DNA from: Nitrospirota bacterium
Lineage (GTDB): Bacteria > Nitrospirota > Thermodesulfovibrionia > Thermodesulfovibrionales > UBA1546
DNA: 64,000 nt
Assembly (NCBI GenBank): GCA_016195565.1
Contig: JACPZK010000031.1
Span: forward strand, 124,001 to 188,000
Direction of reading: 5' to 3'
The notes beneath the pieces were generated by a model. The model did no database searches. It was not told where the DNA came from and saw only the letters and a program-made list of their open reading frames with translations. A program made the translations under genes and the position numbers. Positions 1-64,000 of the stretch are shown in pieces; position 1 is the stretch's first letter, and each line of letters opens with the position of its first letter.

Positions 1-614
1 ATATAGACAGGCTAATAGTTGCTACAGATGACAATAAGATTTATGACGTTTGTCATCAGTATGGTATCGAGTCCACAATGACCTCAGAGAATCACAAGAC
101 AGGGACTGACAGGGTGGCAGAAGTTGCCGGCAGGATTGACGGCGATGTCTTTGTTAATATTCAGGGTGATGAACCTCTGATTGACCCGTACGGCATAGAC
201 AGGGTTATTTCAGAAATAGTGAAGAATGACAGAGAAGATATCGTAAATGCATTTTCAGCAATCACGGATATGGGAGATATTGTGAACGGGAATGTTGTCA
301 AGGTTATTACCTCCATAGATGACTATGCGCTGGCTTATAGCCGGTCTCCTATTCCGTATCCAAAAGAATCTAACCCCAAATATAAAAGGCAGATTGGATT
401 ATATGCGATAAAAAGAGATGTGATTTTAAAGTTTTCATCTCTAAGCAGGGGATACCTTGAGTTATCTGAAGGCGTGGAAATGTTTAGATATTTAGAGAAC
501 GGGTATAAAATTAAGATGGTAGAAATCTCTGATAACGGTTCAATCCCGGTGGATGTTGCCGATGATATTTTGCGTGTGGAATCGGTGCTGAAGAAGCGGG
601 AGGGTGCAAAATGA
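1..614 (+). CDS. kdsB: 3-deoxy-manno-octulosonate cytidylyltransferase, 5' end missing
   Basis: Transfers CMP from CTP to Kdo, the activating step before Kdo is added to lipid A; cytoplasmic. The frame is open from base 3, so the gene starts outside the window: codons before the first internal ATG (78) read through a KdsB-like VATDD segment. Visible family motifs are GTDR, NIQGDEPLI, a YSRSPIPYP segment and QIGLYAIKRD. About 203 residues are present of the usual roughly 250. It overlaps the following HAD gene by 4 bases (ATGA), so the two are probably translationally coupled. Assignment is secure at family level; the N-terminal nucleotide-binding loop is not visible. Confidence 0.93.
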   Translation, partial: IDRLIVATDDNKIYDVCHQYGIESTMTSENHKTGTDRVAEVAGRIDGDVFVNIQGDEPLIDPYGIDRVISEIVKNDREDIVNAFSAITDMGDIVNGNVVKVITSIDDYALAYSRSPIPYPKESNPKYKRQIGLYAIKRDVILKFSSLSRGYLELSEGVEMFRYLENGYKIKMVEISDNGSIPVDVADDILRVESVLKKREGAK

Positions 615-1225
615 GCTCTAAATATAAGCTTGTGTTGTTCGATCTGGATGGAGTAATAATTAACTCAAAGAGGAATATGGAATTAAGCTGGTTTGCCGTG
701 CAGACCGTATTTGAATTGAATGTGCCGTTTGAGAATTATTTAAAGCTTATAGGCCGTCCTTTCAATGATATCATGGCAGAACTGGATCTGAGCGCTCTGG
801 CAGACAGGATTAAAAGGGTATATGATGTCTCAAGCTCATGCCGTATTGATTTGATAGATTTTTATGATAACAGCCCTGAGGTTATTAAAAAGATTAAGGA
901 AAAGGGTCTTAGGATAGGAATAGTAACCTCAAAAGATGAAACCAGAACCCTTGAGATTTTGAAAAAGCTTGACATCCTTTTTGACGTGGTTGAATGTTCT
1001 GACGGCAAAAGCAGAGGCAAACCCAATCCGGACCCGCTTTTCAGGGCAATGCTGAAGTGTCAAAGGGATCCATCTGAAACAGTATACGTAGGAGATATGG
1101 ACGTAGACATGGAATGTGCAAAAAGGGCAGGCATAGATTATATACATGCTGACTGGGGTTATGGTGCTTGCAAATCTGAGGTGATGAGGGCATCAAAACC
1201 TGAGGATATATTAAAGCTGATATAA
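611..1225 (+). CDS. HAD-superfamily hydrolase (phosphatase-like)
   Basis: A 204-residue haloacid dehalogenase-fold phosphatase. Motif I is FDLDGVI with the nucleophile and acid at D11 and D13; motif II is T106/S107 in IVTSKDE; the motif III lysine is K137 in GKPNPDP; motif IV is GDMDVD at 161-166. A helical cap lies between motifs I and II, as in phosphoglycolate phosphatase and beta-phosphoglucomutase relatives. It is sandwiched between kdsB and a radical SAM gene with 4-base and 1-base overlaps, so a sugar-phosphate substrate in glycan synthesis is likely. A Kdo-8-phosphate phosphatase role is conceivable from the neighbour, but KdsC enzymes are shorter and capless, so I do not assign it. 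Confidence 0.8.
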   Translation: MSSKYKLVLFDLDGVIINSKRNMELSWFAVQTVFELNVPFENYLKLIGRPFNDIMAELDLSALADRIKRVYDVSSSCRIDLIDFYDNSPEVIKKIKEKGLRIGIVTSKDETRTLEILKKLDILFDVVECSDGKSRGKPNPDPLFRAMLKCQRDPSETVYVGDMDVDMECAKRAGIDYIHADWGYGACKSEVMRASKPEDILKLI

Positions 1226-2826
1226 TGAAGAAGGCACAGAACAATATTAATGGCGGTAGCGTCATTCTGGTCAATCCCGGTATTTATTTCTACTCTCCCC
1301 TCAAAAATACGGGAATGTTTCCTGCTAATGCAGTTCAGATATTGGGCACCATTCTGCATCAAAATCAATTTGATGTCCATATTGTGGACGGCAGATATTT
1401 AAATGTTGATGATGCTATTCAGCAAGTATTGAATCTGATTAGCGATGATTTGGTTTTTATCGGCTTTTCTGTCATGACTATTCAGGTTAAATGGGCCTAT
1501 CTCGTTTCGTCAGGGATTAAGAAAGCTCGTCCGGATGTAAAAATTGTATGGGGAGGAGTGCATCCTACGCTATTTCCTGAACAGACCGTGTTGGATAATG
1601 CGATTGATGTTTGTGTAGTCAATGAGTGCGCATCTACCATAGTCCAGATTACAAATGCCATGGCAGAAAATACGAACCTTTCAGAGATTACAGGCCTTTG
1701 TTATAAGGAGAGCGGGAGAGCCCATCGCACTCTTCCCAATCAAATCCCGGATGACTTTACAAATATCCCCCATATCGATTTCTCAATAATGAATCACAAA
1801 CTCTACTCGAGAAATAATAACATTGCTATTGACAGCTCGTTCGCCGATGAATATAAAACTGACATTGTTTATCCGTTAAATGCTTCTATCGGCTGTAATT
1901 TCCGGTGCAACTTTTGCATTAATGTGATTTTGGGAAGAAAATACAAAATGCTCCCGGCTGAGGAAATAGTGGAAAGGATACAGTATCTGCAGTCAGAGTA
2001 CGGAGCTAATTATATCCACATGGTGGACGAAAACTTTTTCGGCAATAAACAAAGAATTTATAGATTTGTAGAACTGCTCCGCTCCAACAATATCAAGATT
2101 AAATGGAGGCCTCAGCTTCGGGCAGACTACTTTCATGAAAACTATATCAATGAGAGTTTTATAAAAGAATTAGAGCAATCGGGAATGGTAATGGCAGTTA
2201 TGGGGGTGGAGAGCGCCAGTCAGAGAACCTTGGACAGATTGGATAAGAGGTTGAAGGTGGAATCAATTACTAAAGCTGTTGAAATATTATCCAAAACCAG
2301 GATTATTCCAAGGCTGAGTTTTATGGCGGGTATGCCGGGAGAAACAGAAGATGAGATAAAGAAGACTTACCAATTTGTTGTTATGCTGAAAGAAAGATAT
2401 CCGACATGCCAGCCTTTGGTGACCCCGTTTCGCTTGTTCCCCGGCTCAAAACTTTATGAAATTGCCGTATCAGAATATGGTTACAAATCCCCTGAAAGTT
2501 TGCTTGAGTGGGTAGAGATAGACGATAAGGAATACAGTGAAACAGTCGGATATCAAAATATTAAGTATTATCCTTGGATAAGCGATGCAAAGAAATTTGA
2601 ATCCCGGCATAAAATTTTTACCATATTCAGAGTAGCGTCATGGAACTTATCACCTTATTTAACTAAAATGAATCTAAAATCGAAAATAAGATATTTTGTG
2701 AAATTTTTCCTTTATAAGATAGCTGCCCTGCGGATCAGAATAGATTTCTACAATTTTAATATTGAATACTTTCTATTAGAACTGTGGCGGAATAGTAGAG
2801 CAAGAATTCAGTCATTCAAGCAATAA
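1225..2826 (+). CDS. Cobalamin-binding radical SAM protein (1 of 6)
   Basis: 533 residues. The N-terminal part (about 10-150) looks like a B12-binding Rossmann domain with the family-typical GGVHPTLFPE segment at 110-119. The radical SAM core follows, with the 4Fe-4S cysteines C224, C228 and C231 in CNFRCNFC. Later core features are MVDENFFG, GVESASQRTL and MAGMPGETEDE. Class B radical SAM enzymes of this layout include methyltransferases and BchE/HpnJ-like enzymes. The start codon overlaps the previous stop (TAATG). It opens a series of six such genes in the cluster. Substrate unknown; a glycan or lipid-carrier modification is suggested only by context. Confidence 0.85.
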   Translation: MKKAQNNINGGSVILVNPGIYFYSPLKNTGMFPANAVQILGTILHQNQFDVHIVDGRYLNVDDAIQQVLNLISDDLVFIGFSVMTIQVKWAYLVSSGIKKARPDVKIVWGGVHPTLFPEQTVLDNAIDVCVVNECASTIVQITNAMAENTNLSEITGLCYKESGRAHRTLPNQIPDDFTNIPHIDFSIMNHKLYSRNNNIAIDSSFADEYKTDIVYPLNASIGCNFRCNFCINVILGRKYKMLPAEEIVERIQYLQSEYGANYIHMVDENFFGNKQRIYRFVELLRSNNIKIKWRPQLRADYFHENYINESFIKELEQSGMVMAVMGVESASQRTLDRLDKRLKVESITKAVEILSKTRIIPRLSFMAGMPGETEDEIKKTYQFVVMLKERYPTCQPLVTPFRLFPGSKLYEIAVSEYGYKSPESLLEWVEIDDKEYSETVGYQNIKYYPWISDAKKFESRHKIFTIFRVASWNLSPYLTKMNLKSKIRYFVKFFLYKIAALRIRIDFYNFNIEYFLLELWRNSRARIQSFKQ

Positions 2827-2844
2827 CTTAGCAAACCCCACTGA

Positions 2845-4314
2845 ATGAAATCGACGGAATTACAGGAAGGCATTAAAAAATTAGTCGCTGAATGCGCTGC
2901 TCTGAATGTGCGCTTAAGCAAGAGGTTGCCTAAGGAGCTGCACTTTTTAATATGGACATCTCCTGCGAGCGTCAGAAATCCTGAGATATCAATATTCTGG
3001 CATCCTGTCCATAATAAAAGGACTATTCTCCCAAGGTTATTTGCATATTCTTTCTCTCTCGGTTTCTCTTGCATCAGAGGGCTTTATAAATTTTTCAGGT
3101 ATAAGGGCTTTTATTACCGCTATATTAATAATAATTCTCCTGCTCTGTTGATTATTCCTGAAAATATTACCGATGGAGCAAATGACTTCAAGACAAATTA
3201 TTTGGCCGAAACGGCAGAGGAACCTGTTGATAAATTGGTTTTTTCTCATTCAGCTGAAAAAAATAGTTCGGGATTTCGGTTTTCTGTGTTGAATTATTTC
3301 GTTAAGAGCGCGCTCTTCCTAAAATTATTGGCAGGCGTAGCAGGTGATTTTAAAGAGCAATTGTCGCGCAAAAAGCTGACAAAGGAATATATGGATGCAC
3401 TGATAATCTTTGCATCATGGCTTTTGGCGCAATCGTGGTATTTTGTCTGGGATTTTTATCATCTCACAAATAAAATTGCTATGTCTAAAGATTACAAGCT
3501 ATTTGTGGCATTGCATGAAATGCACTTTTACTCTAAAGTTATTTGGACGGTTGCAAAAGAAAAGGGATTGCTTGGAGCGACTGCGCAGCATGCTTTAATT
3601 GTGCCTGAAAAACTTTGGTATTTCCCGGAAGAAGCAGAGGTGAAGGCAGACTGTCCATTGCCGGATATTTTTTTTGTATATAGTGATGAAATCGGGGCAG
3701 CTCTGGAGCCTTTCTACCCGCATACAAGATTTTTAAAATGCTGCAGCCCAAGATTCAAGAGTTGGAAGTCCTCGCTCAACATTTCTGTGAATCATAGCTC
3801 TCAGAATAACAAGAGGACAATCATTTTTGTCAGCAATGCCGCTATAGTCCATGATAGCGTTGTATTAAAGGCGCTATTTAAGCTGCTCAGGCAGGGACTT
3901 AATAATTCCATTATTCTACGGCTTCGTCTTCATCCTTATGAACGTCTCAAGCCGACAGATTATTTATGGGTATTGGCAGCCGCGGCATTGCATAAAATTG
4001 AAATATCTTCGCTTCCTCTGCAAGAGGATTTTAAGGAAGCTGATTTAGTGGTTGGAGCGTGCAGCACTGTTATTTATGAAGCTTTATTGACCGGAGTTCC
4101 TGTGATGGGAGTTTTTGACGATTATCACATAAGATCTTCAATAATTCCTAATGCTTTTACTTGTCACATCAATAACTTGTCATTAAGTTCCTTAGAGCGC
4201 TATATGAACAAGGCGGCTGATAATGAGATGGTTTGTCGTTTTAAGGAGAATATAGGCGCCTTTAGTCCTGATTTAACTACAAAATTGATTTATGACGCAT
4301 GTAATAGAGGGTAG
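2845..4314 (+). CDS. Putative GT-B-type surface carbohydrate protein
   Basis: 489 residues and no family I can name with certainty. The C-terminal half resembles the nucleotide-sugar half of GT-B glycosyltransferases and CDP-glycerophosphotransferase-like proteins: a TIIFVSNAA strand, LRLHPYERL, then ADLVVGACSTVIYEALLTG with an invariant-looking glutamate, followed by VPVMGVFDD. The N-terminal 250 residues are aromatic-rich and contain an EMHFYSKVIWTVAKEKG segment. No signal peptide or membrane helix is evident. It sits between a radical SAM gene and an SDR gene in the same direction. A polysaccharide or polyol-phosphate transferase role is inference; the start has no clear ribosome binding site. 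Confidence 0.55.
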   Translation: MKSTELQEGIKKLVAECAALNVRLSKRLPKELHFLIWTSPASVRNPEISIFWHPVHNKRTILPRLFAYSFSLGFSCIRGLYKFFRYKGFYYRYINNNSPALLIIPENITDGANDFKTNYLAETAEEPVDKLVFSHSAEKNSSGFRFSVLNYFVKSALFLKLLAGVAGDFKEQLSRKKLTKEYMDALIIFASWLLAQSWYFVWDFYHLTNKIAMSKDYKLFVALHEMHFYSKVIWTVAKEKGLLGATAQHALIVPEKLWYFPEEAEVKADCPLPDIFFVYSDEIGAALEPFYPHTRFLKCCSPRFKSWKSSLNISVNHSSQNNKRTIIFVSNAAIVHDSVVLKALFKLLRQGLNNSIILRLRLHPYERLKPTDYLWVLAAAALHKIEISSLPLQEDFKEADLVVGACSTVIYEALLTGVPVMGVFDDYHIRSSIIPNAFTCHINNLSLSSLERYMNKAADNEMVCRFKENIGAFSPDLTTKLIYDACNRG

Positions 4315-4326
4315 GCTGCAATAATT

Positions 4327-5256
4327 ATGGAAGCATCTATCAGAGAAAAGAAAATTCTAATTGTTGGAGGGACCGGCTTTATTGGAAGGCATCTCGCTGT
4401 GAGGTGTTTGAAAGATACCCATTTTGTTACTTGTATCGGGCTGAGCGCGGGAAAATCCTTTTCAAAGGATATGGAATTTATTCATGCTGACATTTCCGAT
4501 AAAAAGCAGCTGCAGGCTGTTCTTCGTGATAAATCATTTGATTATGTTTTCAATCTTGGAGGCTATATAGATCATACAGCTTATTTTAAAGGGGGGCGGA
4601 GGCTTATAGAATCCCATTTTATCGGGTTGATGAATCTCATTGATTGTCTTAATAAGGAGGAGCTTAAGGGTTTTGTTCAGATAGGAAGCAGTGACGAGTA
4701 TGGCAATGCGCCTGCACCGCAAAAAGAATATATGAGGGAATCTCCCATTTCTCCTTATTCTTTTGCAAAAACTGCCGCATCTCATTTTATACAGATGCTG
4801 TCTAATACCGAAGGCTTCCCCGGCGTGGTATTGAGGCTTTTTCTTGTTTACGGCCCAGGACAGGATGAAAAAAGATTTCTTCCTCAAATTATCACCGCTT
4901 TTTTGAGGAATGAATCCGTAGAAACTACTGGCGGAAAGCAGTTAAGAGATTTCTGCTATATTGATGATGTGATAGACGGCATAATTAAAGCTGCTGTGAC
5001 TGATGGGGCTAATGGCAAGATAATTAATATCGCTTCCGGTATCCCAATGAGCATAAGGGATATGATCAATAAAGTTGCGCATCTCATTGGCAAGGGCAGG
5101 GCTGTTTTCGGGGCGCGTCCTTACCGGCATGGGGAAAACATGGAGCTTTTTGCTGACATAACTTCAGCAAGGAAGACGTTGCAATGGTCGCCATCCGTTT
5201 CTGTTGACGAAGGTTTACGAAAGACTATAGAATACTACAAAAACCAACAGCTATGA
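4327..5256 (+). CDS. NAD(P)-dependent epimerase/dehydratase (extended SDR)
   Basis: 309 residues, the normal size for nucleotide-sugar epimerases and dehydratases. The Rossmann motif GGTGFIG lies at 14-20, the serine-containing strand GSSDEYG at about 120-126, and the catalytic pair Y144/K148 in YSFAKTAA. The downstream RLFLVYGPGQ and RDFCYIDDV segments are typical of sugar-nucleotide SDRs. It precedes a glucose-1-phosphate cytidylyltransferase, so a CDP-sugar substrate is plausible. It does not show the distinctive N-terminus of CDP-glucose 4,6-dehydratase (RfbG), so the exact reaction stays open. Confidence 0.85.
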   Translation: MEASIREKKILIVGGTGFIGRHLAVRCLKDTHFVTCIGLSAGKSFSKDMEFIHADISDKKQLQAVLRDKSFDYVFNLGGYIDHTAYFKGGRRLIESHFIGLMNLIDCLNKEELKGFVQIGSSDEYGNAPAPQKEYMRESPISPYSFAKTAASHFIQMLSNTEGFPGVVLRLFLVYGPGQDEKRFLPQIITAFLRNESVETTGGKQLRDFCYIDDVIDGIIKAAVTDGANGKIINIASGIPMSIRDMINKVAHLIGKGRAVFGARPYRHGENMELFADITSARKTLQWSPSVSVDEGLRKTIEYYKNQQL

Positions 5257-5305
5257 GAATGAAGCAATTAGAAATTATGGTGATTCCGCAGGCTTGACAC
5301 TAAAT

Positions 5306-6082
5306 ATGAATGAGGTAATTATATTATGCGGCGGTAAAGGCACCCGTCTCAGTGAGGAGACTGAGACAAGGCCGAAGCCTATGGTTGAGATAGGCGGCAA
5401 ACCCATCTTGTGGCATATCATGAAGCATTACGCATCTTTTGGCTATAATCGTTTCATACTTGCTTTGGGCTATCGCGGCGAATACATAAAGAATTATTTT
5501 TATAATTACCGGATGCTCTCAAGTGACTTTACGCTCGTAATGCATCCAGAAGAATCTCCTCAAATACATGGAGTGAGCGATGAGGCCGACTGGGAAATAA
5601 CCTTTGTGGATACAGGCATGAATACATTGAAAGGCGGAAGAATTAAGCGTGTCGAGCAATATGTAAAGAGCGATATATTTCATATTACTTATGGCGATGG
5701 ATTGAGCAATGTCAATATTAAGGAGATAGAGCAGTTTCATGTACAACATGGAAAAATTGGGACTGTTACCGGAGTCCATCCTCCTTCAAGGTTCGGCGAA
5801 ATGAAAATAGACGGCGACGATGTAGTCCACTTTGAAGAAAAACCGCAATTAAGCTCGGGAATAATTAACGGCGGGTTTTTTGTGTCTGACCGGCGGCTGT
5901 TTAATTATGTTACGGTGGAAGAAAACTGCGATTTTGAGTTTGGCCCTTTGCAGAAACTTGCATCAGAAGGCGAACTGAAGGTTTATAAACATGAAGGGTT
6001 CTGGCAGTGTATGGATACAGCGCGTGATAAGGACTATCTTAACAAGCTATGGGATTCCGGCAATCCGCCATGGAAAAGATGA
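5306..6082 (+). CDS. rfbF: Glucose-1-phosphate cytidylyltransferase
   Basis: Makes CDP-glucose from CTP and glucose-1-phosphate, the entry to CDP-dideoxyhexose or other CDP-sugar synthesis. The protein begins MNEVIILCGGKGTRL, continues with RPKPMVEIGGKPILWHIMKH and has GYRGEYIKNYF, a set characteristic of RfbF. The length (258 residues) matches. I chose the ATG rather than the TTG four codons upstream because the nucleotide-binding strand starts three residues after it; neither has a strong ribosome binding site. No recognisable RfbG or RfbH follows, although three SDR genes are nearby, so the end product of the CDP-sugar branch is not clear. Confidence 0.9.
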   Translation: MNEVIILCGGKGTRLSEETETRPKPMVEIGGKPILWHIMKHYASFGYNRFILALGYRGEYIKNYFYNYRMLSSDFTLVMHPEESPQIHGVSDEADWEITFVDTGMNTLKGGRIKRVEQYVKSDIFHITYGDGLSNVNIKEIEQFHVQHGKIGTVTGVHPPSRFGEMKIDGDDVVHFEEKPQLSSGIINGGFFVSDRRLFNYVTVEENCDFEFGPLQKLASEGELKVYKHEGFWQCMDTARDKDYLNKLWDSGNPPWKR

Positions 6083-6135
6083 TTTCGGCGGGAACTTTTA
6101 TGACAAAGATAAGCTACAAATCTAAGGACTGAACT

Positions 6136-6837
6136 ATGCAGGCAGTTATCTTAGCAGGGGGGCTTGGAACCCGTTTAATGCCTTTCACAGAAATTATTCC
6201 TAAGCCGCTATTGCCGATCGGCGAGAAATCTATACTGGAAATTCAAATCAACAGATTGAAAATGCACGGTTTTGACGAGATTATTCTTGCCACTAACTAT
6301 AAATCGGAATATATAGAGAACTTTTTTGGCGATGGATCGAAATTAGGCGTTAAGCTTGTGATAAGCAAGGAAGAGATGCCGTTAGGGACCTGCGGCCCGT
6401 TAAGTTTGCTGAAAGACAGCTTAAAAGAGCCCTTCATGGTTATGAACGGGGATATCCTGACAACAGCCGATTTTACAAAACTCTATCAATTTGCTTGTGC
6501 TATTGATTCTGAATTTATTGTTGTTACCAAGGAAATCATTACGCCGTTTGAATTTGGCAATGTATACAGCAAAGGGAATTTTGTTTATCAGGTTGAAGAA
6601 AAACCAAATATTAAGAACGAAATTATTGCTGGCATCTATGTGCTGAAACCTCCTGTCCTTAATTTGATTCCAGAGAATAAGTATTTTGGTATGGATGATC
6701 TCATTAAGACTATGCTTGCAAAGGGCCTGCCTGTGGCAAAATATCTTCTGGACGAATATTGGCTCGATATCGGGAGAATAGACGACTATAAGAAAGCAGA
6801 GATAGCATATAGCAGTCACTTTAAAAATCAAGAATGA
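6136..6837 (+). CDS. Sugar-1-phosphate nucleotidyltransferase
   Basis: 233 residues of the NTP_transferase fold. The signature LAGGLGTRLMPFT, the lysine in IPKPLLPIGEK, a metal-binding VMNGDIL segment and the end motif DEYWLDIGRIDDY are all present. It is short, lacking the left-handed beta-helix acyltransferase tail of GlmU-type proteins, so it is a pure nucleotidyltransferase of the mannose-1-phosphate guanylyltransferase or glucose-1-phosphate thymidylyltransferase type. The nucleotide cannot be read from the sequence. It overlaps the next SDR by 4 bases and probably supplies that enzyme's substrate. Confidence 0.85.
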   Translation: MQAVILAGGLGTRLMPFTEIIPKPLLPIGEKSILEIQINRLKMHGFDEIILATNYKSEYIENFFGDGSKLGVKLVISKEEMPLGTCGPLSLLKDSLKEPFMVMNGDILTTADFTKLYQFACAIDSEFIVVTKEIITPFEFGNVYSKGNFVYQVEEKPNIKNEIIAGIYVLKPPVLNLIPENKYFGMDDLIKTMLAKGLPVAKYLLDEYWLDIGRIDDYKKAEIAYSSHFKNQE

Positions 6838-7850
6838 TGGAGCATAGAGAGGAGATTCTAAGTTTTTATCGGGACAAAAAGGTATTGGTAGCCGGTGGAG
6901 CGGGTTTTATCGGCAGCAATCTGTCGAAAGAGCTTGTTAAATGCGGAGCAAAAGTCGGGATAATAGATGGATTTGTTGAGCATACAGGCGCAAGCAGAGA
7001 GAATATTCAATCAATCTTAAGTGAAATTGAGCTATACGATTCCCGTATTGAGGATATTGCTTCGCTGCAAGAAATAGTAGAACGGTTTGAGTTTATTATT
7101 GATTCTATGGCTCTGACGCCTCACAATTTTGGCGTCAGCTATCCGCTTCTTGATATTCAGATTAATCTTCTTTCCCATCTTCATCTAATCAATGCACTCA
7201 AAGGAACAGAGGACAAAAAATTGATTTACCTTGGTTCACGGGGGCAATACGGGCAAGGCGCCGGGATTATTACAGAAGAAACGCCTCAGGTCCCGATTGA
7301 TCCGCAAGGTATAAATAAGATGGCAGCAGAGAGTTACTTTAAGTTTTACGGTAAAAAATACGGTTTCAGTGCCGCAAGCCTGAGGATTGCTAACTGTTTC
7401 GGCGAAAACCAGAGGGTTACCGGTGATGATGTAGGGCTTGTCGGTTCTTTCATAAGGGATATTCTTAACGGGAAGACTGTAGAAATATATGGGGATGAGT
7501 TCAGACACAAAAATCTGGTATATGTAAAAGACCTGGTAAAAATTATACTTGAATTTGGCATGCATGATTTCAAAGGCTTTGAGGCTTACAACATTGCTGG
7601 GTTAAGAGTCTCTTTAAAAAATCTTTTGGAGGCTATTATTGAGATTGCCGGCAAAGGGAGATACGTAGTGAAATCATTTCCGGATGCTATAAGACATATT
7701 GATACAGGGGAAGCAGAATTTTCCGACAGTAAAATTAAAAATAAGGTTGGAGGATTTGAATTGCATGATTTAAAAAAATCATTGACCAATACTATAAAGT
7801 ATTTTGAAAAACAGATAAGCACGGAAGGGCGCGATGATCTGGCGGTGTGA
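6834..7850 (+). CDS. Atypical extended SDR with the catalytic Tyr position occupied by Gln
   Basis: 338 residues with the nucleotide-binding motif GGAGFIG at 21-27 and a conserved serine in LGSRGQYG (S135). Where sugar-nucleotide SDRs carry YxxxK, this protein reads QGINK, so the lysine (K162) is kept but the tyrosine position (158) is glutamine. The rest of the fold, including RIANCFG and HKNLVYVKDLVK, is intact, so this looks like a subfamily trait rather than decay. It overlaps both the upstream nucleotidyltransferase and the downstream aminotransferase, forming a three-gene nucleotide-sugar unit. An epimerase or NAD-recycling role is possible; the reaction is unassigned. Confidence 0.8.
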   Translation: MMEHREEILSFYRDKKVLVAGGAGFIGSNLSKELVKCGAKVGIIDGFVEHTGASRENIQSILSEIELYDSRIEDIASLQEIVERFEFIIDSMALTPHNFGVSYPLLDIQINLLSHLHLINALKGTEDKKLIYLGSRGQYGQGAGIITEETPQVPIDPQGINKMAAESYFKFYGKKYGFSAASLRIANCFGENQRVTGDDVGLVGSFIRDILNGKTVEIYGDEFRHKNLVYVKDLVKIILEFGMHDFKGFEAYNIAGLRVSLKNLLEAIIEIAGKGRYVVKSFPDAIRHIDTGEAEFSDSKIKNKVGGFELHDLKKSLTNTIKYFEKQISTEGRDDLAV

Positions 7851-8937
7851 TTTAAAATCTCAATATAAGAAATACAAGAAGGAGATAGATGCGGCTATAA
7901 AGAAAGTTCTTATATCAGGCCGGTATACGCTGGGAGAGCAAGTAGAACTTTTTGAAGAGGAGTTTTCCGGCTACCTGGGCTGTAAACATACAATAGGCGT
8001 TGGAAATGCTACGGACGGACTGATATTGTCGCTAAAAGCGTTAGGGATAGGAGAGGGCGATGAAGTTGTAACAACTCCATTTACGGCTATTCCTACTATT
8101 TCCGCAATTATCGCAGCAGGGGCAAAGCCGGTTTTTGCGGACATTGATGAGAAAACATTTTTAATTGATATAGAACGGATTCCTGATTTCATTACGCATA
8201 AAACAAAAGCAGTAGTCCCCGTGCATATTTTCGGCAATGTGGTTGACGTTAAAAAATTGAGATCGCTTATTCCACCAAATATTCCGATAATTGAAGACGC
8301 CGCGCAGGCTCACGGCAGCAAGATCGGGAATATTCTGGCAGGCACTATAGGAGATATAGGGGTTTTTAGCTTTTATCCGACTAAAAATTTGGGCTGTTAC
8401 GGTGACGGCGGGGCGGTAGTTACCAATAACTCTGAAATTGCGGGAAGGATAAAACTTATGCGGATGTATGGAATGATAGATAAGGATAGGATTATAATAA
8501 ACGGAATAAATTCCAGGTTAGACGAACTGCAGGCGGCGATCCTGAGAAAAAAACTCAAACATCTGGATGAGATGAATGGCCTTCGCAACAGAATAGCAAA
8601 AAAATATAGAGAAGGCCTTGATGAGAGGCATTTCAGTTTTCAACATATCCCTGATAATGTGTTTTGTAATTACCATGTGTTTTCAATGTGCATAGGCGGC
8701 AGAAGAGATGAGATGATGGATTATCTGGAGAAATGCAAAATACAGACTAATGTATATTACCATGTCCCCTTGCATCTGCAGGAAGCAAATAGATATTTAG
8801 GTTATTCGCGCGGCAATTTGCCGAAGACCGAGAAATTGTGCAGCGAGATAATCGCATTGCCTATGTATCCGGAACTGACCGAACAAGCTGTTAAAAAGGT
8901 TATAAGAACTATAAACCTGTTTGTAGATAAATCTTGA
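7834..8937 (+). CDS. DegT/DnrJ/EryC1-family sugar aminotransferase
   Basis: A PLP-dependent aminotransferase acting on keto-sugar nucleotides, 367 residues as usual. Cofactor residues are visible: D155 in EDAAQAHG and the Schiff-base lysine K184 in SFYPTKNLG, followed by YGDGGAVVT. The C-terminal YHVPLHLQ segment is also family-typical. A GGAAGGG ribosome binding site precedes the ATG, which overlaps the preceding SDR by 17 bases, so the amino sugar is probably made from that enzyme's keto product. Regiospecificity (C3 or C4) cannot be read; the SFYPTKNLG form resembles 3-aminotransferases such as FdtB/QdtB. Confidence 0.9.
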   Translation: MIWRCDLKSQYKKYKKEIDAAIKKVLISGRYTLGEQVELFEEEFSGYLGCKHTIGVGNATDGLILSLKALGIGEGDEVVTTPFTAIPTISAIIAAGAKPVFADIDEKTFLIDIERIPDFITHKTKAVVPVHIFGNVVDVKKLRSLIPPNIPIIEDAAQAHGSKIGNILAGTIGDIGVFSFYPTKNLGCYGDGGAVVTNNSEIAGRIKLMRMYGMIDKDRIIINGINSRLDELQAAILRKKLKHLDEMNGLRNRIAKKYREGLDERHFSFQHIPDNVFCNYHVFSMCIGGRRDEMMDYLEKCKIQTNVYYHVPLHLQEANRYLGYSRGNLPKTEKLCSEIIALPMYPELTEQAVKKVIRTINLFVDKS

Positions 8938-9003
8938 TTAAATTGAGTTATGCCTGTGGTTTGAGGTCAATAGATAAGATAAATCAACTGTTGAGGTGAA
9001 GTT

Positions 9004-9360
9004 ATGAATAATTTATTTACCATAATGATTTTTTCAGTGCATGTCCTGCTCAGTGCGGCAGGCATGGTAATTTTGAAATCAGCGCTCACAGATAAAAAAA
9101 TAAGTTTTGAAGGGGCATTTCAGATTATCTTTGAATTCAAATTTATAGCCGGCATGTCATTATATGTTTTGGGATTCCTGCTCTGGATTTACATTTTGTC
9201 AAAGTATAAACTCAATGTGGCTCTTCCGATTGCGCAATCGCTTTTTTTTGTCGTTTCAATTGCCGGAAGTTTTTTTGTCCTGCAGGAATCCCTCAGTCTG
9301 CAGCATGTAATCGGCATAGCCTTATGTTTAGCAGGCATATTTTTAATTGCGATGAAATAG
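9004..9360 (+). CDS. Small four-helix EmrE/EamA-like membrane protein
   Basis: 118 residues with four predicted transmembrane helices (about 5-24, 38-59, 68-90 and 96-117) and hardly any soluble sequence. The ALPIAQSLFFVVS and IGIALCLAGIFLIA segments match the small multidrug resistance/EamA half-unit type, which includes the ArnE/ArnF flippase for undecaprenyl-phosphate aminoarabinose. A GAGGTGA ribosome binding site lies just upstream. With a DPM1-like GT2 at 10140 and a GT-C-like protein at 13377, it could flip a polyprenyl-phosphate-linked sugar to the periplasm. This is inference from context; GtrA-like function is an alternative. Confidence 0.75.
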   Translation: MNNLFTIMIFSVHVLLSAAGMVILKSALTDKKISFEGAFQIIFEFKFIAGMSLYVLGFLLWIYILSKYKLNVALPIAQSLFFVVSIAGSFFVLQESLSLQHVIGIALCLAGIFLIAMK

Positions 9361-9414
9361 AATGTTGAGTTTTTGCCTCCTTAATCCGCATGTCAATTAC
9401 GGTATGGTTTATCT

Positions 9415-10143
9415 TTGGATAAGAAAAGTTTAGAAGATAATTTTTTGTATGAACAGTTTTACTGGTGGTTTCTTGGAAGGAGGAAAATTGTTCGTAATCT
9501 TATTGCCAAGTTTTTTAAGAAAACGGATAGTGCAATTGCTTTAGATATCGGATGTGGAACGGGAATTGTCCTGAACGATATTAGGGAACATGCTGTGCCC
9601 GTGGGTATAGATGCTTCGGAAATTGCAATAACTCTCACCAAGACGAGAGGACATCAGAACTTGCTCTGCGCCGACGTATGTAACCTGCCCTTCAAAGATG
9701 AATCCTTTGACCTGATAACAACATTAGGTGTCTTATACAACGAGGGTGTCAAGAGTGATGATGCAGCCATAATGGAATCGTACAGAGTGCTAAAAAAAGG
9801 AGGCATTATTATTATTGACGAAGCAGCGTTCAATTTTTTACAGTCAAAACATAATATCAGCGTAGGCGGGGTTAGGAGATATAGGCGCAGTCAATTGATT
9901 AATAAATGTAAGAAATGCGGTTTCGAGATTTTGAAGGCTTCTTATTGGAATATGATTATGTTGCCTGTGTTTTATTTAGTTGTAAAGTTAGAGAATAAAT
10001 TCATGAGACAATATGCAAAGTTGGCAGGTATTCCCAAGACTCTCAATAGTATTTTAAAGGCATATTTATATCTTGAGGCGTTCCTGTTAAAATACATAAA
10101 TTTGCCTTTTGGGCCATCCGTAATTATAGTGGGCAGGAAATGA
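9415..10143 (+). CDS. Class I SAM-dependent methyltransferase
   Basis: 242 residues. Motif I is ALDIGCGTGIVL (about residues 43-54), the acidic residue after strand 2 is in VGIDASE, and motif IV is FDLITTLGVLYNEG followed by RVLKKGGIIII. This is the Methyltransf_11/25 layout. The best start is a TTG: the frame is closed by a stop 33 bases upstream and no earlier ATG exists. It overlaps the following GT2 by 4 bases, so it may methylate the same sugar or its lipid-linked form. The C-terminal 70 residues are hydrophobic and aromatic, hinting at membrane association. Confidence 0.82.
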   Translation: MDKKSLEDNFLYEQFYWWFLGRRKIVRNLIAKFFKKTDSAIALDIGCGTGIVLNDIREHAVPVGIDASEIAITLTKTRGHQNLLCADVCNLPFKDESFDLITTLGVLYNEGVKSDDAAIMESYRVLKKGGIIIIDEAAFNFLQSKHNISVGGVRRYRRSQLINKCKKCGFEILKASYWNMIMLPVFYLVVKLENKFMRQYAKLAGIPKTLNSILKAYLYLEAFLLKYINLPFGPSVIIVGRK

Positions 10144-10898
10144 AAATAGATAGCGAATTGTCAATATCCTGCATTATCCCCATGTATAACGAAGAGGATA
10201 ATGTCGCAGAAATTATCAGCCGGGCTGAGGATGTATTTAAAAAGCTTTTGATGAATTACGAAATAATAATAATTGAGAGCGGCAGCACAGACGGGACATG
10301 GCAGAGGATTAACGAGATTATAAAAGACCGGGGAAATGTTTATGCATTTCATCAGGAAAGAAGAGAAGGCATGGGCTCAGCCCTAAGATTGGGTTATGCC
10401 AAATGCCGGAAGGATTTGATATGTCATCTGGAAGCCGACAGCCCGTTTGATACTGAATATTTCAGGAAGGCTATTCCTATACTTTTGGAAAACGACTGTG
10501 TGATAGGATATAGAATTGGCGCAAAAGAAAGAAAATTCAGATGGTCGTATTATAATATGAACAAAAAAGGGGCATTCATCAGGCAGCTATATCATATAGG
10601 CTATAAGTTACTTTTAAAGGTTTTTTTTGGCTTAGATGTGCGGGATGTAAATTTTTCTTTTAAGATTTTCAAGCGAAGTCATATCCAAGAATTAGATTTA
10701 ATCTCAAATGGATGGTTTATTGATGCAGAGATAATATTGGAACTGAGGAGAAAAGGCATCTTGCCTGTTGAAATGCCTATTGAATATATTGATAGAACTG
10801 CGGGGAAATCTACGGTGAGTTTATATACTCCAGTTCATATGGTATATGAAATGTTAAAATACAAAAAGGCCGTTAAAAGCAGGCGAGAGGCGGATTAG
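10140..10898 (+). CDS. GT2 glycosyltransferase, DPM1-like
   Basis: 252 residues of the GT-A fold. The N-terminal strand reads SCIIPMYNEEDNV, followed by IIIIESGSTDGTW and a DxD-like LEADSPFD. Length, and the lack of C-terminal membrane helices, resemble dolichyl/polyprenyl-phosphate hexose synthases of the soluble DPM1 type more than the two-helix GtrB type. It overlaps the methyltransferase upstream by 4 bases and is followed after 1 base by a radical SAM gene. Together with the EmrE-like protein and the GT-C-like protein nearby it could form a lipid-phosphate-sugar donor route. Confidence 0.85.
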   Translation: MKIDSELSISCIIPMYNEEDNVAEIISRAEDVFKKLLMNYEIIIIESGSTDGTWQRINEIIKDRGNVYAFHQERREGMGSALRLGYAKCRKDLICHLEADSPFDTEYFRKAIPILLENDCVIGYRIGAKERKFRWSYYNMNKKGAFIRQLYHIGYKLLLKVFFGLDVRDVNFSFKIFKRSHIQELDLISNGWFIDAEIILELRRKGILPVEMPIEYIDRTAGKSTVSLYTPVHMVYEMLKYKKAVKSRREAD

Positions 10899-10899
10899 A

Positions 10900-12339
10900 A
10901 TGACGGATGTTGTTTTTATAAGGATTTATCATTCGCTGGATGAAGAATTCGGCTATTTGTCAAAATTCGGTTATATTGAATTGACAAACGGGTTATGCTG
11001 GCTTGCGGCGGTTGTCAAACAAAATGGTTATAATGCGGAAATCATAGATGCCCTTGCCCTGCGATTAAGCAATGATGATGTTATTGCACTGATAAAAGAG
11101 AAGAATCCGAAGTATGTCGGAATAACAGCGTGCACTTTAGATATTTTTGGAGCTTCAGATTTAGCTCAAAAAGTAAAAAGTGTCAGGCCTGATATTATCA
11201 CTATTTTAGGAGGCCCTCATATAACTGCGGTCCCTCTCGAAACAATGGAGCTATTCCCTGCTATAGATATTGGTGTTATAGGAGAAGGCGAGAGTACTAT
11301 AATAGACCTGTTGAATTCACTTGGAAAGAGCGGCATGACGGGACTCTCAGGTCTTCAGGGCCTCGCTTACCGTGATGGTGATAAAGTCACCGTTACTCAA
11401 CGCAGGGATTTTATTATGGATATCGATACCCTGCCGCTTCCGGCATGGGATCTGCTTCCTGATATAAGAAAATACTATTTTGCCCCGCCTTGGACTATGC
11501 ACAGCGGGAGAACCGCCACTATTATTACTTCGCGCGGATGTCCTTTCCAATGTATCTATTGTGATAGAAAGGTCTTTGGCAATAAAATGAGACTCCATAG
11601 CGCTGGTTATGTTCTGGACATGATAAAGACGATGCATTTTAAATATGGTATCTGTCATTTCAGGATAGCAGATGACAATTTTATCGGACACAAAGGAAGG
11701 CTGAGGGAGATATGCAATCAAATCATAGAGGAGAAATTACCCATTACATGGTCTTGTCTGGCAAGAGTTGATTCGATTGACCCTGATTCTCTCCGTCTGA
11801 TGAAAAAAGCAGGCTGCTGGTCCATTGCCTTTGGTGTTGAAACGGGCTCGCAAAAGATTCATGATTTTGAGAAAAAAAAGGTGACGCTTGAAAAGATAGA
11901 GCAGGCTGTAAAGATAACCAGAAAAGCCGGGATTAAAACTATTTCTTTTAATATAATAGGGCATCCCCTTGAAACCATAGAGACTATTAAGGAGACTATC
12001 AAGTTCAATAAAAAAATAAAGGTGGATGATTTTAAAACCCAGTTTATGATTCCATTCCCCGGTACCGAGCTGTATCAAATTGCCGAGAAATACGGTACAT
12101 TTGATAGAGACTGGAAGAAGATGAGTGTGTTCAGAGAACCGATTTTTATTCCCCACGGCCTCACCAAGGAAGAATTGATACAATGGAATAAAAAAGCATT
12201 TTGGAGCTTCTATCTACGGCCAAGAATCATTTTTAAATATCTTACCCAGATTCGCAGTCTGCAGGAACTGAAAGTAATCATGATAGGCGGGCTAACCCTA
12301 ATTGGCTGGAAAATTAAAGAGTTGTTTCATAAAAAATAG
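10900..12339 (+). CDS. Cobalamin-binding radical SAM protein (2 of 6)
   Basis: 479 residues. A B12-binding domain occupies about 1-145, with ILGGPHITAVP at 102-112 and an IGEGEST segment. The radical SAM cysteines are C214, C218 and C221 in CPFQCIYC. Later segments are RIADDNFIG, AFGVETGSQKI and FNIIGHPLET. The C-terminal tail includes FYLRPRIIFKYL followed by an IRSLQEL segment, a tail closely echoed by two other radical SAM proteins in this window. It is separated by 1 base from the GT2 and 30 bases from an SDR gene. Reaction and substrate are unknown. Confidence 0.87.
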   Translation: MTDVVFIRIYHSLDEEFGYLSKFGYIELTNGLCWLAAVVKQNGYNAEIIDALALRLSNDDVIALIKEKNPKYVGITACTLDIFGASDLAQKVKSVRPDIITILGGPHITAVPLETMELFPAIDIGVIGEGESTIIDLLNSLGKSGMTGLSGLQGLAYRDGDKVTVTQRRDFIMDIDTLPLPAWDLLPDIRKYYFAPPWTMHSGRTATIITSRGCPFQCIYCDRKVFGNKMRLHSAGYVLDMIKTMHFKYGICHFRIADDNFIGHKGRLREICNQIIEEKLPITWSCLARVDSIDPDSLRLMKKAGCWSIAFGVETGSQKIHDFEKKKVTLEKIEQAVKITRKAGIKTISFNIIGHPLETIETIKETIKFNKKIKVDDFKTQFMIPFPGTELYQIAEKYGTFDRDWKKMSVFREPIFIPHGLTKEELIQWNKKAFWSFYLRPRIIFKYLTQIRSLQELKVIMIGGLTLIGWKIKELFHKK

Positions 12340-12369
12340 AAAAAATACGCTGATGACGGAGATAGGTTT

Positions 12370-13362
12370 ATGGATTTAAATTCAAAAACGGTTCTGATAA
12401 CAGGAGCGGACGGCTTTATAGGTTCGCATTTAACCGAAAGACTCGTTCGGGAATGCGGAAAGGTCAAAGCATTGTCTCAATATAATTCTTTTAATTACTG
12501 GGGATGGCTTGAGAGCATTGACTGCCTGAATGATATTGAAGTTCTTAAGGGGGATGTGAGGGACCCTCATTATTGTATGGGCATTCTTAAAAATGTAGAT
12601 GTAGTATTTCATCTTGCCGCTTTAATAGCAATCCCCTATTCGTATCAGGCATGCGGCAGTTATGTTGATACCAATATCAAGGGCACGCTGAATATCTGTC
12701 ATGCCGCTGTTGAAAGCGGATGTCAAAAACTCATTCACACCTCAACAAGCGAAGTATACGGGACGGCCAGATACGTGCCGATAGACGAAAACCATCCCAA
12801 ACAGGCGCAATCCCCTTATTCAGCCACTAAGATTGCTGCCGACGCATTGGCTGAATCGTTTCACCGGAGTTTTAATTTGCCGCTTGTCATTGCAAGGCCC
12901 TTTAATACATACGGGCCCAGGCAATCTGCCAGGGCTGTCATCCCAACAGTCATCATACAGCTTCTGAACGGCCAGAGAGAGATAAAACTCGGGGCGCTGC
13001 ATCCGACGAGAGACTTCGTTTTTGTTAAGGATACTGTTGAAGGATTTATCGAAATAGCGAAATCAGATAATGTCATAGGCGAAGAAATCAATATTGCAAC
13101 GCAGACAGAGATATCCATAGCCGATATTGCAGGGAAACTTATAGAGATGATTAACCCTGGCGCCGCGATATTGAAGGAAAATCACAGGGTCAGGCCGGGG
13201 AAAAGCGAAGTGGAACGATTACTTGGCGATAACACAAAAATCAAATCCCTCACCAAATGGTCGCCGGCTGTGACTTTAGAGCAGGGGCTCAGAGAAACTG
13301 TCGGATGGTTCTCGCTGAAGGAAAACCTGAGGCTGTACAAGTCGGCAATATATAACATGTAG
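12370..13362 (+). CDS. LegB-like nucleotide-sugar 4,6-dehydratase (extended SDR)
   Basis: 330 residues. GADGFIG at 12-18 binds the cofactor, TSTSEVYG (124-131) and Y150/K154 in SPYSATK form the active site. The QYNSFNYWGWLE segment, PFNTYGPRQSARAVIPT and HPTRDFVFVKDT are features I associate with LegB, the NAD-dependent UDP-GlcNAc-type 4,6-dehydratase of legionaminic acid and related pathways. A good GGAGA ribosome binding site precedes the ATG. The other legionaminate genes are not in the window, so the enzyme may feed the aminotransferase at 7834 instead. Family placement is strong; substrate is inferred. Confidence 0.85.
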   Translation: MDLNSKTVLITGADGFIGSHLTERLVRECGKVKALSQYNSFNYWGWLESIDCLNDIEVLKGDVRDPHYCMGILKNVDVVFHLAALIAIPYSYQACGSYVDTNIKGTLNICHAAVESGCQKLIHTSTSEVYGTARYVPIDENHPKQAQSPYSATKIAADALAESFHRSFNLPLVIARPFNTYGPRQSARAVIPTVIIQLLNGQREIKLGALHPTRDFVFVKDTVEGFIEIAKSDNVIGEEINIATQTEISIADIAGKLIEMINPGAAILKENHRVRPGKSEVERLLGDNTKIKSLTKWSPAVTLEQGLRETVGWFSLKENLRLYKSAIYNM

Positions 13363-13376
13363 CTGAAAGATATTGC

Positions 13377-15293
13377 ATGAAGGAGAGCGCTTTAAGATAT
13401 ATAGAACCGGTATTATTTTTTGTTTTATTAATAGTTGTTTTTGGTTTGCAATTGTATTCATGGATATTCCCATTCAGGGATTTTAACTGGCTTGCTTTTT
13501 TTCATCATGATTTAATCTACCAGGTTGAGAGATTTCTGCTGAACTTAAACTATACCGGCATAGAGATGCTCAACAGCGGGCATGCAGACTACGGAAGCGA
13601 ACTTTGGCTCTTAATACCGTTCTTTAAGGTATATGAATTATTTTTATCAAACCCAAATCCGATTCATGCTTATTATTTTCTTGTAATTATTCATTTATTA
13701 TGCGGGCTATCCTCATTTGTTGTGATAAGATTTCTATTTAAACGGTATACCGGCAATTCTGCGGGGGCCTCATTGTTTATTCTTATAATGATGAGTTCGC
13801 CTCTTTTTGTTCAGTATTTTTCATTTATTAAACCTGACCCGAATGTTGTTTTGTTGTGCATTCTTATTTCTCTTTCTGCTGCGTGTTTATTTTATGAGAC
13901 GGCAAACAGGAGATGGCTGTTGGTTGCATTGACAGCCGCTGCTCTGGGAGCTGCAGTAAAATGGTGGAGCGCCTTTATGCTGTTTCCCATAACATATGCA
14001 GTGATGCTCAAAGGAAAAGAAATTGAGGGTGAGTTATTAAATTTAAAATATACATTTTGGGCAGTTATCGGTTCTGTCGTTATATTATATTTCGTGCAGC
14101 TTTTAGCGATAAGAAACGCCATTGCTATATTAATTGAGAATGGCGAGCCGATTTTTGACCCGGTTTTTATCAGCGGACTGCCTGCCTTGAAGAAGAGGGC
14201 ATACGAAATTGTTTTGTTCTTAAATCAAAAATCCGGAATTGCTGTCAGTCTAATCCTTGCGATTGCCGGAATAGTTTTATATTGTGCGGCAATAAAATTT
14301 TTATTCCGGATAAAGCAAAAATTTTCGCGAAGTGATCAAGGACAGGGTGTTTTAATGGATTATCTGTTTCAGTTTGCACGGTTATCCCCTATCTTTATGT
14401 TTTTTTTCCTAATATTTGATATGCCGTTTTTGACAAGCAATCAGCTTGTGCACTCGGTGTACGATTTTTCGCAGAGTTTGAATTTAGGCCTTCGCAGTTC
14501 AGTTTCCAGCAGGAATGTCGGATTTTTGCTGAATGCAGGAGAATGGATAAATAACCTTATAGCGAACAATTTATTGTCATTTTTTACAGTCGGCGGGATA
14601 TTATTTTCAATATATGCCTACTTTAAGAAGCTAAAGAGAGACAAGGGCAAATTTATCACACACGTATTATCAACCTATCTTATTTTTTTGCTGTCTTTCT
14701 TATTCTTATTCGTAACGCGAAAGGCGGCCGCTGTTCAGGCAATGATTTTTGCATTAATGATACTCTTTGTACTGTTTAATCTCTCTTGTTTTTTGAATTA
14801 TCTCTCGGGCTACAGAAAAAAGATTTTTATCGCCTTGGTTTTATTGTTCAGCTTGTCGCAGATAATATGGCAGAATGTCAGATCGGTGTCTCCTTCGGTA
14901 TACTCATTGTATACATATAGATATGGCTTCGCTGATAGCGTAAAAGATTTGAATATACAATTACTGGATGCTGTAAATAAGGGCAATCAGTTTGATAAGG
15001 ATAAAACGCTGTTCTTTTGCCAGAGAGATTTCCCGATAGACCGGAATAAAATCGGATACCAGCGCCTGGAATTCAAGATATGCAGAAGTCCTGACAGGCT
15101 GGTGACAGCTCTGAACAAGGGAGATATGATATTGTTTACAGACGCTCAGAGAAACGAACAGTATAAAGACACGGTGGATTCATTGCTGCACATTAAAAAA
15201 ATAATCCCTGTAGCAACCATCAACGGTAGGCGCTATCGTCTGGAGGGAGAGATAGAGGGCTATAGAGCATATCTTTATCAGGTGAACTCATGA
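13377..15293 (+). CDS. Polytopic membrane protein, probable GT-C glycosyltransferase
   Basis: 638 residues with a first helix at about 10-30 and roughly ten to twelve hydrophobic segments up to residue 505, then a soluble C-terminal domain of about 130 residues. This layout, with an acidic pair in the first periplasmic loop (FFHHDLIYQVE), is that of GT-C enzymes such as ArnT and PMT-type transferases, which use polyprenyl-phosphate sugars. I see no exact family signature. Next to the DPM1-like GT2 and EmrE-like gene it would be the transferase of a three-part periplasmic glycosylation system. The role is inference. Confidence 0.6.
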   Translation: MKESALRYIEPVLFFVLLIVVFGLQLYSWIFPFRDFNWLAFFHHDLIYQVERFLLNLNYTGIEMLNSGHADYGSELWLLIPFFKVYELFLSNPNPIHAYYFLVIIHLLCGLSSFVVIRFLFKRYTGNSAGASLFILIMMSSPLFVQYFSFIKPDPNVVLLCILISLSAACLFYETANRRWLLVALTAAALGAAVKWWSAFMLFPITYAVMLKGKEIEGELLNLKYTFWAVIGSVVILYFVQLLAIRNAIAILIENGEPIFDPVFISGLPALKKRAYEIVLFLNQKSGIAVSLILAIAGIVLYCAAIKFLFRIKQKFSRSDQGQGVLMDYLFQFARLSPIFMFFFLIFDMPFLTSNQLVHSVYDFSQSLNLGLRSSVSSRNVGFLLNAGEWINNLIANNLLSFFTVGGILFSIYAYFKKLKRDKGKFITHVLSTYLIFLLSFLFLFVTRKAAAVQAMIFALMILFVLFNLSCFLNYLSGYRKKIFIALVLLFSLSQIIWQNVRSVSPSVYSLYTYRYGFADSVKDLNIQLLDAVNKGNQFDKDKTLFFCQRDFPIDRNKIGYQRLEFKICRSPDRLVTALNKGDMILFTDAQRNEQYKDTVDSLLHIKKIIPVATINGRRYRLEGEIEGYRAYLYQVNS

Positions 15294-15315
15294 CAGGATT
15301 AGAGGTAGCAGGCGC

Positions 15316-16428
15316 TTGACTGTTTTAAGGGCTAAAACTATAGATTTATTCAGGCATGAGGGATTAACCGCTATTCAAAAGAAAAACAGCGAAACAAATC
15401 TTTCTGAAATTAAGGCCAATGCCGTTAAGCTGCGTTCCTATCCGCGCAGACTTGTGTTAGAGCTTACAAATGCATGCAACCTAAACTGCATTATGTGCGG
15501 GAGAGACGAGGAAAACTTTTCTTATAATTTTTTGAATATAGAATATCTGAATAGATTTAAAGAGATTTTTGAATGCATAGAAGAGGTTACTTTATTCGGA
15601 TGGGGGGAGCCGACCCTCCACCCCAAGTTTAAGGATATTGTAAGTTTTCTTAATAACTATCCGGTGCGAAAATATTTTGTTACTAACGGCACTACTTTAA
15701 AAAGAATTACGGATTATTTATTTGACTATAAAATTGATATTATGGCTGTAAGTCTTGATGGCGCTGTTGCGGGAACCAATGACAGGATCAGGAGGAACTC
15801 AAACTTTAATAATATTGTTTCTGACCTTAAAGCGATAGTTCAACAGAGGAAAAAGAAGAAAGTGAGCTATCCGTATATAAATTTTGTTTTCACGCTGATG
15901 AAAAGCAATCTTCACGAACTGCCCGATATGGTTGGGCTTGCTCACGATATAGGTATAGAAGAAGTAAAGGCGGTATATCTTACTGCCTTTGGTGAAAACC
16001 TTGAAAAAGAGGTACTCCGGGACAGCGCGGTAGAGGTTAGAAGTGTTTTTGCAGAAACAATAAGGAGAGGCAATGAATTAGGGGTTAAGATTAAACTGCC
16101 CTATATCGAGGGTGAAGATATTGCCGGCGACAAATTTCATAAAGACTGTTTTGTAGGGTGGCGTGATTTTTTTGTTGGCTGTGACGGGTATGTCAGGCCA
16201 TGTCAATCCATATCAAGAAAGATGTTTCACGTCTTAAAATATGAAAAATTTGAAGATGCCTGGAACTCAGCTGAGTTTGCGGACTTTCGCTCTGCTGTAA
16301 ATGACCCGCAGGCTATGTGGGATGAATGTAAGCGCTGCTATCAGTCCTCTCATGCAAACTGGAACAGAAAGTCGTCGTTTCTTCAAAAGGGGCAAAAATT
16401 TGCTCCGGAATGGAAAGGGGGAATATAA
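15316..16428 (+). CDS. Radical SAM/SPASM-domain protein
   Basis: 370 residues. The radical SAM cysteines are C54, C58 and C61 in CNLNCIMC, followed by the glycine-rich FGWGEPTLHP. The C-terminal SPASM region carries further cysteines (DCFVGW, VGCDGYVRPC, ECKRC) able to bind an auxiliary iron-sulfur cluster. No B12-binding domain is present, unlike the other six radical SAM genes of the cluster. The start is a TTG with only a weak ribosome binding site. The stop codon overlaps the start of the cupin gene (TAATG). SPASM enzymes modify peptides or oxidise small alcohols, including sugars; a sugar substrate is likely here from context only. Confidence 0.85.
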   Translation: MTVLRAKTIDLFRHEGLTAIQKKNSETNLSEIKANAVKLRSYPRRLVLELTNACNLNCIMCGRDEENFSYNFLNIEYLNRFKEIFECIEEVTLFGWGEPTLHPKFKDIVSFLNNYPVRKYFVTNGTTLKRITDYLFDYKIDIMAVSLDGAVAGTNDRIRRNSNFNNIVSDLKAIVQQRKKKKVSYPYINFVFTLMKSNLHELPDMVGLAHDIGIEEVKAVYLTAFGENLEKEVLRDSAVEVRSVFAETIRRGNELGVKIKLPYIEGEDIAGDKFHKDCFVGWRDFFVGCDGYVRPCQSISRKMFHVLKYEKFEDAWNSAEFADFRSAVNDPQAMWDECKRCYQSSHANWNRKSSFLQKGQKFAPEWKGGI

Positions 16429-16877
16429 TGATAGAAGGAGTGAAAATTACACCTTTAAGGCAGATACTTGATGAGCGGGGCAAGGTTATGCATATGCTTC
16501 GCTGCGATGCTTCTCATTTTGAAAAATTTGGCGAAATTTATTTTTCATTTGTTCATTGCGGGGCGATAAAGGGATGGCATATACATAAGAAGATGACTCT
16601 CAATTATGCTGTGCCGGTTGGGAAGATTAAATTAGTTCTTTATGACGACAGACATGACTCTCCGACGCGGGGAGAGTTGATGGAGATTTTTACAGGCTCT
16701 GAAAATTATCAATTAATCACAATTCCCCCGCTTGTTTGGAATGGAGTTAAGGGCATAGCAGAGGGGACCTCAGTAATTGCAAACTGCGCTACACTTCCGC
16801 ACGACCCTCAAGAAATTGAGCGCCTAAGTCCATTTGACAAAAAGATACCTTATGACTGGAACCTGAAACACGGTTGA
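16428..16877 (+). CDS. RmlC-like cupin, dTDP-4-dehydrorhamnose 3,5-epimerase family
   Basis: 149 residues from the chosen start. The ATG at the TAATG junction is preferred over one six codons upstream because an AAGGGGG ribosome binding site sits in front of it. The core reads DERGKVMHML, then GAIKGWHIHKKMT with the family's active-site histidine pair, then GKIKLVLYDDR. It is shorter than standard RmlC (about 180 residues), and the usual RGxHxQ motif is altered, so the substrate may be a different keto-sugar. A gene for dTDP-glucose 4,6-dehydratase is not recognised in the window. Confidence 0.82.
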   Translation: MIEGVKITPLRQILDERGKVMHMLRCDASHFEKFGEIYFSFVHCGAIKGWHIHKKMTLNYAVPVGKIKLVLYDDRHDSPTRGELMEIFTGSENYQLITIPPLVWNGVKGIAEGTSVIANCATLPHDPQEIERLSPFDKKIPYDWNLKHG

Positions 16878-16902
16878 CCCTAAGAAATTGGCTAATAAAA
16901 CG

Positions 16903-17817
16903 ATGAAAAATCCTACGGTAAGCGTGATAATGAACTGTCTTAACGGTTCGAAATATCTTGCTGAGGCTATCGACAGTATTTATTCACAGACCTATAAGGA
17001 CTGGGAGATAATCTTCTGGGATAATGCCTCTGCCGATAATAGCCCGGACATTGCTAAGAGTTACGATGAGCGGCTGAGATACTTCAAGGGAGAGAAGACA
17101 GTTCCCCTTTATGAAGCCAGGAACTATGCGGTGCAGCAGGCAAATGGCAAATACATAGCATTTCTTGATTGTGATGACATGTGGCTGCCCCGGAAGCTTG
17201 AATGGCAGGTCGCCGAGTTTGAAATAGACGAAAAGGTCGGTTTAGTTCATACAAATGTTGAGATATTAGAAGGGAATAACAATATAAGAAGAATGAGTAA
17301 TATTCAGCCGAGTGGAAATGTTTTCAGGCAGCTGCTTAGGCATTATAGCATTAACTTGCAGACGGCGATGATTTCGAGGGCGGCGCTTTACTCTTTAAAT
17401 GAATGGTTTGACGGTTTGCTGAATCACTCGGGAGATACGGATTTGTTTCTGAGAATAGCGCATAATTGGAATGTGAAATATTTGCCTGTTGTTACCGCAA
17501 GGTATAGAGAGCATGGGGAAAATCGCTCTCTGAAGTTTGCGGCGGATATTCCTGTGGAACTTGAATATATAATCGGGAAATTAGCCGGGCTCTATAGAGA
17601 CTTCAGGAAGGAATATGAGATGGAGCTTATAGAGCTTAGGATGAGGCTGCAAAAAGGCCTCGCTGTTGCTAAATGGAAATCAGAGAATGGGCATGAGTCG
17701 AGGAAATTAGCGCTGAAACATTTAGCGAGTGTGCGTTCCTTTGTTTTAGTGTATTTTTTATCATTTTTCCCATATAAAGCGGTGAGTTTTTTCAGGAATC
17801 TCCTGAGAATCAGGTAA
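16903..17817 (+). CDS. GT2 family glycosyltransferase
   Basis: 304 residues. The GT-A fold begins at once with VSVIMNCLNGSKYL, then SIYSQTYKDWEIIFWDNAS and the metal-binding AFLDCDDMW. The second half has the acceptor-side GDTDLFLRIA segment and REHGENRS. I chose the ATG five codons after an alternative TTG because GT2 proteins normally start a few residues before this first strand. There are hydrophobic residues near the C-terminus (FVLVYFLSFFPY), so the enzyme may sit at the membrane. Donor and acceptor cannot be read. Confidence 0.87.
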   Translation: MKNPTVSVIMNCLNGSKYLAEAIDSIYSQTYKDWEIIFWDNASADNSPDIAKSYDERLRYFKGEKTVPLYEARNYAVQQANGKYIAFLDCDDMWLPRKLEWQVAEFEIDEKVGLVHTNVEILEGNNNIRRMSNIQPSGNVFRQLLRHYSINLQTAMISRAALYSLNEWFDGLLNHSGDTDLFLRIAHNWNVKYLPVVTARYREHGENRSLKFAADIPVELEYIIGKLAGLYRDFRKEYEMELIELRMRLQKGLAVAKWKSENGHESRKLALKHLASVRSFVLVYFLSFFPYKAVSFFRNLLRIR

Positions 17818-17845
17818 TAATCTACACTTTTTTTAAAAAAATATT

Positions 17846-19171
17846 ATGAGTATTGCAATAATCGTATTGATTGCTATAATTCATTTTTATATTTATGACC
17901 ATTTCTGGTTTTTAAGATTGTTAGGTCTGGATATATATAGTCCAAAAATTAATTATGTATTTTTATTGCCGTTATTTTATATTGCCGCAATATATCAATT
18001 AGTCGTTTCAATAAAAACCGAACATGGGGAAAAAATATCTAAAACCGGCAAACAGTTGGCTGTTACGGCATTCTTGTATTTTGTCGCCAGTATTTTTACG
18101 GTGCTATTGCATGAGCTGGATTCTGGTTTTTTGATGGTAATAAAATATTCTTTCTATTTATTCATACCGATAATGCTGTCTTTAAGCGTATTTGCCATAT
18201 TCAGAGATAATGAAGATATTAAAAAAACCGTATTTGTTTTATTTTTATTAGGCATTATTTTTTCTGCTTATGCTACGGTGTTACATATTAAAATAATGGC
18301 TGATATTGAAGGTTTTTATGATGTCTTCAGTATAGATGGGAAAATGTGGGCGGGAAACTCGGCAACATGGCTGTCAAGATTTTCAGTCCCGGGCGTGGGA
18401 CCGACTAATTTCCCTTCAATGCTTATCCCCTTGATATTGGCGGGCATTTATTTTTTTAAGAATAGCGGTGGAAAGGTCAGGTATTTTTATGCCTTCGCAT
18501 CTCTTTTTCTGTTTTACAATATTATAATAACCTCAACAAGAGGGGCCGTTGTATCGCTCTTGAGCGGTATGATATATCTTTTTGTAAAAGGTTGGTTTAA
18601 ATATAAAAGGCCTCTTTTTGCTATTTCGATTGCCCTGTTAATTATATTTATTTTTTCTTTTAGTACAGGACTGTTATTAAGACTGTTGTCTACAGTAAAT
18701 CAATTTATTCCTTCCATAGGCGAGTGGGATGTTATAGGCAGTCTTATAGAAAAAGGACATTATGGAGGATACGCCGTAGATGATATCTGGGAGGAAAAAA
18801 ATAGGGGTATGCTTTTGGCACACGCTATTCAACGTGTTAATCCTGTTTTCGGTTTAGGTTTTTCCGGCATTCGCAGTCATATTATGTTTGTTGACGTATT
18901 AACACTGGGAGGATTGGTTTTATTAGTTCCACTCATGTTTTTTATCCTTTCTATTTATCGCAACTCCAGTGAGATATTGCATAAGGGACTCTACAAGGAC
19001 GCACCTTCAAAAGATTTAGGGATAGTATTAATAGCGATATTTTTCAGTTATACTGTTGAGCAAATGTTCATGCCAGCCTTTGTCAATAATTACTGGCTGT
19101 GGTTCGGTTTTGAAGCGGCATGGGCAAGAAACTGCGAGACGGAACGCCGGGCTGCCGCAAAACTGTCATGA
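17846..19171 (+). CDS. O-antigen polymerase/ligase family membrane protein
   Basis: 441 residues with about eleven predicted membrane helices and one larger periplasmic loop (about 270-330) before the last helices, the architecture of Wzy polymerases and WaaL ligases. The segment TSTRGAVVSLLSG matches the STxSRG-like motif of the Wzy_C/O-antigen ligase family, and AIQRVNPVFGLGFSG resembles the periplasmic-loop end. It is preceded by a very AT-rich spacer without a strong ribosome binding site. A second protein of this family is encoded at 37207, so one may polymerise and the other ligate. Confidence 0.8.
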   Translation: MSIAIIVLIAIIHFYIYDHFWFLRLLGLDIYSPKINYVFLLPLFYIAAIYQLVVSIKTEHGEKISKTGKQLAVTAFLYFVASIFTVLLHELDSGFLMVIKYSFYLFIPIMLSLSVFAIFRDNEDIKKTVFVLFLLGIIFSAYATVLHIKIMADIEGFYDVFSIDGKMWAGNSATWLSRFSVPGVGPTNFPSMLIPLILAGIYFFKNSGGKVRYFYAFASLFLFYNIIITSTRGAVVSLLSGMIYLFVKGWFKYKRPLFAISIALLIIFIFSFSTGLLLRLLSTVNQFIPSIGEWDVIGSLIEKGHYGGYAVDDIWEEKNRGMLLAHAIQRVNPVFGLGFSGIRSHIMFVDVLTLGGLVLLVPLMFFILSIYRNSSEILHKGLYKDAPSKDLGIVLIAIFFSYTVEQMFMPAFVNNYWLWFGFEAAWARNCETERRAAAKLS

Positions 19172-19207
19172 GCCGGCACAATCTATATGCTGTCGCGGGG
19201 CAAAAAA

Positions 19208-20707
19208 ATGAAGAAGGTTTTATTAGTATTTCCTGACATTTCAGAAAGGTCGTGGCATAAAGGTTATTTTCATTATGGATTGGCGCATATTGCATCCTAT
19301 CTTAAGCAGAATGTCCAAGATGTTGAAGTATCTCTATTGACGGTCCGCGATAAAAATTTAAGCCAAGCTGATTTTAATGAGAAGATAAAAAAGTTTCGTC
19401 CGGCGATAGTTGGTTTTACATCAACTACGCACAGCTTCCCGTTGGTTCAAAAGATGGTTGCGTGGACAAAGAAATTCAACAGAGACATCCTGACAGTATG
19501 CGGGGGAATTCATGTGACCATCAACCCGGAAGATGCCTTGCTGTCATCGGAAAGTGACGTTGTTGTCTGCGGGGATGGAGAATATCCCATGGAGGCGCTG
19601 ATAAATGCATGGACAGAGCGTGGCGTAATAGCGCATGAAAGAGGAATATGGTATAGAAAAGATGACACAGTAATTAGCAATGGTATAGCCACGGTAGCGG
19701 ATCTGGATTTACTCCCTGACCCTGACTGGGATATTTTTAATTATATGAAGTTAGACGAAGGCTCGCAGGGCATAGGAGGCCTGATGCTTTCAAGGGGATG
19801 CCCGTATCAGTGTTCATACTGCTGTAATCATAAGCTTTCAAGTATTTATAAAGAGAACAAGGCAGGTTATATTCGGTTCAAAAGCGTTGAAAAGTCAATA
19901 TCCGAGATTAAAAATTTTGTAAATAAATTCCCTGAAATACATACCCTATATTTTGACGATGACATTTTACCGCTAAAAAAACAGTGGTTTCTATATTTTG
20001 CCTCCAGATATAAGAACGAAATAAATAAGCCGTATTGGTGCAACATCAGGCCTAATTTGGTGGATGAAGAGATAGTCGATGCGTTTGTTGAATCAGGATG
20101 CGTACGTGCCGGGATAGGGATAGAAAGCGGCAACGAAGTCATGCGTAATAAAGTTTTAAAAAGGAATGTTAGCGAACAAGTACTTGTAAATGCCGTATCG
20201 CTTTTGAAAAGGAAAAAGATTTACGTATATAGTTTCAATATGGTTGGATTACCTGGTGAAACAAAAAAAGAATTATTAGATACTGTTAGGTTAAATGCAC
20301 GATTGAATATTGATAAAATGCAGTGTTCAGTCTTCTATCCTTACAGGCATACTGTGCTATATGATACCGTAGTTAATGGAGGACTTATAAAAGACGAGCG
20401 GTACTTGCTTGAATATACGCATGAAAGTATTTTGAAGTTCAGTTTTGCCCAACGGAATAGAATATATTTTACTGTACTGACAATAAATATAATCGCTAAA
20501 CTTTACAGAATGCTGCATGGATATGCAGCAGAAATATTTTTAAAAGCGCTCTATTCAACGCCGTCATCTGTAATGATGCTTCCTATTGTAAATCGTATAA
20601 TGAGGAAAGTGATTGCATCAAAAAATCTTGCCGAGAGGGTAAAAATAATTTTTAGATGGATTATCCCTTCTCCACCGACAGCTCTAACTACTAAGCGGGT
20701 GAAATAA
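19208..20707 (+). CDS. Cobalamin-binding radical SAM protein (3 of 6)
   Basis: 499 residues from the chosen ATG, which begins MKKVLLVFPD; an ATG seven codons upstream adds a non-conserved tail. The B12-binding domain spans about 1-135, with VCGGIHVTINPEDAL at 98-112 and CGDGEYPMEAL. The radical SAM cysteines are C198, C202 and C205 in CPYQCSYC. FDDDILPL, AGIGIESGNEVM and MVGLPGETK complete the core. The protein is adjacent (0 bases) to the next radical SAM gene and shares its CPYQCxYC form and NHK sequence, so the two look like paralogues. Confidence 0.87.
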   Translation: MKKVLLVFPDISERSWHKGYFHYGLAHIASYLKQNVQDVEVSLLTVRDKNLSQADFNEKIKKFRPAIVGFTSTTHSFPLVQKMVAWTKKFNRDILTVCGGIHVTINPEDALLSSESDVVVCGDGEYPMEALINAWTERGVIAHERGIWYRKDDTVISNGIATVADLDLLPDPDWDIFNYMKLDEGSQGIGGLMLSRGCPYQCSYCCNHKLSSIYKENKAGYIRFKSVEKSISEIKNFVNKFPEIHTLYFDDDILPLKKQWFLYFASRYKNEINKPYWCNIRPNLVDEEIVDAFVESGCVRAGIGIESGNEVMRNKVLKRNVSEQVLVNAVSLLKRKKIYVYSFNMVGLPGETKKELLDTVRLNARLNIDKMQCSVFYPYRHTVLYDTVVNGGLIKDERYLLEYTHESILKFSFAQRNRIYFTVLTINIIAKLYRMLHGYAAEIFLKALYSTPSSVMMLPIVNRIMRKVIASKNLAERVKIIFRWIIPSPPTALTTKRVK

Positions 20708-22156
20708 ATGAAGAAAGTAACCTTTGTCATTTCCGAGGCAAGACTTCACGAACAGCTCTCTATTATGGCTCTGAGCGCTTCCCTGAAAAATGCCGGGCAC
20801 GAGACCTCATTGGTATTCTTTCAGAACGACCCGTTAAATAAAGACAAAATTGTACAGGCGCTTAAAAGAGAAAGCCCTGATTTTATAGCGCTTAGCTTTA
20901 TGTCATGTGTAAAGGAACATTACATTGATCTGTCCGGCTATATCAAACAGCATATCAGCGCCCCGATAGTTATCGGCGGGCCTGCTGCAACATTTGACCC
21001 GAACCTGTGTAATTTTAATGATAACCCGTTTGATGCAGTTTGCATAGGCGAGGGGGACTTGTCTATTGTCAATTTTGTAAACAAATACAACAGCTCAGGA
21101 AACCCAATGCCATTGCACAATTTCGTTACGAGATCTGGAAACGGAGGGCATTCGAGAGGAGAGCTGCTTGACCTTATTGACCCGTTAGACCAATTGCCTT
21201 TCCCTGACAGAAAAATTATATATGACAAGGACGATTTTCTCAGGAATTCTAAAATCAAGATGTTTATGTCCGGCAGAGGCTGCCCCTATCAGTGTACTTA
21301 TTGCTTCAACCATAAATACAACAGTATGTACAGAGGCAAGGGACACATTGTCCGTCATAAGTCGGTAGATTATTTTCTGGAAGAAATCCGTCAAAGCAGA
21401 AAAGAATATCCTCTGGAAGGGATCATCTTTGAAGACGATATCTTTATAATTAATAAGGAATGGCTGGCAGAGTTTGCTGAGAAGTATCCATGGGAAATAG
21501 GACTCCCTTATATGTGCTATGTCAGGCCCAATCTTGTTACTGTCGAGATTGCAGGATTGCTTAAGTCATCGGGATGTTATTCTGTCCGTGTAGCTGTGGA
21601 GTGCGGCAACCAAGACCTCAGGAACAAGATTTTAAAAAGAAATCTAACCGACGAGCAAATTCTGAAGAGCTGTCAGATTCTCCATGACGCAGGTCTTAAA
21701 GTCGGAACTATTAATATTCTTGGATTGCCAACAGAAACAATTGAGAATATGCAGGAAACGTTAAACTTAAATAGGGCTTGTAAGCCGGAACATGTGTCTG
21801 CAAATTTATTCATGCCGCTTCCCGGCGTTGATTTGACAAACTATGCTATTGAAAGTGGATTGTTAGATAAACATTTTACCTCGCCCAAGTCAAGTCATCA
21901 TACCAGTGAAATGAAATATCCGGATGATGTAAAGAGATTTCTGTATCCCTTTAAAGCGCTTTTCCCGCTTATGGCGCAAAAGAAAAATATTGCAATGATT
22001 GCTCCCCTGTTAAAGAGATTGCCGGGGCCGCTTTTAAAAATTATCGACAGCGCCTACAGGCTTTACAGTAATTCGAGGTTTTATCCGAGGGTTCGTTTTA
22101 GCATTTTTGATAAATGGAGAGCCTTGAGGCGTTATCTTGCGATTATTTCTAAATAA
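20708..22156 (+). CDS. Cobalamin-binding radical SAM protein (4 of 6)
   Basis: 482 residues. The N-terminal B12-type domain has IVIGGPAATFDP at 87-98 and CIGEGDLSIV; the radical SAM cysteines are C192, C196 and C199 in CPYQCTYC. FEDDIFI, RVAVECGNQDLRNK and INILGLPTETI follow. It starts directly after the stop of its paralogue, with a GGGTGA ribosome binding site inside that gene's end. The DPLDQLPFPDR linker before the core is typical of the BchE-like group. Function unknown; the tandem arrangement suggests successive modifications of the same compound. Confidence 0.87.
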   Translation: MKKVTFVISEARLHEQLSIMALSASLKNAGHETSLVFFQNDPLNKDKIVQALKRESPDFIALSFMSCVKEHYIDLSGYIKQHISAPIVIGGPAATFDPNLCNFNDNPFDAVCIGEGDLSIVNFVNKYNSSGNPMPLHNFVTRSGNGGHSRGELLDLIDPLDQLPFPDRKIIYDKDDFLRNSKIKMFMSGRGCPYQCTYCFNHKYNSMYRGKGHIVRHKSVDYFLEEIRQSRKEYPLEGIIFEDDIFIINKEWLAEFAEKYPWEIGLPYMCYVRPNLVTVEIAGLLKSSGCYSVRVAVECGNQDLRNKILKRNLTDEQILKSCQILHDAGLKVGTINILGLPTETIENMQETLNLNRACKPEHVSANLFMPLPGVDLTNYAIESGLLDKHFTSPKSSHHTSEMKYPDDVKRFLYPFKALFPLMAQKKNIAMIAPLLKRLPGPLLKIIDSAYRLYSNSRFYPRVRFSIFDKWRALRRYLAIISK

Positions 22157-22187
22157 AGATTCCGCTTACAGCATTTGAGCATATTGT

Positions 22188-23618
22188 ATGAAGATATTGA
22201 TAATTGAGCCGCCGGCTGTTTCGAAGTTTGGAAACCAGAGGATATTCGGGGGTAACGGAAGCAATAAGAGTGATTTCCGCAAACCGCCTCTGGACCTCAT
22301 GATGATTTCAGGCTATCTGAGAAAAGAAGGGTTTGACAATGTCCTTATAGATGCGAATGCGTCAAGGAAAACTATAGATGATATAAGAGAAATCATAAAA
22401 AAAGAATCTCCAGATGTTGTTTTCTTTTCTACATCTACGTGCACAATTTACAAAGATTTACTGGTAGCAAAAGCTGCAAAGGAGGTTAATCCGTCAGTAG
22501 TAACGGTTGCTTTGGGCACGCATGTGATGGCATTGCCTGAAGATACTTTTAAAGAGTCTGAATATCTGGACGCTATTATCTATTCAAATGAGTGGGAACA
22601 AGCGGCATTGAATATAGCAGGGAATCTGACAAGTCTTGAAAATGCAAAGGGAATATTTTTCAGAAAACCTGATGGCAAAATTATAAAAACGGATATTCAG
22701 CCTCCAATGCAGAATCTCGATGATCTGGGTTTCCCGGCGCATGATAAATTAGAGAAGGAATTATACAGGGATCCTACAGCAAAGCGGTTTCCCAAGACGA
22801 TGGTGATGGGGCAGAAGGCATGTATTAACAACTGCAGTTTCTGCTGTCAGCCGGCATTCTTTGGAGCGCCTGTACTCAGAAAGAGGTCTGTTGAGCACTT
22901 TCTGAAGGAACTCAGATGGGTTCAAAGTCTTGGTTTTAGAGAGGTCATGTTCAATGACGCTACCCTGACTGCTGATATGGAATGGGCAACGGCATTGTTT
23001 GAAGGGATGATAAGAAGCAACATTGATCTTACATGGAATTGTTCGACAAGGGCTGACCGTGTTAATGCTGAAATTCTTGAGATGATGAAGAGGGCAGGCT
23101 GTCATACTATCGCAATCGGCATGGAAAGCGTGGACCCTGCTGTGCTTAAGAACATAAGGAAGAATATATCTGCAGAACAGATAAGGGATGCGGTATCCAT
23201 GATTAAAAATCATGGCATGGATACGATTGTTTTCTGTGTTGTGGGATTTCCCGGAGAGACCAGAGAAAGCATAGAAAAGACCACTTCATTTTTAACAACC
23301 CTTGATACAACCTTTATAACGCTTGGCATAGCGGTGCCTGCGCCGGGCACTGACTTTTATAAGTATGTTGAGGAGAATAATTATCTTTTAACAAAGGACT
23401 GGAGCCTTTATGATCCAATGAAGAAACCAGTTTTCAGTTATCCATGGCTTACGTCGGATGAAATCGCATATTATTCAAAACAGGGACTTCGCAAGTTCTA
23501 TCTCAGGCCTAAATATATTTTCAGCAGGCTGAAATCAATAAGAAGTATTTCTGAAGCAGCGGCTTATTTCCGTAATTTTATAGGGTTTATGAAGCGATAT
23601 GTCATATCAAAACATTAA
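22188..23618 (+). CDS. Cobalamin-binding radical SAM protein (5 of 6)
   Basis: 476 residues. The B12-type domain includes KPPLDLMMISGYL near residue 32 and VALGTHVMALPEDT at 107-120. The radical SAM cysteines are C212, C216 and C219 in CINNCSFC, a divergent form lacking the usual GCP lead-in. FNDATLTAD, AIGMESVDPAVL and CVVGFPGETRE complete the core. The tail KFYLRPKYIFSRLKSIRS matches the tails of the proteins at 10900 and 25610. It overlaps the GT4 gene downstream by 20 bases, linking it to glycan assembly. Confidence 0.87.
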   Translation: MKILIIEPPAVSKFGNQRIFGGNGSNKSDFRKPPLDLMMISGYLRKEGFDNVLIDANASRKTIDDIREIIKKESPDVVFFSTSTCTIYKDLLVAKAAKEVNPSVVTVALGTHVMALPEDTFKESEYLDAIIYSNEWEQAALNIAGNLTSLENAKGIFFRKPDGKIIKTDIQPPMQNLDDLGFPAHDKLEKELYRDPTAKRFPKTMVMGQKACINNCSFCCQPAFFGAPVLRKRSVEHFLKELRWVQSLGFREVMFNDATLTADMEWATALFEGMIRSNIDLTWNCSTRADRVNAEILEMMKRAGCHTIAIGMESVDPAVLKNIRKNISAEQIRDAVSMIKNHGMDTIVFCVVGFPGETRESIEKTTSFLTTLDTTFITLGIAVPAPGTDFYKYVEENNYLLTKDWSLYDPMKKPVFSYPWLTSDEIAYYSKQGLRKFYLRPKYIFSRLKSIRSISEAAAYFRNFIGFMKRYVISKH

Positions 23619-24810
23619 TAACAAAGACGTTTTAAAATACAACATTCTCTTCCTTATGAATGGAGCAAAACCGCCAAGAGGCGGGGAGTTTTTGACGCTT
23701 TACCTGATTACGCATCTGAGAAGGGACATATTCCGTCCGCTTCTGGTTTATGCGCATGAGGGCGTAATTGTCCGGCGATTAAAGGAGGCGGGCATAGACA
23801 ATGTTCAAATCCCATTAAGCAGTAAGATCGCAAATATTTATCCAAGAGAGATAAGCCTTCACAGCCCTTTTTTTGTAATATCATTCCTCTGGCATTTGGC
23901 TTTGGGCGGCAGTATTTTTAAATTAAATAAAATTTTAAAAGAAAATAATATCCACCTGATATACTGCGCAGACAACATATCCAAATTCATAGGGGGGATT
24001 ACCGGGAAAATGGCCGGAGTGAAAGTTGTAGCGCACTGTCATGATGATTTTAAAGAAGATACGCTGGGAAAGACAATGAGGATGTTCTATTTAATGCTCC
24101 TTGACAGGATATTGACTGTATCGGACAAGGTAAAAAAGTTTTTTGCTGTAAATAAGAGGGGATTTCAGAAAGCAATAACAGTTTATAACGGAATTGATGC
24201 TGATATCTTCAATCCTCAGAATGTATCCGAAGATATCAGAAATGAGCTGGGATTGAAAAAAGAGAATATTGTTATAGGCAGCATTGGCGTCATTGAGAAG
24301 GATAAGGGGCATAGATATTTAGTTGAAGCGCTTGCAAGACTTAAGGCTGAGGGCATCACCAATGTAGTTTGTGTTATATGCGGGACCGGGCCTCAGGAAG
24401 CAGACCTTAAAGAGCTTGTGCGCGCTAAGGGGCTGGATAGGGAGGTTTTATTTTTAGGGTTTAGGGATGATATTCCAAAGGTATTAAAAGTATTGGATAT
24501 CCTTGCGTTAATGTCTTTAACGATAGAATCCTTTTCAATGGCTGCTGTAGAAGCCATGGCAATGGAGGTGCCTGTAATTGCCACCAGTATTGGAGGAATT
24601 CCCGAGGTGGTGGATGATGGTAAAACAGGAATCATAATTCCTCCCGGAAATGTTAATGCTCTTTGTGAGGCGATAAAGCTTCTAATTCAAAATCCTGGAA
24701 TAAGATTGCAAATGGGTAAAAATGGAAGAGTGAGGGTTCTTGAGAAGTTTACTGTAGAGCAGAATGTCAGGAAGACAGAAGATGTTTTTCTTTCATTGTT
24801 GGAGATTTGA
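23599..24810 (+). CDS. GT4 family glycosyltransferase (GT-B)
   Basis: 403 residues. The N-terminal acceptor domain starts NILFLMNGAKPPRGGEF. The C-terminal donor domain has VIGSIGVIEKDKGHRYL and the EX7E-type segment ESFSMAAVEAMAMEVPVIAT, then GGIPEVVDDGKTGIIIPPG. This is the standard GT4 set. It overlaps the radical SAM gene upstream by 20 bases and is followed closely by the DUF218 gene. Cytoplasmic or peripheral membrane; donor and acceptor are unknown. Confidence 0.9.
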   Translation: MSYQNINNKDVLKYNILFLMNGAKPPRGGEFLTLYLITHLRRDIFRPLLVYAHEGVIVRRLKEAGIDNVQIPLSSKIANIYPREISLHSPFFVISFLWHLALGGSIFKLNKILKENNIHLIYCADNISKFIGGITGKMAGVKVVAHCHDDFKEDTLGKTMRMFYLMLLDRILTVSDKVKKFFAVNKRGFQKAITVYNGIDADIFNPQNVSEDIRNELGLKKENIVIGSIGVIEKDKGHRYLVEALARLKAEGITNVVCVICGTGPQEADLKELVRAKGLDREVLFLGFRDDIPKVLKVLDILALMSLTIESFSMAAVEAMAMEVPVIATSIGGIPEVVDDGKTGIIIPPGNVNALCEAIKLLIQNPGIRLQMGKNGRVRVLEKFTVEQNVRKTEDVFLSLLEI

Positions 24811-24812
24811 TT

Positions 24813-25607
24813 ATGTTCTTCTGGTTATCTAAAGTTCTCTGGTTTATAGTAAATCCATTCAATGTGATACTGATATTGCTTGTATTGGGATGGCTGCTGC
24901 TTTTCAAAAAGCCTTCAGCTGGAAAGAAGCTGATTGGGCTGGGGCTGCTGATAATATTTGTGGCCGGGTCAGGTCTCTTGCCAGGCATTATGATGCGCTC
25001 ACTTGAAAATAGAATTCCTGCAGGCGCAATTCCTTCAAAAATAAACGGTGTCATTGTTCTGGCAGGCATGGTTAATATGGAATCTTCGAGAAAAGGGCTT
25101 ATTGAACTCACGGAGCAGTCTGACCGGATAATAGAAGGAATTATCCTGCTTCAGAAATATCCCGAAGCAAAGCTGATTATAACCGGTGGAAGCGGATCTT
25201 TAAACCAAGGCGAAAATCTTAAGGAAGCAGATTATCTGAAAAAACTGGCAATATCGCTTGGTGTAAATAAAGAGAGAATACTGATTGAACGAAACTCAAG
25301 AAACACGCACGAACATGCAGTCGCAATGGCTAAGATGCTGCCTGATAAGAAGGGACAATGGGTGCTTATTACTTCTGCTTTTCATATGCCGCGTTCATTA
25401 GGATGTTTTAAGAAAGAGGGGATAAATGTTATCCCGTATCCTGTTGATTACAAAACTAAACTGGATAATGCTTTAACTTTAACTTCATTTTTGCCCACAT
25501 TGGGGAATATAGGCAGTTTTAACGTTGCTTTTCATGAATGGACAGGCTTAGTTGCCTACAGATTGAAGGGATATACTGATTCCGTGTTTCCGGAACAGGT
25601 TAACTGA
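24813..25607 (+). CDS. YdcF/ElyC-like DUF218 membrane protein
   Basis: 264 residues from the ATG preceded by a GGAG ribosome binding site; a TTG two codons upstream is less likely. Two hydrophobic helices at the N-terminus (about 5-25 and 32-52) are followed by a DUF218 domain: VIVLAGMVN, AKLIITGGSG, RNTHEHAVAM and LITSAFHMPRSLGCF. Relatives ElyC and SanA affect envelope polymer synthesis, probably through the undecaprenyl carrier. Placement inside the glycan cluster fits such a role. The catalytic activity of the family is not well defined. Confidence 0.82.
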   Translation: MFFWLSKVLWFIVNPFNVILILLVLGWLLLFKKPSAGKKLIGLGLLIIFVAGSGLLPGIMMRSLENRIPAGAIPSKINGVIVLAGMVNMESSRKGLIELTEQSDRIIEGIILLQKYPEAKLIITGGSGSLNQGENLKEADYLKKLAISLGVNKERILIERNSRNTHEHAVAMAKMLPDKKGQWVLITSAFHMPRSLGCFKKEGINVIPYPVDYKTKLDNALTLTSFLPTLGNIGSFNVAFHEWTGLVAYRLKGYTDSVFPEQVN

Positions 25608-25609
25608 AA

Positions 25610-27103
25610 GTGAAAATCCTCTGTCTTAACCCGCCTTTCAAAACAGAATACGGACGCTTTTCAAGGACGTCAAGAAGTCCTGCTATAACCAGGAGCGGTA
25701 CTATCTATTATCCTATATGGTTATGCTACGCCGCAGGTGTGCTTGAAGATGCAGGGCATGAAGTAAAGGTGATTGACAGTTGCGCCTATGGATATGACCT
25801 TGAAGCCACTCTTAGGATTGTTGCTGAATTTAAGCCAGAGATGGTTGTCATTGATACGAGTACGCCAAGCATATACAGTGATGTAAAAACAGGAGCGGAG
25901 ATAAAAAAAATATTGCCTGGTTCTTTTGTAGTATTAATGGGGACTCATCCGAGCGCCTTGCCGGAAGATACATTGCAATTAAATTATGCAATTGATGCCG
26001 TTGCAGTGGGAGAGGCTGATTATACGGTAAAAGAACTGGCGCAGAAACTATCACAGGCAAATCTGCGCACTGTTCAGTCTGATGCTGCATACAGGAATAA
26101 CATTTTAAGTTCCATAGATGGTATTGCCTACAGAGTTGACAGCAGTGTCCATGTAAACAAAAGAAGGGAGCTTATCGCAAATCTTGACGCACTCCCTTTT
26201 GTAAGCAAGGTGTATAAGAAACATCTTGATTCAACGAAGTATTTTTTTGCGGCAAGCGATTATCCTGAAGTGCAGATAATGACTGCGCGCGGCTGCATTG
26301 CACAGTGCACTTTCTGTGTTTATCCGCAAACAATCCATGGGCTTAAATACCGCATGCGTTCACCGCAGAGTATTGCCGATGAATTCCAGTGGATAAAGGA
26401 GAATATGCCGGAAGCAAGAGAAGTAGGGATGGAAGACGATACGTTTACGGGAAGTCAGAGCCGTGCAATTGAGTTATGCAAGGAGATGATAAAGAGAGGT
26501 ATCAGGCTTAAATGGTATTGCAATGTGAGAGTAGATTTAAGATACGAGACTATGGAATGGATGAAAAAGGCAGGCTGTGTGCTTGTGACAGTAGGATATG
26601 AGAGCGCTAACAAGGATATTCTGAAAAATATAAATAAAAGGATTACTCCTGAGATGATACTTGAATTTTCACGAAACACAAGGAAGGCAGGGCTTCTGGT
26701 GCATGGCTGTTTTATGGCCGGCAACAGGGGCGAGACAAGAGAAACTCTCGAAGAGAGTTTGCAGGCGGCATTGAAAATGATGGATGACACTATGCAGTTT
26801 TTCCCATTGATGGTGTATCCGGGCACAAAGGATTATGAATGGGCAAAGAGCGAGGGACTGCTTACGATTAAAGATTTTTCTGATTATGTGACTGAAGACG
26901 GCTGTCACAACAGTGTGCTGAGAATGCCTGATATGGATTCTGATGAAATAACGAAATGGTGTGATTATGCAAGGCGGAGATATTATTTGAGGCCCAGATA
27001 TATCTTATATAAGCTGTTTCAGCAGATGCGCCATCCGTCAGAGATAAGGAGAACGTTTAAAGCAGCGAAGAGATTTTTGAGGTTTCTTATTCCCGGGAAA
27101 TAA
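25610..27103 (+). CDS. Cobalamin-binding radical SAM protein (6 of 6)
   Basis: 497 residues, starting with GTG two bases after the previous stop. The B12-type domain runs to about 145, with YYPIWLCYAAGVLEDAGH near 33-50 and LMGTHPSALPEDTL at 109-122. The radical SAM cysteines are C229, C233 and C236 in CIAQCTFC. MEDDTFTGS, VTVGYESANKDIL and CFMAGNRGETRE follow. The tail RRYYLRPRYILYKL repeats the YLRP motif of two other family members here. It is followed by a GT2 gene. Related to the BchE/HpnJ-like class by layout; reaction unknown. Confidence 0.87.
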   Translation: MKILCLNPPFKTEYGRFSRTSRSPAITRSGTIYYPIWLCYAAGVLEDAGHEVKVIDSCAYGYDLEATLRIVAEFKPEMVVIDTSTPSIYSDVKTGAEIKKILPGSFVVLMGTHPSALPEDTLQLNYAIDAVAVGEADYTVKELAQKLSQANLRTVQSDAAYRNNILSSIDGIAYRVDSSVHVNKRRELIANLDALPFVSKVYKKHLDSTKYFFAASDYPEVQIMTARGCIAQCTFCVYPQTIHGLKYRMRSPQSIADEFQWIKENMPEAREVGMEDDTFTGSQSRAIELCKEMIKRGIRLKWYCNVRVDLRYETMEWMKKAGCVLVTVGYESANKDILKNINKRITPEMILEFSRNTRKAGLLVHGCFMAGNRGETRETLEESLQAALKMMDDTMQFFPLMVYPGTKDYEWAKSEGLLTIKDFSDYVTEDGCHNSVLRMPDMDSDEITKWCDYARRRYYLRPRYILYKLFQQMRHPSEIRRTFKAAKRFLRFLIPGK

Positions 27104-27107
27104 ATTT

Positions 27108-27950
27108 ATGCATGACCTGTCAGTTGTAATGGCGACTTATAATGAAAACCCTATTTTTTTAAAGGCGTGCATCAACAGCATATTAAACCAGACGTTCAGA
27201 AACTTTGAATTTATAATAGTAGTGGAGCCGCAGGAGAAAAACATGGGATTTCTATCAGGTGTCGAAAGTTCGGACAACAGGGTGAGAATCCTGAAGAATG
27301 AGACAAGGCTGGGTGTTGCGGGTTCCCGCAACAGGGCAATCCTTGAGAGTTCAGGGAAATACATTGCCCTTATGGACAGCGATGATTATTGTGCCCCGGA
27401 CAGATTTGAAAAACAATTAGGTTTTTTTGGGGATAATCCTGATGTGAGTGTTGCGGGCTCCAATATGTATTTGCTTGACAAGGACGATAATATAACAGGA
27501 GAAAGAAAATATCCTGAGTTTCACAGTAAGATACAAAGAAGCTTTCTGCTTACAATGGCTGTCGCAAATCCATCTGTTATGTTCAGGAAAAAAGATATTG
27601 ATGAAGTTGGTCTCTTTGATGACAGGCTCTACAAGTCGGAAGATTTTGAGTTATGGCTCAGGTTTCTGGCTCATAACAAAAAGATGCATAATCTTCAGGA
27701 AAATCTAATTTATTACAGAATGCCGGCGTTACATAACGAGAAGAGGGGCCATATGCACTGGAGAAACAATTATATTGCAAGAAAGCGATACAGCAGACTC
27801 ATATGGCCCTTGCACCTTAGATTTTTGAGCCTGCTTCTCTTTTTTTTGGTCAGCCGTCTCCCTGATGTCTTTCTGGATTATTTGTTGAATTTGAAGATTG
27901 CGGAGAGGATAAAGCATATAAAACCCAAACTTGGTGATAGGGAGCTATGA
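27108..27950 (+). CDS. GT2 family glycosyltransferase
   Basis: 280 residues. The GT-A start is LSVVMATYNENPIFLKACI, followed by SILNQTFRNFEFIIV, GVAGSRNRAI and the metal-binding ALMDSDDYCAPDRF. The acceptor side has SEDFELWLRFLAH. One or two hydrophobic stretches near residue 240 (LSLLLFFLVSRLPDVF) suggest membrane contact. It overlaps the heptose fusion gene by 4 bases, so it is a candidate user of the GDP-heptose made by the next three genes, though that link is inference. Confidence 0.87.
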   Translation: MHDLSVVMATYNENPIFLKACINSILNQTFRNFEFIIVVEPQEKNMGFLSGVESSDNRVRILKNETRLGVAGSRNRAILESSGKYIALMDSDDYCAPDRFEKQLGFFGDNPDVSVAGSNMYLLDKDDNITGERKYPEFHSKIQRSFLLTMAVANPSVMFRKKDIDEVGLFDDRLYKSEDFELWLRFLAHNKKMHNLQENLIYYRMPALHNEKRGHMHWRNNYIARKRYSRLIWPLHLRFLSLLLFFLVSRLPDVFLDYLLNLKIAERIKHIKPKLGDREL

Positions 27951-29257
27951 TTATGGACTTAGTCATCATAGCGGGCGGTAAGGGGACTCGCCTCGGGCTT
28001 AAGGATACACCCAAACCCATGGTTGAGGTCGGAGGCAAGCCCTTGCTGGAGCATCAGATTAACCTCGCAAGACAATATGCAATAAAAAATATCTATATAC
28101 TGTCAGGCCATCTGTCAGAGGTTATTGCTGATTATTTTGGTGACGGCAGAAAATTCGGGGTTAATATCACCCATGTAATAGAGAAGTCTCCCTTAGGCAC
28201 AGCCGGCGCTGTTAAACAACTTGAAAACAGGCTCAACGAAAGGTTTATGGTGTTTTATGGGGATGTATTTTTAGATATTGATTTGAAGTCCTTTATGGAT
28301 TTTGATGTGAAGACTCATTCTATAGCAGACATAATTGTACATCCTAATGACCATCCCCACGACAGTGACCTTGTAGAGATTGACGACGACAACATAGTCA
28401 CGGCTTTTTATTCAAAGCCCCATGATAAAAAGCAGTATTACAGAAATCTGGTTAACGCTGCTGTGTATATTTTAAGCCCTGACATCTTTGATTACATTCC
28501 TCAGGATAAACCCTCGGATTTCGGAAAAGACGTTTTTCCCCCAGTTTTACAGTCAGGAGAAGTGATCAGTGTGTATAAGACCGCTGAGTACATAAAGGAT
28601 ATAGGAACCATAGAAAGACTTGGGAAGGTAAGCAGGGACATAATGGGCGGTAAGGTTAAGATGTTTTCAAAAAAGAATAAAAGGCCGGCTATTTTTATTG
28701 ACAGGGATGGAACTATTGTAAAGGAGGTTGACTTGCTTCACAGAGTTGAAGACCTTGAGCTGCTGCCTTTTTCGGCCTCGGCAATTAAGAAAATAAATAG
28801 CTCTGACTACCTGAGTTTTCTTATCACAAACCAGCCTGTTGTCGCCAGAAACCTTTGCGATACTTCGGTAATAGCGCAAATCCACAATAAACTTGAGACT
28901 TTGCTCGGCAGGGAAGGGGCATATCTTAATGATATTTACTTTTGTCCGCACCATCCCGATAAGGGCTATCCGGGTGAAAATCCTGATTTCAAGATTGACT
29001 GCGATTGCAGGAAGCCAAAAACAGGCATGATAAGCAAAGCTGTAAAAGAGTATAATGTTGATGTTGAGTCATCCTGGTTTATAGGAGATAGGACTGCCGA
29101 TATTCAGACAGGTAAGAATGCAGGCATGAAGACAATACTTGTAAGGACAGGCAATGCCGGGAAAGACGGGAAATTTGAAGTCAGTTCTGATTATATATTT
29201 GATAATATTGGAGATGCAGTAGATTTTATCTTAAGTAAAAAAGAGATATCATCATGA
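27947..29257 (+). CDS. Fusion: HddC-like heptose-1-P nucleotidyltransferase + GmhB-like heptose bisphosphatase
   Basis: 436 residues made of two enzymes. Residues 1-235 are a sugar nucleotidyltransferase (IIAGGKGTRLGLKDTPKPM, FYGDVFLDID, EYIKDIGTIERL). Residues 247-432 are a HAD phosphatase of the GmhB type, with nucleophile D252 and D254 in FIDRDGTI, the zinc ligands C333, H335, C352 and C354, and GDRTAD at 380-385. In the GDP-D-glycero-alpha-D-manno-heptose pathway the phosphatase and guanylyltransferase act last, so the fusion joins steps 3 and 4. The kinase and isomerase genes follow with 4-base overlap and 12-base gap. GDP specificity is inferred from the kinase type. Confidence 0.88.
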   Translation: MIMDLVIIAGGKGTRLGLKDTPKPMVEVGGKPLLEHQINLARQYAIKNIYILSGHLSEVIADYFGDGRKFGVNITHVIEKSPLGTAGAVKQLENRLNERFMVFYGDVFLDIDLKSFMDFDVKTHSIADIIVHPNDHPHDSDLVEIDDDNIVTAFYSKPHDKKQYYRNLVNAAVYILSPDIFDYIPQDKPSDFGKDVFPPVLQSGEVISVYKTAEYIKDIGTIERLGKVSRDIMGGKVKMFSKKNKRPAIFIDRDGTIVKEVDLLHRVEDLELLPFSASAIKKINSSDYLSFLITNQPVVARNLCDTSVIAQIHNKLETLLGREGAYLNDIYFCPHHPDKGYPGENPDFKIDCDCRKPKTGMISKAVKEYNVDVESSWFIGDRTADIQTGKNAGMKTILVRTGNAGKDGKFEVSSDYIFDNIGDAVDFILSKKEISS

Positions 29258-30222
29258 TTATCACAAGAACGCCATTTAGAGTGAGCTTTGCCGGAGGCGG
29301 AAGCGATCTAAAGGAGTTTTATTCAAAGAACGGCTACGGCGCTGTTGTCAGCGCTGCTATTAACAAATATATGTATATCGTCATACATCCATATTTTCAT
29401 GACAAGATACGCCTGAAATATTCAAAGACAGAGGATGTAGAAAATGTTGATGAGATACAGCACCCGATAGTCAGGGAGTGTCTGAGAAAGGTGAAGCTTG
29501 AAAAAGGGGTTGAAATTGCGAGTTTTGCCGATGTCCCTGCAGGCACTGGGCTTGGCTCATCCAGCGCTTTTACAGTAGGTCTCTTGAATGCTTTGTATGC
29601 GTATAAAGGGAAAGTTGTACCAAAAGAGAGGCTTGCAGCAGAGGCCTGTGAGATAGAAATAGATATACTGAAAGAGCCTATTGGGAAACAGGACCAGTAT
29701 GCCGTTGCATACGGGAATATAAACTACATAAAATTCAATAAAGATGAAACAGTGGATGTCTCACCGATATTATTAACAGAACAGGCAAGGGAGAAACTTG
29801 AGGACAGGCTTTGTCTCTACTATATTGGCGGTAAAAGGAAAGCAGGTGATATACTCAATGAGCAGAAAAGGAATATGCTGGACGAAGAAAAATTCCAGAA
29901 TTTAAGAAAAATGGTTATGCTTGCAGATGAACTGAGAGCTGTATTGAATAAGGAGAATATAGACTCATTAGGAGGTTTGTTGCATAAAGGATGGCTGTAT
30001 AAAAAGGAGCTTGCGAGAGGGATCTCAAATGAAGATATAGATGCTTTATACGATAAAGCAGTGGAGCATGGCGCATCCGGCGGAAAGCTTCTTGGTGCAG
30101 GAGGCGCTGGTTTTTTGTTATTCTATACAAATAGCCATGAGAACCTGAAAAAACATATTGGATGCAAAGGATTGCCGTTTAATATTGACAGGGAAGGCAC
30201 AAAGATAATTTTTTATGAGTAA
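29254..30222 (+). CDS. hddA: D-glycero-alpha-D-manno-heptose-7-phosphate kinase (GHMP)
   Basis: 322 residues of the GHMP kinase superfamily. It starts IITRTPFRVSFAGGGSDLKE, a form typical of HddA and close relatives; the ATP-binding motif is PAGTGLGSSSA at 95-105 and the C-terminal motif GGKLLGAGGAGF. HddA phosphorylates the anomeric position of heptose-7-phosphate to the 1,7-bisphosphate, which the neighbouring phosphatase then trims. Start overlaps the fusion gene's stop by 4 bases. HddA-type and fucokinase-type GHMP kinases are similar, but the isomerase next door settles the heptose assignment. Confidence 0.88.
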   Translation: MIITRTPFRVSFAGGGSDLKEFYSKNGYGAVVSAAINKYMYIVIHPYFHDKIRLKYSKTEDVENVDEIQHPIVRECLRKVKLEKGVEIASFADVPAGTGLGSSSAFTVGLLNALYAYKGKVVPKERLAAEACEIEIDILKEPIGKQDQYAVAYGNINYIKFNKDETVDVSPILLTEQAREKLEDRLCLYYIGGKRKAGDILNEQKRNMLDEEKFQNLRKMVMLADELRAVLNKENIDSLGGLLHKGWLYKKELARGISNEDIDALYDKAVEHGASGGKLLGAGGAGFLLFYTNSHENLKKHIGCKGLPFNIDREGTKIIFYE

Positions 30223-30234
30223 AAAGGATATTTT

Positions 30235-30798
30235 ATGCCATCGGTATTTTTGAAAAATTACCTTTTAGAACTTACAGGCATCATTAATATGATTGATGCA
30301 AAGGAGTTTGAAAGCCTTGTCGGCGAGCTTGCCGGCGCATATGAAAAACAGTCAAATATATTCATCTGCGGCAATGGCGGCAGCGCTGCTACTGCATCTC
30401 ATTTTGCATGTGATATCAACAAAGGCGTGAGTTTTGGCAAGGAGAAAAGATTCAGAGTGATCTGCCTGAATGACAGCATTCCGACAATAATGGCTTATTC
30501 TAACGATGTCTCCTATGACAGTATTTTTGTGGAGCAGCTTAAAAATTTTATGAATGCAGGGGATTTGCTCATCGGAATTTCGGGAAGCGGCAACTCAGGG
30601 AATGTACTCAATGCTGTCAGATATGCCAATGAAAAGGGGGGAAAGACATTCGGTATCTGCGGTTACGGCGGAGGCAGGTTAAAAGGCACAGCACAGAAAT
30701 CTCTTGTTGTTAACAGTAAGGATATGCAGAAGGTGGAAGACGCACATTTAATAATTTTGCACTGCGTAATGCAGTGGTTCAATGCAATTAATAGATAA
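30235..30798 (+). CDS. gmhA: Sedoheptulose-7-phosphate isomerase
   Basis: Converts sedoheptulose-7-phosphate to D-glycero-D-manno-heptose-7-phosphate, the first step of both ADP- and GDP-heptose synthesis. 187 residues, the usual size. The SIS domain shows FICGNGGSAATASHFACD, LIGISGSGNSGNVL and GKTFGICGYGGG; the C-terminal EDAHLIILHCVMQ carries the conserved glutamate and histidine region. It overlaps the WecA-like gene by 17 bases. No HldE is in the window, so this copy may serve only the GDP branch. Confidence 0.92.
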   Translation: MPSVFLKNYLLELTGIINMIDAKEFESLVGELAGAYEKQSNIFICGNGGSAATASHFACDINKGVSFGKEKRFRVICLNDSIPTIMAYSNDVSYDSIFVEQLKNFMNAGDLLIGISGSGNSGNVLNAVRYANEKGGKTFGICGYGGGRLKGTAQKSLVVNSKDMQKVEDAHLIILHCVMQWFNAINR

Positions 30799-31801
30799 GT
30801 CCTACATATATTTCTTAATCCCGTTCCTCTTAACCCTTTTCGTTACCCCTGTGGTAATCCGTCTCGCTGTAAGGTTTGACTGCATTGATAAGCCCGGCAA
30901 AAGAAGAATTCACAAATATCCTACTCCGAGATGGGGCGGCATAGCATTTTTTATAGGTATTCTGCCTGTGTTTCTTTTTTTGCAGATTGACAGACAGATT
31001 GCGGCTTATCTGACGGCCTCGCTTCTTCTTATAACTATGGGTGGGATAGATGACTGGAGGCAGGTTGGCTGGAAGGTAAAGTTTTTGGGAATAATTACAG
31101 CTATCACTATTGTTATCTTTGGCGGAGGTGTAGTTATAAATTCTATAGGGACGTATGGTTCTTATGGAAAAGTTGAGCTTGGGATATTGAGCATCCCTTT
31201 TACGTATTTGGGTATTGCAGGAGTTACCAATGCAATAAATCTTATTGATGGATTACATGGACTTGCAGGCGGCGTATCTTTAATAGCATTTATTTTTATC
31301 GGCATTGCAGCATATCTTTCAGGTAATTATATGCTGGCAGTTATTTCTCTTGCATTTGTCGGCGCCCTTGGAGGTTTTTTATGGTACAATTTTCCGAAGG
31401 CAAGGATATTTATGGGAGACTCAGGAAGTCTTTTCCTCGGATTTTCACTCGCGGTATTTTCTGTTTTCCTTACACAAAATGCAAAATTTCCTATAGAGCC
31501 GATGTTTCCTGTCTTGGTGCTCTTTATTCCGATATTTGACACCCTGAGAGTTGTTTTTGTAAGGGTGTTCAGTATTAAGAATCCATTTAAGGCAGACAAA
31601 ACCCATGTTCATCATTTACTTGTTAGAAGAGGAGTGTCTCCGGTAAGTGCAGTTATTTTTTTATGGACATTAAGTGCATTTCTTGGAGGGTATGCAATTT
31701 TACTGATAAGAAGGACATCCACTTCATATCTGGTTGTAACGCTGTTGGTGTCTCTATTGTTTAGCTTTTTTGCTGACTCGCTTGTAAGGAGAAGACAGTA
31801 A
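30782..31801 (+). CDS. WecA-like undecaprenyl-phosphate sugar-1-phosphate transferase
   Basis: 339 residues with about ten membrane helices. Cytoplasmic-loop motifs are those of the MraY/WecA superfamily: GKRRIHKYPTPRWGG, MGGIDDWRQVGWKVKF with the aspartate pair, NAINLIDGLHGLAGG, RIFMGDSGSLFLGF and the DKTHVHHLLVRRG histidine motif of the WecA branch. It starts glycan assembly on undecaprenyl phosphate, normally with GlcNAc-1-phosphate. It is the last gene of the rightward cluster and ends nine bases from a convergent gene. MraY is unlikely because no murein genes are near and the loop form is WecA-type. Confidence 0.9.
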   Translation: MQLIDKSYIYFLIPFLLTLFVTPVVIRLAVRFDCIDKPGKRRIHKYPTPRWGGIAFFIGILPVFLFLQIDRQIAAYLTASLLLITMGGIDDWRQVGWKVKFLGIITAITIVIFGGGVVINSIGTYGSYGKVELGILSIPFTYLGIAGVTNAINLIDGLHGLAGGVSLIAFIFIGIAAYLSGNYMLAVISLAFVGALGGFLWYNFPKARIFMGDSGSLFLGFSLAVFSVFLTQNAKFPIEPMFPVLVLFIPIFDTLRVVFVRVFSIKNPFKADKTHVHHLLVRRGVSPVSAVIFLWTLSAFLGGYAILLIRRTSTSYLVVTLLVSLLFSFFADSLVRRRQ

Positions 31802-31810
31802 TTGTTCTGA

Positions 31811-33118
31811 TTAAAGCCTCCAGTAGTTTAGTCCTGCCTTCAATGCCTCATCCTTCCCGTATATTCCTTTAACATCTATAAGGGATGCATTACTGTTGCA
31901 CAGGCCCTTAAGATATTCCATAGAATAATCGGTGTATTCCTTGTGTTTGACGGCAACAATTATTCCGTCAAACGGGCGTTTCTCTTCAGGGGTTTGCATG
32001 AGCTTGATGCCATATTCTCCTGACACATCATCAGGACTGGCATGAGGGTCGTGGACGTGAGGCTCAACGCCGTATTCCCTCAGTTCGTTATAGATATCTA
32101 TTACACGCGTGTTTCTTATGTCTTTCACATTATCTTTGAATGTAAATCCGAGAATGAGGATTTTGCTGCCTTTCACCGCCTTATTTGATTTTATGAGATG
32201 TTTTATTGCCTGTTCTGCTATATATTTCCCCATGCCGTCATTGATGCGCCTTCCTGACAGGATTACCTCCGGGTGATAACCGATAGACTGTGCCTTGAAA
32301 GTCAGATAATACGGATCAACACCTATACAATGGCCGCCTACGAGCCCTGGCTCAAACCTTAGAAAATTCCATTTTGTTGATGCGGCATCCAGAACAGCTC
32401 TGGTATCCAACCCGAGTTTGTGGAATATAATGGCGAGTTCATTAATGAGGGCGATATTGAGGTCCCTCTGTATGTTTTCTATGACCTTTGCAGCCTCGGC
32501 AGTCCTGATATCAGGGGCTTTGTGAATGCCTGCCTTTACGACAAGTCCATATATCTTTGCAAGTAGTTCTGTTGTTTCTTTGTCCCCTCCGGCTACGACT
32601 TTTATTATATTGGTCAGATTGTGGTCTTTGTCTCCGGGGTTTATCCTTTCCGGAGAATAGCCAATTCTGAAGTCTTTTCCGCATTTCATTCCGGAATATT
32701 GTTCAATGATGGGCACACAGATATCCTCTGTTACTCCGGGATACACCGTGGATTCGTATACTACAACAGAGCCTCGCTGAATATTTTCTCCGACGATCCG
32801 TGATGCTGATTCGAGAGGCTTCAAGTCAGGTATCTTGTATTTGTCGATAGGTGTAGGAACAGCAATTATGATTACAGATGCCTCTCTGAGCCTTTTGGGG
32901 TCCGATGTGAAATCTATACGGCTGTTCTTTAAATCTTCTGCTGTAATTTCACCTGTTATGTCATTACTGTTTGAAAGTTCCTCTGTCCGCTGCTTTTTGA
33001 TGTCAAAGCCTATGACTTTTCCAACTACCTTCCCAAATTCAACAGCCAGAGGCGTGCCTACGTATCCAAGGCCCACAATGGCAATTGCCTTTTCACCTTT
33101 AAGTATTTGGTCAATCAT
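31811..33118 (-). CDS. UDP-sugar (HexNAc-type) 6-dehydrogenase
   Basis: 435 residues of the UDP-glucose/GDP-mannose dehydrogenase family. The NAD-binding motif is IVGLGYVGTPLAVEFG (14-29), the next domain has YESTVYPGVTED, and the catalytic cysteine is C264 in GGHCIGVDPYYL. The LTFKAQSIGYHPEVILSGRRIND stretch and the overall form resemble TviB/WbpO/WbpA enzymes that oxidise UDP-HexNAc to the uronic acid. It faces the WecA-like gene and is probably transcribed alone from the gap behind glnA. The exact hexosamine is inferred. Confidence 0.88.
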   Translation of the reverse strand: MIDQILKGEKAIAIVGLGYVGTPLAVEFGKVVGKVIGFDIKKQRTEELSNSNDITGEITAEDLKNSRIDFTSDPKRLREASVIIIAVPTPIDKYKIPDLKPLESASRIVGENIQRGSVVVYESTVYPGVTEDICVPIIEQYSGMKCGKDFRIGYSPERINPGDKDHNLTNIIKVVAGGDKETTELLAKIYGLVVKAGIHKAPDIRTAEAAKVIENIQRDLNIALINELAIIFHKLGLDTRAVLDAASTKWNFLRFEPGLVGGHCIGVDPYYLTFKAQSIGYHPEVILSGRRINDGMGKYIAEQAIKHLIKSNKAVKGSKILILGFTFKDNVKDIRNTRVIDIYNELREYGVEPHVHDPHASPDDVSGEYGIKLMQTPEEKRPFDGIIVAVKHKEYTDYSMEYLKGLCNSNASLIDVKGIYGKDEALKAGLNYWRL

Positions 33119-33236
33119 TTTCTAATTAACTCAGCTCCAAAAAATAGAACAAGCTGTTATCCCTTCTGAATTACCTTTGGTATCGCACTGAATTTTAATA
33201 TATAGCTGTAGGAAAATCAAGAAATGGCTGGACAGT

Positions 33237-33314
33237 TGTCATTCCCGCAGTCAGTAAGCGGGAATCCAGACAGTTAAGGAACTGGATGCCCGATTAAAAA
33301 CTTCGGGCATGACA
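33237..33314. repeat. REP-like double hairpin bounded by TGTCAT/ATGACA
   Basis: Two short hairpins back to back: ATTCCCGC pairs with GCGGGAAT across a 9-base loop, and ATGCCCGA pairs with TCGGGCAT across a 9-base loop. The outer ends TGTCAT and ATGACA are themselves complementary, so the whole element can fold as one unit. A second element of the same design lies at 50333-50417. Confidence 0.8.
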
Positions 33315-33373
33315 GATAAAATTTTATGTGTCTTTACTTATGAACTGATTAGTAATATGCGGTGGATATCTGC

Positions 33374-33413
33374 AAAGGAAGAACCCAGCATGTTGCTGCA
33401 GGGTTCTTCCTTT
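33374..33413 (-). terminator. Hairpin terminator after glnA
   Basis: A perfect 13-bp stem (AAAGGAAGAACCC with its complement) around a 14-base loop that can itself pair AGCA with TGCT. It begins 13 bases beyond the glnA stop on the minus strand. On that strand the stem ends in TTT, with no longer T run after it, so it may be a weak intrinsic terminator or a transcript-stabilising structure. Confidence 0.75.
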
Positions 33414-33425
33414 GGTTTAGCTGGT

Positions 33426-34838
33426 TTAAATATCGTAGTACAGGAAAAACTCGTAGGGATGCGGTCTCAGCCTTAGTGCGTCAACCTCTTTTGACCTCTT
33501 GTAGCTTATCCATGTGTCTAAGGCATCCTCTGTGAATACATTCCCCTTCCTGAGGAATTCATTGTCAGCCTCAAGATTATCCAAGGCCTCTTCAAGGCTT
33601 GCAGGCATTGTCGGAACAGACGCCAGTTCTTCAGGCCCCAGATCATAAATGTCTTTATCCAATGGTTCGCCCGGGTGTATCTTGTTCTCTATGCCGTCCA
33701 GCCCTGCCATGAGCATTGCTGCAAATGCCAGGTATCCATTGCATGACGGATCAGGGAACCTGACTTCAGCCCTCTTTGCTTTCGGACTTGGAGAATAGGT
33801 CGGAATCCTTATGCATGCTGAACGGTTTCTTGCTGAATATGCGAGATTAACAGGAGCCTCAAAGCCCGGCGTAAGCCTTTTATAAGAATTCGTAGTCGGG
33901 TTTGTGATTGCAGCAAGCGCTGGCGCATGCTTAAGAATGCCGCCGATATAATACAGCGCAAGCTCGCTCAGCCCTGCATAGCCGTTGCCCGCAAAAAGAG
34001 GTTTGTCCTTCTTCCAAATACTCTGGTGGCAGTGCATTCCGGAGCCGTTGTCACCGAATAAAGGTTTCGGCATAAAAGTCACTGTCTTGCCGTGCCTTTT
34101 TGCAACATTCTTAACGATGTATTTGAAGAGCATCAGCTTATCAGCCATCCTGACCAGAGAGTCGAATCGCATGTCTATCTCTGCCTGGCCTGCTGTTGCA
34201 ACTTCATGGTGCTCCCTCTCAATATAGATGCCGCACTTCTGCATCTCCATGACCATCTCTGTCCTGAGATTTACCTGACTGTCTGTCGGAGGCACGGGAA
34301 AATAACCTTCCTTGTGTCTCGGCTTATATCCGAGGTTTGGCTTCTCATCCTTGCCTGAATTCCAGATGCCTTCAACAGAGTCAATAAAGTAATAACCGCT
34401 GTTAGAGGTCTGGTTGAATCTAATATCATCAAAAATGAAGAACTCAGCCTCAGGGCCGAAATATGCTGTATCGCCGATGCCTAATGACTTAAGATAGGCC
34501 TCTGCCTTCTGTGCGATATAACGCGGGTCCCTTGTGTAGAATTCCTTTGTGATAGGGTCTACGATGTTGCATATAAGGCTTATTGTCGGATACTCCATGA
34601 ATGGGTCCATAAACGCTGTTGCAGGGTCAGGAATTATAAGCATATCCGATGTGTGAATCGCCTGCCATCCCCTTATTGAAGAGCCGTCAAAACCAAGGCC
34701 TTCTTCAAATATTTCTTCTTTTAATTCAGAAATCGGCACTGCGAAATGCTGCCAGATTCCGGGAAAATCAAGGAACTTGAAATTTGCCATGACTGCCTTG
34801 TTTTCCTGAGCCATTTTGATTACGTCTTTCGGTGTCAT
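33426..34838 (-). CDS. glnA: Type I glutamine synthetase
   Basis: ATP-dependent amidation of glutamate; the main ammonia-assimilation enzyme, a cytoplasmic dodecamer. 470 residues as in bacterial GSI. Visible motifs are DGSSIRGW near residue 50, [12 protein letters not shown], the ATP-binding [16 protein letters not shown] and the NRSACIRIP segment. The sequence DIYDLGPEE near the C-terminus carries the tyrosine that is adenylylated in GSI-beta enzymes, so GlnE-type control is possible. An AGGAGG ribosome binding site precedes the ATG. It follows glnB on the same strand after about 90 bases, a common pairing. Confidence 0.97.
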
Positions 34839-34878
34839 TTTTCTCCTCCTTTTATTTAGTTTTTAGTGCCAGTGCTTA

Positions 34879-34926
34879 GTGTCAGCAAGTAAAGACTCTC
34901 TGACACTCACACTAATAACTGACACT
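34879..34926. repeat. AGTGTCAG/CTGACACT inverted repeats between glnB and glnA
   Basis: The glnB-glnA gap contains AGTGTCAG (34879-34886) and two copies of its complement CTGACACT (34900-34907 and 34919-34926), plus further CAGTGC/CACTAA fragments. The sequence is low in complexity and can fold after the glnB stop. It may act as an attenuator between the genes or be repeat-derived filler. Confidence 0.55.
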
Positions 34927-34928
34927 GA

Positions 34929-35270
<342 letters not shown>

Positions 35271-35285
35271 TCACCTCCTGTATCT

Positions 35286-35371
35286 GAGTTAAAAGTTAGA
35301 AATTAAAAGTTAAAAGTCAAAAGTCTTTAATTCGTTAACTCCTAACTTTTAACTCTCAACTCTTAACTTTT
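35286..35371. repeat. AT-rich inverted repeat (AACTTTTAACTC family)
   Basis: A 14-bp perfect stem, GAGTTAAAAGTTAG with its complement, spans a 42-base loop. Its outer edge runs over the stop codon of the amidotransferase gene, supplying its last codons and stop. Similar AACTCTTAACTTTTAAC strings recur at 51528-51603 and inside the gene at 46612. On the minus strand it could terminate the amidotransferase transcript. Confidence 0.75.
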
Positions 35372-36058
35372 CGCAAAAAATGCCTTATAAAAATTCACGG
35401 CCCTGCCATGGTATATCTCGTAAAGTTTTTCAGTCTCTGCTTTTATTTTATTTAAGTCCACAGGCTCGTTTTTAAGCCAGTCATAAACCATCTCTTTTGA
35501 AACTTCTATGTGAAACTGAAACGCATAGGCATTGTCGTTGTATTTAAATGCCTGATTAGGATAGAGGCCTGATTTTGCGAGCCTCACAGCGCCTTCCGGC
35601 ATGTCAAAGGTTTCCCCATGCCAGTGAAATACGCTGAATTTTTTCCAGAAATCTCCTGCCTTCGGATGTAATGCAAGTTTTTTCATAATATTGTCTTTTA
35701 TCCCTGACTCTGTAAGCTCTATATTATACCAGCCTATCTCAGGTTCTTTTCCCTTATAGACATTTGCTCCAAGAGCCCTTGCCATTATCTGCGCGCCAAG
35801 GCATATGCCGAGGACTTTCCTGCCTTTTTTTATAAATTCTCTTGTTAGCTCTTCTTCCTTGCTGATGTAAGTATAGATGTCACCCTCATTCACGCTCATC
35901 GGGCCTCCCATCATTACAAGTATATCGAAGTTGTTTGTCTCCGGAACAGCCTCAGTTTCAAGTTCTACAATATTATAATGAATGTTTGCTTCTATGAGAA
36001 AGTCCTCTATGGTTCCAGGGCCTTCTGTCTTTACATTCTTTAAAATCAAAACAGACAT
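35363..36058 (-). CDS. Class I glutamine amidotransferase (GMP-synthase-like)
   Basis: 231 residues from the ATG I prefer, which has an AAGG ribosome binding site; an ATG eight codons upstream adds an unconserved tail. The triad is visible: nucleophile C86 in GICLGAQIMARALG, and the histidine/glutamate pair in FQFHIEVSKEM. ILVMMGGPMSVNE is also family-typical. Free-standing proteins of this kind hydrolyse glutamine or gamma-glutamyl compounds. It sits upstream of glnB on the same strand, which suggests a nitrogen-related role, but an AT-rich repeat lies between them. Substrate unknown. Confidence 0.85.
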   Translation of the reverse strand: MSVLILKNVKTEGPGTIEDFLIEANIHYNIVELETEAVPETNNFDILVMMGGPMSVNEGDIYTYISKEEELTREFIKKGRKVLGICLGAQIMARALGANVYKGKEPEIGWYNIELTESGIKDNIMKKLALHPKAGDFWKKFSVFHWHGETFDMPEGAVRLAKSGLYPNQAFKYNDNAYAFQFHIEVSKEMVYDWLKNEPVDLNKIKAETEKLYEIYHGRAVNFYKAFFAKS

Positions 36059-36187
36059 CAGCCTTAATGCATCAACAATCATGCCAGCAGCGATACATTG
36101 ATTTGTAAGGTTTTCTTGACTTAAAGATGCATGAGTGCCTTATTTTTAGGCATATGTGATTAATTAATAAGCAGAACATCTTGTTTT

Positions 36188-37210
36188 TTACTGTTGTTTT
36201 ATAAGTGTGGTTACGGCAGCAAAGGCGTCTTCAACAGAAATGTCAGCTGCATTTCTGTTTTTTTTCAGGATGACATGTTTTGTGCCCCATGGCGCCCAAC
36301 TATCAGGATTGGTTGAACCCCATATTGTCACAACAGGTTTTCCCAAAGCTGCAGCAATGTGCATTGCTCCTCCGTCGCAGCAGACAACAAGACTGCTCAC
36401 GCTCAAGGCGGCAATAAGCTCTCTGATATGAGAGGTTTTGTATGCAGCAGGTTCTGGTTTTAAGGAATTTTTAATAATCTCTGCCTTTTCATCATCTCCG
36501 GGGTGGTATACATTCTTTTCACTGCCGGGCGACCATAGGAGAAGTATAGCAGCAGCGTAATTTGTAGATATAAGATTTGCAAGTTCTACAAATCTCTGAA
36601 CAGGCCATCTGTTCTCAGGACGTCTGCTGCTTATATGAAAGGCGATGACAGGCTTTTCTTTCAGAAAGCCTGATGAGTTCAAGAAATCCTTAACTTTATT
36701 TACCTCTGTGGTTTCAGGAAACATCCTTAATCCAGAAGGCTGACCGTTTATGCCGAGGGGAGTCAACAGATTATAGGTCTTCTGAACCTCATGGAGTATT
36801 CCCCCGGGTTCATACAGAGGCATACTATAGCACTTTGATTTTTCCATGCCTTTTTTTAAGTATCCTATTCTTGTTTTTGCGCCGGTAAGCAGCGTATATC
36901 TTGCGAGCCGTGGAGAATATGCACCGCAGCCTATGGCAATGTCATATCTTTCTTTCCTTATTTTCTGTAAGACCCTCAGATTATTTAACCACACAGAAAA
37001 CTTGTTCTTGTCAGGGGCATGTTTTGCTTTTTCGTATATGTAGAGTTCGTCTATATCCGGATTGTTGATTACAGCGTCCGCATTATAAGTGTTTACCAGA
37101 ATACCTATTTTTGTGTCAGGGTATTTTTCTCTAACAGCATGGATAGACGGAGTTGTGCAGACAAGGTCTCCTATGTTGTCGCGGCGTATAAAAAGGATTT
37201 TTGTTATCAT
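36188..37210 (-). CDS. GT9 heptosyltransferase-family protein
   Basis: 340 residues. The N-terminal half starts KILFIRRDNIGDLVCTTPSI, the hallmark of ADP-heptose:LPS heptosyltransferases. The donor-binding end has VVCCDGGAMHIAAALGKPVVTIWG, including the conserved DGGAMH. It is the last gene of the leftward operon and overlaps the O-antigen ligase gene by 4 bases. It probably adds heptose or a related sugar to the LPS inner core on the cytoplasmic face. WaaC/WaaF/WaaQ identity cannot be decided from motifs alone. Confidence 0.9.
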   Translation of the reverse strand: MITKILFIRRDNIGDLVCTTPSIHAVREKYPDTKIGILVNTYNADAVINNPDIDELYIYEKAKHAPDKNKFSVWLNNLRVLQKIRKERYDIAIGCGAYSPRLARYTLLTGAKTRIGYLKKGMEKSKCYSMPLYEPGGILHEVQKTYNLLTPLGINGQPSGLRMFPETTEVNKVKDFLNSSGFLKEKPVIAFHISSRRPENRWPVQRFVELANLISTNYAAAILLLWSPGSEKNVYHPGDDEKAEIIKNSLKPEPAAYKTSHIRELIAALSVSSLVVCCDGGAMHIAAALGKPVVTIWGSTNPDSWAPWGTKHVILKKNRNAADISVEDAFAAVTTLIKQQ

Positions 37211-38496
37211 GCCTTTTTATCAATGCTTTTTTCTTTTGGAAGTTTGTGCATAACAGCCATTCCTATCCCAAGCAGCATCATAAAAAGCAATTTGCTGTCG
37301 TCACCGTCGAAACTCCCAAAAAAATTATTAACCCAGTAACCTGCCATCATGGTAATCAACGATGCTGAGAAATACTGAGGCATGTCTTCCTTGGCGGTAA
37401 CCCAGTATCGCCAGCAGGCCCAAGCGAATGCGCCTATCATCCATAAAAAAACCACCAGCCCCTGGATGCCAAGCTCAAATGTTACCCCTATAAATGTATT
37501 ATGAACTTGCGGATAGATGAAATGTTTGTTCTGGGCAGTTCTTACCGCTTTCCCGAAGAGGAACCTGCTGTAGCCATGAGGATAGAAGGGGTTTTTCAAT
37601 ATCTCATCTGCTGCGGTCTTCCACATTGCCAGACGGTGTCCGGCGCCCATATCTGCAGAATACCCTTTTTCTATTTCTTCAGGTGACATTTTCGAATACT
37701 CTTCTAATGACGGCATTTTGTTCAAATTGTCCTGATTTCGTATCAACTTGTTTTCTATATATGCAAACCCAGTCAAAAAAATGACGAAAAAAATAACGGA
37801 ACTCAGTAGCCAGCGTCTTTTCCTGAGCAATAAAATGCCGGCTAAAATTGCCTGGACGGTTAATGCGAGATATGCCGCTCTTGTGAAAGTAACATGCAAG
37901 CCTGCAAGGTTTATTGCAAATAATGCGTAAAGAGCTATGCGTTGCGATGCCTTTCTGAAATAGAACATCCCCCAAAATAGAAATGGAATTACCATTGTGT
38001 GGTATAAACCGGCTATTTCTCCGCCGCCGGGGTCTCTCAAGCCTCCGGCGCGGTAAGTTGCCTCAAATAACGAGCCGCCTTTCATATACAGGGCATAGAA
38101 AGAAGCAATGCTGAATACAAGACTTCCAATGAAAAGAACCCGTGTGAGCAGTATCCCGTCACTGTCCTTTTTTACTGCCAAGTAAGAGATATAAAAGAGC
38201 AGGATAGGCGTAAGGAGTTCACCCCTTATCTCCTTTAAGCTTTCACGGAAATCGACAGAGGTCATCAGAGAAGCTGCGGCAGCTATTAAGAATGCCATGA
38301 ACGGCAACTCAAAAGATGTCTTAATCCATCTGAAGTCTTTTGTGAAATAATACCTGAATATGAGCAGCGCCGCAGGAGTGAAAAGCGCAAAAGAGCGGAT
38401 AGTTGCTGTGTGAGCAATGGGAAGGACAAAAATCAGGAGGCTTAAGCAAAATAATATTGCATAGTCAATCTGAAGAACTTTTTTTTGTATATTCAT
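37207..38496 (-). CDS. O-antigen ligase family protein (WaaL-like)
   Basis: 429 residues with about eleven membrane helices and a large periplasmic loop (about 235-330) before the final helices. FTRAAYLALTVQAIL in the central helices and the loop-end HNTFIGVTFELGIQGLVVF match the O-antigen ligase (Wzy_C) family, the histidine being near the conserved ligase position. It lies among heptosyltransferase genes and overlaps both neighbours by 4 bases, the setting expected for the enzyme joining O-antigen to lipid A-core. Confidence 0.85.
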   Translation of the reverse strand: MNIQKKVLQIDYAILFCLSLLIFVLPIAHTATIRSFALFTPAALLIFRYYFTKDFRWIKTSFELPFMAFLIAAAASLMTSVDFRESLKEIRGELLTPILLFYISYLAVKKDSDGILLTRVLFIGSLVFSIASFYALYMKGGSLFEATYRAGGLRDPGGGEIAGLYHTMVIPFLFWGMFYFRKASQRIALYALFAINLAGLHVTFTRAAYLALTVQAILAGILLLRKRRWLLSSVIFFVIFLTGFAYIENKLIRNQDNLNKMPSLEEYSKMSPEEIEKGYSADMGAGHRLAMWKTAADEILKNPFYPHGYSRFLFGKAVRTAQNKHFIYPQVHNTFIGVTFELGIQGLVVFLWMIGAFAWACWRYWVTAKEDMPQYFSASLITMMAGYWVNNFFGSFDGDDSKLLFMMLLGIGMAVMHKLPKEKSIDKKA

Positions 38497-39623
38497 AAAT
38501 TATATTTTTGTGATAGGAGAAATTCTTTTACTCTGTTAAATATGTCCTCTGCCTCAATGGATTCTATGCATCCTCTGGTATTTATTTTACAATAATAAGG
38601 ACTCTTAAAGGTATGAGAACATGGGACACATGGCAAGTCTGATTTTTGTATTATTACAGCACTCTTTCCTGTGGGCCTCTGGTCTTTCATGTCTGAAGGC
38701 CCTGCAATGTTAATAAGAGGGATTGAGAGCGCATCAGCCATGTATGTTATTCCTGTGTCCACACCGATAAAAAGCGACAGCCGCTCAATGAGCGCCGGAA
38801 GTTCTTTCAGATGCAGTTTGCCCAAGGTATTTATAATTCTGTCTTTCTTGCCAACTGCCTGTAAAACCGCGTCTGCAGTCTTTATTTCGTGTTCGGAACC
38901 GACAAGCACGATATCAGCGTCAATATCATCAAGTATCATATTAACGATGCCGGCAATTTTATCTACTCCCAGTTCTTTAAGTTTATTCCCACTGCTGACT
39001 GCAATTCCTATCAGGGGTTTATCAATCTTGCCTATGATTTGTTCAGCTTTTGCATCTGCATTTTTTGATTTGTAGACTTCTTTTGAAATGTCATTGCTTG
39101 AAATTCCAATGGCTTTCAGCATTTGCATATAAGTTTCTATAACCATTCTTCCGCTTGCATGTTTTTCAAGGTGTGTGAAAAATACTGATGCGAGTTTAAA
39201 TGTGAACCCTGAAAAGTCCGGCATTACAGAAAGCCTGATTGGAACAAGACCCCAGAATAGGGCAATTGCAAACGGAATGTTAGGGTTGAGACAGATTCCT
39301 ATATCGTATTTACCTTTTCGTATCAGGCCGGATAATTTAAGTTTCCCCGACAGTCCTTTATAATCTGTTTTTTTTACAGTTATGATTTCGTTAATATTCG
39401 GATTATATTCCAACAATTCTTTTGTAACAGGATTTGCTATCACACTGATATGCGCATCAGGATATTTCTTTCTTGCCTCTCTAAAAACCGGCGTTGAACA
39501 GATTAAATCCCCTATTTTTGCTGTCTGAACCACTAAAATCCGCGAAACAGGATTCTTCTTTCTTGCGGCAATTAATATATATATCAGAGGCGAAAAGATA
39601 TAGGTTAAAATCATATATATCAA
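38493..39623 (-). CDS. GT9 heptosyltransferase-family protein
   Basis: 376 residues. A hydrophobic N-terminus (IYMILTYIFSPLIYILI) precedes the GT9 start RILVVQTAKIGDLICSTPVF. The donor side shows IGVDTGITYMADALSIPLI, with DTG in place of the commoner DSG/DGG. A cysteine-rich tail (CVPC, then YYC and GC) resembles those of the other GT9 genes here and may bind metal. Overlaps both neighbours by 4 bases. Acceptor unknown. Confidence 0.88.
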   Translation of the reverse strand: MIYMILTYIFSPLIYILIAARKKNPVSRILVVQTAKIGDLICSTPVFREARKKYPDAHISVIANPVTKELLEYNPNINEIITVKKTDYKGLSGKLKLSGLIRKGKYDIGICLNPNIPFAIALFWGLVPIRLSVMPDFSGFTFKLASVFFTHLEKHASGRMVIETYMQMLKAIGISSNDISKEVYKSKNADAKAEQIIGKIDKPLIGIAVSSGNKLKELGVDKIAGIVNMILDDIDADIVLVGSEHEIKTADAVLQAVGKKDRIINTLGKLHLKELPALIERLSLFIGVDTGITYMADALSIPLINIAGPSDMKDQRPTGKSAVIIQKSDLPCVPCSHTFKSPYYCKINTRGCIESIEAEDIFNRVKEFLLSQKYNL

Positions 39624-40828
39624 TGCCCTAACACCTCTTCAAAAACCTTTTCAACACCCGAAACATATCTTTCAATAGAAAAGTTTCTGATTATCCGTTC
39701 CTTTGCATTTTCTCCCATCTGTTTTCTCAATGCAGGGTTTTCTATCAGCCCGAGGACTGCGGCGGCAATTGCTCCTGTCTTTCCCACAGGCACAAGAAAC
39801 CCTGTCTCACCATCAATAACAAGTTCATTGCATCCTGTAACATTTGAGGCTATAACGGGTTTTCCCATAAGCATTGCCTCAAGGATAACCCGCGGCAATC
39901 CCTCGCTTTTGGAAGTCAAGACAAAAATATCCAATGCATTTATATGTGAGATTGCATCTGATTGGAAATCAGTAAAGATAATACTGCTGTCAAGATTTCT
40001 TTCTTTTACTTTAGTCATTAGGTTTTCTTTTTCCGGGCCTTTCCCGATAATCATGCATTTAACAGGATGTTCGGTCTTTTTTGTAATGACAGAAAATGCC
40101 TCTATTAAATCTCTGAAACGCTTTCTTTTAATAAGAGAGCCCACAGTTCCTATTAAAATGTCTTTGTCAGCTATCCCCCATGTTTTTCTTATGTCCTGAC
40201 GCGATGCGTTAGGGACTGTTTCAATAGCTATACCATTATAAACTACTGCGCATTTTGATTTATCGACACCCTGCCTGATAAAACTGTTTTTCACCCCCTC
40301 AGAGACGCATATCATTTTTTTAAGCCACTGGTTAACAGCCCTAACTTCAAAGGAGTTAAGCGTGGCCTCAGTCCGGCTGTGCTGTATCGTTGGTATGCCT
40401 GTTATTTTAGCGGCTATAATCCCCTCTAAGTTTGATGACGGCTGATTGTTCATATAAAGCAGGTCTATCCTGAGATTTTTCAAAAGTTCTGAGATTTTTT
40501 CTGCATTCTGTTTAGTTCTGAAGTGATAATCAATGAAGAATACGGAATATCTTTTTAACTGTCCGCTGAAAAAAAATGTCAGTCTTGAAAGTTCTTTGGC
40601 TATCTTAACAAAGACAGGCTGTTTCTCCTGTTCTAAAAGCAGAAATCTTACTCCGAGTTTTTCTGCCTCTGTCCTTATGTCGGAATCGGTTCCTTTCTTG
40701 TAATTGTTGTAGAACAGTAAAGTGAAGCTGTATCTGGTCTTATCAATTCTCTTGAGAAGTTCAAGAAGACTGTTAGTGCCTCCGCCCCATTCTTTGCCTG
40801 TGTCAAGGATAAGAATTTTCTTTTTCAT
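39620..40828 (-). CDS. GT4 family glycosyltransferase
   Basis: 402 residues of GT-B fold. The N-terminus KILILDTGKEWGGGTNSLLE carries the glycine-rich acceptor loop. The donor half has IGTVGSLIKRKRFRDL and the EX7E-type SEGLPRVILEAMLMGKPVIA, then NELVIDGETGFLVPVG. It overlaps the GT9 gene downstream by 4 bases. Such enzymes extend LPS core or O-antigen chains in the cytoplasm. Confidence 0.9.
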   Translation of the reverse strand: MKKKILILDTGKEWGGGTNSLLELLKRIDKTRYSFTLLFYNNYKKGTDSDIRTEAEKLGVRFLLLEQEKQPVFVKIAKELSRLTFFFSGQLKRYSVFFIDYHFRTKQNAEKISELLKNLRIDLLYMNNQPSSNLEGIIAAKITGIPTIQHSRTEATLNSFEVRAVNQWLKKMICVSEGVKNSFIRQGVDKSKCAVVYNGIAIETVPNASRQDIRKTWGIADKDILIGTVGSLIKRKRFRDLIEAFSVITKKTEHPVKCMIIGKGPEKENLMTKVKERNLDSSIIFTDFQSDAISHINALDIFVLTSKSEGLPRVILEAMLMGKPVIASNVTGCNELVIDGETGFLVPVGKTGAIAAAVLGLIENPALRKQMGENAKERIIRNFSIERYVSGVEKVFEEVLGH

Positions 40829-40839
40829 AATAAAATCAA

Positions 40840-41946
40840 TTATTGATGTTTTATTAGTCTGTTATATGTATCTATAATGCGGTTAACTACATTGGCGTAA
40901 GTATAATTAGTGCGGATATGCAGGCAACTTTCCTTGGCTATCGCTTCTCTTTCAGAAGCATTGCTAAGATAATACTTAGCCAATATTACACAATCCTCTA
41001 TGCTTCCATAAACTGCCATGTGCTTGCCTGGTGTTGCAACAGCCTCCATATCCCGCGAGCCGTCTGTAAGCAAAAAAGCGCCTGTTGCAGGCACCTCCAG
41101 CACCCTCATATTCATCCCGCTGCGTTTTTTGCCTTCCCCAAAGCCCCAGTTTGTAATGTTCACTACAATCCTGCTTTTATTATATAACGTTACCAACGCA
41201 GAGCCATCAATATATTTACCTTTAACACATTGTTTTATTCCGGAGTTTAGAAAATTCTTCTTTATCCATTTTCTGCCATAGATAACAATATTGTCAGTAA
41301 CGTCGAGCAGAGCTTCAATAACCTGCTGTCTCTTTGGGGACCAATTGCCGACAAAACATATATCTATCTCCTTGTCTATATTATCCATCGGATAAAACGT
41401 ATCAGGATCGACTGAATGATGGAGCAGACTGATGTTTGAAAACCCCTTTTGTATTCCCATATCAACACATGATGAGTTTATAAAAAAATACCAGTCAAAT
41501 AAATTTATTTCCCCGAGCGCTTCTTCTATACGCTCTTCTTTTTCTATCCACCAGCAAAAAAGGGGAGTATTCCTCCTGATTTCATTTAATACATCGTTCT
41601 GAAAACCGATTCCACGGATAATGAGAACCAGATCAGGATTAAAGTGTTGATATGTTTTTCTCAGATTGGAACTCCTATAATTTTTGTGAGAGAGAGGATG
41701 ATCAGAAAAAACATTTTTATCCTTTGGAAGTATGCGTAAGTTATGAAGTATCTTATTGGCAGGATGTATTATATGACGATCAAACCAATGGTTCGCATCC
41801 GCATAAACCATTTCCGTGGATATCCCTTTACGGCTAAAAGCAGAAGCAAGGTATTGCATGATTGGAGGTTTTGAAGAATAAACTAACAAAACCTTTTTCA
41901 GGGTTTTATGTTGATTTGAATGCTGTTCGTCTAACCCTGCCTTCAT
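40840..41946 (-). CDS. CgeB-like glycosyltransferase
   Basis: 368 residues. The N-terminal half describes a GT-B-like domain with FNPDLVLIIRG and PLFCWWIEKEERI; the second half has SLLHHSVDPDTFYPM, DICFVGNWSPKRQQVI and RVLEVPATGAFLLTDG, which is the arrangement of CgeB/Glyco_trans_1_2 proteins. The glutamate in EVPATG matches the donor-binding glutamate of this group. Gaps to neighbours are 11 bases or a 4-base overlap, so it belongs to the operon. Confidence 0.82.
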   Translation of the reverse strand: MKAGLDEQHSNQHKTLKKVLLVYSSKPPIMQYLASAFSRKGISTEMVYADANHWFDRHIIHPANKILHNLRILPKDKNVFSDHPLSHKNYRSSNLRKTYQHFNPDLVLIIRGIGFQNDVLNEIRRNTPLFCWWIEKEERIEEALGEINLFDWYFFINSSCVDMGIQKGFSNISLLHHSVDPDTFYPMDNIDKEIDICFVGNWSPKRQQVIEALLDVTDNIVIYGRKWIKKNFLNSGIKQCVKGKYIDGSALVTLYNKSRIVVNITNWGFGEGKKRSGMNMRVLEVPATGAFLLTDGSRDMEAVATPGKHMAVYGSIEDCVILAKYYLSNASEREAIAKESCLHIRTNYTYANVVNRIIDTYNRLIKHQ

Positions 41947-42884
41947 TGATTTTTCTCCATTTTTCTGGCAATTATTAAAATGTAATCGCTTCTTTTTAGT
42001 TTCATTACCAGCCAGCCTAAAAAGGCTCTCAACGGCAATTGTATTGTCTTGCGAATACCCTTTAATACAGAATCCTTAGGTTTTTGGGTAGCATGGGGTT
42101 GCGTTTGCTTTTCAGCAGCCTTTATTTGCTTTTTATTCTTTCTAACACCAAATGTAATTCCCAATTTTCTTAGGTTTGTTCCTATTCCTGTCCTATATTG
42201 GTCAAAATCACGGAATCTCATAGATACAATTTCAAAATTATTCTTTTTAAGGAGATGCTGCAAAGAAGTTGGCGAAAAGTAAAATCTGTGTTCCGGATAT
42301 ATTAGCTCCCAGTTTAAGCCCTTATATTGAGCAGTGGGGCTTTCTATGTTGGGGACTTCTATAACAATGTGCCCATTCTTCTTAAGCCATGAATAAATTT
42401 TGCCTAATGCCTGAGAGGGCGAGGAAAGGTGCTCTAAGACATGAAACATCGTTACCATATCAAAAGAATTATCAGGACATTCAAAGCTTTCTAATGTTCC
42501 CTGATGTACATCAAGATTCATGGTTTCTTTTGCATAAGCAGCATAAGCCTTGGTAGGCTCGATGCCATAAATATTGTTTACATATTTTTTTGCATCTTGC
42601 AGAAAAAGTCCTTCTCCACAACCAATATCGATTAAAGATGATTCTTTTTTTAGCATCTTACAGATAAGTTTTACGCGCTGCTTTGCATTTCTTCTTCTTG
42701 ATTTTATTTTTTTTTCGTCAACATGGGGAACTCTTTCATTTTCATAATAGCTTTCCCCGAGCATACTTGATTCATCAAAGACCACGCCGCAGCCCATACA
42801 TTTAAGAAGAGTATCGTTTTCAGAGGACAATAATACTGTTTTCTGACCGCACAATAGGCAATTTCTAAGATTAATATCGTGCAT
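41943..42884 (-). CDS. Class I SAM methyltransferase with N-terminal zinc ribbon
   Basis: 313 residues. Two CxxC pairs (C9/C12 and C29/C32) form a likely zinc ribbon before the methyltransferase domain. Motif I is LIDIGCGEGLFL near residue 86, followed by YGIEPTKAYA and DMVTMFHVLEHL. The C-terminal 60 residues are basic and hydrophobic. This is the layout of sugar C- or O-methyltransferases found in glycan clusters. It overlaps its neighbours by 4 and 14 bases. Confidence 0.87.
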   Translation of the reverse strand: MHDINLRNCLLCGQKTVLLSSENDTLLKCMGCGVVFDESSMLGESYYENERVPHVDEKKIKSRRRNAKQRVKLICKMLKKESSLIDIGCGEGLFLQDAKKYVNNIYGIEPTKAYAAYAKETMNLDVHQGTLESFECPDNSFDMVTMFHVLEHLSSPSQALGKIYSWLKKNGHIVIEVPNIESPTAQYKGLNWELIYPEHRFYFSPTSLQHLLKKNNFEIVSMRFRDFDQYRTGIGTNLRKLGITFGVRKNKKQIKAAEKQTQPHATQKPKDSVLKGIRKTIQLPLRAFLGWLVMKLKRSDYILIIARKMEKNQ

Positions 42885-44007
42885 TACCTGTCTCCGATTT
42901 TAGATAAGAAACAATGGACTCAAATACCTCATCAATACTTATATTTTCCATGCAGGTTTGGTGTTTACATTTTTTGCTTGCACACGGCTCGCATGTCCTT
43001 TCTTTTTGTATGACAATATGCTTTTCCATATCATAATAAGGCCCTGATTTTTTTGGGTCTGCTACTGCAAACAGCGCCACAACCGGTGTCCCGACTGCAA
43101 CTGCAATATGCATGACCCCTGTGTCTCCGGTCACTAAAGCCTTGAATCTTTTAAGCAGTGCCGGAATGTATTTTAGAGGAATCTTCCCTGCTGACACAAT
43201 CGCTTTTTCTCCTATTTCATCTGCAATATTTTTACAATAATTGTATTCCTGCGGGGAACCAGTAATTACTATTTTTAATTCAGAATACGAATTAATAAGC
43301 CTTTTGCCCAATTCGGCAAATCTGTCAGGAAACCACATCCTGCTGAGAGTTGATGCGCCTGCCTGAAAGCCTATGATTGAATCTGTATCTCTGATTCCGC
43401 TATTTTCTAAAAACTCATTGACAGCAGATTCTCCATCTTTTTCTATAGGTAGAACCATTCTCTTATCTGAAATCCTGCAGCCAGCAAGCTCCGCCACTTT
43501 AAGCCGCTGCTCTACACCATGGGTTAAGTCTTCCCATAGCAAAGTCTGATTTATGTTGGACAGCAGGAATCTGTATTCACTCGTACTTGGCACTTTGACG
43601 ATGAATCTTGCCCCTGAAAGATATGCCATTGGAGTTGCCTGAGGTTCGTTGCCGTGAAATATCAATGCGAGGTCAAATTTATGTCTGCGGGATTTCATAA
43701 TGGTCCTGAAAATTTTTTTATATCCGCCATGATAAGGAATTATCTCATCTATGTATGGGTTATTTTCAAAAAGCCCCATGTTTTTAATATTAAAATGAGC
43801 AACTATCCTTGCCTGAGGGTATCTCTCGCGGACAGCTCTTATTGCCGGCGTTGAAAGTAATGTATCTCCTATTGCCGTTGATGAGACAACTAAAATGTTT
43901 TTAACCGCTTCGGGATCAAAATATTTTAAATCCGTTTGCCTTCCATCAAAGAATTTTACGATCTTTAGCAGCAAAAACAGCAGGACATCAATGGGATTGT
44001 TTCTCAT
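42871..44007 (-). CDS. GT9 heptosyltransferase-family protein
   Basis: 378 residues. The GT9 start NILVVSSTAIGDTLLSTPAI is preceded by about 34 residues with a hydrophobic stretch. Donor motifs are IGFQAGASTLSRMWFPDRF and VTGDTGVMHIAVAVGTPVV. The C-terminus holds a cysteine cluster (CEPCASKKCKHQTC), similar to that of WaaF-like proteins. Overlaps the deacetylase by 4 bases and the methyltransferase by 14. Confidence 0.9.
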   Translation of the reverse strand: MRNNPIDVLLFLLLKIVKFFDGRQTDLKYFDPEAVKNILVVSSTAIGDTLLSTPAIRAVRERYPQARIVAHFNIKNMGLFENNPYIDEIIPYHGGYKKIFRTIMKSRRHKFDLALIFHGNEPQATPMAYLSGARFIVKVPSTSEYRFLLSNINQTLLWEDLTHGVEQRLKVAELAGCRISDKRMVLPIEKDGESAVNEFLENSGIRDTDSIIGFQAGASTLSRMWFPDRFAELGKRLINSYSELKIVITGSPQEYNYCKNIADEIGEKAIVSAGKIPLKYIPALLKRFKALVTGDTGVMHIAVAVGTPVVALFAVADPKKSGPYYDMEKHIVIQKERTCEPCASKKCKHQTCMENISIDEVFESIVSYLKSETGNARY

Positions 44008-44813
44008 TTTTTCTTTATCTTGAGGTATAACTTTGAAAGGATTGTGTTTGTATATACTACCATTCTTTTCTTAAACCAGGCAACGCTGTCCTTAACTATT
44101 ATCCTGTTTATTGCAAACGGGTCAGAGCCTGCTTCAACGACCCCGTGATTTGTGGTAAATAGGGCTTTATATCCGGTTTTTTTTGCAACATTTACGGCAA
44201 GGCCATTATATTTGCCGTAAGGCCAGCAGAAGTAGGGGCCTGGACTGCCAAGCTGTTTTTCAATAATCTCCCGTGATTCTTTCAGTTCTTCCATGAGTTC
44301 TTTTTCAGACAGGCTGTTGCATTTAGCATGGCTTTTTGTATGCGAATAAAACTCGATAAGGCCGCTGTTTGACATTTCCTTAATAAGTTCCCAGTTTATC
44401 ACAACCTTATGCGCTTCTCCTTTTTCTATAAGAATTTTTGATTCATTATGAGTGGGTATTAACAGTTTTGAATTTTGAATTTTGAATTTTGAATTTTTTA
44501 AAGACGCATTTTCCACTCTGTTTGTAATTAAGAAAACAGTTGCGTTGATTTTGTATTTTTTGAGTATGGGAAAGGCATACATATAATTATCAAGCCAGCC
44601 GTCGTCAAAGGTGACAACTACAGCTTTCTGAGTTAAGGTCAGTTCTCCGTTTATGTAAGAAATGAGTTCGCCTATCTTTAATGTCCTATAGCCTGCTTTA
44701 TGCAAGTATTCCATTTGCCCTTCAAAGACCTTCGGAGTTATAGTGACCATATCCCCTTTATGGTGGTTGGTGTGATGGTACATTAAAACCGGAATCGGTC
44801 TCATTGAGGACAT
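44004..44813 (-). CDS. Polysaccharide deacetylase (NodB domain) with repeat-derived loop
   Basis: 269 residues. Carbohydrate esterase family 4 motifs are visible: VVTFDDGWLDNY with the catalytic and metal aspartates, the SHTKSH metal-binding histidine motif and FCWPYGKYN. It would deacetylate an N-acetyl sugar in a surface glycan; no signal peptide is clear. Residues 105-117 (KNSKFKIQNSKLL) are encoded by a tandem 7-base repeat and fall in a loop that should be variable, so the enzyme can still be active. Overlaps both neighbours. Confidence 0.87.
   Translation of the reverse strand: MSSMRPIPVLMYHHTNHHKGDMVTITPKVFEGQMEYLHKAGYRTLKIGELISYINGELTLTQKAVVVTFDDGWLDNYMYAFPILKKYKINATVFLITNRVENASLKNSKFKIQNSKLLIPTHNESKILIEKGEAHKVVINWELIKEMSNSGLIEFYSHTKSHAKCNSLSEKELMEELKESREIIEKQLGSPGPYFCWPYGKYNGLAVNVAKKTGYKALFTTNHGVVEAGSDPFAINRIIVKDSVAWFKKRMVVYTNTILSKLYLKIKKK
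44466..44493. repeat. Four tandem copies of TTTTGAA inside the deacetylase gene
   Basis: Four perfect, adjacent 7-base units on the plus strand, flanked by T-rich sequence. They are translated in the deacetylase as the KFKIQNSK segment. Because 7 is not a multiple of 3, gain or loss of one unit would shift the frame. Confidence 0.9.
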
Positions 44814-45907
44814 TGAGTATTCTCCTTTATGAGAGACAGATAAAGGGCATACATCCTTTCACACATCTTTTCCACTGTATAATCCTTTTCCACTATCTTT
44901 CTTCCTTCCATTCCCATTAATCTTGCCGTCTCTTTATCCTTCAACATCTTTATAATTGCCTCTGCAAGCGCATGCGGATTATCCGGTTTTACAAGATAGC
45001 CGTTTATCCCGTTTTTAATCACTTCACCGACGCCGCCCACATCTGCTCCTATCACCGGCTTGCCCATTGCCATTGCCTCTATAAATGATGTTCCGAGCGC
45101 CTCCTGAAGTGTTGGCAGTGCAAAGACATCAATGGATTTCAATATCTCAGGAATGTCCTTTCTCAATCCGAGCATGAAGACTTTTTCGGATAATCCTGAC
45201 GCCTTTATCTTATTTAAAATATTATCCCTTTGCGGGCCATCCCCTGCAAATACAAAAACGGCATCCGGTATTTCTTTAAGGACTGACGGAATGGCATCAA
45301 GGATGATATGATGTCCTTTCTTTTTCCTTAAAATCGCTATTGTGCCTATAAGAGGAATATCTTTTTGCAATCCCAGTTCCTGCCTCAAGCTGTCATTAAC
45401 TCTCTCGGGATTAAATTTATCTGTATCTATGCCTGTCGGTATGGCCGCTACCTTTTCTGGCGCAATGCCGCTACCTATCAAATACTGCTTTACATATTCA
45501 CTTACAGTTACAACTTTATTGGCCAGCAGGTTGTATGTAAACCTTGAGGTTATGGGAAGCGCCAGATGCCTTGTTCTGACTATTACCGGTTTTTTTCTTG
45601 AAAGCCTTCCTGCTATGCCTGCAAGGAGACTGTCCCTTCCGCTGTGAGTGCTTATTATGTCAATATTTTCGCTTTTTATCAGTTTAAGTATATGACTTAT
45701 TGCTAAGATGTCATAACTCTTCTTCATTCTGCATGTTCTCACTTCAATGCCTTCTGCCAATGCGCGTTTATTCAACCTGCTTTCAGGCTGGCACAGAATG
45801 ATTACTCTTGCTCCTCTTTTTTTCAAGCCGATGCACTCCTGAAGCGTCCTGTTTTCCTGCCCTCCCCAGCCTGTTGATGACTCTGTATGAAGTATGCTAA
45901 ATATCAT
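44801..45907 (-). CDS. GT4 family glycosyltransferase
   Basis: 368 residues. The N-terminus SILHTESSTGWGGQENRTLQ has the acceptor-loop glycines; donor motifs are IGTIAILRKKKGHHI, VFAGDGPQRDNI and the EX7E-type QEALGTSFIEAMAMGKPVIG, followed by GGVGEVIKNGINGYLV. The family member resembles LPS core transferases of the GT4 type. Overlaps the deacetylase by 13 bases and the methyltransferase by 11, in the middle of the operon. Confidence 0.9.
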   Translation of the reverse strand: MIFSILHTESSTGWGGQENRTLQECIGLKKRGARVIILCQPESRLNKRALAEGIEVRTCRMKKSYDILAISHILKLIKSENIDIISTHSGRDSLLAGIAGRLSRKKPVIVRTRHLALPITSRFTYNLLANKVVTVSEYVKQYLIGSGIAPEKVAAIPTGIDTDKFNPERVNDSLRQELGLQKDIPLIGTIAILRKKKGHHIILDAIPSVLKEIPDAVFVFAGDGPQRDNILNKIKASGLSEKVFMLGLRKDIPEILKSIDVFALPTLQEALGTSFIEAMAMGKPVIGADVGGVGEVIKNGINGYLVKPDNPHALAEAIIKMLKDKETARLMGMEGRKIVEKDYTVEKMCERMYALYLSLIKENTQCPQ

Positions 45908-46589
45908 GATTCACCTTTACACAGCTTATTACAAGCCGGTTGCCTGTCAGGAGCTCTCTGGAAGCCAGCCGCTTAATCATCTCTGCTTTTTCAGTATTTC
46001 TATTTTTATCAAAGAACACACCCGGAAGGTATAAAGCTTTTAGAAAAGGATATAACAATAAATTCTTCAGTTTTACGTCAAGAGCAATGACATCCCTTAA
46101 CTCAAAACTGTTCTTTCTTATAAGCTCAAAGACTTCTACAAATGATGGGATATTGTAGATGAAATGGTCCCATTCTTTGTGCTGCTTGGTCCTGAACGGT
46201 TTGAAGTGCTGGAAATATCCCCTTCTCAAAAAGTACAACCGTGAAAATACTGTAAGTATGTTGGGGAAACTGATTATAAGGCTTCCGCCTGTCTTTAATA
46301 CCCTTCTGAATTCCCTGAAAAGTTTCTCATGATTTTCTAAATATTGCAGTGATTCAGCGCAGACCACAAAGTCAAATTGTTCATTCTTATACGGGAAAAA
46401 ACCATTCAGGTCAGCATTTACAAATCGCTGTATGTTATGAGGATTGGCGTATTTATCCATACAAAAGACCTGATGCCCTGCTTTTTCAAGCGCTGCCCCA
46501 AGCTCTCCATTGCCGCAGGCTGCATCCAGCAGATATCCGCTTTTCTTGTCTCTCAGTAATTCATATATAGCTTGATGCATGTTTTTCAT
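45897..46589 (-). CDS. Class I SAM-dependent methyltransferase
   Basis: 230 residues. Motif I is LLDAACGNGELGAAL (about 20-34), then VFCMDKYANPH, DFVVCAESLQYLEN and RRVLKTGGSLIISFPN. It is a Methyltransf_11-type enzyme with a C-terminal hydrophobic region (LLLYPFLKALYLPGVFF). Context suggests a methyltransferase acting on a core or O-chain sugar. There are 22 bases between it and the GT9 gene that leads the operon. Confidence 0.85.
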   Translation of the reverse strand: MKNMHQAIYELLRDKKSGYLLDAACGNGELGAALEKAGHQVFCMDKYANPHNIQRFVNADLNGFFPYKNEQFDFVVCAESLQYLENHEKLFREFRRVLKTGGSLIISFPNILTVFSRLYFLRRGYFQHFKPFRTKQHKEWDHFIYNIPSFVEVFELIRKNSFELRDVIALDVKLKNLLLYPFLKALYLPGVFFDKNRNTEKAEMIKRLASRELLTGNRLVISCVKVNHDI

Positions 46590-46611
46590 TTGTAATTTAC
46601 CATCCGGATTT

Positions 46612-47901
46612 TTATATATCCAGTTTACCTTTTAAAATATTTATAACCTCTTCCGTTTTTATCTCCTCAAGGCACCTGCTGGTTTTGCTACCGCCACATC
46701 CATCTTTACCGCATGGAATGCACTTCCAGTCTTGTTGAATTACTGTATGAATTCCAAATGTCTGTATTCCATTCCTTTTTGGATAGGGAGTCTCTTCTGT
46801 TTGACCCACGGGGACAGTCCCGATTCTACGACTTCGCTTTGCTCCGTCCGTAAATCTGGGACAGTCCCCTCGAGGAGTTTTAAACTCTAAACTCTTAGCG
46901 CTTAACTTTGAGCTTTTATTATCCCACGGCCCCCAGTGAAAGGCGCCGCTTGGCCCGAATAGGGCAACGACAGGCGTGCCGGCTGCTGCGGCAATATGCA
47001 TAGGAGCGGAGTCTACGCCAAAGAATAAATCCGACACTTCTGATATTGCAGCAAGCTGTTTAATGTTTGTTTTGCCGCAAAGGTCAACTACTCCTCCACA
47101 GTTCAGTCGCGGGGACAGTCCCGATTCTACGGCTTCGCCCGTAAATCTGGGACAGTCCCCTGAAGTTCTGACCATGGATAATATCTTTTTCGCCTTTTCC
47201 ATTTCCCGTTTGTCAGGAGCTGATGTAACGATTACGGTTATGCCTTTTCCGGTCATCCAGTTTATAACCGCTGCCATGTATTCATCCTTCCAGCATTTGA
47301 AAAGCCATCGCGATGTCGGATGGACATGAACAACAGGGGTATTTTTATCTATCCTGTTCTTTTCCATGATACGGTTAGCAAACATTCTTGCGTCTTCAGG
47401 GATAGATATATCCACGGAGAGATTGTCTGTTTTAATGCCGAACTGGTACACGACATCAAGGTTTTGCAGTACTGTGTGCTGGTTATCGTTTCTTACGGCA
47501 AGGTGGGTATAAAAATGTCTTTTCCCCCAAAAACCAGCTCTGATGTTATGCGCAAACCTGTATGAAGCGCCTGAGACAAAGGATATTATCGCAGCCCGGT
47601 CACCGCCTGTGAGGTCAACTGCCATGTCAAAGCCTTTCCCGCGTATCATTCTTAAGAATGATATTTCTTTTGTACATTTTTGTGGAAAGTTCATTTTCTT
47701 GATGCTTCTGTCAAAGGCTATTATTTCGTTAATAAAGGGACTTGATTCTAAGGCCTCTTCCGTGCCTGAATTCACGAGGGCGGCAATATGAGCCGCCGGA
47801 AAATTTTCTCTTAATGCCCTGAATACGGGAACACTCAGAAGGACATCGCCGATATGGCGGAGTTTTATGACAAGGATTTTTTTTATGCCGCTGAAATTCA
47901 T
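46612..47901 (-). CDS. GT9 heptosyltransferase with two in-frame repeat-derived insertions
   Basis: 429 residues, about 80 longer than typical. It starts KILVIKLRHIGDVLLSVPVF and keeps SAPMHIAAAAGTPVVALFGPSG and the cysteine-rich end (CIPC, DGCGGSKTSRC). Two segments do not belong to the family: residues 247-268 lie between KILSMV and VVDLCGKT, and residues 329-382 lie between WGPWDN and the HTVIQQDW strand. Each contains GDCPRFT, encoded by GGGGACAGTCCC-type palindromic repeats in the same reading frame. The frame stays open, so the gene may be functional. It is the first gene of the 11-gene operon. Confidence 0.88.
   Translation of the reverse strand: MNFSGIKKILVIKLRHIGDVLLSVPVFRALRENFPAAHIAALVNSGTEEALESSPFINEIIAFDRSIKKMNFPQKCTKEISFLRMIRGKGFDMAVDLTGGDRAAIISFVSGASYRFAHNIRAGFWGKRHFYTHLAVRNDNQHTVLQNLDVVYQFGIKTDNLSVDISIPEDARMFANRIMEKNRIDKNTPVVHVHPTSRWLFKCWKDEYMAAVINWMTGKGITVIVTSAPDKREMEKAKKILSMVRTSGDCPRFTGEAVESGLSPRLNCGGVVDLCGKTNIKQLAAISEVSDLFFGVDSAPMHIAAAAGTPVVALFGPSGAFHWGPWDNKSSKLSAKSLEFKTPRGDCPRFTDGAKRSRRIGTVPVGQTEETPYPKRNGIQTFGIHTVIQQDWKCIPCGKDGCGGSKTSRCLEEIKTEEVINILKGKLDI
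46810..46870. repeat. Palindromic repeat insert, copy A, in the GT9 gene
   Basis: 61 bases bounded by GGGGACAGTCCC and GGGACAGTCCCC, inverted with one mismatch. The interior shares CGATTCTACG and CCGTAAATCT with copy B, but has about 11 extra bases. It is read on the minus strand as GDCPRFTDGAKRSRRIGTVP in the heptosyltransferase. The adjoining 46874-46917 is an AT-rich AACTCTTAAC-type repeat, also within the coding frame. Confidence 0.9.
47111..47160. repeat. Palindromic repeat insert, copy B, in the GT9 gene
   Basis: 50 bases with the same ends and core as copy A, lying about 240 bases away in the same gene and orientation. It is read on the minus strand as GDCPRFTGEAVESGLSP. Both copies use the same frame for the GDCPRFT stretch. 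GGGACTGTCCC-type ends are typical of REP elements moved by RAYT transposases; no such gene is present here. Confidence 0.9.
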
Positions 47902-48260
47902 GGATTTAATAAAGGAAATATGTTTATAGTATCACATTCCAGAGGTAAAATTATACTGTCACGCTATGGCCGAATCCCGATTTAGAAAATGTTCCTTTCT
48001 CATAACTCCCCTCCCCTTGTGTGAGGGGACAGAGGGGAGGGGTAACCTTCTGGGTCATTTTCACCCTCACCCTATCCCTCTCCCATCAAGGGAGAGGGAG
48101 TTTAAGGAATTTCTATGTCTATTTTTCGGCTATAGGCTTGAATTATTAGAGAAAATCTTTTAAGGTAGATACATGCAAAGGGAAAATATCACGGCTGATT
48201 CAGGCAAAAACCGGAATCTTCAGGATAACTGTCTGAACCAGCTTAGAAGGGGGCGCTGAC
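47902..48260. other. Divergent gap with REP-like hairpins
   Basis: This 359-base region separates the leftward LPS operon from the rightward PpiD-like gene, so it must carry promoters both ways. On the minus strand TTTACC and TATAAA are only 15 bases apart about 25 bases before the GT9 start, a weak candidate. The central part is the repeat at 48006-48100. No gene is evident; open stretches here lie on the repeat. Confidence 0.6.
48006..48100. repeat. GC-rich double hairpin, CCCCTC/GAGGGG type
   Basis: Two hairpins: CTCCCCTCCCC with its near-complement AGGGGAGGGG, and CCCTCTCCC with GGGAGAGGG around ATCAA. The element lies alone in a gap and resembles interspersed repeats found in many genomes as two-hairpin units. 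A partial relative is at 60244-60268. Confidence 0.75.
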
Positions 48261-48926
48261 ATGCTAAGGGCGATGCGCAAACACGCAAAGTTTTTCTATG
48301 TGTTGTTTTTTATTGTAATCCTCTCGTTCATATTCTGGGGTGTCGGGACAGTTGATAAGTCAACAGCGGTTCCTGTGGCAGAGATTGGGAAGGAAAAGAT
48401 AACAGTTGAGGAATACGGACGCGCGTATGACAGAGCAGTAGGCTTTTACAGGGATATATATAAGGAAAAATTCAATGACGAGCTGGAGAAAAAACTTAAA
48501 CTCAGAGAAGGGGTGCTGGATTCTCTGATAGATGAAAGAGCGCTACTGGTTGCAGCCGGGAGTATTGGCATGACTGTGAGCGATGAAGAGCTTGAAGAGG
48601 CAATAAGGAATGAGCCCGGTTTTACAAGAAATGGTGCCTTTGACCGGGATATATATATGAGGGTATTACAGATTAACAGGATCACACCGGAATATTTCGA
48701 GAATATAAAGAGATACGAATTGATGCTTGTCAAAATGAAGAGGCTTATCGGTGAGGCTTTTGACCTCACAGAGGATGAGAGCCGGCAGATAACCGGAGAT
48801 GAGCAGACGGCAAAGGCTTTCAGGCAGGCGCTTTTATTTGACAAGAGACAAAAGGCCGTGAAATCCTATGTGGAAGGCATTAAGAAACAGATAAAAATTA
48901 AAGTTAATACCAGCCTGATATCCTGA
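48261..48926 (+). CDS. PpiD/SurA-N-like membrane-anchored chaperone, no isomerase domain
   Basis: 221 residues. The N-terminus is PpiD-like: a basic stretch then one membrane helix (about 11-30, FFYVLFFIVILSFIFWGVG), after which VAEIGKEKITVEEYGRAYDRA and DSLIDERALLVAAGSIGM follow the SurA_N_3 pattern. The parvulin domain of PpiD is absent and the stop is natural. It probably helps fold outer-membrane or secreted proteins in the periplasm without isomerising proline. An AGAAGGGGG ribosome binding site precedes the ATG. Confidence 0.8.
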   Translation: MLRAMRKHAKFFYVLFFIVILSFIFWGVGTVDKSTAVPVAEIGKEKITVEEYGRAYDRAVGFYRDIYKEKFNDELEKKLKLREGVLDSLIDERALLVAAGSIGMTVSDEELEEAIRNEPGFTRNGAFDRDIYMRVLQINRITPEYFENIKRYELMLVKMKRLIGEAFDLTEDESRQITGDEQTAKAFRQALLFDKRQKAVKSYVEGIKKQIKIKVNTSLIS

Positions 48927-49057
48927 AATATGCCGCAGAAAATAGCAGGGTAAGACTTCCCATAACCCCTTGAGTCTATTTGTAATATTAACTCCGGTTT
49001 GGTTATACTATGCAATTGCCGGAATTTCAAAACTTAATTGGCAATGAGGTTTGCAAT

Positions 49058-50293
49058 ATGAAAAATAAAGTTTATCTTATCGATGTTACAAACAGAGACG
49101 GTGTTCAGACATCAAGGATACTTCTGCCGAAGCTTTCCAAGACGATGCTTAATATTTATCTCGATGAGATGGGAGTGTATCAGAGCGAGATAGGCTTCCC
49201 TACGCTCAAGCATGAAGTGAATTATATAAACGGTAATCTTGAACTTGTTAAGGCAGGCGCTATTAAGCGAATTCATCTCGAGGGCTGGTGCAGGGCAATT
49301 CCTGAAGACATAAAGCTTACATTCAAAAACTGCCCTGACATAAAACACCTGAATATCTCTATGTCAACATCAGAGATAATGATACAGGGGAAATTCCAGG
49401 GAAGGAAGACCTTCAAGGACATTCTGAAAACAACGATTGAAGCCGTGAAGCTTGCAAAGGAATCAGGCGCTGAGACCGTAGGGCTCAATGCCGAGGATGC
49501 ATCCAGGACAGAACTGGACAGGCTGATAGGGTTTGCAGCGGCTGGCAAGGAAGCAGGCGCGGACAGGTTTAGATACTGTGATACAGTCGGTTCTGATGAT
49601 CCAATAACAATCTACGAGAGGATAAAGGCGCTTGCGCTGGCAACAAAGTTTCCGATAGAGATGCACTGCCACAATGACCTCGGTATGGCAGAAGCGGTAT
49701 CTGTGGCCGGTGCGCAGGCCTCGATAGACAGCGGGATTGACGCCTATATAAATACAACAATAAACGGGTATGGAGAGCGCTGTGGCAACTGCGACCTGGT
49801 ATCAACTATCCTTGCTCTTAAGTTTTCACACGGCTTAAGCCGGAAGGTTCATCTTGATGAACATGTGGATCTGAAAAAGTCATGGAGAATTGCAAAATAT
49901 GCATCCTATGCCTTTAATCTTCCAATACCTATAAATCAGCCGGGCGTGGGTTCAAATGCGTTTGCGCACGAGTCGGGCATTCATGCTGACGGAGCCTTAA
50001 AAGACAGGAGAAATTACGAGCTTTATGACCCTGAGGATGTAGGCAGGGGCGAACCGGAACTCCTTGAGACAGGAAGGATCATAACAACAGGCGAATACGG
50101 CGGGGTTAAGGGCTTCAGGCATGTTTATGACAAACTCGGAATCCACTTCCATGATGACAATGAAGCAAGAAAGGTTCTTGAACTTGTCCAGTACGCTAAC
50201 CTGCATACGCAAAAACCGATGACTGACGACGAGCTGAGATTTATAGCCCAGTATCCTGATATCGCAAGAAAGATATTGACGTCAAATCCGTGA
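49058..50293 (+). CDS. Isopropylmalate/homocitrate synthase family enzyme, candidate Re-citrate synthase
   Basis: 411 residues from an ATG with a GAGG ribosome binding site; an upstream ATG adds 16 unconserved residues. The TIM-barrel motif that reads DTTLRDGEQ in LeuA is here DVTNRDGVQ (R13, D14). HCHNDLGM gives the metal histidines H203 and H205, and GYGERCGNCDL is the second signature. It lacks the LeuA C-terminal regulatory domain. Beside it lies an isocitrate dehydrogenase, a context reported for Re-citrate synthases, which condense acetyl-CoA with oxaloacetate. Homocitrate synthase (NifV-like) is the main alternative. Confidence 0.82.
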   Translation: MKNKVYLIDVTNRDGVQTSRILLPKLSKTMLNIYLDEMGVYQSEIGFPTLKHEVNYINGNLELVKAGAIKRIHLEGWCRAIPEDIKLTFKNCPDIKHLNISMSTSEIMIQGKFQGRKTFKDILKTTIEAVKLAKESGAETVGLNAEDASRTELDRLIGFAAAGKEAGADRFRYCDTVGSDDPITIYERIKALALATKFPIEMHCHNDLGMAEAVSVAGAQASIDSGIDAYINTTINGYGERCGNCDLVSTILALKFSHGLSRKVHLDEHVDLKKSWRIAKYASYAFNLPIPINQPGVGSNAFAHESGIHADGALKDRRNYELYDPEDVGRGEPELLETGRIITTGEYGGVKGFRHVYDKLGIHFHDDNEARKVLELVQYANLHTQKPMTDDELRFIAQYPDIARKILTSNP

Positions 50294-50332
50294 TTCCTTT
50301 CTCTGAGAATTCTTCTGAACATTGTTCTCATC

Positions 50333-50417
50333 TGTCATTCCTGCGCAGGCAGGAATCCATGCTTTTGTTTTATAGTATAATAACATCTTCTGGATTCCCG
50401 CTTTCGCGGGAATGACA
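50333..50417. repeat. REP-like double hairpin bounded by TGTCATTCC/GGAATGACA
   Basis: Two hairpins: TTCCTGCGCAGGCAGGAA and TTCCCGCTTTCGCGGGAA, separated by 31 bases of AT-rich sequence. Outer ends TGTCATTCC and GGAATGACA are complementary. Same design as the element at 33237-33314, lying between the synthase and dehydrogenase genes. Confidence 0.85.
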
Positions 50418-50458
50418 AAAGGGGTGGGAATGACATTCTCTACACAAGGGAATTCGCT

Positions 50459-51538
50459 ATGTACACAATAACTTTAATTCCAGGTGATGGTGTTGGGCCT
50501 GAAATAGCCGAAGCAACAAGGCGCGTGATTGAAGCAACAGGCGTTTCGATTAAATGGGAAGTGCACGATGCCGGAGAGGATGTTTATCAGAAAGAGGGCA
50601 ATCCGTTGCCTGATCGGATAATTGATTCCATCAGGAAAAATAAAATCGCAATTAAAGGGCCTGTAACAACACCTGTCGGCACGGGTTTCAGGAGCGTTAA
50701 TGTTACGTTGAGGCAGGCGCTTGACCTTTACAGCTGCCTGAGGCCTTGCAGGAGCTTTAAAGGCGCAAGAACAAGATATGAGGATATCGACCTCGTTATT
50801 GTGAGGGAAAACACGGAAGACCTTTATGCAGGCATAGAGTTTCAGAAGGACAAGGAAGAGACAAAACAGTTGATCGACTTCGTGAAAACAGCAACAGGTA
50901 AGAACATAAGACAGGATTCTGGCATAAGCATAAAACCGATCTCTGTTTACGGCAGTGAAAGAATAGTGAGATTTGCATTTGAATATGCGAGGAAAAATAA
51001 AAGAAAGAAGGTCACTGCTGTTCACAAGGCAAATATAATGAAATATTCAGACGGGCTTTTTCTTGAAACAGCAAGAAATGTTGCTTCCGGATACAATGAC
51101 ATAGAGTTTGAAGACAGGATTATTGACAATATGTGCATGCAGCTTGTACAAAAGCCAGAGTTGTATGATGTCATTGTGCTGCCGAATCTTTATGGGGATA
51201 TTGTTTCAGACCTTGCTGCCGGGCTTATAGGAGGATTGGGGCTTGCGCCAGGGGCAAATATAGGAAATGAGATGGCGGTATTTGAACCGACACACGGAAG
51301 CGCACCCAAATATAAAGGATTGAATAAGATGAATCCGTTTGCTATGATGCTTTCAGGAGTGATGATGCTGAGGCATATAGGTGAAACAGATGCCGCACAA
51401 AGACTTGAGGCTGCAATCGCCTCTGTTATAGAAGAAGGCAGACACGTAACCTATGACATGAAACCAAAGCCCGATGACCCGACTGCTGCCAAGACATCAG
51501 AGGTGGCTGATGCGGTCATTAAGAAGTTGAAAGTTTAA
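50459..51538 (+). CDS. Isocitrate dehydrogenase (isocitrate/isopropylmalate dehydrogenase family)
   Basis: 359 residues. The substrate loop is [19 protein letters not shown], with S79, N81, R85 and R95 placed as in isocitrate dehydrogenases; isopropylmalate dehydrogenases lack the SxN part. Metal ligands D247 and D251 are in [10 protein letters not shown]. The coenzyme end reads HGSAPKYKG, with K284-Y285 as in NADP-specific E. coli Icd, although the short length is that of NAD-type enzymes. It oxidatively decarboxylates isocitrate to 2-oxoglutarate and follows the putative citrate synthase, a logical pair supplying carbon for glutamate. Stop codon lies in an AT-rich repeat. Confidence 0.88.
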
Positions 51539-51603
51539 AGTGAAAAGTTTAAAAAAATGATAAATTCTGAAACTCTTAACTCTCAACTCTTAACTTTTAA
51601 CTT
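51528..51603. repeat. AT-rich repeat spanning the IDH stop and CNNM start region
   Basis: Left part AGTTGAAAGTTTAAAG, right part AACTCTTAACTCTCAACTC then TTAACTTTTAAC, imperfectly complementary. The left part encodes the last residues and stop of the dehydrogenase; the right part ends seven bases before the next ATG, leaving no visible ribosome binding site there. Same family as 35286-35371. Confidence 0.75.
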
Positions 51604-51609
51604 ATAATT

Positions 51610-52872
51610 ATGGAACCGCACAGTATATATTCAATACTTATTATTGCGCTTTCGCTCGTAGCCATCGCCATCCTTTCAGGTTCAGAGTCATCCTTTATCG
51701 CTGTAAACAAGATAAGGATAAGAAGCCTTCTGGAAAAAGGTGACAGCAGGGCAAGGGCTGTGCAGAAGATACTGGATGAGCACGATAAGTTCTTCAGCGC
51801 CGTAATATTATCAGGCAACCTATTCACTGTCCTTGCGACATCTATAGGAACTGCCCTATCGCTTAAATATTTCGGTGAAAATGGGATAATAATAGCCACA
51901 ATTGTCATGACATTCCTTACCGTTGTATTCGGAGAACTTGCGCCAAAGACATTTGCGGTTGCTCATTCAGAAAAAGTCTCTTTATTGCTTGCAAGGCCTG
52001 TTGGGTTTTATATCAGGCTGATTTCACCACTTGTTTGGATATTTAAAATCACGTCTAATCTTATAATCAGGATGTTGGGAGGCAAGAAAAAGTCTGTATC
52101 CCCTTTTGTAACAGAAGAGGAGATAAAGACGATGATAAATATAGGCGAAGAAGAGGGGACTCTTGAAGAAGAAGAGAAGCAGATGCTTCATAAAGTTTTT
52201 GAATTCGGAGATAAGGTTGTAACAGAGGCGATGGTGCCGCGCACAGAGATAGTCTCCATACCTGATGATTCAACAGTCGGCGATGCCCTGAAGCTTGTAT
52301 TGGAAGAGGGTTATTCACGCTACCCTGTCGTAAAGGAGAATATAGACAGCGTTACCGGAATCCTTTATGTGAAGGACATAGTGAAACAGATGGCGCAGGG
52401 TAAAATACAGAACTATACGCCTATAACAGAGATTGTGCGTGAGGCTTATTATATTCCTGAAAATAAGATGGTGACAGAACTTCTTGATGAGATGCAGAAG
52501 AACAAATTCCAGATAGCTATAGTTATGGATGAATATGGCGGTACCGCCGGGCTTATAACGCTTGAGGATATAATGGAGGAAATAGTCGGAGGCCTTCAGG
52601 ATGAATTTGAGGCAATGGAAGGAGAAAAGGAAGTTGAGATTATAGATGAAAGGACGTCCATAGTTGCGGGGCAGACAGGGCTTGACGAGATTAATGAACT
52701 CGTAGGATCTGAACTTGTAAGCGAAGACTTCCATACAATCGGCGGATTTGTGTTCGGGCTTTTCAGAAGGCTTCCGAAGGTCGGCGAGCAGGTCAGGTAT
52801 CACAACCTCAGGTTCCTCATACTTGAGATGGAAGACAGAAAAATATCCAAGGTCAAGATTACCAGGCTTTAG
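51610..52872 (+). CDS. CNNM/CorC (HlyC) family membrane protein with CBS pair
   Basis: 420 residues. The N-terminal DUF21 part (1-165) has about four membrane helices, starting with LIIALSLVAIAILSGSESSF. Two CBS domains follow (about 200-310): VPRTEIVSIPDDSTVGDAL and FQIAIVMDEYGGTAGLITLEDI. The C-terminal CorC/HlyC domain has GGFVFGLFRRLPKVGEQV. Proteins of this family move or sense magnesium. The start has no clear ribosome binding site because an AT-rich repeat adjoins it. Confidence 0.92.
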   Translation: MEPHSIYSILIIALSLVAIAILSGSESSFIAVNKIRIRSLLEKGDSRARAVQKILDEHDKFFSAVILSGNLFTVLATSIGTALSLKYFGENGIIIATIVMTFLTVVFGELAPKTFAVAHSEKVSLLLARPVGFYIRLISPLVWIFKITSNLIIRMLGGKKKSVSPFVTEEEIKTMINIGEEEGTLEEEEKQMLHKVFEFGDKVVTEAMVPRTEIVSIPDDSTVGDALKLVLEEGYSRYPVVKENIDSVTGILYVKDIVKQMAQGKIQNYTPITEIVREAYYIPENKMVTELLDEMQKNKFQIAIVMDEYGGTAGLITLEDIMEEIVGGLQDEFEAMEGEKEVEIIDERTSIVAGQTGLDEINELVGSELVSEDFHTIGGFVFGLFRRLPKVGEQVRYHNLRFLILEMEDRKISKVKITRL

Positions 52873-52913
52873 CAGCAGAGGCTGTTTTAAACTTAAACAA
52901 GTGAGGTGGTAAG

Positions 52914-54296
52914 GTGAAAATACAATTCCTTGGCGGCGTTAGAACCGTTACAGGCTCATGCTTTTATATCCGGACATCGGAAATCAAGATGCTTGTTGAC
53001 TGCGGCATGTTTCAGGGGGAAGACTCCTATGACATTAACAGAGCGCCTTTTTTGTTTAATCCTTCGAAAATAGACTATCTGTTTCTTACGCACGCCCATA
53101 TTGACCACAGCGGGCTTATCCCAAAGCTTGTCAAAGACGGTTTCAGTGGGAAGATAGTTACAACATCTGCGACTGCAGACCTTGCAGAACTGATGCTTTA
53201 TGATTCAGCGCATATTCAAGAAACTGATTCTGAATGGCATACGAGAAGGGCGTTAAGGGCAGGTAAAGAACCGGTGCTTCCGCTTTATACCGTTAATGAC
53301 GTTAAGGCATCCATTCCTTTTTTCAAAAAAGTTTCTTATGGAAAGATTGAGCATACAGGAAAGGGCATTAAGTACAGATTCCTTGATGCAGGACACATTC
53401 TCGGTTCAGGCAGTCTGGAGATATGGTTTCAGGACGGGCATAAAGAGAAAAAAATAATATTCTCAGGAGACATCGGAAGAAAAGGAAACCCGATAATAAA
53501 GGACCCGTCGCTTGCAACAGAGGCTGAATATGTTGTCATGGAATCAACTTACGGCAACAGGCTCCACAAAGGCATGCCGGAGACTATAGACGAACTTGTG
53601 GAAGTTATAAAAGTGACATTCAAAAAAGGCGGAAATGTTATTATCCCTGCCTTTGCAATTGGAAGGACGCAGGATCTCCTGTATGTGCTTAACAGGCTTG
53701 TGCGCGAAGGAAGGCTCTATAAAATCAATGTTTATATTGACAGCCCTTTGGCTGAGCAAGCGACAAAGACATATCTTGCGCACCCTGAGTGTTTTGATGA
53801 GGAGGCAAAAAGGATTCTCAGCGCCGGCTCGGTGGGAGACAGCATCAGGCTCAGGTTTACCAATTCTGTTGATGAATCCATTGCGCTGAATAAGATTAAA
53901 TCCCATGCGATAATTATTGCTGGAAGCGGTATGTGCGAAGGCGGAAGAATAGGACATCATCTGAAACATAACCTCTGGAGGCCTGAATGCAGTATTATAT
54001 TTTCAGGATTTCAGGCAAGAGGCACGCTCGGCAGGAGGATTGTTGACGGAGCAAGAGTTGTGCGTATCTTTGGGGAAGAGATAGCAATGAAGGCAGGGAT
54101 ATATACACTCGGCGGATTCTCTGCTCATGCTGACCAGAAGGAACTCCTTGAATGGCTCGCATCATTCAAAGATAGTCCGCAGGTCTTTGTGGTTCATGGA
54201 GAAGAGGAAACATCGCTTGCATTTTCAGGGATGATAAAAGAAAAGTACGGATTTGTTACTCATGTCCCTTCAAAGGGAGAGGAGTATGAAATATAG
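52914..54296 (+). CDS. Metallo-beta-lactamase/beta-CASP RNA-processing-like nuclease
   Basis: 460 residues. Motif II is HAHIDHSG (H60, H62, D64, H65), with H161 in DAGHILGSG and D186 in FSGDIGRKG completing the zinc site. The beta-CASP domain is inserted between VMESTYGNRLH and the end motif GGFSAHADQ, as in CPSF-73-like enzymes. Cytoplasmic; substrates are usually RNA. The start is GTG with a GAGGTGG ribosome binding site. Proteins annotated as RNA-specificity MBL hydrolases share this length. Confidence 0.9.
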   Translation: MKIQFLGGVRTVTGSCFYIRTSEIKMLVDCGMFQGEDSYDINRAPFLFNPSKIDYLFLTHAHIDHSGLIPKLVKDGFSGKIVTTSATADLAELMLYDSAHIQETDSEWHTRRALRAGKEPVLPLYTVNDVKASIPFFKKVSYGKIEHTGKGIKYRFLDAGHILGSGSLEIWFQDGHKEKKIIFSGDIGRKGNPIIKDPSLATEAEYVVMESTYGNRLHKGMPETIDELVEVIKVTFKKGGNVIIPAFAIGRTQDLLYVLNRLVREGRLYKINVYIDSPLAEQATKTYLAHPECFDEEAKRILSAGSVGDSIRLRFTNSVDESIALNKIKSHAIIIAGSGMCEGGRIGHHLKHNLWRPECSIIFSGFQARGTLGRRIVDGARVVRIFGEEIAMKAGIYTLGGFSAHADQKELLEWLASFKDSPQVFVVHGEEETSLAFSGMIKEKYGFVTHVPSKGEEYEI

Positions 54297-54325
54297 CTGG
54301 CTCGGTGCTATCCGCCTATGGCGCT

Positions 54326-54357
54326 AACGCGCTATGCGCGTTCAGGCTTGATTTTTT
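54326..54357 (+). terminator. Terminator-like hairpin after the beta-CASP gene
   Basis: Perfect 7-bp stem AACGCGC/GCGCGTT with a TAT loop, then a T run (54352-54357) nine bases downstream. It lies 29 bases after the stop. The converging response-regulator gene ends 84 bases away. Confidence 0.6.
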
Positions 54358-54410
54358 GCAGGGGGAAAAATAGACGCTGCCTGCTTTTCAGCAGTAGCCG
54401 CTTTTTTCAA

Positions 54411-54995
54411 TCAGAAAATATCGGGGCTATTTTTTGCATACATCTCTATAAGATATCCTACAAGCTGTTCCACCCTTTCAGCGAGCCTGTCAGGATGAGG
54501 GTCAGAACCTTTATTCATATAACTTGCAGGAGACAGCAACTCTATCTGAGCCTTGAGCGAATCGTCTGCTTTCGCAGCAGAAAAGAACACTATAGGGGTG
54601 GCCGTCACTCCATGCTGGGTTTCAATTGCACGGATTGTTCTCGCTGCTGTAATGCCGTCCATGATTGGCATATTGAGGTCGATTATTACTATATCTATTA
54701 ATGCCTTATCAGAGAGCAGTTTTGAGTATGCAGTTACGAGTTCAAAGCCATTGACAAAAGACATTATTTCTTTTGAAATTTTTTTTGATTTGAGTACAGA
54801 GATGATTATATCCTTCACATACTTTGAGTCCTCTGCAATAAGCGCATACCCTTTATTTATTTTGGGGGTCTCCCAAAGTTTCTGCACGTCCAGAGTGAAT
54901 CCGCAGTATACACAGGTCAGTTCTTTTCTCTCGTACCTTTCTATGTAGTTGTAAGGCACCATTTCATTGCAGCATAGACAATACTTGGCATCCAT
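54411..54995 (-). CDS. Response regulator with N-terminal zinc ribbon
   Basis: 194 residues. The first 35 residues contain C6, C8, C9, C28 and C31, a likely zinc ribbon; the receiver domain then begins GYALIAEDSKYV (E55, D56), with phosphoacceptor D106 in IIDLNMPIMDG, switch serine S139 in VFFSAAK and the lysine K162 in SYMNKGSD. No output domain follows. No histidine kinase is adjacent. It may act by protein-protein contact through the ribbon, like single-domain regulators. Partner unknown. Confidence 0.88.
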   Translation of the reverse strand: MDAKYCLCCNEMVPYNYIERYERKELTCVYCGFTLDVQKLWETPKINKGYALIAEDSKYVKDIIISVLKSKKISKEIMSFVNGFELVTAYSKLLSDKALIDIVIIDLNMPIMDGITAARTIRAIETQHGVTATPIVFFSAAKADDSLKAQIELLSPASYMNKGSDPHPDRLAERVEQLVGYLIEMYAKNSPDIF

Positions 54996-55038
54996 ATAAA
55001 ATTATATTACCTGGGCAGGATATCTTTCAAGCCTTAAT

Positions 55039-55359
55039 TTACTTTACCCTTGCTCCTGCTTTTATCTCTTTCTCCGGAGTAATTACAGAGAGGTTCCCCT
55101 CGTCATCAGATGCCGCAAGGAGCATTCCATGAGACTCTACTCCCATGAGCTTTGCAGGCTGCATGTTTGTAACTACCACAATGCTTTTGCCTATGAGTTC
55201 TTCAGGCGTGTATGCCTTGCCTATGCCTGCTACTATCTGCCTTTCTTCTCCAGTGTCAACCTTCATAACAATCAGCTTGTTTGATTTCTCTACCCTTTGC
55301 GCCTCAAGCACTTTTCCAGTCTTCAGTTCAACTTTTGCAAAATCCTCAATCGTTATCAT
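55039..55359 (-). CDS. tRNA-binding domain protein (MetG C-terminal-like/CsaA-like)
   Basis: 106 residues forming an OB fold as in the C-terminal domain of methionyl-tRNA synthetase. It starts [20 protein letters not shown] and has [45 protein letters not shown] catalytic MetG domain is absent here, so the protein is either a separate MetG beta subunit or a free tRNA-binding factor. It overlaps coaD by 4 bases and is probably in its operon. Confidence 0.9.
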
Positions 55360-55838
55360 CTTTTGAATTTTCTCCTTAATGCATTTTCCACTGCTTCAGG
55401 GACAAGCCCTTTTACCGAGCCGCCGAATGATGCGACTTCTTTTACAATTGTGGATGTCAGGAACGAGTATTCTTCTGAAGGCATCATAAAAACAGTTTCT
55501 ATTCCAACTGCCAGCCTCCTGTTCATAAGCGCCATCTGAAGTTCATATTCAAAATCAGACACAGCCCGCAGTCCTCTTATGACCGCAATGCCTTTTTTTG
55601 ATTCTACATACTCAACCAGCAAGCCGCTGAATGCCTCAACTTTAACATTTTTTAAGCCCCTGACAGCATCCTTTATCAGTCTCAACCGTTCGCTGATAGT
55701 AAATAGGGGCTGTTTTTTCTGTGCTGTTGCAATGGCGATGATGACCTCATCAAATATCCTCATCCCTCTTTTTACGAGGTCTATGTGGCCGTTTGTTATA
55801 GGGTCAAAGGTTCCCGGATAAATCGCTGTTCGTTTCAT
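55356..55838 (-). CDS. coaD: Phosphopantetheine adenylyltransferase
   Basis: Fourth step of coenzyme A synthesis: adenylylates 4'-phosphopantetheine. 160 residues, standard length. The nucleotidyltransferase motif is [15 protein letters not shown], with T10 and H18; [16 protein letters not shown] and [18 protein letters not shown] are further CoaD signatures. Cytoplasmic hexamer. In many genomes coaD follows rsmD directly; here a toxin-antitoxin module on the opposite strand lies between them. Confidence 0.96.
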
Positions 55839-55866
55839 TTTCCTATCCTGCCTTTCTCCTAACTTG

Positions 55867-55875
55867 TGCTATAAT
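55867..55875 (+). promoter_or_regulatory. Extended -10 promoter of the toxin-antitoxin module
   Basis: TGCTATAAT is a perfect extended -10 element (TGnTATAAT). It ends seven bases before the antitoxin ATG, so transcription would start at or next to that codon, giving a leaderless or near-leaderless mRNA. The -35 region is weak, as expected with an extended -10. Confidence 0.65.
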
Positions 55876-55881
55876 GTATCT

Positions 55882-56106
55882 ATGAACACTACAATTAACG
55901 AAATAGAACATATAAAGGATATCCTTTCCCAGCTTCCTGAATCTGCTGCTCGCGAGGTCAGAGACTTTGCTGCCTATCTTGCCGATAGAGAGCGCAGGCG
56001 CAAAGAACTGGTTGAGCAGGTGCTGAAGGCCGAAAAAGAACCGCCTATCCGCTTTGAATCTGTAGAGGATGCTGTAAAGGCTGTTTTTAATGAAACGAAG
56101 GCTTGA
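55882..56106 (+). CDS. Antitoxin of type II toxin-antitoxin pair (DUF2281-like)
   Basis: 75 residues. The INEIEHIKDILSQLPESA opening and EVRDFAAYLADRERRR match the IxxLPExxxxEVxDFxxYL pattern of DUF2281-type antitoxins. The C-terminal half is charged and would wrap the toxin. I start at the ATG that follows the TATAAT box; a TTG six codons upstream overlaps the promoter and is rejected. It overlaps the toxin gene by 17 bases, as is normal for such operons. Binding to its own promoter is likely. Confidence 0.75.
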   Translation: MNTTINEIEHIKDILSQLPESAAREVRDFAAYLADRERRRKELVEQVLKAEKEPPIRFESVEDAVKAVFNETKA

Positions 56107-56359
56107 GTATTCGCCAACATATCTAAAAAAGGCCAAAAAGATTGCAAAGAAGAATCCGCAGCTCAAAGGGCCATATACAGAACTACTTAATAAACTCGCC
56201 GACAATCCCCTTGACCCTGCACTGCATACGCATGCTCTTACAGGAGAACTCAAGGGCAAATATGCGTGTTCATTAACATATGAATTAAGGGTTGTATTTA
56301 AGCTATATGATGACATTGTTCATCTCCTCGATATCGGCTCTCATGATGAAGTTTATTAA
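56090..56359 (+). CDS. RelE/YafQ-family mRNA interferase toxin
   Basis: 89 residues of the RelE/ParE fold. It starts RRLEYSPTYLKKAKKIAKKN, with HTHALTGELKGKYACSLTYELRVVF in the core and ends DIGSHDEVY, where the histidine matches the catalytic one of YafQ-like toxins. It cleaves ribosome-bound mRNA in relatives. It overlaps the antitoxin and is translated with it. The pair lies on the plus strand in a minus-strand housekeeping operon, suggesting insertion. Confidence 0.85.
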   Translation: MKRRLEYSPTYLKKAKKIAKKNPQLKGPYTELLNKLADNPLDPALHTHALTGELKGKYACSLTYELRVVFKLYDDIVHLLDIGSHDEVY

Positions 56360-56437
56360 TCCTTATGAATTTTAATGGGGACACATTCCATATTTTTTTA
56401 TCCCTTTATTTTGGATACAGCCTTCCGTCCCGTTTTT

Positions 56438-57013
56438 TTACCGAACCTTTCTGAACAATGTTAGCATAGTGTCGCCGTATTTGTAATCTTTCTTTTTAGC
56501 AAGCCTTCCTATCTCATCAGGAAGCTTTTTTTTTGACGTGTGTTCCGCAATAATAATGCCCTCTTCATTAAGCATCTCCCCGTTGGACAGCATTGGAAGT
56601 ATGTGTTCAAGCTCTCCTGAATGATAAGGAGGGTCAAGGAATACGATGTCGAATTTTAAGCCTTCTTTCACTGCCTTGGCTATGAAGGCGGATGCCTCTC
56701 CTCTTATGATATCAGCCTTTGAGGAGTATCCGCAGTCTTTCAGCGTATTCTCTATCTGTTCTGCTCTTTTCCTGTCAGCCTCTATAAAGAAAACAGCGCT
56801 TGCGCCTCTGCTGAGAGCTTCTGTCCCTACCGCTCCTGTGCCTGCGTAGAGGTCAATGAATTTAGAATCCACGATTAAGCTGCCTATGATATTGAAAACA
56901 GACTCTCTTACCTTGGATGACGTTGGTCTTAATGTATCCTGTTTTGCAGCAGTTTTCTGCGCTTTTTTGAAGTTTATTTTTTTTCCTTTTAAATGACCTG
57001 CGGAGATTCTCAT
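56438..57013 (-). CDS. rsmD: 16S rRNA (guanine(966)-N2)-methyltransferase
   Basis: 191 residues. N-terminal MRISAGHLKGKKINF and the LRPTSSKVRESVFNIIG segment are RsmD signatures; SAM binding is in IDLYAGTGAVGTEALSRGA and the catalytic motif is DPPY at 127-130. It methylates G966 of 16S rRNA during 30S assembly. Transcribed toward coaD, from which it is separated by the toxin-antitoxin pair. Confidence 0.94.
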   Translation of the reverse strand: MRISAGHLKGKKINFKKAQKTAAKQDTLRPTSSKVRESVFNIIGSLIVDSKFIDLYAGTGAVGTEALSRGASAVFFIEADRKRAEQIENTLKDCGYSSKADIIRGEASAFIAKAVKEGLKFDIVFLDPPYHSGELEHILPMLSNGEMLNEEGIIIAEHTSKKKLPDEIGRLAKKKDYKYGDTMLTLFRKVR

Positions 57014-57035
57014 GATTAGAGCTATTAGCTGTCAG

Positions 57036-57689
57036 CTATTCTGACCTGTTTGGAGGGTTAACGATATTTGATGAGATCACAGGATGGTCTTTTATCGCAA
57101 CCTTTCTGCCCTTAATCTCGAGCCTTCCCTCGGAAAAGAGCCGTACTGCTTCGGGATATATCCTGTGCTCAAGGCTCAGTATGCGTTCGGAAAGAGTATC
57201 TTCCGTGTCATCAGGCATTACAGGGACCGCTGCCTGGATAATTACCGGCCCTGTATCCATGCCCCCATCAACAAAATGAACTGTGCATCCTGAAATCTTT
57301 ACGCCGTAGTCAAGAGCCTGTTTCTGGCCGTGAAGTCCGGGAAACGCAGGAAGCAGTGCAGGATGGATATTCATTATCCTGTTGGGAAATGCGTCTATCA
57401 GAGGTTTTCTTACAATCTTCATAAATCCTGCGAGTATAACGAGGTCAACGCCGCATGTCTTGAGTTCGTCCGCAATCTTTTTGAAAAAGTCGTCCTTTGT
57501 TGCAAACTCTTTCGGGTTTATAAAGATATATTTTATGTTATGTCTCTTAGCCCGTTCTATTGCAAAGGCGGATGGATTATCTGTTATCAATATCTCTATT
57601 GAGGCTTTGAGATTTTTATTTTCTATCGCATCTATTATTGCCTGAAAATTAGAGCCGCGGCCCGATGCAAGAACACCTATTTTCAGCAT
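57036..57689 (-). CDS. purN: Phosphoribosylglycinamide formyltransferase (folate-dependent)
   Basis: 217 residues from an ATG with GGAGGG nine bases before it; a TTG two codons earlier is too close to that site. Binding of substrate is by ASGRGSNFQAI at the N-terminus; catalytic N107, H109 and D145 lie in MNIHPALLPAFPG and DGGMDTGP. It transfers the formyl group of 10-formyl-THF to GAR in purine synthesis. It lies just upstream of rsmD, 22 bases away on the same strand. Confidence 0.95.
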   Translation of the reverse strand: MLKIGVLASGRGSNFQAIIDAIENKNLKASIEILITDNPSAFAIERAKRHNIKYIFINPKEFATKDDFFKKIADELKTCGVDLVILAGFMKIVRKPLIDAFPNRIMNIHPALLPAFPGLHGQKQALDYGVKISGCTVHFVDGGMDTGPVIIQAAVPVMPDDTEDTLSERILSLEHRIYPEAVRLFSEGRLEIKGRKVAIKDHPVISSNIVNPPNRSE

Positions 57690-57722
57690 AATCAAGCGCC
57701 CTCCGTTTTTACATTTGCTGAA

Positions 57723-58685
57723 CTAAAGTCTTATTTCAATATAGGCGGTTTCTCTTAGTTCTCTGAGCCAGTATTTGTATTTTTCTGAAAAACGCTGTTC
57801 AATCAGCTTATTTTTGGCGGATTCTTTTATTGCGGCTGCACTCTGTTTTTCTATCTTTTCTTCGAGCTTAATGATATGCAATCCCATGTCAGTCCAGAAT
57901 GGCTGACTGATATCGCCTGTTTTCATCCGGGATAAAACATCTGTGAATTCTTTCGCCATCCGGCCCTTTTTAATAAATCCGAGGTCTCCTCCGGCCTTGC
58001 CTGACGGGTCTTCGGAATATTTCATGGCAAGTGAAGCGAAATCTTCTCCGGCTTTTATCTGCTGATAGACAGTTCCTGCCTTTTCTTCCATTGTTTTCCT
58101 GTCACTATCACCGGGGCTTTTGGGCTTCCTGAAAAAGATCTGCCGTATCCTGTAAGCGTCATCAGTTATCAGGGTATCCTTGCTCTTTTCTATATATTTC
58201 GCTATCTCAGCATCAGAAACTACTATTTTATTTCTTACCTCCTGCGAAACGACCCTGCTCAATATAATCTGCTCTGAGAGTTTTTTCTTGTATTCATCTA
58301 AGGTGAATCCTTCTTTTTTCAGCGAAGCTGTCAATGTTTGCTCGTCCATGGAATATTTTTTCTTTATGTCGGTTATAGCCTCGGCTATCTCCTCTGCCGC
58401 TGCATCTATCCCGCGCTGCTTTGCAGCCTGAATCTGCAATTTCATGTCTATAAGGACTTCAAGGAAGGGCCCCTCATTTTCCTTGAATATCTTTCTCTTT
58501 TCCTCTTCTTTTATGTCTTTAATTTTATCGCTTGCTTCAAATTCCATTGCCTTATATAAATCACTCCATGTGATGACTTCCTGATTCACGACTGCAATCA
58601 CCTTGTCGAGAAGTATAGCTGCGCTTGAAACACCGCATGACGCTACAATTATTAATACGCAAATGAATGCCTTAAGCCGTATCAT
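57723..58685 (-). CDS. SurA-like peptidyl-prolyl isomerase/chaperone
   Basis: 320 residues. A signal peptide (about 1-22, ending SSAA) directs it to the periplasm. The SurA_N domain begins LLDKVIAVVNQEVITWSDL; one parvulin domain (about 155-260) shows RIRQIFFRKPKSPG, FASLAMKYSEDPSGKAGGDLGF and PFWTDMGLHIIKLEE. E. coli SurA has two parvulin domains; this single-domain form occurs elsewhere. It would assist outer-membrane protein folding. AGGAGG precedes the ATG. Confidence 0.88.
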   Translation of the reverse strand: MIRLKAFICVLIIVASCGVSSAAILLDKVIAVVNQEVITWSDLYKAMEFEASDKIKDIKEEEKRKIFKENEGPFLEVLIDMKLQIQAAKQRGIDAAAEEIAEAITDIKKKYSMDEQTLTASLKKEGFTLDEYKKKLSEQIILSRVVSQEVRNKIVVSDAEIAKYIEKSKDTLITDDAYRIRQIFFRKPKSPGDSDRKTMEEKAGTVYQQIKAGEDFASLAMKYSEDPSGKAGGDLGFIKKGRMAKEFTDVLSRMKTGDISQPFWTDMGLHIIKLEEKIEKQSAAAIKESAKNKLIEQRFSEKYKYWLRELRETAYIEIRL

Positions 58686-58765
58686 TGGTTCCTCCTGAAA
58701 TGTGAAAACTGATGTGTAAGTATACCCTATGGCCGATAAATAATTCTATAGTTGATACGATGGAT

Positions 58766-59200
58766 TCAGGGGATTGCCGTAATATCCTTAACAGATGAAT
58801 ATACAACAAAAACTTTTATATTGTTGCTGTCTTCATCCACCGGCACAAGGAAGAAGCCTTCTTTCCCTTTGTCGGGTTTTGACAGGAAAAAGCCTTTATT
58901 CCAGGGCACGTTGCCCTGAAGATAACCTACCATGTATTCGTCGTCTTTGAATTTAACGAATATTTTTTTGCCTTCACTCCGCCTGATTCCGTATATTTTT
59001 TTTTCTTTGTGTTTGCTATTGCCCTCGAATGTCTTCACAAAGAATATTGCTTTAAGTTTCAGGACAGGGATGGTTTGGGTCTTTTTCCCGTCTAGTTTTT
59101 TGAATGAAATCTCAGGAGACTCCTGAGAAAATTCTTTCAAATACCCCTTAAGCAGTTTGCCGTCAGTGAATCTCAGGACTACTTTATCATCAACTGGCAT
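58766..59200 (-). CDS. Conserved hypothetical protein with two GYL repeats
   Basis: 144 residues with no signal peptide or membrane helix. An internal repeat is visible: VVLRFTDGKLLKGYLKEFS near the start and IFVKFKDDEYMVGYLQGN in the middle, a pattern of small beta-rich domains. The C-terminus FFLVPVDEDSNNIKVFVV is also beta-rich. I do not recognise the family with certainty; similar VRFxDGxxxxGY repeats occur in uncharacterised proteins. Transcribed separately from surA, about 80 bases upstream on the same strand. Confidence 0.7.
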   Translation of the reverse strand: MPVDDKVVLRFTDGKLLKGYLKEFSQESPEISFKKLDGKKTQTIPVLKLKAIFFVKTFEGNSKHKEKKIYGIRRSEGKKIFVKFKDDEYMVGYLQGNVPWNKGFFLSKPDKGKEGFFLVPVDEDSNNIKVFVVYSSVKDITAIP

Positions 59201-59276
59201 GGTTAAATTTTATGAGTTGCTTATATTTATGTCAAGTGCAGATAGGGTCCAAATCCAGATATAGAATAGAAAGATT

Positions 59277-59316
59277 GTCATTGCGAGTCCCGAGCGGCTC
59301 GGGACGATGCAATCTC
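59277..59316. repeat. REP-like hairpin, GTCATTGCGAG family
   Basis: GTCCCGAGC pairs perfectly with GCTCGGGAC around a single G, inside GTCATTGCGA...GATGCAATCTC flanks. The flank form recurs at 62895-62955, so this is a second dispersed family in the window. Confidence 0.85.
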
Positions 59317-59597
59317 ATTCTCACTTGTGTCTATTTCCCTAAATGCCACAATATGCAGTATATGCTCTAAAAATGAACGATTGTTCTATAACTTGCAGTG
59401 GATTGCCATGTAATCAGATTGCTCTGTATACATTAATCTTATGTTTTGTTTATAAATAGGATTGCACTGAGTTACTTTGAATATAGGTTTGTATAAATAG
59501 AGCAGTTAATCGTTGACTTAAGAGAGATGTATCGAATCAGAATTATATTCTTATAATTATAAAAAATATCCTTTTGTATAAAAAGTTAATTTTTTTG

Positions 59598-59626
59598 TTG
59601 ACAAATGTGTTTTGTTCTGATATAAA
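59598..59626 (+). promoter_or_regulatory. Consensus sigma-70 promoter TTGACA-17-TATAAA
   Basis: TTGACA at 59598-59603 and TATAAA at 59621-59626 with exactly 17 bases between. The expected start point lies 3-6 bases before or at the ATG of the next gene (59637), so the transcript would have almost no leader. No ribosome binding site is visible before the ATG. Confidence 0.75.
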
Positions 59627-59636
59627 TTAATACAAG

Positions 59637-60233
59637 ATGGTTAAGCAACAGTCAGTAACAGGGAAGCAGCACACAGGCGAGACCTCGTTGAAGATGTTGT
59701 TTTCCTCAGCAATAAGGGCTGACGTGCTGGCCCTTCTGCTTAATAACCCTGATGAAAAGTTCTATGTCAGGGAAATAGCCAACCTTATAAGAAAGAACCC
59801 TTCCGGAGTTAAAAGAGAGTTGGATAATCTCGAGAAGATGGGGATTTTGTTCAGCCATAAAGTTGCCAATCTTAAATATTTTCAGGCAAATAAGATGTCT
59901 CCGCTATTTTCAGAGCTTAAGAACCTCATTGATAAATCCCTTGGCCTGCCGGGCGCGCTTAAGACAATAGTGAGGCTGGCCGGCGCAAAGGCAGCTTTTC
60001 TATACGGCCCTTATGCAGATGGTGAGGATGTCGGCAGCGTTGACCTTTTTATAATAGGAGCATCTTCCAATAATATAGGCGCAGGGTTAAAAGAACTTGA
60101 AGAAAAGTTTAGCAAGAAGATTAACTATACCGCAATTGACGAGTCTGAGTATAAAAACAGGAAAGAAAAGGGTGATGTTGATCTGGAAAAACTGCTATCA
60201 GGCAAAAGGATTACCTTGATAGGCAGGATGTAA
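59637..60233 (+). CDS. Winged-helix regulator with degenerate nucleotidyltransferase domain
   Basis: 198 residues. Residues 20-85 form a winged helix (SAIRADVLALLLNNPDEKFYV then REIANLIRKNPSGVKRELDNL). From about 110 follows a nucleotidyltransferase-like domain, but the motif that reads GSxARGxxxxSDxDL in active enzymes is GPYADGEDVGSVDLFI: the serine is proline and the first metal aspartate is serine. A sensor or dimerisation role is thus more likely than catalysis. It is driven by a consensus promoter with almost no leader. Confidence 0.75.
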   Translation: MVKQQSVTGKQHTGETSLKMLFSSAIRADVLALLLNNPDEKFYVREIANLIRKNPSGVKRELDNLEKMGILFSHKVANLKYFQANKMSPLFSELKNLIDKSLGLPGALKTIVRLAGAKAAFLYGPYADGEDVGSVDLFIIGASSNNIGAGLKELEEKFSKKINYTAIDESEYKNRKEKGDVDLEKLLSGKRITLIGRM

Positions 60234-60277
60234 ATTTAAGCTTTCCCCTGTGGGGGACAGAGAGGGGGTGAACTATA

Positions 60278-60319
60278 ATGGCAGCTAAGAAGAAAGCAGC
60301 AAAGAAGAAAAAGAAATAG
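60278..60319 (+). CDS. Possible 13-residue lysine-rich micropeptide
   Basis: MAAKKKAAKKKKK followed by TAG, with AGGGGGTGA seven to eight bases before the ATG and a strong terminator after it. Nine of thirteen residues are lysine. It follows the winged-helix gene by 44 bases and could share its transcript. The ribosome binding site overlaps repeat-like sequence, so chance cannot be excluded. Confidence 0.4.
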   Translation: MAAKKKAAKKKKK

Positions 60320-60340
60320 GTTAATGTTTCAGAGTATTTT

Positions 60341-60381
60341 GGGCTGGGGAGTGCAATCTCCAGCCCTCTTTTTTATTTTTT
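60341..60381 (+). terminator. Rho-independent terminator
   Basis: GGGCTGG pairs with CCAGCCC around a 12-base loop that can also pair GGAG with CTCC, followed by TCTTTTTTATTTTTT. It closes the winged-helix/micropeptide transcript and lies 96 bases from the end of the opposing lpxC gene. Confidence 0.9.
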
Positions 60382-60476
60382 AAACTTAGAAAACAAACGA
60401 TGTACCTATATAAGATACTGATTCCAGATAAAAAATCAAGTAGTTTTTTATAAGTCCTTGAAATATCAGCGTTTTT

Positions 60477-61361
60477 TTATGAATATGCCAATGCCTGTGC
60501 CTGTACAAATTCGGTATCAGACACGATTTCCCAGCAGTCTACAGCAGAAAGCAGGCTCTTTACGAATTTTATATTCGTGGAATGCCCTGTCCTGTTCGCT
60601 ACGAGATGCCCGTATATAGGAAAGCCTATAAGGGAGAGATCACCAATAAAATCAAGTATCTTATGCCTTACGAATTCATCTTTGAATCTCAGGCCTGATT
60701 TGTTCAGCACGCCATTGTCTCCAAGGATGACAGCATTGTCAAGAGACCCGCCTTTTGCAAGTCCGTTTGCCCTAAGATACTCAACATCCTTCACAAATCC
60801 GAAGGTCCTTGCCGGAGCAACTTCTCTTGCAAATGTTTCTTCGTTCAGGTCAATGCTTAATTTTTGCTCGCCTAAGAGGTGGTGGTTGAATTGTATCCTG
60901 CATGTCAGTTTTCTGCCGTCGTAAGGGAAAGCGGCAATTTCCGAATGGCCGTCATCAAAAAATACAGGTTTTGTAATGCGCAGGTATGGCCTTTTCTTGC
61001 CTTGTTTTGCAATTCCGCCTCTCAGAATTATATCAATCAGTTCGGTAGAGCTTCCATCAAGTATCGGTATCTCAGAGCCGTCAAGTTCAATGATAAGGTT
61101 ATCTATCCCTAATCCTGATGCCGCAGCGAGGATATGTTCAACAGTTTTTATCCTGGTGCCGTTATAGCCCAGACTTGTTGCAAAAGCAGTATCAACTACA
61201 GCGCCCACGTCAGCCCTGATCATGAGATTCTTGTCATTCCGGTAGAAAACAATTCCAGTGTCTCTTGGTGATGGCTTTAGTTTGACAGTGACGTGTGAGC
61301 CTGTATGAAGCCCAATGCCTGCAAAACTTACTTCCCGCTTTATAGTTCTTTGTAAGCGCAT
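60477..61361 (-). CDS. lpxC: UDP-3-O-acyl-N-acetylglucosamine deacetylase
   Basis: Second, committed step of lipid A synthesis; zinc-dependent and cytoplasmic. 294 residues, close to the usual 300. Zinc ligands H76 in TVEHILAA and H232/D236 in VRHKILDFIGDL, general base E75 and the catalytic-site H259 in RTGHSTN are all present; the start RTIKREVSFAGIGLHTG is typical. It is monocistronic here or follows tldD on the same strand after 122 bases. Confidence 0.97.
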   Translation of the reverse strand: MRLQRTIKREVSFAGIGLHTGSHVTVKLKPSPRDTGIVFYRNDKNLMIRADVGAVVDTAFATSLGYNGTRIKTVEHILAAASGLGIDNLIIELDGSEIPILDGSSTELIDIILRGGIAKQGKKRPYLRITKPVFFDDGHSEIAAFPYDGRKLTCRIQFNHHLLGEQKLSIDLNEETFAREVAPARTFGFVKDVEYLRANGLAKGGSLDNAVILGDNGVLNKSGLRFKDEFVRHKILDFIGDLSLIGFPIYGHLVANRTGHSTNIKFVKSLLSAVDCWEIVSDTEFVQAQALAYS

Positions 61362-61483
61362 GTCATTTATAAATGCAAATAAGATGCCAGAAAAAATATC
61401 TTTGAAGTCAAGGGGTTATGTGATATATATGTTGTTTATATTCATCAGATGTGTGGTTATCAACACATGTGCGGTTATGATTT

Positions 61484-62878
61484 TTATGCCTCGCCGCCAA
61501 CTACTATTTCAGGGATCCTTATTGTCGGCATTGCATCGGATACCGGTGCTCCCTGATTGTCTTTGCCGCAGGTCCCTATTGAAAAGCCGAGATCAGAAGC
61601 AACCATGTCAATAGATTTCAGGATTTCAGGCCCGCTCCCTGTAAGCGTTGCGCCTCTTACAGGTTCTCCGATAACTCCATTTTTAATTATATAGCCTTCC
61701 TGAACATCAAAAACAAAGTCGCCGTTCACCGTGTTAACCTGGCCTCCGCCCATCTTTTTGACAAAGATGCCTTCCGTAACTGATTTCAGGACATCTTCAG
61801 GCCTGGATTCACCGGGAGCGATAAAAGTGTTTGTCATCCGCGGAATCGGCCTGTTGCGGTATGACTCTCTGCGTCCGTTTCCGGTTGAGCTTGTCTTGTC
61901 CTGCATAGCTGTAAACCTGTCGTACATATACCCGATAAGCTCCCCGTTTTTTACAAGCACTGTTCTTTGCGCCGGCGTGCCTTCGTCGTCAAAGCGGAAG
62001 GAGCCTCTTTTATTTGGAAGCGTCGCATCGTCAATAACAGTCACTAAAGGAGATGCGACTATCTCGCCGATTTTTTGGGAATATACCGAGAGTCCCTGCT
62101 GTGCAAGGTCAGCCTCAAGCCCATGCCCTATTGCTTCGTGTATCATGGTGCCGCCAGCCTCGGATGATATAACGACAGGCATCCTTCCGCCCGGTGCCCT
62201 TCTGGCATTAAGCATCATGAGCGAACGCTCTACAGCTTTTAACGCTATATCTTCCGGTGTTACACTCTCAAAAAGCTCAAAGCCGATAGAGCCTCCTGCC
62301 TGTTCATATCCTGTCTGAATTATGCCGTTGTCAGATACCACTATGTGGACCACCATAAGCGTATGAATACGCTTGTCTTCTGCCGTAAAACCGTCAGATG
62401 CCGCTATCTGGACTTTCTGCGCAAAGTCGCGGTACCCGACTAATACCTGTCTTACCCTTTTATCAAAATCCCTTGCAGTCTTGTTTGCAGTCCTCACAAG
62501 TTCTATTTTTCTGCCTACAGGTATTTTTTCAGGAAGAAGTTTTATAGCGTAATCAACATTAGGTTTCTGTTTTCTAAGGTCCAGCGTAAAGTCTTTGTCC
62601 TCTGACTTCCCGCTTGCAAGATGTAATGCCTTTAAACTGCCGGCCAGCTCTAACAATGCCTTTTCGGATATGTCGTTGCTGAAGGCATAATAAGTTTTTC
62701 CGTCCGCTATCAGCCTTATCCCAACTCCTGAATCGACGCCTGTGAATATCTTTTCTATCTTATTGTCTTCAAGCTGTATTGATGTAGGCTTTCTGTGTTC
62801 AACGAACACGTCCGCGTATTCCCCGCCTGAAGAGAGAGTCTTTTTGAGAATCTTTAGAAGAAGCTCATTATCCAGCAT
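61484..62878 (-). CDS. tldD: TldD metalloprotease subunit
   Basis: 464 residues. TldD/PmbA proteins form a zinc peptidase; the HExxxH motif is HEAIGH at 247-252, in GGTMIHEAIGHGLEAD. Further family segments are YDRFTAMQDKTSSTGNGRRES and GPEILKSIDMVASDL. It degrades unfolded or modified peptides with its partner TldE/PmbA, which is not in the window. Cytoplasmic. Confidence 0.95.
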   Translation of the reverse strand: MLDNELLLKILKKTLSSGGEYADVFVEHRKPTSIQLEDNKIEKIFTGVDSGVGIRLIADGKTYYAFSNDISEKALLELAGSLKALHLASGKSEDKDFTLDLRKQKPNVDYAIKLLPEKIPVGRKIELVRTANKTARDFDKRVRQVLVGYRDFAQKVQIAASDGFTAEDKRIHTLMVVHIVVSDNGIIQTGYEQAGGSIGFELFESVTPEDIALKAVERSLMMLNARRAPGGRMPVVISSEAGGTMIHEAIGHGLEADLAQQGLSVYSQKIGEIVASPLVTVIDDATLPNKRGSFRFDDEGTPAQRTVLVKNGELIGYMYDRFTAMQDKTSSTGNGRRESYRNRPIPRMTNTFIAPGESRPEDVLKSVTEGIFVKKMGGGQVNTVNGDFVFDVQEGYIIKNGVIGEPVRGATLTGSGPEILKSIDMVASDLGFSIGTCGKDNQGAPVSDAMPTIRIPEIVVGGEA

Positions 62879-63163
62879 TAATATCCTCGATTTTTGTCAT
62901 TGCGCGGCAATCTCACCCGAATTGTCATTGCGAGCCCAACGGGCGCGGCAATTTCATTTATTATAGCATTAAGAAAAAAGTTTAAGAGACTGCCATTATG
63001 ATGCGCCCTTTCATCCTACTCTATTGCCCGTTGATACCCTGACACTTTGACGCTTTGATACTCCGAAACTTTATTGCTTCCCCGCTTGCTTGCTTCCGCG
63101 CTTCCTGCTGCTATGGCGCTGAAAAAATACGGCGGTTTAGTATAAAATGTGTTTTAATAACAC
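62879..63163. other. Gap with repeats before the accessory region
   Basis: Behind tldD lies a REP-like unit (62895-62955), then about 160 bases of low-complexity sequence with CTTTGA and GCTTGCTTC duplications and no gene. The last 25 bases carry the promoter/operator-like element at 63141. The base pattern changes here from housekeeping genes to accessory DNA. Confidence 0.55.
62895..62955. repeat. Two partial REP-like units, GTCATTGCG family
   Basis: GTCATTGCGCGGCAATCTC followed by GTCATTGCGAGCCCAACGGG with GCGGCAATTTC. The two share the flanks of the hairpin at 59277-59316; the first has lost its central stem. They lie right after the tldD start, on its upstream side. Confidence 0.75.
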
Positions 63164-63164
63164 A
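63141..63164 (+). promoter_or_regulatory. TATAAA box followed by operator-like palindrome
   Basis: TATAAA is followed at 63148-63164 by the inverted repeat TGTGTT-TTAAT-AACACA, whose last base is the A of the following ATG. A repressor bound here would cover the transcription and translation start of the decayed gene. No clear -35 box is seen. Confidence 0.4.
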
Positions 63165-63332
63165 TGGCTAAATCCTCTAAAAAAACACAGTCGGCGTTGT
63201 TTAAAGACCTTTGGCTAACCTCAGGCATCTTTTCAAGCCATTATCTTTTAGAACGCCTGCCGCAAGCGGCTTATAAATTATTTATATAGATTGACGGATG
63301 AAGAGATTGAGATTGTGGAGGGCAGAAAATGA
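63164..63332 (+). pseudogene. Decayed gene, possibly a restriction-methylase: N- and C-terminal remnants
   Basis: The first frame reads 41 residues (KDLWLTSGIFSSHYLLERLP in the middle) and stops. From about 63271 a different frame reads NYLYRLTDEEIEIVEGRK and stops. The second piece resembles the C-terminal end of Eco57I/type IIG and type I methylase-endonucleases (LYGLTEEEI-type). The pieces meet at a GCCGC/GCGGC hairpin, consistent with an internal deletion that removed the middle and shifted the frame. The family is recognised from short end motifs only, so the identity is tentative. Confidence 0.45.
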
Positions 63333-63385
63333 TTGATTTACATGAGATGGGAAAGAACTGGCTTGAGAGAGCAAGGAGCGTGTGA
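63329..63385 (+). CDS. Possible 18-residue leader or remnant peptide
   Basis: An ATG overlapping the stop of the remnant (ATGA) opens MIDLHEMGKNWLERARSV and stops 3 bases before the NTPase start. It contains the AAGGAG used by that gene. It may be a coupling peptide or another fragment; evidence is weak. Confidence 0.2.
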   Translation: MIDLHEMGKNWLERARSV

Positions 63386-63388
63386 ATA

Positions 63389-64000
63389 ATGGAAAAATTA
63401 AAGGGCTATATCTATAAGAATATAGTCCGCATCATTGGCACGTTATTAGTGTCAATATTTTTCGTGTTCTTGATTATTCCTGCCTTAATGAGTCTGGAAT
63501 TTGTAAAAACCTTTTCCAATACTACTGCAAAGGAGCCGTTTATAGCTATTACCGCCTTTGTGTTATTTTGCGCTATATTTTCATGGGGATGGGCACGAAG
63601 TCTATGGGAGAAATATAAAAACACCTGGGGATTAGAAACGCCGCAAATTGTTTATCCTGATTACATATCTTTGTTTATCTTTTTTTCCATTTTATTGATC
63701 GCATTATTTCAAACCGAGTCAGTCCCAAGTCTTTCAGTAGGATTCAAAGTTTTCGCAAGTATTAATCTTATGGTTCTTCTGGGATGGTTTTTATCGAGTT
63801 ATTTCATCAGGAAAAACAAGGTAAAAAACGATGATGCGAAAGATTTTGATATCCACTCGTTGTCTGATGAGCCTATATCATCAGACAAGCAAGATTTATT
63901 AGGGCGAGAGAAATTCACAGAGGATTTATACAAAGAAATCACAAATCTTCCTTTTAGCGATTCTTTTGTATTTGGTCTTTACGGGAGTTGGGGTGAGGGC
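63389..64000 (+). CDS. KAP-type P-loop NTPase, membrane-anchored, 3' end missing
   Basis: 204 codons are present and the frame is open to the window end. Four membrane helices are visible at about 13-34, 50-69, 91-109 and 119-140. After a charged linker comes DLLGREKFTEDLYKEI and then FGLYGSWGEG, the beginning of a Walker A motif in the form seen in KAP-family NTPases. These relate to phage exclusion (PifA) and defence systems such as QatA. An AAGGAG ribosome binding site lies ten bases before the ATG. The lysine and serine/threonine completing Walker A lie outside the window. Confidence 0.72.
   Translation, partial: MEKLKGYIYKNIVRIIGTLLVSIFFVFLIIPALMSLEFVKTFSNTTAKEPFIAITAFVLFCAIFSWGWARSLWEKYKNTWGLETPQIVYPDYISLFIFFSILLIALFQTESVPSLSVGFKVFASINLMVLLGWFLSSYFIRKNKVKNDDAKDFDIHSLSDEPISSDKQDLLGREKFTEDLYKEITNLPFSDSFVFGLYGSWGEG

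Follow-up and report, generated by a model that had tools for sequence, protein, structure and literature searches.

In-frame palindromic repeat dimers in a Nitrospirota GT9-family gene and other enzyme genes: a probable mobile element kept as tolerated loops

In Rickettsia, the genus from which in-frame palindromic inserts are best known, their presence is easily put down to genome decay. The Rickettsia palindromic elements (RPEs), of which RPE-1 is longer than the element described here, lie in frame in unrelated protein genes, sometimes two per gene, and the function of the host protein is apparently kept. A second type of repeat, the REPINs, which Bertels and Rainey are said to have described in 2011, reportedly consists of two inverted REP units round a spacer that fold as one long hairpin and are inferred to be mobilised in trans. 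Most REPINs lie outside genes, and they are linked to a RAYT gene. Di Nocera et al. (2013) described GTAG and CGTC REPs inside ORFs, with dimers of 20–30 aa and double insertions, the GTAG-tagged dimers occurring for example in O. terrae and Thioalkalivibrio and the CGTC tag belonging to RPE-4 and RPE-6 (PMC3733652). The terminal inverted repeats of Y1 transposase (TIRYT) genes carry a GGGGWSAS motif, can be self-complementary and occur as dimers (PMC3733652). The kind of event reported here is already known from the Rickettsia RPEs and from the GTAG-REP dimers inside ORFs (PMC3733652); new are the palindrome family and its clade, the largely intragenic distribution, and the loop hotspots that hold several kinds of repeat.

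The window, a stretch of 64,000 nucleotides from a Nitrospirota genome, contains an intact ORF of 429 aa on the minus strand (46612–47901) that encodes a GT9-family, heptosyltransferase-like protein. Both the PF01075 domain (5e-33) and the GT-B fold (best PDB match 3tov) identify it as a GT9 glycosyltransferase. Two copies of one palindrome lie in frame in this ORF. Element 1 (46810–46869, minus strand) is a 60 bp REP/TIR dimer encoding residues 345–364, GDCPRFTDGAKRSRRIGTVP, at loop site 2; motif search placed its outer palindromes GGGGACAGTCCC and GGGACAGTCCCC at 46810–46821 and 46858–46869, respectively. Element 2 (47111–47160, minus strand) is a 50 bp version with a short spacer that encodes residues 248–264, GDCPRFTGEAVESGLSP, at loop site 1 and is bounded by the same two palindromes at 47111–47122 and 47149–47160. 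Both copies have one orientation, and GDCPRFT is the peptide common to their minus-strand readings. Coordinates, ORF and translation all agree with the sequence-only reading, which had described two in-frame palindromes in the same orientation that each give GDCPRFT, and this observation is confirmed. A degenerate heptamer-type repeat, recognised in the sequence (46870–46914, minus strand; residues 330–344, SSKLSAKSLEFKTPR), adjoins element 1 in the same loop; the sequence-only reading had overlooked it, as well as the unrelated repeats that occupy these loops in relatives (see below). With at most one mismatch, the motif had six matches in the window, all within the two elements, against 0.10 expected, and none of 100 shuffles reached six. 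Folding gave a single long imperfect hairpin for each element (z −4.2 to −5.5). The two copies are unequal in length, and as the 50 bp of element 2 are no multiple of three, flanking bases must have been brought along or gained to keep the frame.

Outside the inserts, the GT9 gene shows purifying selection, with dN/dS of about 0.26 against G004, 0.21 against G001 and 0.13 against G011 (overall range about 0.1–0.26). These ratios are in line with the sequence-only reading, which likened the inserts to elements that do not destroy function. AlphaFold returned a GT9 fold (pTM 0.81; 3tov TM 0.76 on target), in which pLDDT falls below 50 only at residues 247–268 and 330–375, that is, at the two inserts and the neighbouring heptamer-type repeat; the alignment, built from proteins of the window and of the DNA searches, was shallow (8 sequences), and the low pLDDT at the inserts partly reflects its thin depth there. 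The inserts sit between conserved GT9 blocks, as had been claimed, and the predicted model is disordered at both. Insert-free homologues were found among the orthologues (G028, G057, G048) and among paralogues in the window. Altogether, the interpretation that the GT9 protein tolerates in-frame inserts is supported.

Alignment of the GT9 orthologues revealed three variable loops. At site 1, this palindrome is present in the host genome (G000) and in G001, G010, G046 and JACREW, a decayed or partial form in G004, G012, G015 and G037 (the last with a GDSPDL remnant), and heptamer repeats in G007 and G025. Site 2 holds the palindrome in G000, G004 and JACREW and heptamer or other repeats in G001, G007, G026, G015 and G046; G004 is likewise among the genomes with other repeats in this element 1 loop, which is short in G028, G057 and G016. 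Site 3 contains a form of the palindrome in G015 and other repeats in G007, G012 and G054. Short GT9 loops are found in G048 as well as in G028, G057 and G016. The unrelated loop fillers are heptamer arrays and other palindromes. In MqnC, the loop between NTEL and ATAVEYL holds the palindrome in six genomes and differing fillers in most others. The orientation of the palindrome at GT9 site 1 varies among species, so it was inserted there several times independently. As the same loops have been re-invaded in either orientation, also by unrelated repeats, the loops change while the fold is conserved.

It is conceivable that such inserts are useful, the loops altering enzyme activity, stability or partner binding and being selected for. 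Many relatives have long versions of these MqnC and GT9 loops, and some insertions are common to species with the same flank, as is GTGGGTCAAACAGAAGAGAC beside element 1 in G000 and JACREW. However, the filler differs by species and has no conserved motif, insert-free orthologues exist, and the inserted segments are disordered in the predicted model, so we consider selection for usefulness quite improbable. We believe that the inserts are probably neutral, selfish DNA and not useful domains. More tentatively, and with somewhat less than an even chance, certain surface loops of this lineage's housekeeping enzymes might be a standing landing zone, where palindromes and heptamer arrays enter, decay and swap on the timescale of species, so that the loops of MqnC, GT9 and other enzymes are constantly rewritten in length and sequence and the fold stays fixed.

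Heptamer arrays were also observed elsewhere in the window. A polysaccharide deacetylase ORF of the same gene cluster as the GT9 gene (44004–44813, minus strand) contains another in-frame repeat, a (TTTTGAA)4.6 array at 44466–44497 that encodes KNSKFKIQNSKL. An inverted pair of AGTTAAA and TTAACTC arrays lies at 35287–35370 and an AACTCTT array at 51571–51602, both locations being outside any open frame of more than 150 codons.

The palindrome does recur beyond the window. Sequence searches of the host genome (Nitrospirota; 2.3 Mb in 33 contigs) count six copies in total, mostly within genes. Five of them are in open ORFs, namely GT9 (twice), mqnC (370 aa), a nifE-nifN fusion and a BPL_N-like ORF, and the sixth (L041, G000:C5:23248-23307) lies in what is left of a cas3-like gene, the frame being interrupted further downstream. 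At the site upstream of a cutA-like gene where G005 has a full element, G000 has a lone GGGGACAGTCCC, taken as a remnant. The fused nifE-nifN ORF (L043, G000:C22) has 892 codons and the Pfam domain Oxidored_nitro. Besides the palindrome, it carries at least two other repeat-like inserts (SSKLKVESSK; SLCEARSAEAISKDKGLLRFARNDRQ). Five genomes (L041, L070, L078, L126, L201) carry the element at roughly one position of a cas3-like N-terminal region, each time in a short or broken frame.

Of the 160 distinct copies collected from relatives and from a few further phyla, 84 sit in frame in an ORF, counted where at least 130 residues of the ORF lie outside the element. The rest are near a locus edge (16), between long same-strand ORFs (18, the upper limit for genes broken outright, short remnants aside), beside one long ORF (22), between opposite ORFs (7) or with none (13). 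The in-ORF share, about 58% of classifiable copies, is near the rough expectation for random insertion. Pfam domains were found in 39 of 40 sampled element-bearing ORFs, and the hosts so typed include MqnC, PurL, CobB, CbiC-CbiX, CbiD, CobT-CobS, NifEN, QueA, a PP-loop (TilS-like) enzyme, RsmE-like, LigD, PGM and P-type ATPases. Several genes have two copies (the window GT9, the L175 GT9, and the genes of L117, L170 and L186). Because the 60 bp form is open in four of six reading frames and spans 20 codons, many insertions into genes leave translation unstopped. The frames of the 60 bp copies in ORFs are used unequally, with 30 of the GTVPDLRTEQSEVVESGLSP type, 9 of GDCPRFT..., 6 of GDSPDST... 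and 1 of the hydrophobic GTVPILRLRFAPSVNLGQSP (chi-square 42.5, p about 3e-9), and the same skew is seen in the 42 copies that remain after collapsing those with common downstream context. This skew suggests filtering at the protein level, although a phase bias of the target sites may also produce it. In-frame copies outnumber possibly broken ones 84:18, exceeding the 2:1 expected for 60 bp insertions (p 3e-4) in a comparison that is rough, as the copies are not all 60 bp. The idea that only elements with a multiple of three bases survive in genes was rejected, since the length lists show no such enrichment in versus out of ORFs; frame keeping therefore comes partly from flanking indels.

An element that forms so strong a hairpin and has inserted so often in conserved genes could, like an intron or intein, be removed from the RNA or protein to yield an insert-free product. 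Against such removal, Rfam gave no family above the gathering score for the element, the frames stay open and their use is biased, neither of which splicing would require, and an intein of 20 aa is not known. We regard it as very unlikely. A single Rfam match to ar15 (E 0.66) was far below the gathering score and was dismissed as chance.

The element is built of two palindromic units, one at each end (GGGGACWGTCCC plus an inner GATTCTAC / GTAAATC arm) inverted round a variable spacer, with a usual length of 60 or 50 bp. GTAG stands 4 bases inside one palindrome (GTAGAATCGGGACTGTCCCC) and the other unit carries GTAA. One end, GGGGACAG (the first 8 bases of GGGGACAGTCCC), fits GGGGWSAS, and the other, GGGGACTG, is off by one base. 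Many of these genomes contain Y1_Tnp genes, and some Y1 genes are bounded by similarly designed TIRs (GGGACACTTCCC, GGGACAGCGCC). The palindrome itself was absent from the flanks of every Y1_Tnp gene examined, G001, G002 and G004 have the element and no Y1_Tnp match, and a search for an autonomous parent element using the left-end pattern with a -35 box found none. As no transposase gene with this repeat was found, mobilisation is only inferred. The 16 genomes searched contain no dimer family that belongs to the Y1 gene with GGGACACTTCCC ends. In four genomes, a Y1 transposase gene bounded by TIRs GGGACACTTCCCATAT was observed with conserved TIR design (L088 in G000:C22, L211, L219, L225), and dimers derived from it were not found.

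Full copies occur in 15 of 61 relatives and in 26 of 396 sampled Nitrospirota genomes, with a maximum of 33 per genome; the reversed control pattern was found in none of the 61 relatives and in one genome of the phylum set. A scan of GTDB representatives yielded 114 stretches, mostly from Nitrospirota and Deltaproteobacteria-type MAGs, with a minority from Poribacteria, Desantisbacteria and Omnitrophota and single records from Planctomycetota, Elusimicrobia and Psychracetigena. The 60-mer had no match in plasmid and phage collections and was absent from the relevant literature searched. The 60-mer recurs almost unchanged at loci and in genes that are unrelated, and in several phyla, which requires a copying mechanism. 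This weighs against an origin that involves no transposition, through slippage during replication, template switching or gene conversion between palindromes. For such an origin speak the heptamer arrays in the same loops, which look slippage-born, the variable spacer, the loss of the inner part seen between the terminal GGGACAGTCCC units, and the fact that no transposase gene examined bears the repeat. On balance we think it unlikely. All data are from draft genomes or MAGs, where assembly errors are possible, and an assembly artefact or mis-binning could be suspected; however, the elements recur at matching gene sites, with differing flanks, in assemblies that different projects made independently, which makes this explanation hardly credible.

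Two observations concern genes that bear the element in more than one lineage. An integrase-type gene has it at one site in several genomes (L054, L062, L145, L182), including one Proteobacteria-labelled MAG, and mobile genes may carry the element between phyla. A Nitrospirota MAG and Psychracetigena both have an N6_N4 DNA methylase gene with the same insertion (L074, L163), which suggests transfer of a gene already bearing the element.

We favor, as likely, that the inserts are a REPIN-like MITE, a non-autonomous REP/TIR dimer that a Y1 (IS200/IS605-like) transposase probably mobilises and that is kept where it encodes a tolerated, probably neutral surface loop; the architecture fits such a dimer. 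The element would most likely move as single-stranded hairpin DNA with the help of an enzyme supplied in trans, a Y1/HUH transposase of the IS200/IS605 type. Copies would persist where the encoded peptide can protrude as a disordered loop, and protein-level rejection might explain why hydrophobic or stop-bearing readings are seldom retained. A length-tolerant loop could then gather further repeats, such as heptamer arrays, other palindromes or second copies, and the copies would decay into short remnants.

Like the RPEs, the element has inserted in frame into protein genes that are unrelated to each other, at sites that tolerate it. The likeness to RPEs drawn by the sequence-only reading holds as an analogy of effect, while kinship is unsupported. 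The present element is in another phylum, and its ends are GGGGACWGTCCC as opposed to the CGTC tag of RPE-4/RPE-6 (PMC3733652). With the GTAG REP dimers it shares a length of 20–30 codons in ORFs and sometimes two copies per gene. GTAG stands in one arm and GTAA in the other, and the element further differs from them in the tag 4 bases from the palindrome, the low copy number and the lack of a RAYT beside the repeat (PMC3733652). Those dimers are mostly intergenic, whereas at least half of the copies here are inside ORFs (PMC3733652). Like REPINs, the element has inverted units round a spacer, one long hairpin and presumed mobilisation in trans; unlike them, it is often intragenic, and a partner RAYT flanked by the same repeat was not found among the Y1_Tnp genes examined. 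Of its two ends, one fits the GGGGWSAS motif of the TIR elements of TIRYT genes and the other deviates at one base (PMC3733652). Those TIRs can likewise be self-complementary and dimeric, and Y1 genes here have similar TIRs, although no TIRYT gene with exactly the present TIR was found.

The hosts here are environmental MAGs, often from groundwater and subsurface, of Nitrospirota and other phyla. Peptides such as GTVPDLR, GDCPRFT and GDSPDST should be read by annotators as element-derived. The inserts lie in vitamin, quinone, purine and nitrogen-fixation enzymes, and the relatives show the loops at every stage, short, filled, doubled and decayed. With these stages one can test how mobile DNA turns into new segments of proteins, which of the reading frames persist, and whether any loop gains a function.
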